From: a virus | Reading direction: 5' to 3' (one strand) | Length of the DNA: 22,714 nucleotides | Virus record (IMG/VR): IMGVR_UViG_3300036860_000780 | Coordinates: 1 to 22,714 of that record | Shown: positions 1-22,714 of the stretch, piece by piece | Layout of the letters: each line of letters opens with the position of its first letter | Numbering within the stretch: position 1 is the stretch's first letter | Notes under the pieces: model-generated | What the model saw: only the letters and a program-made list of their open reading frames with translations | The model's database searches: none | What the model was told of the DNA's origin: nothing | Translations under genes and position numbers: made by a program

Positions 1-1
1 G

Positions 2-262
2 AAAGCGTTGAACCTCGCGCTCAACCGCCATGCGGGGGAGTGGGATTTCGAAGCCCTGGCCGGAGTGCTTCAAGAACTGGATCTTGCAGAGTTCGACATG
101 GACACGCTCGGTTTCGACGAGAAGGAGGCGCAGACGATCATCGCGGCTGCCAACGGTGATGACGATGAGGATGATGAGGACGAACCGGCAATGTCCAACA
201 AACCGAAGCGCGTCCGCTGTCCCAAATGCGGCTGCCGGTTCACGCCGAAGGCGGAGCCATGA
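2..262 (+). CDS. ParB-like nuclease-domain protein, C-terminal part (5' end outside window)
   Basis: The reading frame is open to the left edge, so the TTG at 8 is probably not the real start. The visible 86 residues begin with a helical stretch (ALNRHAGEWD, then VLQELDLAEFD and TLGFDEKEA). This resembles the end of the ParB/Srx nuclease domain found in phage ParB-like proteins and ParB-methyltransferase fusions. An acidic linker (DDDEDDEDE) and a basic C-terminus with a CPKCGC knuckle follow, which may bind zinc. No methyltransferase motif is visible, so this copy seems to stop after the ParB-like part. The stop overlaps the next ATG as ATGA, implying coupled translation with the small terminase. 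Such genes commonly lie just before terminase genes in phages. The assignment rests on a fragment and is moderate. Confidence 0.55.
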   Translation, partial: KALNLALNRHAGEWDFEALAGVLQELDLAEFDMDTLGFDEKEAQTIIAAANGDDDEDDEDEPAMSNKPKRVRCPKCGCRFTPKAEP

Positions 263-732
263 AACCCAAAGCGAAACTCACACCGAAGCAGGAACGCTTC
301 ATTCAAGAATACTTGATCGATCTGAACGCCTCCGCTGCGGCGCGCCGCGCGGGCTACTCGTCCCGATCGGCCGACGACATCGGCCAACAGCTGCTCGGTA
401 AAACTCATATCGCGTCGGCGATCGCCCGCGCCAAAGCCCAACGCGCCGACGAGACGAAGGTGAATGCGAAGCTCATCCTCGAGCTGCTGCATGAAATCGT
501 GATCCGCGATCCCGCCGAGCTTTACGACGAAGACCGGAAGATGAAGCCGATCGACAAGTGGCCGCTGCATTGGCGGCGCATGCTGACGGGCCTGAAGAAG
601 GGCGAGTTTCGATTCGACAACAGGCAGAAAGCCATCGAGCTGCTCGGCCGTCATGTCGGCGTGCGCGCCTTCAAAGACACGCTGGAGAACCGTGGTGAAA
701 TCAAAATCCTCGTCGAGTATGTCGACCGCTGA
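259..732 (+). CDS. terS: Terminase small subunit
   Basis: This is a 157-residue protein of normal size for the Terminase_2 family, which recognises the packaging site and recruits the large terminase. The N-terminal helix-turn-helix signature is clear: LTPKQERFIQEYL near residues 7-19, then NASAAARRAGYS with the family's usual A-A-x-x-A-G-Y pattern. A middle segment with RDPAELYDED and a C-terminal helical part (RQKAIELLGRHVG) also match the family. The ATG at 259 is chosen because it overlaps the upstream stop as ATGA and gives the usual MKPK...LTPKQ N-terminus; an in-frame start at 226 would add eleven unlikely residues. The next gene starts inside its last codons. No large terminase follows, which is unusual. 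Confidence 0.93.
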   Translation: MKPKAKLTPKQERFIQEYLIDLNASAAARRAGYSSRSADDIGQQLLGKTHIASAIARAKAQRADETKVNAKLILELLHEIVIRDPAELYDEDRKMKPIDKWPLHWRRMLTGLKKGEFRFDNRQKAIELLGRHVGVRAFKDTLENRGEIKILVEYVDR

Positions 733-982
733 TATAGAGCACGTCCGCGTGACCTTGTCGCTCGATCGCGACGTCCTCGACTGGTTCAAACACCGCGCTA
801 CACTTCCCGGAGAACGCCGCTATCAAGCCTCCATCAACGCCGCCCTCCGCACGGTGATGGAACAGGCCACGCTCCGGCCCGCCCAACGCCGGGAACAACT
901 GCGCCTCGCCCGCCGGTTGATTTACCGGGTGCTGCATCGGAAACGTAAGAAGCGATTGCATCACGCCCGCCGGCGGCGTTAG
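719..982 (+). CDS. BrnA-like ribbon-helix-helix protein (solo antitoxin-like regulator)
   Basis: The 87-residue product has a short beta strand (VRVTLSLDRDVLDWF) and a YQASINAALRTVM helix. That is the layout of BrnA antitoxins, ribbon-helix-helix proteins that bind DNA and neutralise the RelE-fold ribonuclease BrnT. No BrnT-like toxin lies next to it. The C-terminus is strongly basic (RKRKKR, then ARRRR), longer and more charged than in a typical BrnA, and may bind nucleic acid. The ATG at 719 overlaps the end of the small terminase gene by 14 bases, so the two are translated together. It could be a regulator of the packaging genes or an orphan antitoxin against a host toxin. Family match is fairly good; function is inference. 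Confidence 0.6.
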   Translation: MSTADIEHVRVTLSLDRDVLDWFKHRATLPGERRYQASINAALRTVMEQATLRPAQRREQLRLARRLIYRVLHRKRKKRLHHARRRR

Positions 983-1096
983 GCTAGGGGCCTCGTCGAT
1001 GAAGAATGGGGGGACGCCCCCAGAACGCTGGGCTCTCGTACGCCGGTCCCCAAACCCAAGACCGAAGAAAAGGAAGAGGACTTCATCTCCCGTTGC

Positions 1097-2395
1097 ATGG
1101 GCGACGAGGCGATGCAGGAGTACGATTCAACCCAACGCGCCGCCATCTGTCATCAGGCCTGGCGCGATAAAGATAAAGAGCACGCGGCGGCCTCCGAAGT
1201 GCGCGATGGTCTGGTCCGGATTCCGATCGCCTATACCGGCGACTTCAAACAGGGCGACAAACGCTTCACGATCACGGCGGCCGATCTACGCGACATGCGT
1301 CGCAACATGGCGCGCCGGGAAACGCCTCTCGATTATGAACACCTGTCGGCCGCGGCGGGATCGGCTCCCGGGCACACCCGTGCGGCCGGGTGGCTCAAAC
1401 CGCTAACCGGCGATATCGAGGAGTTCGGCGAGGGCCGTGAGATCTTATGGGGCTGGGCCGAATTCACACCAGCATGCCTCGCCGCGATCCGCTCGAAAGA
1501 ATTCCGCTACCTGTCCCCGGAGATCCACTGGAAGTCGAAAGACGAAACGGGCAAGGCTCTCGGTACGCGGCTGGCGGCCGCGGCCATCACCAACCGTCCA
1601 TTTTTGAAAGATCTGCCTCCGATCGAGATCGCCTCGTCGGCCTATCCGGGCTTGCTCGAACGCGTGGCGATGAGCGAATCCATCCGCCTGGCCGAGCTCA
1701 TCGATCTTATCGATGCCGAATCTGTACACGTCCCCGGCGATATTGCCGCTCCCGCAAAAGAAGGAAAGGAGGTTTTTGCCATGAAACAATTCAAGTTGAA
1801 AAAACTCACCGACGGCGAGCATGCCGGCAAATTTGGCGTCTACGATGGCACCGCACTCGTTGGCTTGTGCGATCTCCCCGAGGATCTACGGACGGCCGCG
1901 GCCGATTCCGGCGCGATCGAGCAAATGAGCGCGATCGAAACCCAGCGTGCGGAGACGGCGTGTCTTCTTGAATTCGCCAGGGTGCCCTCCCATCAGCTGC
2001 TATCGAAGGCGCGCGAATTCAGCGCCGCCGGAAAGCTGAACTTTGACGCGTTCCTGCGCGTCCAGGAAGTCAATCAACTGCTTACGGAAGCGGTCAACAA
2101 TGGCAAAATTTTGCCGAAGCAGCGCGAGACGCTCTTCAGTCTCGCGATCGCCGACTACGCCCACGTCGCAGCATATCTCTCGGAGCTGAAGCCCGTCGTC
2201 GATCTTTCCACCCGCGGGATTTCTGGAGATGGAAGCGCCCTGACCGCGCGCCAGGAGATGGATGCGCGCATCAGAGCCTACATGACCGATCACAAAGAGG
2301 CGCGCTATGCGGAGGCCTTGAGTGCGGTCACGCGCGCGGATCCGGATTTCTACGAACACTACAAAACCGAATGCGCCACGCTGACGGATCGCTAG
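1097..2395 (+). CDS. Mu gpI-like prohead protease / scaffold precursor
   Basis: The 432-residue frame matches the Mu-like protease family: VRIPIAYTGDFKQGDKRFTI, a DLRDMRRNMARR segment, TPLDYEHLS, then AAGWLKPL and an EFRYLSPEIHW segment followed by AAAITNRPFL. These proteins process the scaffold and capsid during head maturation. The C-terminal half is helical and charged, as expected of a scaffold, and has its own internal start (see 1781). ATG 1097 has no close Shine-Dalgarno sequence. The same frame stays coding-like back to 983 (KTEEKEEDFISRC) but has no start there. An ATG at 999 with AGGGG eight bases upstream would join it if the six-G run at 1008-1013 really had seven. The true start is therefore probably 999 with a one-base error or mutation. 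Confidence 0.82.
   Translation: MGDEAMQEYDSTQRAAICHQAWRDKDKEHAAASEVRDGLVRIPIAYTGDFKQGDKRFTITAADLRDMRRNMARRETPLDYEHLSAAAGSAPGHTRAAGWLKPLTGDIEEFGEGREILWGWAEFTPACLAAIRSKEFRYLSPEIHWKSKDETGKALGTRLAAAAITNRPFLKDLPPIEIASSAYPGLLERVAMSESIRLAELIDLIDAESVHVPGDIAAPAKEGKEVFAMKQFKLKKLTDGEHAGKFGVYDGTALVGLCDLPEDLRTAAADSGAIEQMSAIETQRAETACLLEFARVPSHQLLSKAREFSAAGKLNFDAFLRVQEVNQLLTEAVNNGKILPKQRETLFSLAIADYAHVAAYLSELKPVVDLSTRGISGDGSALTARQEMDARIRAYMTDHKEARYAEALSAVTRADPDFYEHYKTECATLTDR
1781..2395 (+). CDS. Nested scaffold protein from an internal in-frame start
   Basis: An AAAGGAGG sequence at 1765-1772 stands eight bases before ATG 1781, the strongest ribosome binding site in this head region, yet it lies inside the protease gene and in the same frame. 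Translation from it gives 204 residues beginning MKQFKLKKLTDGEHAGKFG, the helical scaffold half without the protease. In phage Mu (I and Z) and lambda (C and Nu3) the scaffold is made exactly this way, as an in-frame C-terminal product of the protease gene. The inferred role is an internal core for prohead assembly, later cleaved by the full-length protease. The start signal is seen directly; the role comes from these known cases. Confidence 0.7.
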   Translation: MKQFKLKKLTDGEHAGKFGVYDGTALVGLCDLPEDLRTAAADSGAIEQMSAIETQRAETACLLEFARVPSHQLLSKAREFSAAGKLNFDAFLRVQEVNQLLTEAVNNGKILPKQRETLFSLAIADYAHVAAYLSELKPVVDLSTRGISGDGSALTARQEMDARIRAYMTDHKEARYAEALSAVTRADPDFYEHYKTECATLTDR

Positions 2396-2407
2396 AAAGG
2401 ACACCAC

Positions 2408-2884
2408 ATGGATGCATTACTCGACAGAGCGTTTCGCAATAACGCCAATGTGATGATCGGCAAATTCACGTGTCTGGTCCTGAATACGGCGAACTATTCC
2501 AACGGATGCGCGGTGCCGACGGCGGCCAACGCGGGACCGGTGGCGGGCGTGGCGCAGGAATCGATCATCCCAAACGGATGGGCCGATTACCAATACGGCG
2601 CCTATACGATCGTCAGCGGGACCGCCTGGCCGCCCAACACGATTCCCGACAATGCCCAGGGCCGGAATATCGATGTGCGCATGGCGGGACTCACCTACGT
2701 CGTGGTGGCGAGCCCCATTGCGGTCGGCGATCGGGTGAATATCGCCGACAACCAGGGGCGCATCAAACGAATCAATGAAGCCGCCGGAACGACCGTCCAT
2801 GAAGTCGGCTTTGCTCTAGAGGCCGCGACGCAGGCGGGAACCGTGATCAAAATCATGATGACCAATATTGTGAGGGTTGCGTAG
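2408..2884 (+). CDS. Capsid decoration / head fibre protein (DUF2190-like)
   Basis: The 158-residue protein lies between the protease/scaffold and the major capsid gene, the usual place of the capsid cement protein. It has a small beta-rich domain: residues 41-51 (GPVAGVAQESI) and later VVVASPIAVGDRVNI, GRIKRINEAAG and HEVGFALEAATQAGTVIKIMM. The G-V-A...I-x-V-G-D-x-V and G-x-A-L-E-A-A-x-x-x-G-x pattern is typical of DUF2190 head decoration proteins. AAAGGA stands six bases before ATG 2408, which settles the start. The stop is followed directly by the ATG of the capsid gene with no gap. Confidence 0.7.
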   Translation: MDALLDRAFRNNANVMIGKFTCLVLNTANYSNGCAVPTAANAGPVAGVAQESIIPNGWADYQYGAYTIVSGTAWPPNTIPDNAQGRNIDVRMAGLTYVVVASPIAVGDRVNIADNQGRIKRINEAAGTTVHEVGFALEAATQAGTVIKIMMTNIVRVA

Positions 2885-3868
2885 ATGATCACCAAAACGA
2901 CTGTTCACGTCGATCAAGCCCTGTCGAATATTTCGGTCGCTTATCACAATCCCGCCTTTGTCTTCGAGGCGGAGGTCTTCCCCGTGGTCCCGGTCGACAA
3001 GCAATCCGACGTGTTCTTTAAATTTTCGAAGCAGCAGTTTCGCTCCATTCCCGACGCCAAGCGGCCCGGCGCGGACGTGAATGAGATCCCGATCGATCTG
3101 GAGGCGCGCGGCTGGTTCTACGCCGATGGCCATGCCCTGGACTATCCGCAGCCGGATGAAATTGTCGCCAATGCCGATCCCGGCGCCGACCTCGATATCG
3201 AAGTCACCGAGAAGGTGACCGATTCGATCCGGCTGAACGAAGAGGTGAACGGCGCGGCGAAGATCACGCCCGCCAACATGCCGCTGAACACGACGCTTTC
3301 GGGCACCTCGCAGTGGTCGGATTTCACCAATTCCGATCCGATTCTCGACGTCGACGAGGCGAAGAATGTCGTGCAGCAAGCGACGGGCGCGATGCCCAAC
3401 CGGCTGCTCCTGTCGACGCCGGTTTATTTGACGATCCGCAACCATCCAAAAATCATTGATCGCGTGAAATACACCGGAACGGGCATGCATCAACCGCTAT
3501 CGGCCGAGGATCTGGCGCAGGCCTTCGGCGTCGAAAAATGCATTATCGCTGGCGCGTTGCAACAGTCGGTCCCCATGGGCCAGACCGATAATCTCATCCG
3601 CGTCTGGGGCGACAATGCGCTCGTCTACTACCGGCCGCCGCGGCCCTCCAAGCGCACGCTGGCGCTGGGTTATACGTTCGTTTGGATGGTGACGATCGCC
3701 GCGAATGGCCGCATGCAGGGCGATTTGGTCAACAACACCGGCGGGTTTCTCGTACGCCGCTACCGCTACGAACGCCGGCGCTCGGATGTGCTCGGCGTGG
3801 AGTTTTACTACGATCAGCACTTCATCGAACCCAAAGCCGGGTTTCTGTTCATGGACGTGATCTCATGA
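2885..3868 (+). CDS. Major capsid protein (HK97-fold type, by context and length)
   Basis: The 327-residue product is the right size for a phage major capsid protein and follows the decoration gene. The N-terminus (VDQALSNISVAYHNPAFVFEAEVFPVVPV) is typical of a capsid family with an unprocessed short arm. Later come RSIPDAKRPGADVNEIPID, a long helix (ITEKVTDSIRLNEEVN-like, residues 103-120), and PNRLLLSTPVYLTIRNHPKIIDRVKYTG, the conserved stretch of the P-domain. The C-terminal half has LALGYTFVW and YYDQHFIEPKAGF. The start is immediately after the previous TAG, with GAGGG about nine bases upstream. The stop overlaps the next gene as ATGA. Confidence 0.88.
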   Translation: MITKTTVHVDQALSNISVAYHNPAFVFEAEVFPVVPVDKQSDVFFKFSKQQFRSIPDAKRPGADVNEIPIDLEARGWFYADGHALDYPQPDEIVANADPGADLDIEVTEKVTDSIRLNEEVNGAAKITPANMPLNTTLSGTSQWSDFTNSDPILDVDEAKNVVQQATGAMPNRLLLSTPVYLTIRNHPKIIDRVKYTGTGMHQPLSAEDLAQAFGVEKCIIAGALQQSVPMGQTDNLIRVWGDNALVYYRPPRPSKRTLALGYTFVWMVTIAANGRMQGDLVNNTGGFLVRRYRYERRRSDVLGVEFYYDQHFIEPKAGFLFMDVIS

Positions 3869-4113
3869 ACGACGCTCCGAAGAAGAAAATCCGGCTGATC
3901 TATTCGATCACCCACAATCACATCGAGTACTCGGCCGGCATCCACGAATTGCCCGAAGAGCTGGCGGATCTATTCCTCGCGAAAATGCCGCATGCGGCCG
4001 AGCTACCGAGCGGTCCAGAAGCCGCCGGGATAACGAAGCCCAAACTCACCTTCACGGAGAACGACGAACCGGCGCCGGCGGCGCCGCCAGCAGCGAAGAA
4101 AAAGAAGGAGTGA
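3865..4113 (+). CDS. Small head protein of unknown function
   Basis: The 82-residue protein starts at ATG 3865, overlapping the capsid stop as ATGA. It has a short folded part (KIRLIYSITHNHIEYSAGIHELPEELADLF in two segments) and a low-complexity tail rich in Pro, Ala and Lys that ends KKKKE. Small genes right after the capsid gene often encode head or neck accessory proteins, and the I-x-Y-x-x-G-x-H-x-L-P-x-E pattern resembles such small proteins. I do not recognise a named family with certainty. The Pro-Ala-Lys tail is probably disordered. Confidence 0.6.
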   Translation: MNDAPKKKIRLIYSITHNHIEYSAGIHELPEELADLFLAKMPHAAELPSGPEAAGITKPKLTFTENDEPAPAAPPAAKKKKE

Positions 4114-4120
4114 GGCGGTC

Positions 4121-4390
4121 ATGGCGATCCAGGTCACCAATCTGAATGATGGCTCGACCATTCCGATGCTCGATGGAAGCTTTCGGCGATTTGGCACCTT
4201 GAACGTGACGGGCCTGACCCCGGGCGCGAATAACGTCCCGCACGGGTTGCCCTTTGCGCCGACGCGGATTTGCCTACGGCCAATCGGCGTCTATGGCTGG
4301 TCGGAAACGGCGATGCCGAGTGCGACCACGATTTTTGTGCAGGTCGCGGCGGGCGCCACGGCCAATGGCTACATCGACTACATGGAGTGA
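4121..4390 (+). CDS. Small hypothetical virion protein
   Basis: The 89-residue protein is beta-rich and has no charged tail. Visible features are a repeated polar-hydrophobic pattern (AIQVTNLNDGSTIPMLDG, FGTLNVTGLTPGANNVPHG) and a closing TTIFVQVAAGATANGYIDYME. This looks like a small beta-sandwich such as a capsid-surface or fibre-head piece. A GGAG about ten bases before ATG 4121 supports the start. Its position between capsid accessory genes and the connector suggests a virion protein. No family is recognised. Confidence 0.55.
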   Translation: MAIQVTNLNDGSTIPMLDGSFRRFGTLNVTGLTPGANNVPHGLPFAPTRICLRPIGVYGWSETAMPSATTIFVQVAAGATANGYIDYME

Positions 4391-4422
4391 GGACAATCGC
4401 TTTTCGAAAAAAGGAGCACCAG

Positions 4423-5010
4423 ATGAGCAGATGGACACGTTATGTGATTTGGGCCCGGCCGCAAGCGGGCTGGCCGGGCCGGCCCCCTGTGGATCCGGGT
4501 TACGGAGTCGAGGGTCCGGTGGACCCGGGCTATGGACTTCCGATCCCGCCGCCCATCGATCCGGGCTATGGTCTAGAGGGTCCGGTGGACCCGGGCTATG
4601 GACTTCCGATCCCGCCGCCCATCGATCCGGGCTATGGAGTCGATGCCGGCGGACGGCCCTCGCATCCGATCGTGAAACCTCCGGGATTTCCGGTGTTACC
4701 GGTGGATCCGGATTGGGGTGTGCCGGTCGGACCACCGAGCTGGCCTGGCGACTGGATTCCCGTCGATCCTGGCTATGGGCTACCGCCCGTCTGGGGCTGG
4801 CGTCCGGTCGACCCGGGATTCGGCGTCCCTCTGCCTGGTGGCGGTGCACCGACACCGGCGCCGCCGATCCATTTACCGGGCCACTGGATTCCCGTCGACC
4901 CGAACTATGGCATACGGCACCGGCCGTGTCCGCCGCCCGTGGCGCAGCCGAAATGGGTATGGATTCCCGAAATTGGCGCCAACTTCGGGCTTACACCCAA
5001 AAAGAAGTAG
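4423..5010 (+). CDS. PVDPGYG-repeat protein, unknown function
   Basis: The 195-residue protein is made almost wholly of Pro-, Gly- and aromatic-rich repeats. The motif P-[VI]-D-P-[GDN]-[YFW]-G occurs about ten times, spaced by proline linkers such as GLPIPPP, and tryptophan-containing variants (GHWIPVDPNYG, GDWIPVDPGYG) fill the C-terminal half. The protein begins MSRWTRYVIWARP and ends with a basic GLTPKKK. AAGGAG at 4411-4416, six bases before ATG 4423, is a strong start signal, so this is a real gene despite its composition. No membrane segment, signal peptide or cysteine pair is seen. A repetitive extended fold is likely. Its place between head and connector genes suggests a virion-surface or assembly role, which is inference. 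Confidence 0.72.
   Translation: MSRWTRYVIWARPQAGWPGRPPVDPGYGVEGPVDPGYGLPIPPPIDPGYGLEGPVDPGYGLPIPPPIDPGYGVDAGGRPSHPIVKPPGFPVLPVDPDWGVPVGPPSWPGDWIPVDPGYGLPPVWGWRPVDPGFGVPLPGGGAPTPAPPIHLPGHWIPVDPNYGIRHRPCPPPVAQPKWVWIPEIGANFGLTPKKK
4510..4641 (+). repeat. Two tandem 66-bp repeats inside the PVDPGYG gene
   Basis: Positions 4510-4575 and 4576-4641 are nearly identical 66-bp units. Each encodes 22 residues with two PxDPGYG motifs separated by LPIPPP. The high DNA identity, compared with the degenerate repeats around them, points to a recent tandem duplication. Confidence 0.9.
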
Positions 5011-5016
5011 GGCACG

Positions 5017-5493
5017 ATGGGTTATTGCACCGTCGATGAGGTCACGACCGCCTTCCCGCAGTTCACGCGTAACGCGCAGGGTTCGATCCAGGATGCAACA
5101 ATTCAATCCTGGATCGACGACGCGGCCTCCCGCATCGACGCGGCGCTCGCGGCGCGGGGCGTCCATCGCGAACTGCTCGTCGGACAAGAGCAAGTGGATT
5201 TTCTGCGCTCGACCAACCGCTCCGCGGGGATTTGCGATCTCGCGTTAGCGTTACAGGAGACCTCGACCTTGCAGCCAGGGGAGTCGGCGCTTGCCGACCT
5301 TCATTGCAAGCGGTTTGAGGATACGCTCAAGGCCATTCTCGATGGGAAATACGACAACCTGCTGCGGCCCGTCGATGCCACTGTGGGTCTCGTCGGCCGC
5401 GGGGTCGACGGCTATGCCGGCGCGGAGGCGCCCACGCAAGTCCCGCTAAACGACGCCTGGAACCGCGCCTTCTGGAAGCACCAGGACTTTTAA
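5017..5493 (+). CDS. Head-tail connector / adaptor (DUF1320, Mu gp36-like)
   Basis: The 158-residue protein has the classical opening of the Mu gp36-type adaptor family: MGYCTVDEVTTAFPQF, then ATIQSWIDDAASRIDAAL and an LRSTNRSAGICDLALA helix. These proteins form a ring between portal and tail. AGGG lies about five bases before ATG 5017. The C-terminus (VPLNDAWNRAFWKHQDF) is normal for the family. The stop TAA at 5491-5493 runs into the first copy of the 19-bp palindromic repeat. Gene position after capsid genes and before the tail-completion gene agrees. Confidence 0.78.
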   Translation: MGYCTVDEVTTAFPQFTRNAQGSIQDATIQSWIDDAASRIDAALAARGVHRELLVGQEQVDFLRSTNRSAGICDLALALQETSTLQPGESALADLHCKRFEDTLKAILDGKYDNLLRPVDATVGLVGRGVDGYAGAEAPTQVPLNDAWNRAFWKHQDF

Positions 5494-5510
5494 GTGCAGA
5501 CGTCTGCAGT
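5492..5510. repeat. Palindromic repeat, copy 1 (AAGTGCAGACGTCTGCAGT)
   Basis: The 19-bp unit contains the perfect 14-bp palindrome TGCAGACGTCTGCA at 5495-5508. It starts within the stop codon of the connector gene and ends one base before the GGGAG ribosome binding site of the next gene. An identical 19-mer occurs at 7971 and 11593. There is no T-run after it, so it is not a standard terminator. Confidence 0.95.
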
Positions 5511-5522
5511 CGGGAGCCAACA

Positions 5523-5753
5523 ATGATTGCGGTGATGGAACAATTGATGATGGTGACCGACGACCTCCGGCGCGCGATTGAGATCCACGCGCGTCTGGAA
5601 GAACGTTGCCGCCACTACGAATCCGAACATCAAAGCAAAGACGATTTTCTCTATCTCGTCGCCACCGAATTGATTCGCGGCGGTGATCTGGACGCGATCG
5701 AGGAAGCCTTCGTCAAAGTGGCCGAGGCCGATCGCGCCGCCTTCGGAGCTTGA
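5523..5753 (+). CDS. Small hypothetical protein
   Basis: The 76-residue protein is highly helical and charged (DDLRRAIEIHARLEERCRHYE, then GDLDAIEEAFVKVAEADRAAF). GGGAG at 5512-5516 stands six bases before ATG 5523. A palindromic hairpin candidate lies directly before that site and could modulate translation. No known family is recognised. Its place between the connector and a gpG-like gene suggests a neck or tail-completion helper. Confidence 0.6.
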   Translation: MIAVMEQLMMVTDDLRRAIEIHARLEERCRHYESEHQSKDDFLYLVATELIRGGDLDAIEEAFVKVAEADRAAFGA

Positions 5754-5758
5754 GTTCA

Positions 5759-6286
5759 ATGGAATTCCAATTCAATTGGAGCTGGAATTACAAAGGGCGC
5801 ACCGGCAAAGAAGTCTTCTTCCACACCGCCATCGGGGATTTCCAAGCCGGCCTCAAGGATTGGGCGCCGGCGTTTCGAGGAATGGTCGAAGAGGTACTCG
5901 AGCCCACGGTGATGGAGCAATTTGCCACTTCGGGCCATGGCGAATGGGCGGAGCTGGCCCCCTCGACGATCCGTTATAAGGGCCATGCGCGGATCCTCTC
6001 CGATACGGGGCGCCTGGAGTCGTCCTTCCAACGGGGCGGCGGTGAGCATGTCGAAGAGATCGGCCGGACAACGCTGGTGTGGGGATCGCGCGTGCCCTAC
6101 GGGATATTCCATCAGACCGGAACCGGCTCGGGGTTCGGGCGCCGCCAGAAGGGACCGGGCCGCGGTATGCCGCAGCGCAAGATTCTGGAATTATCGGAGA
6201 CGGCGAAGCGCCGCATGCGCTCCTTGATCGTCCAGCACGTGGCCACTTTGGCCCGGCGCATCGGCTTTGCCGTGACGGGGGTGTGA
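5759..6286 (+). CDS. Virion morphogenesis / tail completion protein (Mu gpG-like)
   Basis: The 175-residue protein matches the phage virion morphogenesis family that completes the head-tail joint or tail end: EWAELAPSTIRYKGHARILSDTGRLESSF, then TTLVWGSRVPYGIFHQTGTG and GRGMPQRKILELSE. The S-x-T-I-x-x-K, I-L-x-D-T-G-x-L, Y-x-x-x-H-Q-x-G and M-P-x-R-x-x-L motifs are all in family order. ATG 5759 is ten bases from a GGAG. A TTG at 5750 overlapping the previous stop is possible but sits too close to that site. The next small membrane-protein gene follows three bases after the stop. Confidence 0.85.
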   Translation: MEFQFNWSWNYKGRTGKEVFFHTAIGDFQAGLKDWAPAFRGMVEEVLEPTVMEQFATSGHGEWAELAPSTIRYKGHARILSDTGRLESSFQRGGGEHVEEIGRTTLVWGSRVPYGIFHQTGTGSGFGRRQKGPGRGMPQRKILELSETAKRRMRSLIVQHVATLARRIGFAVTGV

Positions 6287-6289
6287 GCG

Positions 6290-6400
6290 ATGACCGTGGC
6301 CGTGTTGCTTCTGACTGTGATCTTGGTTTTGATCTCGGCAGCACTGGTGGGATTTCTTTGGGTCAGCCGCGGTGGAGAGGAACGTGGCCGAGAGCAATGA
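6290..6400 (+). CDS. 36-residue single-pass membrane protein
   Basis: Translation from ATG 6290 gives a tiny protein with one hydrophobic segment (VAVLLLTVILVLISAALVGF, residues 3-22) and a short charged tail (SRGGEERGREQ). It starts three bases after the gpG-like stop. No ribosome binding site is clear apart from overlap-style spacing. The N-out topology and positive tail would suit a pinholin, spanin-like or superinfection protein, but nothing in the sequence decides this. It could also be a chance hydrophobic frame, although it fills an otherwise empty gap. Confidence 0.45.
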   Translation: MTVAVLLLTVILVLISAALVGFLWVSRGGEERGREQ

Positions 6401-6466
6401 ATACCGTGGACGCCAACCTATCTTCAATGGGGCTTCTCCACCGTCGGCGGTCACAGACCATAGCAT

Positions 6467-7009
6467 ATGTGGAAACCGGTTTATACCGCGGACTTCAGCA
6501 AGCGCCTGGTCTATCAAATGGTCGCTTTCCTCCAGCGCGATTTGCCATCGGCTTTGGCCTGGGTCGCCTCCACCGATCAGGAGCCGCCTCTCCCCAACAT
6601 CGTGACGTATCAGACGGCCCCCTATACGATCCCGCAGTATCCAGCGCTTCTTGTCGTGCCCGCCGATACCAGTTTCGATCCGGATTCGGTGGGCACCCGC
6701 GCGGGCTCCTACGAATTTCTCGTCGCCGCGGCGGTGGCCCACCAGGATGCGGGAGTCTGCGCCGCGCTCGTGCAGGATTATGTCCGCGCCCTCGATGCGG
6801 TGTTGATGTCGATCGACATCGCCGACTTTGCTCTGCCGTGGCCGATCACGCTGCCATTCACGACGCAGACGGTGACGATTCCGTGTACGTATGGGACGGT
6901 CAAGGAACTCTTCGTCGGACGGCACAACTACGACGACGTCCGCCGGCAGAAGGACCGGTTCGCCTGCGCTGCAACGTTGGAGGTGCACATTGACCGCGAG
7001 GAAGCCTGA
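6467..7009 (+). CDS. Tail terminator / neck-like protein
   Basis: The 180-residue protein has an opening helix (FSKRLVYQMVAFLQRDLPSALAWV) and later PQYPALLVVPADTSFDPDS and SYEFLVAAAVAHQDAG, a layout like tail-terminator proteins that cap the tube at the head side. ATG 6467 is the only start, because a TAG lies two codons upstream. No good ribosome binding site is seen, and 66 bases between 6400 and 6467 hold no convincing gene. Its C-terminal codons overlap the next gene by 20 bases. The functional label rests on position and fold-like pattern, not a firm motif. Confidence 0.55.
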   Translation: MWKPVYTADFSKRLVYQMVAFLQRDLPSALAWVASTDQEPPLPNIVTYQTAPYTIPQYPALLVVPADTSFDPDSVGTRAGSYEFLVAAAVAHQDAGVCAALVQDYVRALDAVLMSIDIADFALPWPITLPFTTQTVTIPCTYGTVKELFVGRHNYDDVRRQKDRFACAATLEVHIDREEA

Positions 7010-7319
7010 GAAGATCTCGACGTGGCCATGGTGGAATCCGCGGAGAGATGTCCATCCCCGCACTCTGCCGCGGGCAACCGATCCCGGAACCTACACCGTG
7101 ATTGTCGATGAGCTGCGGCTGATGATCCAACCAGGCTGGCACGCGATGCAATCGTCGCTAGCCTCGACGGCGCTGTGGTTTCCCTCGCAGCCGGGCCGGA
7201 TTCTGGATTTGCGCATCGGCTCGCAGATCCGCTATGCGCCCGCGCCGTTGATCGCGGGGTTAGTGGCGGCGGGTGCGATCAAAGCGACGCCCGTTGGTTT
7301 CTTGGGAGGGTCTCGATAA
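6990..7319 (+). CDS. Small hypothetical tail-region protein, TTG start
   Basis: GGAGG at 6979-6983 stands six bases before TTG 6990, and the frame has no ATG that fits. The start therefore appears to be TTG, overlapping the previous gene by 20 bases. The 109-residue protein has an N-terminal Trp/Pro-rich part (STWPWWNPRRD) and a segment with ALWFPSQPGRILDLRIGSQI, ending GFLGGSR. The stop overlaps the next ATG as TAATG. No family is recognised. Its position among neck and tube genes suggests a tail-joining role. Confidence 0.6.
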   Translation: MTARKPEKISTWPWWNPRRDVHPRTLPRATDPGTYTVIVDELRLMIQPGWHAMQSSLASTALWFPSQPGRILDLRIGSQIRYAPAPLIAGLVAAGAIKATPVGFLGGSR

Positions 7320-7999
7320 TGGCAACCGTTCCGCATAGCTTTTCTCCGGCCGACATTTTCCAGGGCCCGATGGATATCTGGCTCGACATGGCTGCGCCGC
7401 CCTCAGCCGTGCCGCTGGTGCCTGGCGTCAATACGCCCACCATCGACCAGGCGACGGGCGTGCCGACCGATACCGGAGACGATGGGTTTAACCTCGGCAT
7501 CACCGAAGGCCCGGTGACGTTCTCACTCGCGCCGACATTTCAGCCGATCATGGCGGATAACTTTTCCGCGCCCATCCAAACGGGCTTGACCCAGATGGAA
7601 GGCTCGATTGGGTTTGCGGTCAAAGAACTCGACTATGCCCGGATGCCGAATTATTTTGCGGGCCTTCAGACCTGCACCTATTTCGCGCTTCCGGCTGGGG
7701 CGAACGCGCCTGCATCGGATTTCTTGCAGTTCGGCGACATGCGCTCGGCCGCGGCGCGCGAACACACGCTGCTGATGATCGGGCCGCGGCGCGGCAAGTA
7801 CTGGCTGTACATCTTTGCCTATCGCGCCTACCTGACGTCAGCGTTTTCGATCGAATGGGGCCGCGCCAAGGAAACCATCATCAAAGTCGAATGGGGCTTA
7901 CTCGCGGACCCGAACCGTCAACCACGAGACCAGGTTTTGCAGATGGGCCAAACCTGGCCGGTCGGAAGCCAAGTGCAGACGTCTGCAGTGGGAGGTTGA
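7319..7999 (+). CDS. Tail tube-like protein, paralogue 1
   Basis: The 226-residue protein has the segments SPADIFQGPMDIWLDMAAPPS, GITEGPVTFSL, GSIGFAVKELDYARMPNYF and a C-terminal SAFSIEWGRAKETIIKVEWGLLAD. The same layout recurs in the next gene, including IFQGP, FTVKE and SKESVWKVTFGLIMD, so the two are paralogues. Position before the chaperone and tape-measure genes, and the short beta-rich pattern, fit tail tube or tube-like proteins. The last nine residues (QVQTSAVGG) are encoded by the second copy of the palindromic repeat and its flank, so the C-terminus looks extended by it. Confidence 0.68.
   Translation: MATVPHSFSPADIFQGPMDIWLDMAAPPSAVPLVPGVNTPTIDQATGVPTDTGDDGFNLGITEGPVTFSLAPTFQPIMADNFSAPIQTGLTQMEGSIGFAVKELDYARMPNYFAGLQTCTYFALPAGANAPASDFLQFGDMRSAAAREHTLLMIGPRRGKYWLYIFAYRAYLTSAFSIEWGRAKETIIKVEWGLLADPNRQPRDQVLQMGQTWPVGSQVQTSAVGG
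7971..7989. repeat. Palindromic repeat, copy 2, inside a coding end
   Basis: The identical 19-bp unit has its palindrome at 7974-7987. It is read in the last codons of tube paralogue 1 (QVQTSAV) and ends directly before GGGAGG at 7990-7995, the ribosome binding site for ATG 8001. The arrangement relative to the next gene is the same as in copy 1. Confidence 0.95.
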
Positions 8000-8000
8000 C

Positions 8001-8624
8001 ATGGCAGGTCCGGTTCCGCGGCAATACCGCTCGCAATATATTTTTCAAGGTCCGGCGGATGTCTATCTCAATGTGGTGCGTCCGCCGTCCTCGGCCGCGC
8101 CCACCGCCGACGCGAATACGGTCCTGCTGGAAAATGGCATTCCCATCGCCGCCACGAACGCCAAGTTTCTGGGCTCGACCGAAGGCCCGGCGACGGTGGG
8201 GATTACCGAGGAGGTCAACCCGATCCGCGACGATCAGCACGAATCCGCCATCGATGCGGGCTTCACCGTCACCTCGGCCGAAATCGGTTTCACGGTCAAA
8301 GAAACGCGCTTCCAAACGCTCGATTGGCTCATCACGGGCCCGGATCTCTTTCAATATATCCCGGTCACGGGGGGCGAATATCTCTCCGGCGGCGGTCAAT
8401 TGAATGCGACCGCCCAAACGATGTCGATTCTGCTCATCGCCCCACGTCTCTCCACTCCTTCAAAATATGCCTACGTGCTGGGTTATAAGTGCTATCTGAA
8501 GTCGGCGCTGGAGTCGGAATTTTCGCGCTCGAAGGAATCGGTATGGAAGGTCACCTTTGGTCTCATCATGGACATGACGCGGGTGCAGGGTGATGAGCTG
8601 ATGCAATGGTTGATGCAGGTATGA
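8001..8624 (+). CDS. Tail tube-like protein, paralogue 2
   Basis: The 207-residue protein shares IFQGPADVYLNVVRPPS, LGSTEGPATVGITEE, EIGFTVKETRFQTLDWL and SEFSRSKESVWKVTFGLIMD with the preceding gene, in the same order. It is the likely major tube subunit or a minor variant of it. ATG 8001 follows GGGAGG five bases upstream and lies one base after the previous stop. The end overlaps the chaperone gene as ATGA. Which of the two paralogues forms the main tube cannot be told. Confidence 0.72.
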   Translation: MAGPVPRQYRSQYIFQGPADVYLNVVRPPSSAAPTADANTVLLENGIPIAATNAKFLGSTEGPATVGITEEVNPIRDDQHESAIDAGFTVTSAEIGFTVKETRFQTLDWLITGPDLFQYIPVTGGEYLSGGGQLNATAQTMSILLIAPRLSTPSKYAYVLGYKCYLKSALESEFSRSKESVWKVTFGLIMDMTRVQGDELMQWLMQV

Positions 8625-9109
8625 GTGGAAGCAACCATGATGGTTTTGCCTCGGCGGAGGACTTCAAACGCCTGGCAAGCGAACGGCGCGCGGCTGGAGC
8701 CGTGCCGCTCGTGCTTCCCTCAGGTCTCCGCGTCCTGGCCTACCGTCCGTCGCCGGAATGGTGGCTCCGGCGTACCGGGCGTCTGCCCACGGGCGCGGCC
8801 GCGCGGACAATGGGAGAGATGGGGAAAACCAATGGCGCGGCGCAGCTCTCCACCGATGAAATCATCGACTTCGCCCGCTGGACCATCGATTTACTCGAAG
8901 AGGTCATCCTCCAGCCGGTGATCCGGCCCAACCCCCAGCCTGGGGAAGTCGATCCAGCCTGGGTGTCGAATGAGGATCTGTCCTTCATCATCCGCTTCGC
9001 AGGAGGGGAGATCGACGCCTCGGGCGGCGGTCTCGATAGGTTTTCTCGCCGATCCCCCGCGGGTGCTGGAGTTGGCGTTGGTGGCGAAGATGTGGAGCGC
9101 CCGGCCTAG
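8621..9109 (+). CDS. Tail assembly chaperone, upstream frame (gpG-like)
   Basis: The 162-residue protein sits between the tube and tape-measure genes, where tail assembly chaperones lie. It has a compact front (VPLVLPSGLRVLAYRPSPEWWLRRTGRLP) and an ADFARW-like helix (IIDFARWTIDLLEEVILQPVI), then SNEDLSFIIRFAGGEIDASGG. From about residue 137 onward the frame turns to low-quality Gly/Arg/Ser sequence (GLDRFSRRSPAGAGVGVGGEDVERPA), while a neighbouring frame becomes protein-like. This fits a programmed shift that yields a longer product. ATG 8621 overlaps the tube stop as ATGA. Confidence 0.75.
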   Translation: MSGSNHDGFASAEDFKRLASERRAAGAVPLVLPSGLRVLAYRPSPEWWLRRTGRLPTGAAARTMGEMGKTNGAAQLSTDEIIDFARWTIDLLEEVILQPVIRPNPQPGEVDPAWVSNEDLSFIIRFAGGEIDASGGGLDRFSRRSPAGAGVGVGGEDVERPA

Positions 9110-9230
9110 CGCATTGGTTGAGTTGACGGGGATTGCCGCCTGGCAACTGGACGCGGCCTGTGCCGCCGTTCTCGGCGACTGGGAACTCAAACAAGCGCAA
9201 TTGGCAACGGCCCAACTGGGCCACCGGTGA
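9039..9230 (+). CDS. Tail assembly chaperone, frameshift extension (gpT-like)
   Basis: In the frame one base forward of the chaperone gene, the sequence reads GFLADPPRVLELALVAKMW, RPSALVELTGIAAWQLDAA, then CAAVLGDWELKQAQLATA before the stop at 9230. That is the usual style of the C-terminal domain of frameshifted tail chaperones (RPSxLxxL...A..LDxA). The 5' limit given is only where the frame becomes convincing; the join may lie anywhere from about 8999 to 9045. The join needs +1 or -2, because the -1 frame meets TAG at 9037. Separate translation from ATG 9091 would give only 46 residues. The product would bind the tape measure. Confidence 0.6.
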   Translation, partial: GFLADPPRVLELALVAKMWSARPSALVELTGIAAWQLDAACAAVLGDWELKQAQLATAQLGHR

Positions 9231-9236
9231 ACCTCG

Positions 9237-11192
9237 ATGTCGCGACGCAGTGACTCCAGCCTTGGACTTCTGTTTGAAATCGCCGCCGATCCTTCGAAGG
9301 CGCTCGGCGCGACGTCCTCCTTCCGCGATCAGGTCACGCGTGCGCTCGGCGACGTCGAGAAGCAAATGGCCTCGACAGCCGAGGTCTCGAAGGGAATGTC
9401 GGCAGCCATGTCGAGCGGGTTTCTGGCCGCGGCGGGCGTCGCGGCGGCTCTCGGTGTATCCCTTCTGAAACTGGCGCGCGACGCGGCCCAAACCGCCGAC
9501 AAGATGGGCGACCTCTCGGAGGCGACCGGCCTTTCAACCGATGCCCTGGCCGCCATGGACCAGGCCGCCCACGAATCCGATGAAAGCTTCGATGCGCTCA
9601 CGCAAACCTTGGCGCGGCTGGGCGTGAATATCGAAAAGGCGTTGCGCGATCCCGGGGGCCAGGCGGCGAAGAGTTTGCGCAATCTGATGGGTTCGGCTCA
9701 AGACGTCGCCAACCTCGGATTGCTGCCGATGGATCAGCGCATCCAGACCGTGCTCGAGCGGATCTACAAGCTTCGTGATGAAGGAACGCGCAATCTCGCT
9801 CTGAACGAGCAACTTGGCAAAGGCTATCTGGGGGTGGCCGAATCGCTGAAAAAACTCGCGGAGGGTTACGAGGATGTCAAACGCCGGTCCGAGGAAAGCG
9901 GCCGCGCGTTGACCGATGAGCAGAAGCGCCAGGGGGATGAGCTCAAAAAATCATGGATGGCATTGACCGATGTCCTTGAAGACTTCACGCGCAAGTTCGG
10001 CGTCCAGCTCGTGCCGATGGTCACCGGGTTCTTCAAATTCATCGAACCCCAGCTCCATTCCACCATCAAAGACCTCAACATCATCATCGCCGCGGCGGAG
10101 CACATCCAGGGATTGCGCTGGGGGGCGCTGACGGAGCCGCCCGGGCGATTCAAAGAGACTCCGGGCGTCTCGGTGGAATTACCGAAGCCGCCGCGCGCAA
10201 AAACCCCGGAGGAATTGGAGCGCGAGGAGGCGGAGCAGAAGAAACGCGATGCGGAGGCGAAGAAAGCCCGGGAAGAACTCTACCGCGCGATGCGCGAAAA
10301 GCAGCACTGGCAACAAGTGCAATTCGACTTCGAGAGCCGGATGTATGACGAAGGTCTTGCCGCCGCGAAGAAGTATGCGGACGACAAGAAAGCGATTGAC
10401 GCTTTTTACTTTGACGAGCGCAACCGCCTGGCGACGGTCACCTTCAATGCCGAGACGGAACTCGCCAACCAGTCCATGGCGATCTCACGCCAAATGGCGC
10501 AGGAAGCCCTCAAGAACCTCGCCGACCAAAAGAAAGCCGCCGAGGACTACGCCGCCGCGAGAATTTACTTCGATGAATATCTCGCCGAAATGCAAGGGGA
10601 CATCCGGCGCAGGCAATCGGCTGAGGAACGGAAGCATCTGGAGCAGCGTGTCGGAATGTGGAGGGAAGCCGCAGGTCTAATGGCGTCCACCCTCGCCTCG
10701 CTGGTTCCGCAGTATCGCAAGTGGGCCAACGTCGCCGTGGGTGCGATCGATCTGGTGACCGACGCGATTCTCAACAAGGACCACGCCGAACAAGCCTCCA
10801 TCCTGGCCCGCGCCGCTCTACGCGCACGAGAGGAGTTCGCCGAAGCCTTCGCTTCTAAAGCGGGTTTCAACTTCTGGTCGGCGGCCATGCACACCGCTGC
10901 GGGCATCGGCTTTGCGTCCCTTGCCGCCGCGCCGATCGTCGCGCCCGCACTGGCCGGAGGTGGCGGCGGAAGGGGCGGAGCTTACGGTGGCGGAGGCTAT
11001 AGCGAAGGCGCCACTGCGGGAGGCGGAGGCCCGGCGCCAATGGCGGCGGGTGCTCGCGGCGGAAGCCCGGTCCGCGTCATCGTCATTGGACAGGCCGAGG
11101 CCGCGGCATGGATGGCCGGAGTGATCGACGACGGCGTCCGCTTTGGCGGCGTCCGGCTGACGGCCACGCATGCGCTGGGCGGAGTCCCCTAA
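9237..11192 (+). CDS. Tail tape measure protein
   Basis: The 651-residue protein is the longest here and follows the chaperone genes. It begins with a coiled N-terminus and a hydrophobic segment (FLAAAGVAAALGVSLLKLA, about residues 62-80), then TADKMGDLSEATGLSTDALAAM, the common tape-measure motif. A long helical centre contains charged coiled coils (residues 325-355, EELEREEAEQKKRDAEAKK) and the C-terminus is Gly-rich (GGGGRGGAYGGGGYSEGATA). At roughly 0.15 nm per residue this predicts a tail near 100 nm. It guides tube length and enters the host with DNA. The stop overlaps the next ATG. Confidence 0.92.
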   Translation: MSRRSDSSLGLLFEIAADPSKALGATSSFRDQVTRALGDVEKQMASTAEVSKGMSAAMSSGFLAAAGVAAALGVSLLKLARDAAQTADKMGDLSEATGLSTDALAAMDQAAHESDESFDALTQTLARLGVNIEKALRDPGGQAAKSLRNLMGSAQDVANLGLLPMDQRIQTVLERIYKLRDEGTRNLALNEQLGKGYLGVAESLKKLAEGYEDVKRRSEESGRALTDEQKRQGDELKKSWMALTDVLEDFTRKFGVQLVPMVTGFFKFIEPQLHSTIKDLNIIIAAAEHIQGLRWGALTEPPGRFKETPGVSVELPKPPRAKTPEELEREEAEQKKRDAEAKKAREELYRAMREKQHWQQVQFDFESRMYDEGLAAAKKYADDKKAIDAFYFDERNRLATVTFNAETELANQSMAISRQMAQEALKNLADQKKAAEDYAAARIYFDEYLAEMQGDIRRRQSAEERKHLEQRVGMWREAAGLMASTLASLVPQYRKWANVAVGAIDLVTDAILNKDHAEQASILARAALRAREEFAEAFASKAGFNFWSAAMHTAAGIGFASLAAAPIVAPALAGGGGGRGGAYGGGGYSEGATAGGGGPAPMAAGARGGSPVRVIVIGQAEAAAWMAGVIDDGVRFGGVRLTATHALGGVP

Positions 11193-11584
11193 TGCCGCTC
11201 TCACTTCCTAAGATCGTCTATCCCTCGGGCGGCGCGTCGAGCTTCACCTTCCACCTGCCCCCGCGCATGGTCCCCTACCGCGATTACGCTGTCGTGCGCT
11301 TCGACAACCGCGCGTCCTCCGGAGTGACCGAAAGCCTTTTCGTGCGGCAGGATGATTACATCGCCTTCACGATGGAGTATGTCTGGAACGACCAAGACGT
11401 GGCCAACTGGGACGCCTTCATGCAAGTGGCCTTGACGGGGGAGACCTTCGACTACTATCCGGATGCGGCGGGCGCCGGGTTCACAACGTGTCTACTCGAG
11501 GCCACGACGTGGACGGCAGCGTACAAGCAGCTGGGCGCGTACACCTTTCAATGCCGCTTCCGCAAGTGGGTGCCCTGGCCGTGA
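11192..11584 (+). CDS. Minor tail protein, distal-tail-like
   Basis: The 130-residue protein starts at an ATG that shares its A with the tape-measure stop (TAATG). It is beta-rich and ends with YTFQCRFRKWVPWP, an end typical of tail proteins that follow the tape measure. Visible segments are FTFHLPPRMVPYRDYAV, ESLFVRQDDYIAFTMEYVWND and NWDAFMQVALTGETFDYYPD; the last with W-x-x-F-x-x-x-A-L-x-G-x-x-F-x-Y-Y-x-D is characteristic of a family of phage tail proteins. Its 3' end overlaps the antisense XRE gene by 37 bases. Confidence 0.7.
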   Translation: MPLSLPKIVYPSGGASSFTFHLPPRMVPYRDYAVVRFDNRASSGVTESLFVRQDDYIAFTMEYVWNDQDVANWDAFMQVALTGETFDYYPDAAGAGFTTCLLEATTWTAAYKQLGAYTFQCRFRKWVPWP

Positions 11585-11775
11585 TTGGATTCAAGTGCAG
11601 ACGTCTGCAGTATGCAGTTCAAATGTTGGATCGCAAGATCAGTGATCTTCGAGATGGGACGCCGTCCGGACTCCCAGGACGAGACCGCATCGACGCTGGC
11701 ATCCAGCATCGCCGCAAGCTCCCGGCGGCTCTTTCCCATTTGTTTGCGCACGGCTGTCAATTGTTTGGGTTTCAT
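11548..11775 (-). CDS. XRE-type HTH regulator, antisense cassette gene 2
   Basis: On the minus strand, ATG 11775 gives 75 residues with a clear helix-turn-helix: LTAVRKQMGKSRRELAAMLD, SVDAVSSWESGRRPIS. AAGGTG lies six bases before the start, and the ATG overlaps the stop of the membrane gene upstream as ATGA, so the two form an operon. After NCI the third palindromic repeat is translated (LQTSA), followed by ESNHGQGTHLRKRH, so its tail seems added by the repeat. It overlaps the 3' end of the converging tail gene by 37 bases. It probably controls its own operon. It is a morphogenesis-operon insertion rather than a structural gene. Confidence 0.75.
   Translation of the reverse strand: MKPKQLTAVRKQMGKSRRELAAMLDASVDAVSSWESGRRPISKITDLAIQHLNCILQTSALESNHGQGTHLRKRH
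11593..11611. repeat. Palindromic repeat, copy 3
   Basis: The third identical 19-bp unit has its palindrome at 11596-11609. It lies eight bases after the stop of the minor tail gene on the plus strand and inside the C-terminal codons of the minus-strand XRE gene, so it marks a convergent gene junction. Confidence 0.95.
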
Positions 11776-12008
11776 TTCCACACCTTCAACAGGATCGTGA
11801 TTCCAAGACCAAAAAGAACTGTTGGCCAGACCGCCATTGCCCATGTGAGGACGGCGAGGGTGTGCTTGATGCCATGGATCTCGTCGCGCATCAGATCGAA
11901 ATTATGCCGGTGTTCCTCATGCCGCGCCTCGAGCGCAACAAGCACATTGAGGATATGTTGGTCTTCAACGCCGATGGCTTTCAATGCAGTAAATGTTTCT
12001 TTGATCAT
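11772..12008 (-). CDS. Small C-terminally anchored membrane protein, antisense cassette gene 1
   Basis: The minus-strand gene starts at ATG 12008, eleven bases after a full AGGAGG (plus-strand 12020-12025). An earlier ATG at 12059 has no such site. The 78-residue product has an amphipathic, His-rich helical part (VEDQHILNVLVALEARHEEH, then RHNFDLMRDEIHGIKHTL) and one C-terminal hydrophobic segment (VLTWAMAVWPTVLFGLGITI, about residues 53-72) ending LLKVWK. The layout is like XhlA-type lysis helpers or superinfection-exclusion proteins; the sequence does not separate these. It is cotranscribed with the XRE regulator and opposes the tail operon. Confidence 0.7.
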   Translation of the reverse strand: MIKETFTALKAIGVEDQHILNVLVALEARHEEHRHNFDLMRDEIHGIKHTLAVLTWAMAVWPTVLFGLGITILLKVWK

Positions 12009-12040
12009 CTTGTGGACGGCCTCCTGCCGCTGGCTAGAAC

Positions 12041-12067
12041 TCCGTACATTGTACCACATGTACGACG
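12041..12067 (-). promoter_or_regulatory. Candidate promoter/operator of the antisense cassette
   Basis: On the minus strand a TACAAT (plus-strand 12048-12053) could be a -10 box about 40 bases before ATG 12008; no convincing -35 is seen. GTAC occurs four times in this short stretch, and GTACAT at 12044-12049 and ATGTAC at 12058-12063 form an inverted repeat. A dimeric HTH protein could bind it. It also lies just before the plus-strand ATG 12080, so it could affect both genes. Confidence 0.35.
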
Positions 12068-12079
12068 TACCGTAGAACC

Positions 12080-13657
12080 ATGATCACCGGCGATCCCCTC
12101 TGGCAGGCGGCGCTCGATAGCGAGCAGAAAGAGCCGCTGTTCGTCTTTCAGATTCCCGCTTTTGCGCTTGCACTATGCACGTTTTTCCCGCTGACGAAAG
12201 CCGCGAACGCCAGCGCGTGTTTGCCGACGCTCGACGTCCCGCGCGGGCCTTCGCAGTCGGTCGACGAGCTGACCGGCCATACCAACATTTCCCAATATGA
12301 GCTGACCGCGATCGATCCCACGGGCCGGCTGAAGCAATTGTCCGCCGATCCCAGCTTCATCGGCTCCTACTGCCAGCTGCGTCTCGGTTTCCCTGGTCTC
12401 GATCTCGCCAACCCCGATCAATTCGTCGCGCTGCATTCCGGACGCATCCGCGCGATTGGCCGGACGGCGGACGGGAAGATGACGATCGCCGTCGAGGACG
12501 GCATCACCCGCTTGAACGACGAAGTCTTCATCAACGGCGGCCCGCTGCCGTGGGCGATCGGGCAAGGGCCGATGGGGATGCCGCTTTATCCTCCGGCCGT
12601 GCTCGATAACGGTGAATTGATTTCCGACGACAACCCGCGCTACCTCTCGGGCAACCCCATCGATATCCTTCTCGCCGTCGCGCAGAACGAGATGGGTTTC
12701 GGCCAATCCTCACCACCCTTGATCGTCGTCACTGGAGGCGATGGCTCAGGCACCGGACAAGCGGGCTACGGCATCAACCCGGACTGGCAGCAGTACGACG
12801 CGATCGACCCGGCAACGCTGATCAATCCGAATCCGGGCATCGACGTGCCCGTACTTCTCCAGATGCGCGATAACGAATTTCCCCAAGAGCGTTGGGAATT
12901 CGTGCGGACGTCGTCGTCGCCGGGCAAAGCATGGCTCGAAGATCAAATCCTGAAGGTCTGCGGGCTCTACTGGATCACGCGCGGGGATGGACAGTTGAAA
13001 CCGCACTCGATGAAATATCCGGCCGGGGTCTCGCCTTCCGTCTCGATCGATCAAAACCAGACCGTGAGTATCCCCACCATCGACCGTTGGCCGATTATCA
13101 ATATTGTGAAGGCCACGGTGCCGCAATTGGCGGACGGCTCGGGCGATGAAGTCACACTCACCTTCGCCCAGCAGAAGTCGCTCGATCTCTACCGCGCACC
13201 ATATGTGCACACCCTGAATGCCGAGGGGCTGCGCTTCAGCTACGGGGCCACGTCCCGCTTGTTCCTGCTCATCAACCGGATTTTCAACCGGCATGCGTTC
13301 CATACGCCGATCTACACCGTTCCGACGTTCTTCAAGAACCTGGTCGTGGAGCTGGGCGATTTTATTGCCTTATCGCATCCGCTCGTGCTCGACTTGAAAA
13401 CCGGCGCGATGGGATTGACGGATGTGATTTGTGAAGTCATCCACCGGCAGCCCGATTATCCACGCGGACAGATGACCTTGACCGTCGCCGACACGCGGTT
13501 CATGTCGCCGGGCCGGGGCCGCTTTGTGGTGGCCGACGATGCCTCGGGGATTCCCGATTGGGGGGGCGCGTCGCCAAGTGAGCGCGCGACGTATATGTTC
13601 ATCAGCGAGGATTCGGGCGGCATGTCGGATGGCGCGCCGGGGAATACGATTGGCTGA
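12080..13657 (+). CDS. Tail hub / tip protein (large minor tail protein)
   Basis: The 525-residue protein is the first large plus-strand gene after the antisense cassette. It starts MITGDPLWQAALDSEQKEPLF and contains alternating beta-rich segments, a middle region (QERWEFVRTSSSPGKAWLEDQILKV in two parts) and SIPTIDRWPIINIVKATV, followed by LFLLINRIFNRHAFHTPIYT and ALSHPLVLD. This order, with a domain that reads like a segment of tail hub proteins, fits a baseplate/tip component downstream of the tape measure. No lysozyme or peptidase motif is seen. ATG 12080 has no clear Shine-Dalgarno sequence. The hub label is inferred from order and size. Confidence 0.55.
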   Translation: MITGDPLWQAALDSEQKEPLFVFQIPAFALALCTFFPLTKAANASACLPTLDVPRGPSQSVDELTGHTNISQYELTAIDPTGRLKQLSADPSFIGSYCQLRLGFPGLDLANPDQFVALHSGRIRAIGRTADGKMTIAVEDGITRLNDEVFINGGPLPWAIGQGPMGMPLYPPAVLDNGELISDDNPRYLSGNPIDILLAVAQNEMGFGQSSPPLIVVTGGDGSGTGQAGYGINPDWQQYDAIDPATLINPNPGIDVPVLLQMRDNEFPQERWEFVRTSSSPGKAWLEDQILKVCGLYWITRGDGQLKPHSMKYPAGVSPSVSIDQNQTVSIPTIDRWPIINIVKATVPQLADGSGDEVTLTFAQQKSLDLYRAPYVHTLNAEGLRFSYGATSRLFLLINRIFNRHAFHTPIYTVPTFFKNLVVELGDFIALSHPLVLDLKTGAMGLTDVICEVIHRQPDYPRGQMTLTVADTRFMSPGRGRFVVADDASGIPDWGGASPSERATYMFISEDSGGMSDGAPGNTIG

Positions 13658-13658
13658 G

Positions 13659-13678
13659 CGCCTCCAGATGTGGAGGCG
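13659..13678 (+). other. Perfect 8-bp-stem hairpin
   Basis: CGCCTCCA (13659-13666), loop GATG, TGGAGGCG (13671-13678) form a perfect stem one base after the hub gene stop. There is no T-run, so it may slow the 3' end or protect the message rather than terminate it. The next gene's GGAGG lies 15 bases further on. Confidence 0.6.
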
Positions 13679-13704
13679 GGATTATTCTGAATTGGAGGTG
13701 CAGC

Positions 13705-14742
13705 TTGACAGCATTCTGGTGGGCGGCAGGGGAAGAGATCGAGTTCGCCCGCATCGGCAATGGAAGCGTGCACAGCGAAGCGAATATCTCCATTGCACCT
13801 CGCCGCCCCGAGTATGTCCGCGCCTCTCTGTATAGCCCGCGACTCCAAGTCACGGGGGCTTTGCTCGCCGAAGGCATGCCTATCCCGGCGCCGCGGACGG
13901 ATCTATGGATGAGCTGTGAATACGGCTTCCAGACCGCCCTTATTGCCGACCCACCGTCGATTCGCGTGGGAGAGGTGGGTCTCGGCCTATCCACGGTTCC
14001 CACTGGCGGGTTGTTTCTGGCCCGCGGTCCAGATAGCGGTAATCAGATGGCCCTCTGGAAAGAGACATCGACTGGAGTGAGTACGAGTATCGCCGCCGAA
14101 ACCGGACTGAGTTTTGGTAAAGACGTACTCCACCGCATCGATATGCACGTCACTGGCTTCAATACTGCGAACGGGAATGTGAAAGTCTATCTGCAAACCA
14201 GCCCGACTCCGATTATCGATTTCACCGGAGATCTGACTATTAGCGGGGTCGCGGCGCTCGATTGCTTCCGCATCCTTGCTAACAACACGATCAGCGTCGG
14301 GCTGAGCGAAGTCATCCTGGCCGACGAGGACACCCGCGGCTTTGCGGGCGTCGCCACACTCTGGCCCAATGGTGCGGGAGCCGTGAACAACTGGACTTCG
14401 GGGACCTATCCCGACATTGCGGAAGTGGTCCTGAACGATCAGACCATGATCGTCTCCGCCATCGCGGGCCAGGAGTTCGACTGCGCACTCTCGGATCTCG
14501 TCGTCGGCAACGTCACCATCCGGGGCGTGAAGCTCACCGCGCGGAGAGTGAATGGGACCTCAGGTCCAAGCCAGTTGGGTCTGGGCATCCGCTCTGGCGG
14601 GATCTCGAATACCGTCGATCAGCCGCCGACGACGGCGCTCGCCAGTGCGGACCGGATCATGGAAGTGAATCCGGTGACGGGCCAGCGGTTTACCTACGCG
14701 GAAGTGCAGGCTCTGGAAATGTGCTTGAAGAGTGTGGCCTGA
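13705..14742 (+). CDS. Fibre-like tail protein, TTG start
   Basis: GGAGG at 13694-13698 stands six bases before TTG 13705, which therefore is the likely start. The 345-residue protein is beta-rich with few charged stretches. It shows a lectin/LamG-like style (YVRASLYSPRLQVTGAL, IRVGEVGLGLSTVPTGGLFL, HRIDMHVTGFNTANGNVKVYL), suggesting a concanavalin-like domain, followed by a C-terminal domain around WPNGAGAVNNWTSGTYPDI. Such proteins bind glycans or decorate tail fibres. The stop overlaps the next gene's ATG. No peptidase or hydrolase motif is recognised. Confidence 0.6.
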   Translation: MTAFWWAAGEEIEFARIGNGSVHSEANISIAPRRPEYVRASLYSPRLQVTGALLAEGMPIPAPRTDLWMSCEYGFQTALIADPPSIRVGEVGLGLSTVPTGGLFLARGPDSGNQMALWKETSTGVSTSIAAETGLSFGKDVLHRIDMHVTGFNTANGNVKVYLQTSPTPIIDFTGDLTISGVAALDCFRILANNTISVGLSEVILADEDTRGFAGVATLWPNGAGAVNNWTSGTYPDIAEVVLNDQTMIVSAIAGQEFDCALSDLVVGNVTIRGVKLTARRVNGTSGPSQLGLGIRSGGISNTVDQPPTTALASADRIMEVNPVTGQRFTYAEVQALEMCLKSVA

Positions 14743-15509
14743 TGGCCACCTTCGACGCCCACGCGAATCTTGCCAAGTCGACGGTTGCGACGGCTCCATC
14801 ACCGGCGTTGACGGGAACGTCACTGACGGTCGCCGCCGGGCAAGCCGTGCGCTTTCCGGTGGCTCCGTTTAACTGCACGGTGTGGCCCACCGGCGTTGAT
14901 CCCACCTTCACCAATGCCGAAATCGTTCGCGTCACCGCCATCGCCGGAGATGTGTTCACCATCGTCCGCGCCCAGGAGGGCACGACGGCGCGGGCCATTG
15001 TGGTGGGGGATAATATTGCCAACACCGCGACGGTCAAGGTATTCACCGATATCCAAACGGCGGTGAATGCGATACCGACAGGGCCGTGGACGCCGTGGAC
15101 GCCGGTCTATTCGACGGACTTGGGGGATGCGGCGTTCAGCTTCACCGGCGTGACCACTCTTGGGGCGCGCTTTCAACTTATGGGCCACACTCTATTTGTG
15201 AACTTATTTTTTGACGCCACCCTGAACGCCATTACCCCCAGCCTGATCTATGCCACGCCGCCGCCCGGTGTAGCTGGAGGCGTGTTGGTGTCCACGCCGA
15301 CTCCGGCGGTCGCGGGCATCACCTCATACGAGTACGGTTTCATGCAGTTCTATGTCCCGGGCTCCCCCGGCGTGTTCGCCTTCCGGCGCGGCAACGGAGC
15401 GGCTTTTCCCGCGAATAGCCCCATATTCGCAGGCATAGAAGGATGTTTTGAAGCGGCACTGACCTCGGATCTGACGGCCGGAACGCTTCCCACGATCCCC
15501 GAGCCTTAA
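14742..15509 (+). CDS. Tail fibre protein with phage-fibre N-terminus
   Basis: The 255-residue protein opens with FDAHANLAKSTVATAPSP and continues GTSLTVAAGQAVRFPVAPFN, WPTGVDPTFTNAEIVRVTAI and VFTIVRAQEGTTARAIVVGD. That run is the recurrent N-terminal attachment domain of many phage tail fibres, which joins the fibre to the tail tip. The C-terminal half (FSFTGVTTLGARFQLMGHTL and later) is probably the exposed receptor-facing part and shows no known catalytic motif. The ATG shares bases with the previous stop (TGATG-type overlap). The next gene starts four bases after the stop. Confidence 0.78.
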   Translation: MATFDAHANLAKSTVATAPSPALTGTSLTVAAGQAVRFPVAPFNCTVWPTGVDPTFTNAEIVRVTAIAGDVFTIVRAQEGTTARAIVVGDNIANTATVKVFTDIQTAVNAIPTGPWTPWTPVYSTDLGDAAFSFTGVTTLGARFQLMGHTLFVNLFFDATLNAITPSLIYATPPPGVAGGVLVSTPTPAVAGITSYEYGFMQFYVPGSPGVFAFRRGNGAAFPANSPIFAGIEGCFEAALTSDLTAGTLPTIPEP

Positions 15510-15513
15510 ATCC

Positions 15514-16275
15514 ATGTTCGGCGTTTTCCCTTTCGGCGCTCCGGTCTTCGCTGATGCGCGGCCTCGCGGTCCGGCGGGGGACGGACTCGACGTTACCAAA
15601 GCCTTAGCGCCGGTGCTCATCTCGGCGCTCGACAACGTCGAGGTCACCAAGGCGGTCGCGGCGGCGCTGCTCTCTCACGCCGACCGGATCGAGGTGACGA
15701 AGGCGATTGGGCCCGCGCTGATTTCGGCGCTCGACAACCTGGAAATCACCAAGGCACTGGGGGCGGCGCTGCTCGGGTTCATTCCTCCGCCTCCGCCCTT
15801 CGCCTACCGCGCCGTCGTTCCCGGAGGCGTGGACATCCCCGACATCCTCTGCGCTCCGGACTCTCCTGTCGTTGACGACGTTCTCGTGCACATCACCGAG
15901 AATGCGGCCTTCACGGTGGTGCGCCTGGAACGGATTTATATGGGCTTCTACAAACATGGCGACACGGTGGGCGCGCCCGTCTCTCCCGCCGACGGCTACG
16001 CGTATGCCCGGGAGGAGTGCCAGTTCGAGGCGGAGTTTTATTCCACCCGCGCCCCGGGGACCAACTTCCAATCCGGCCAGGCCCTGGCCCCGATGTTTTC
16101 TTTAAGCCAGCCCGCCAATCTCTATTGGACGATTTGCGATATCAACGACCAAACCGGTCAGGTGGCGCTCACCGTGTCGTATTATCGCCAAGGCGGGGCG
16201 GAAACGATTTCGACCGATGGCATGGTCCGCGTCTATGCGCTGTGCCAGCGCATGAGCGTGAGCGCGTTCAACTAG
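15514..16275 (+). CDS. Repeat-stalk fibre protein with GFYKHG domain
   Basis: The 253-residue protein has two parts. Residues 25-89 hold four 17-residue repeats of the form [LVI]-[DE]-[VI]-T-K-A-x5-L-[IL]-S-A-L-D-N. They look like a helical or solenoid stalk. A proline-rich hinge (IPPPPPF) leads to a domain with HITENAAFTVVRLERIYMGF, YKHGDTVGAPVSPADGYAYA and a closing DGMVRVYALCQR. The same domain occurs twice in the next gene. The first residues (MFGVFPFGAPVFAD) may be a tail-attachment segment. Function as an adhesive fibre is inferred from position and architecture; no named family is recognised. Confidence 0.68.
   Translation: MFGVFPFGAPVFADARPRGPAGDGLDVTKALAPVLISALDNVEVTKAVAAALLSHADRIEVTKAIGPALISALDNLEITKALGAALLGFIPPPPPFAYRAVVPGGVDIPDILCAPDSPVVDDVLVHITENAAFTVVRLERIYMGFYKHGDTVGAPVSPADGYAYAREECQFEAEFYSTRAPGTNFQSGQALAPMFSLSQPANLYWTICDINDQTGQVALTVSYYRQGGAETISTDGMVRVYALCQRMSVSAFN
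15586..15789 (+). repeat. Four 51-bp tandem coding repeats
   Basis: Units begin at 15586, 15637, 15688 and 15739, each 51 bp. They encode the 17-residue stalk repeats. Units 1 and 3 share SALDN ends; the second has SHADR at that place; the fourth is partial and passes into the hinge. Confidence 0.85.
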
Positions 16276-16299
16276 CGTGTTTGGTTTCGTGGGGTTTCG

Positions 16300-17388
16300 A
16301 TGTCGCAATTTCTGTGGGGCGCGCCGCCGCCCTTCACCGATCTCGATGAGTCGGGCTTTGCCGCCAACAAACCGTTGGCCGATGGCGATCTCATCCACCT
16401 GAACCAGAACGCGAAGTTCGGGGCCGTGCGGGCGGAATACCTCTATCAGGGGTTCTACAAACACGGCAACGTCCTGCCTCTGCCGGTCTCGCCCGTCGAC
16501 GGCTATGCCTACACGCTAGCCGAGACGCTGTATGTGCCGCGCCTCTACATGACGCGCGCGCCGGGAGCGGACTTCATCCCGGGCATGCTCCATCCGCCGG
16601 GGATCAGCTTTTCTCAGCCCGGCAATCTCTTTTACTGGATCACCGATGTGACGGCCGCGGGAGCCGTTCAATCGGAAGTGTCCTACCTCAAACAAGGGGA
16701 GGGCTCCGACACCCACACCAACGACGGCTGCGTGAAGGTCTACAGCTGGTGCCAGCGGGCGATGCCGGTGATTGCCGAAACCGAACCGTTCGTTGCGGTC
16801 CCCTACGACTTCATGGCGAATGCCCAGCCGCTGCGGACCACGCCTCTCGTGCACGTCTCGCAGAATGCAAAGTTCGGGGCCGTGCGCGCCGAGATCTTTG
16901 ATGCCGGTTATTGGGGCAACGACCTGACCATTGCGCATCCGGTCTCTCCCGTCGACGGCTATACCTACTCCCAAGAAGAGGTCCAGTACTGCTGGTGGAT
17001 CTACACCAACCTCGGGCCGTCCGGCTCGTTTGTGAATGGCCAGAAGACCCGTCCGACCCTCGCCAACGGCCAGCTCTCCAAACGCGACCCGGGTCTTGTC
17101 GGGCCGCTCTACACCTGGATTGCCGATCTCGAAGACACGACCGGCCGCGTCTACTTGCGCTTCAGCTATTACATTCAAGATGGCGAAGAGCAGATCTTCC
17201 CCGACGGCGTTCTGCGGGTCTACACCGTCGGCCAGCGCAAGTCCTCCAATGCCTGGGTCGGGGCCGGGGGAGCGGGGGGCGCAGCAACCGCGGTGGTCAG
17301 CGGTGTGGCGGGAATCCAACAGCCGCCTCCTCCGGTTCCCCTAGCGGCCGGGAAACCCGTCGTAAAAACGTCCGTGGGCCGCGAGTAA
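16300..17388 (+). CDS. Two-domain fibre protein, GFYKHG family
   Basis: The 362-residue protein contains two copies of the domain seen at the end of the previous gene. Copy A has HLNQNAKFGAVRAEYLYQGF, YKHGNVLPLPVSPVDGYAY and DGCVKVYSWCQR. Copy B has HVSQNAKFGAVRAEIFDAGY, HPVSPVDGYTYSQEEVQY and DGVLRVYTVGQR. A Gly/Ala-rich linker and a Pro-rich tail end the protein. The strong DNA match around the NAKFGAVRAE segments (near 16403 and 16861) suggests duplication within the gene. It is the last gene of the plus-strand late block and probably a host-recognition fibre. Confidence 0.65.
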   Translation: MSQFLWGAPPPFTDLDESGFAANKPLADGDLIHLNQNAKFGAVRAEYLYQGFYKHGNVLPLPVSPVDGYAYTLAETLYVPRLYMTRAPGADFIPGMLHPPGISFSQPGNLFYWITDVTAAGAVQSEVSYLKQGEGSDTHTNDGCVKVYSWCQRAMPVIAETEPFVAVPYDFMANAQPLRTTPLVHVSQNAKFGAVRAEIFDAGYWGNDLTIAHPVSPVDGYTYSQEEVQYCWWIYTNLGPSGSFVNGQKTRPTLANGQLSKRDPGLVGPLYTWIADLEDTTGRVYLRFSYYIQDGEEQIFPDGVLRVYTVGQRKSSNAWVGAGGAGGAATAVVSGVAGIQQPPPPVPLAAGKPVVKTSVGRE

Positions 17389-17431
17389 GCCGCAATCTTG
17401 GTTTGGATCGCCTTGGGTTTCGAATCGCCGC

Positions 17432-17755
17432 CTATAACCGATCGTGGGGGAATCCCCGAAATGTGAGATCACCGGCGCGGACCGCCGCCATGATTGCCGG
17501 ATTCGCGTCTTCCCATACCCAGGGCGCTGGGAGTGTCCCGCCGCACATGCTGGCTCCGTCATCGGGTTCAAACGGTAACCGGTTCAAGTCGGCGATCAGC
17601 AGGGGCCAGAATGCTCCAAAGCCGTTTTGAAATAGGACGAGCACCGGCCGTTCTCCGGTTTTGGACGGGTTTCGGAGCCGCAGTACGCCGATTCCCTCGG
17701 TCATTGCCAAGCATCGCGGGCACTCATGCCATTGCCAGTCCCATTCATCGCTCAT
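17432..17755 (-). CDS. Small protein with an N-terminal CxxC
   Basis: The minus-strand gene gives 107 residues from ATG 17755, overlapping the end of the DnaC-like gene by 11 bases. It has CPRC at residues 12-15 after a Trp-rich start (DEWDWQWHE), then VLVLFQNGFGAFWPLLIADL and a C-terminal AVRAGDLTFRGFP. The lone knuckle with C71 further on could bind zinc. No family is recognised. Being cotranscribed with the loader, it may help replication. The downstream end faces the converging fibre gene with a 43-base gap and no clear terminator. Confidence 0.6.
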   Translation of the reverse strand: MSDEWDWQWHECPRCLAMTEGIGVLRLRNPSKTGERPVLVLFQNGFGAFWPLLIADLNRLPFEPDDGASMCGGTLPAPWVWEDANPAIMAAVRAGDLTFRGFPHDRL

Positions 17756-18584
17756 GGCTTTGTTTCTGAAGCGAACGCCTGTAATCGGCCCCATACATCG
17801 GGATCAATTCACACATTTCATAGAGGCGGGACCGCAGACGCTCCCCAATCTGATCTTCTAACGTTACGGGTTCATCCCGCGGCGGGCGGAGGTAAATGCC
17901 GCAATTTTCCAGGCGTTGCAATTGGAAATTATCGATGTCGCCCTCGGCGTTCATCACACCCAACTTCTTTAAGTAGGCGGAGCGTGCCTTGACGCGATCA
18001 ACGGACGCTTTGTCGCTAAGATTCGTCGTGATTAACGTCGGCTGATGGTGATCATAGCGATTGCTGATGACCGCCGACATCATGTCCTGCACCCAGCCCG
18101 ACCAGCGTTGCGAGCCGAAGTCATCGAGAACCAAGACCTCGGCGTCATAGACCAACCGCGGCAAAATCAAAGTCTGGCTTTCACTCATCGAATCCCGGAT
18201 CTTTTGCAATTCCCAGGAAAAATTACAGAAGAAACAGGAAATGGACTGGTTTCGCATCAACGCCTTGATAGTGCTTACGGCAAGATGACTTTTGCCCAAA
18301 CCGTAATGTCCCATAAAGAGCAACCCTTTTCCCGTAGTTTGGGTAAGGTAGTTCTCGACGTAGCCTTCGGCTTTGACCAGCGCCATTTTCAGAAATGGAT
18401 TGTCCGGCGGCGGGAGATAATTATCGAACTCACAGTGCTCGTAGGTGCGGGGAATCCCGGCCGCTGCGAGTAGCCGCGCTGGCCGTCCTTGCTTGACGCA
18501 TTCACATTGCAGAACGCCGTTTCGTTCGGGAATGTATTTCTGTCCCGAGCCGCCGCAGTGCGGGCAATCTTTTTGACCACTCAT
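17745..18584 (-). CDS. dnaC: DnaC/IstB-type helicase loader ATPase
   Basis: The 279-residue minus-strand protein has an N-terminal zinc ribbon (CPHC at 7-10 and CEC at 27-29) and an AAA+ core. Walker A is GHYGLGKSH at 92-100, Walker B is VLVLDDFG at 150-157, and sensor 1 is TLITTNL near 183-189. A conserved Arg-containing helix lies after it (ARSAYLKK). This is the form of DnaC-type loaders that place the replicative helicase on the initiator complex. The stretch between sensor 1 and the C-terminus is somewhat longer than usual. The ATG overlaps the stop of a 37-residue ORF upstream. Confidence 0.88.
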   Translation of the reverse strand: MSGQKDCPHCGGSGQKYIPERNGVLQCECVKQGRPARLLAAAGIPRTYEHCEFDNYLPPPDNPFLKMALVKAEGYVENYLTQTTGKGLLFMGHYGLGKSHLAVSTIKALMRNQSISCFFCNFSWELQKIRDSMSESQTLILPRLVYDAEVLVLDDFGSQRWSGWVQDMMSAVISNRYDHHQPTLITTNLSDKASVDRVKARSAYLKKLGVMNAEGDIDNFQLQRLENCGIYLRPPRDEPVTLEDQIGERLRSRLYEMCELIPMYGADYRRSLQKQSHER

Positions 18585-18694
18585 TCGAACTCCAAATTTT
18601 TTATGATGGTTTTAGCTGCGTTGTTCACGATCACGCCGTGAATTTTTGCGGTTAGGCTCGGGGGAAGTTTGCGCTTCCTCCGGGCCGTCGCCAT
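18581..18694 (-). CDS. 37-residue basic ORF before the helicase loader
   Basis: The minus-strand frame reads MATARRKRKLPPSLTAKIHG, then a short hydrophobic stretch (VIVNNAAKTIIKNLEFE). It ends in TGA overlapping the loader ATG as ATGA, and AAGGGA lies about ten bases upstream of its start. The coupling suggests real translation, with a cluster of Arg/Lys near the N-terminus. Such a small peptide may bind nucleic acid or only aid translation of the loader. The size makes this uncertain. Confidence 0.45.
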   Translation of the reverse strand: MATARRKRKLPPSLTAKIHGVIVNNAAKTIIKNLEFE

Positions 18695-18756
18695 TCTAGC
18701 GAAGTCCCTTCTTAGATTCTTTTAAATTCATCAAGCATTCAAGGATGGGTTGGCGT

Positions 18757-18822
18757 TTGGACGAGAACTTCAGGCTTGTTGGACGAGAACTTCAGGCTTA
18801 TTGGACGAGGACTTCAGGGTCG
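18757..18822. repeat. Three 22-bp iterons, candidate replication origin
   Basis: Three direct repeats of 22 bp start at 18757, 18779 and 18801. The first two share TTGGACGAGAACTTCAGG with only the last base of the unit different; the third is degenerate (GAGGACTTCAGGGTCG). They lie between the initiator-like gene and the helicase loader, directly beside an AT-rich stretch (about 18710-18742). Iterons of this size next to an initiator gene are the classical origin layout. No long gene is convincing in the 18695-19059 interval. Confidence 0.7.
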
Positions 18823-18853
18823 CGTTCCTGGAGTGCAGGGTAGAGGAGATCCA

Positions 18854-18909
18854 GCGCATTTTTCCGCATGCGCGCCCGTAAAAACGGCGTCCCTGGTCCG
18901 GGTTTTTAC
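18854..18909. other. Two inverted repeats beside the iterons
   Basis: GCGCAT (18854-18859) and ATGCGC (18868-18873) form a short dyad. GTAAAAAC (18878-18885) and GTTTTTAC (18902-18909) form a second with a 16-base spacer. They could be extra initiator sites or part of a cruciform at the origin. They lie in the same intergenic gap as the iterons. Confidence 0.4.
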
Positions 18910-19059
18910 CGATTGTCAAGGGTCTCGGGGTTCGGGGCTGGGGCAAATGAGGCGCGAACCAGCCAAAATCTCCAGCAGTCAGACACACCCTCGCCGCGGG
19001 TTTATCCGAGCGCGGTCCCCTCGATTGTCGATATGTCCACCCGCAAGGGGGTGGAACAA

Positions 19060-19950
19060 TCACGAAGGCGGGTCTTTCGTCTGCTGGAGAGAGGCTTTGT
19101 GTTCCGGGCAGGCGAATTCATACATCGGCGCGTTGCAATCCCGGCACAGGTACTCATGCGGAGGCTTGGAGAGAAAACAGAGATGCGTCCGCGGCGCATG
19201 GACCGGGGGCGTTACGTATTCTTCTCCCCGTTCCCGCCGGCGCATCTGCTGAAGCGGCGTTTCGTGCTTGCGGTCGAAGGCCGCGACGGTGGCGCTAAAC
19301 TTCGCATCGAGTTCCTCCTCCAATCCCTGAAGCCGGTAATTGCCGAGTTTCTCGACAATAATCTCGCCGCTCGCGATGAGCTTCAGAAGGAGCCTGCCGG
19401 TCCACCGGCCAACGCAAGAACGGCCGCCGTCTTTCCGTGTCTCGGGGTCCGGACGAAAGAAATATTCCTCAAGGGTCTCGGTTTTCGGATTGCACTGTTT
19501 GGTTTCGGGGTTGCGGAATCGATTCACTAACGCCAGCAGCTGCCGGGCCCGGCCTTTGATCTTTTTGCGATCGCAGCGTTGCATGAGGACATCATTGGAA
19601 TCGCTCCGCCACGGAAAGTTTCGCGCTTTGCCGGTTTGGAGGCGTTCGACCAGGGCGGGCGGAAATCGGTAGCAGTTGCGCCGCCGTGGACCTGGAGCCG
19701 CATTCTCCGGGTGTACGGTTTCGATATTCAACAGCCCGCATATGGTCGTTTTCAAATGCCAGGCCCATCGTTCCGAAATACCGCTGCGTTGGGCGGCTTC
19801 TTTGATGCTGCGCCGGTTCGGACCGTTGGCCCCGTCGAACAGATGCGTCAGGAAGAGCGTGTCGGTGGGATCTAAATCCGGCAGCATGAAGATGGCGTTA
19901 ACGGGAATCGCATCCTGAAATACAGGAAGCCCGCTAGTTTCGGGACTCAT
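19060..19950 (-). CDS. Replication initiator / replisome organiser-like protein
   Basis: The 296-residue minus-strand protein starts with AAGGGG six bases before ATG 19950. Near residues 45-80 it has a winged-helix-like segment (RRSIKEAAQRSGISERWAWH, then LKTTICGLLNIETVHPEN). A long central part rich in Arg/Lys follows (KIKGRARQLLALVNRFRNPE, later GRWTGRLLLKLIASGEIIVE). A C-terminal cysteine cluster (LCFLS, CRDCNAP, ACPEH) looks like a zinc ribbon. Phage initiators often pair with a DnaC-type loader as here. No clear family name is justified; the role comes from the loader and the iterons between them. Confidence 0.6.
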   Translation of the reverse strand: MSPETSGLPVFQDAIPVNAIFMLPDLDPTDTLFLTHLFDGANGPNRRSIKEAAQRSGISERWAWHLKTTICGLLNIETVHPENAAPGPRRRNCYRFPPALVERLQTGKARNFPWRSDSNDVLMQRCDRKKIKGRARQLLALVNRFRNPETKQCNPKTETLEEYFFRPDPETRKDGGRSCVGRWTGRLLLKLIASGEIIVEKLGNYRLQGLEEELDAKFSATVAAFDRKHETPLQQMRRRERGEEYVTPPVHAPRTHLCFLSKPPHEYLCRDCNAPMYEFACPEHKASLQQTKDPPS

Positions 19951-19967
19951 CGGCAGCCCCTTGCCTT

Positions 19968-19978
19968 AAACCAGGTTT
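19968..19978. promoter_or_regulatory. Inverted repeat before the initiator gene
   Basis: AAACC-A-GGTTT is an 11-bp inverted repeat about 18 bases upstream of ATG 19950. It could be an operator for the replication operon. No strong promoter boxes were seen around it. Confidence 0.25.
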
Positions 19979-20010
19979 GGAAAAAGAATGGTGATACTGC
20001 TAGAGTGGGT

Positions 20011-20211
20011 TCAAGCATGACGCTCTTCGCCGGGTGTTGTGCCAAGCATGATGCCCTTTGGCGTGATGGCCTCTGGGTGTTCTGTTTTCGCCGCTTTCAC
20101 GATTCCTGTTTCCTTCGGTGTTCCGCGCCGATGTTGGATTCCGCGGTTTCCGAGGAGTTGCCCGGTTTTTTCTTGCAGACAAGGGCGGGCACACTCCAAA
20201 ATTCGGTTCAC
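20011..20211 (-). CDS. Weak small ORF in the initiator-integrase interval
   Basis: A minus-strand frame with a GTG start at 20211 encodes 66 residues (MNRILECARPCLQEKTGQLL, GNRGIQHRRGTPKETGIVKA) with a reasonable codon pattern. The minus strand of this interval is purine-rich as in neighbouring coding strands. No ribosome binding site is clear and no family is recognised. A plus-strand ORF (ATG 20017, ending 20226) covers the same bases and is followed by a terminator. Either, or neither, may be expressed. Confidence 0.3.
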   Translation of the reverse strand: MNRILECARPCLQEKTGQLLGNRGIQHRRGTPKETGIVKAAKTEHPEAITPKGIMLGTTPGEERHA

Positions 20212-20232
20212 GTTGTTCAGACTTGAACTAAG

Positions 20233-20273
20233 GGCTCGCTCTCATTTGCTCTGAGGGCGAGCCTTTTCGTTTC
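20233..20273 (+). terminator. Rho-independent terminator
   Basis: GGCTCGCTCTC (20233-20243), a 9-base loop, and GAGGGCGAGCC (20253-20263) form an 11-bp stem with one mismatch, followed by TTTTCGTTTCTT. It points right on the plus strand. No established plus-strand gene ends just upstream, so it may insulate the integrase or end an RNA from the 19951-20232 interval. Confidence 0.75.
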
Positions 20274-20297
20274 TTCCTGAATCGAATTTGTGTTTTT

Positions 20298-20309
20298 CCT
20301 AGAACTAGG
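20298..20309. promoter_or_regulatory. Inverted repeat upstream of integrase
   Basis: CCTAG-AA-CTAGG is a perfect 5-bp inverted repeat 86 bases before the integrase ATG. It may be a regulator or arm-type binding site; nothing else decides this. Confidence 0.25.
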
Positions 20310-20394
20310 GCGGGCGAACGCGAAGCGCAAGCGCGGCAGCGCGAAGCCGTAAGATCGGTGTGGCCAACGTGCTAAGATTTCGGACCTCACCATC

Positions 20395-21555
20395 ATGTCC
20401 GTATACAAACGTGGCCGGGTCTACTGGTACGAATTCGAGTTTCTGGGCGAGCGGCATCGCGGCTCGACGCACTTGCGCAACGAGCGGCTGGCCGAGCGGT
20501 ACGAAGCCAAGTTGCGATCGGATCTCGCCTTGGGCCGGATTGGCCTGGCGGAGCTGAAACCCAGCCCGCGCCTGGACAAGTACGCCGCCCGCTTCCGTGG
20601 CTTCATCGAGCTGCACAACAAGGAACATCCCCGCACGATCGATTTTTACAAAGAGAAGCTCGCCCGTTTGCTCGAATACAAGCCTCTGGCGGAATGCGCA
20701 TTGAACCGCATCGACGAGCCGCTGATCGAGCAATACGCGCAGCACCGCGGAAAGACCGTCGAACGCGCCACCATCAATCGCGAGCTGGCGACGCTGCGGC
20801 GCCTGTTGCATGTGGCCCGCGACACCCACAAAGTCGTTCAGCGCATCGCGAAGATCGCGATTGATCTGAAGGCTGAAATCGGCCGCGAATTCGTGCTCAG
20901 CTACAACCAAGAGAAAGCCTACCTTGCCGCCGCCGATGATCTGCTGCGCGATTTCGCTGTTCTCTCGCTGGATACCGGCCTGCGCGCCGGTGAAGCGGTG
21001 AAACTGGCATGGAACGATGTTTCGATCCAAAGCGCCTATGGCGCGCGCCTCGGTTGGGTGCACGTGCGGGGGAAAAAATCCAAGAACGCGAATCGAAAGT
21101 TGTCGCTGACGCCGCGGGTGTGCGCGATGTTGGAACACCGCCGCCGGTTTCTGCCCGACGCCCACTTTGTTTTTCCGGGCCGCGCGGAGGGACGGCACAT
21201 CCTCGTCACATCCATCGACCATAAGCATGCGCGGGCTCGGAAGGCGGCGCGGGTCGAACTTGAAGAGGGGACGGTCGAGACCTTGCCGGAGGACTTTGTG
21301 GTACATTCGTTGCGGCACACGTTCGGGACCCGGTTGGGGATGGATCCGCGCAACGATGCCTTTACAATTATGAAAATCATGGGTCATTCCTCGGTCACCG
21401 TCTCGCAAAAGTACGTGCATCCGACCCCGGAGGCGATGGAGCAAGCCTTCGAGCGGCTGGATGCGATGAATGAGATTTTGCGAGGGGATACCGAGGCCGG
21501 GCGGAAGCTCGGGGTACCCACACCGTCCCCACACCGGCTCAAACGCGGTGGGTAA
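20395..21555 (+). CDS. int: Tyrosine recombinase integrase
   Basis: The 386-residue protein has an N-terminal arm-binding style start (MSVYKRGRVYWYEFEF), a core-binding helical part (residues about 55-160), and the complete catalytic set. Arg197 is in DTGLRAGE, a beta-turn Lys near 228 is in VRGKKSKNAN, His304 and Arg307 are in HSLRHTFGTR, His331 is in MGHSSV, and the nucleophile Tyr340 is in SQKYVHPT. It integrates and excises the phage at an attachment site. The ATG has no strong ribosome binding site. A tRNA fragment starts eight bases after its stop, the expected place of attP. Confidence 0.95.
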   Translation: MSVYKRGRVYWYEFEFLGERHRGSTHLRNERLAERYEAKLRSDLALGRIGLAELKPSPRLDKYAARFRGFIELHNKEHPRTIDFYKEKLARLLEYKPLAECALNRIDEPLIEQYAQHRGKTVERATINRELATLRRLLHVARDTHKVVQRIAKIAIDLKAEIGREFVLSYNQEKAYLAAADDLLRDFAVLSLDTGLRAGEAVKLAWNDVSIQSAYGARLGWVHVRGKKSKNANRKLSLTPRVCAMLEHRRRFLPDAHFVFPGRAEGRHILVTSIDHKHARARKAARVELEEGTVETLPEDFVVHSLRHTFGTRLGMDPRNDAFTIMKIMGHSSVTVSQKYVHPTPEAMEQAFERLDAMNEILRGDTEAGRKLGVPTPSPHRLKRGG

Positions 21556-21563
21556 CGTCTTGT

Positions 21564-21605
21564 GCGCCCGTAGCTCAGCTGGATAGAGCATCGGACTTCG
21601 AATCC
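21564..21605 (+). other. 5' half of a tRNA-Arg(UCG), candidate attP core
   Basis: GCGCCCG, TA, then a D-arm (GCTC AGCTGGATA GAGC), then TCGGA, a 7-base loop CTTCGAA and TCC match the first half of a tRNA-Arg. The anticodon TCG is at 21598-21600. After TCC the sequence runs into CTAACTATCTC with no variable loop or T-arm, so the gene is only a 5' half. The adjacent integrase points to an attachment site. No promoter-like boxes precede the fragment, so it is probably carried by the phage rather than being a native host gene. Confidence 0.75.
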
Positions 21606-21641
21606 CTAACTATCTCTTTTACCAAGTGTCACCTCTGGTTA

Positions 21642-21917
21642 TCACCCTTTGTTTTCATCGCGCGCGTCGTCTCCCCCAACCGTAGGAAACAGCCCGGGAA
21701 GGTAGGGGGTCCCCACAAATCCCCCCATACTGTCGGGCAGGCGCTCGATGAATGCTCTTAAATCTTGGCGTTCAATCCGAACGAGTTTGCCCAGCTTCAC
21801 GGAGCGCAGTTTACCCGACCTAATCTGCTTGCGCACCCAGCTGACGGAGGTCTGCAACATTTCGGCGACTTCCTCGCGTGTCAGAAGGGGCTCGACGGCA
21901 GGCTCAACGGATTTCAT
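21642..21917 (-). CDS. Excisionase-like HTH protein (MerR/HTH_17 type)
   Basis: The 91-residue minus-strand protein has LLTREEVAEMLQTSVSWVRK and QIRSGKLRSVKLGKLVRIER followed by QDLRAFIERL, the winged-HTH pattern of excisionases and small HTH_17 regulators. GGGGAGG about ten bases before ATG 21917 supports the start, and the ATG overlaps the preceding stop as ATGA. Its place directly across the attachment site from the integrase fits an excision control protein. It could also be a regulator only. The C-terminus (GGFVGTPYLPGLFPTVGGDD) is not part of the HTH. Confidence 0.75.
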   Translation of the reverse strand: MKSVEPAVEPLLTREEVAEMLQTSVSWVRKQIRSGKLRSVKLGKLVRIERQDLRAFIERLPDSMGGFVGTPYLPGLFPTVGGDDARDENKG

Positions 21918-22306
21918 CTCAGTTTTTCCTCCCCATCGAACGAGGAGCCGATCCGCTTCAGAATCTCCGCCGCCAACCGCTGATCCGCTTGACACGCCCT
22001 CAGTGCCTCGAGCGCCGCGACCCAATTCTTCTCTCGGAGCGGCGCAACTTCGTAGCGCCAACTCGACGGGACTGCGCCGCAGAGGCCGCACCAGGGATTC
22101 ACGAGTTCGGGCAATCCGCGCCGGCGCATCGTTGTCACCGTTTCTTCCCCATGCTCGGATGGATGAAGCATCACGTCCACGCTCCGTTGCAACATCGCGA
22201 TCGCGTCGACGTCGGCAACGGAATCATCCGCAAATGCCATCGCCAGGATCGTGTGACGCTGGGGACACAAGCACTGCGCCAGGCGTGGACCGCCCCCGCT
22301 CATCAT
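21914..22306 (-). CDS. Small Cys-containing protein, early operon
   Basis: The 130-residue minus-strand protein has an N-terminal CLCPQRH and a later CGLCGA, a pair that could hold zinc, and a helical C-terminus (NWVAALEALRACQADQRLAA, then EILKRIGSSFDG). Its ATG (22306) overlaps the upstream stop as ATGA, and its stop overlaps the excisionase-like ATG likewise. No known family is recognised. Such overlaps imply tight coexpression with the HTH gene. Confidence 0.6.
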   Translation of the reverse strand: MMSGGGPRLAQCLCPQRHTILAMAFADDSVADVDAIAMLQRSVDVMLHPSEHGEETVTTMRRRGLPELVNPWCGLCGAVPSSWRYEVAPLREKNWVAALEALRACQADQRLAAEILKRIGSSFDGEEKLR

Positions 22307-22602
22307 GGATCCCCTTCAACCAATCGGCGGGCAGGGCCGCACGGATTCCCATCGATCCGAACTATGACGCGCATGAGACAATTGAAATGCAGCGCGACGC
22401 CCAACACCCGCCCATCGGCGAGTTCCCGGAATAGCCGCACCGATAATTCACAAATCGGGCAACCCTCACAATCGGGTCGGTGCAACTCGGCGAGGCCCTC
22501 GTGTTCGGCCGCGCTGGATCCGTTGCAGACTGCGCACACATCGGACAGGCGTTCCGTCCAGGCGGATGCTGGAATGCTTCCCGGTGGAATATGCCATCTC
22601 AT
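22303..22602 (-). CDS. Small Cys-rich protein, early operon
   Basis: The minus-strand ATG 22602 is preceded by GAGG about six bases upstream and gives 99 residues. CAVC at 23-26 and C45/C48/C51 in DCEGCPIC could bind zinc. A GTG at 22620 overlapping the previous frame (GTGA) is an alternative start. The protein is otherwise unlike known families to me. Its stop overlaps the next gene's ATG. Confidence 0.5.
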   Translation of the reverse strand: MRWHIPPGSIPASAWTERLSDVCAVCNGSSAAEHEGLAELHRPDCEGCPICELSVRLFRELADGRVLGVALHFNCLMRVIVRIDGNPCGPARRLVEGDP

Positions 22603-22616
22603 GATTTCCTCGCGCC

Positions 22617-22714
22617 TCACTCGCTACCTCCGCGATGTGCGTTTCGGTCCGGCCTTCGCTCCTGCGGATTTCGGCCGCGCTCGCTTCGCGGCGGGTTGGT
22701 GGCCATTCGTACGG
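22617..22714 (-). CDS. Partial Arg-rich ORF at the window edge
   Basis: The minus-strand frame from ATG 22706 gives 29 Arg-rich residues (MATNPPRSERGRNPQERRPD and more) ending in TGA that overlaps GTG 22620. The frame stays open to the right edge, so it may be the 3' end of a longer gene. Composition alone does not prove coding. Confidence 0.25.
   Translation of the reverse strand, partial: VRMATNPPRSERGRNPQERRPDRNAHRGGSE

Follow-up and report, generated by a model that had tools for sequence, protein, structure and literature searches.

A tRNA-Arg(TCG) 5' half directly behind a tyrosine integrase gene as the probable attP of a temperate tailed phage

Integration into tRNA genes may leave either end of the target gene as a displaced fragment, and the Islander collection contains 3760 islands with a 3' tRNA fragment versus only 159 (159/3919) with a 5' fragment, with anticodon-centred sites forming one main recognized class (PMC4383910). 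In the islands with a 5' fragment, the gene is rebuilt on the island side. In the T7-like cyanophages, the first half of a tRNA-Leu gene is found behind the integrase gene (int), the att motifs match this first half, and integration has been shown by the deletion of int and of attP (PMC8776855). Partial tRNAs beside integrases have also been used for host prediction in marine phages (PMC3861242). The 5'-type arrangement is already known, then, as a minority kind (PMC8776855, PMC4383910), and the locus described here is a further example. The first-pass annotation of this DNA, which had contrasted its 5' half with the more common 3' part, is in line with the Islander counts.

The window, that is, the whole stretch of DNA analysed (22,714 bases), is an entire virus record, a linear fragment without terminal repeats, which contains tailed-phage genes for the head, the tail, and replication. 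The features of the locus are the following:

20230..20266, plus strand: terminator-like hairpin upstream of int, with 15 pairs and a T-rich tail (pattern match only)
20395..21555, plus strand: tyrosine integrase gene, 386 aa, stop codon included in the coordinates; matches to PF00589, PF02899, and phrog_1
21514..21533, plus strand: two tandem candidate arm-type sites, GTACCCACA and GTCCCCACA, within the 3' end of int; motif GTMCCCACA
21564..21605, plus strand: 5' half of tRNA-Arg(TCG), tRNA bases 1-42, the identity block of the putative attP; 42/42 against the intact tRNA of viral record L002
21596..21602, plus strand: anticodon loop CTTCGAA, tRNA bases 33-39, the predicted strand-exchange (overlap) region
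21642..21917, minus strand: gene of a small, excisionase-like HTH protein of 91 aa, with its ATG at 21917; PF12728 (HTH_17), E 6.5e-14
21709..21717, plus strand: candidate arm-type site GTCCCCACA, on the opposite side of the core, approximately 100 bases beyond the half

The integrase is a tyrosine recombinase, with a profile match to the catalytic domain PF00589 (E 4.5e-17) and the conserved R, H-x-x-R, H, and Y, which are present as R197, H304, R307, H331, and Y340 in invariant columns of an alignment with eight relatives (A2). It also matches the phrog_1 integrase (E 2.1e-41). The best annotated relatives, from phages and plasmids, are 24-28% identical, while the viral_contigs search recovered no close relatives, and the genome_contigs search recovered a single match, from Clostridia, which is 22% identical and has no tRNA there. 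The hairpin upstream of int belongs to a class defined by pattern, of which three were found in the region searched, against 2.3 expected.

Exactly eight bases separate the int stop codon from the first tRNA base at 21564, and the gene and the half are co-directional. The 42 bases of the half are identical to those of an intact tRNA-Arg with the anticodon TCG (identified by ARAGORN at 796-872 of L002), an exact match to the 5' end of a tRNA that cannot be due to chance. The identity begins at tRNA +1 and ends after base 42, three bases beyond the anticodon loop (bases 33-39) and within the 3' strand of its stem. The fragment covers the tRNA gene from its start through this loop and is followed immediately by CTAACTATCT, which is not tRNA. 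The 42-mer is present in a single copy in the record. The Rfam tRNA model scores the half below the threshold (17 bits), with the 3' part of the model unmatched, and the folding of the 42 bases alone was uninformative, as expected for half a tRNA. ARAGORN detected no complete tRNA in the window, and a search of the window for a T-arm or 3' half that might complete the gene, an outcome that the first-pass annotation had named as counter-evidence, found none. The same annotation had placed a tRNA-Arg 5' half eight bases after the integrase, within 20395-21605, and these coordinates proved exact throughout.

The missing 3' half does not in itself mark an attP, because an attL, in which the host 5' half lies beside phage DNA, lacks it too. 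The initial interpretation of a free-phage attP was based on this absence, and while the interpretation is upheld, the reason given for it is insufficient. What points to attP rather than attL is that the half lies between two stretches of phage DNA, with int eight bp to the left, the excisionase-like HTH gene to the right (phrog_66, excisionase and transcriptional regulator, E 4.5e-10), and candidate arm sites on either flank. The motif of these sites, GTMCCCACA, occurs three times in the whole 22.7 kb (at 21514, 21525, and 21709), always flanking the core, against 0.17 copies expected for a motif that was chosen post hoc. The arms of a lambda-type attP have a similar layout, but since the motif had been derived from the very sequence in which it was counted, the resemblance is to be taken as a lead only.

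Four things are observed directly, namely a perfect tRNA 5' half, its termination shortly after the anticodon loop, its location behind int, and phage genes to the left and right of it. Very probably, the half is the attP used by a temperate tailed phage, with an integrase that targets the anticodon loop of the host tRNA-Arg(TCG) gene and a phage-borne block that takes the place of the 5' portion of this tRNA. The strand-exchange region would be the anticodon loop CTTCGAA, judging by the point at which the identity ends, which is shared with the pelagiphages. Recombination between this loop in attP and that of the host tRNA-Arg(TCG) gene would produce a prophage with a complete, working tRNA directly behind int at its integrase-side end, the 5' half being supplied by the phage and the 3' half by the host. 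The opposite end of the prophage would retain the host promoter together with the original 5' half of the host gene, a stub that continues into phage DNA. As the host promoter would stay with the stub, the rebuilt tRNA would need a promoter on the phage side, and its transcription would proceed either through read-through from int or from a promoter located inside the end of this gene.

The cyanophages P-SSP7 and S-TIP37 share the layout of the window, that is, a tyrosine integrase gene followed by approximately 40 co-directional bp that reproduce the first half of a host tRNA gene and end in the anticodon-loop region. The tRNA-Leu 5' half behind int was confirmed directly in the sequence of P-SSP7, which differs from the window in the tRNA itself, in the position of the half, approximately 100 bp behind int, and in its virion type, while its integrase is 26% identical to that of the window over 266 aa. 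The 5'-fragment islands of Islander are similar in that they result from integration into a tRNA gene, although these islands were mapped in the integrated state, whereas the window is known from the phage side alone.

An equivalent arrangement is found in pelagiphages of the HTVC019P/Foussvirus type (HTVC120P, Bylgja, HTVC309P, and S46-C10), in which blastn against annotated phages revealed a co-directional tRNA-Arg(TCT) 5' half some 60 bp behind int that is not annotated as tRNA. The tRNA identity stops at the same base as in the window, and the bases that follow this break are also similar (CCCTAGGTATC versus CCCTAACTATC). These phages differ from the window in their target, the tRNA-Arg(TCT) of SAR11, and in the 60 bp spacer, as well as in their T7-like genome, the RNA polymerase gene beside attP, and an integrase that is hardly alike. 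A degenerate pattern search recovered eight further contigs with the tRNA-Arg(TCT) 5' half, and in seven of them the sequence upstream is conserved phage DNA. In the eighth (L015, 5301-5398, minus strand), the half is preceded by unrelated, AT-rich DNA, while the sequence from the half onward is 94.6% identical over 5 kb to that of a free phage (L016). This contig is probably the junction of an integrated pelagiphage at tRNA-Arg(TCT), an attL with the displaced host 5' half.

The relatives of the integrase provide further examples of 5' halves. In five of them (L018, L019, L020, L021, and L023), a tRNA-Pro or tRNA-Val 5' half, identified by eye from the D arm and the anticodon loop, lies within approximately 150 bp behind int and ends at the anticodon loop, while no tRNA fragment was recognized with simple motifs in four others (L017, L022, L024, and L025). 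The relatives from alphaproteobacterial and Synechococcus phages (RHph_I3_18, VSN-002, Ssp-JY40, and a Sphingomonas plasmid prophage), which rank among the nearest full-length relatives recovered from annotated phages and plasmids (24-27% identity), resemble the window in having a tRNA 5' half behind int, but differ in that it is derived from tRNA-Pro or tRNA-Val and points against int. With this opposite orientation, the rebuilt tRNA would be located at the end of the prophage far from int. The use of 5' halves may be general in this integrase group, whichever way they point.

A second pattern, for tRNA-Arg(TCG), recovered nine viral records, with an intact tRNA in five (L002, L029, L030, L031, and L033) and the 5' half only in the other four (L032, L034, L035, and L036). 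The layout of L036 is the same as that of the window, with a co-directional integrase gene, of a different integrase, that ends approximately 50 bp before the half. The usual 3' type is found at the same tRNA in L030, where an intact tRNA-Arg(TCG) is followed by a convergent integrase. In L032, the 5' half has no 3' half, and a co-directional integrase frame is located downstream of it. The 5' half of L034, also without a 3' half, has an HNH endonuclease upstream, and no integrase was recognized among the frames tested. In L035 (582-765 in minus-strand coordinates), the tRNA-Arg(TCG) 5' half comes after an intact tRNA-His and continues into different DNA that contains a methylase-like ORF, as if a 5'-type element had split a pair of host tRNA genes.

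The half might also be an attL-type scar or tandem junction, with one prophage on the left and, on the right, another element that entered the same tRNA gene, rather than the attP of a single phage. Both attP and attL contain a 5' half followed by a phage P' arm and look identical there, the record is linear, incomplete, and devoid of terminal repeats, and tandem islands at one tRNA are known, including 125 tandems in Islander. This alternative is nevertheless improbable, given that candidate arm sites of one sequence type flank the core on both sides, the G+C content is similar on the left and right (0.59 and 0.63), and an excisionase-like gene opposite int suits the module of a single phage. 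Whole tRNA-Arg genes are common in phages, so that the half could represent the decayed remnant of a phage-borne tRNA gene with no role in integration, but the lack of any mismatch with the cellular tRNA in 42 bases, the break at the anticodon loop that is common to other phages, and the position only eight bases behind int make this highly improbable.

The junction is also known from one record only. No exact copy of the attP core with its P' arm was found in viral_contigs, which leaves the junction with no second supporting contig, and an assembly chimera between a phage and a host tRNA region might be invoked on these grounds. This origin is the least credible of all, however, as the sequence to the right encodes the excisionase-like protein and independent phages show this architecture as well. 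The viral_contigs search recovered no relatives of the capsid, and no host genome, integrated copy, or close phage relative was found in the searches of viral_contigs and genome_contigs, so attB, attL, and attR were not seen.

If the half is the attP of a single phage, the transcription of the rebuilt tRNA would depend on the phage side. In P-SSP7, a sigma-70-like site (TTGTTA-16-TATAAT) is located 19 bp before the half, whereas no such promoter was found in the 150 bp that precede the half in the window, although the promoters of the host of this phage may be non-consensus. The lack of a sigma-70-like site is compatible with read-through from int, the possible route that the first-pass annotation had suggested. 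Given this, and the position of the half only eight bases after int, the rebuilt tRNA-Arg(TCG) might be made in the lysogen only as the tail of the integrase message, which would tie the tRNA supply of the host to the transcription of the integrase, although this stricter version is unlikely.

The half provides a candidate attB, a tRNA-Arg(TCG) gene with these same first 42 bases, through which an uncultivated phage may be linked to its host. It also adds, from beyond the T7-like marine phages, an example of tRNA restoration of the 5' type, in which the phage must also supply the transcription of the rebuilt tRNA.

Some minor features were observed elsewhere in the window. The gene of the small terminase subunit (226-982) is followed by that of the head maturation protease (1097-2395), and no large terminase or portal gene was recognized between them among the ORFs scanned; the large terminase and portal genes probably lie in a portion of the genome that the record lacks. 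An ORF of 246 aa among the head genes (4270-5010) contains repeated PVDPGYG / IDPGYG motifs and is rich in proline and glycine, but it may not be a genuine gene. The G+C content falls to 0.53 in the region of the DnaC-like helicase loader (18001-19000), in comparison with approximately 0.61 elsewhere.
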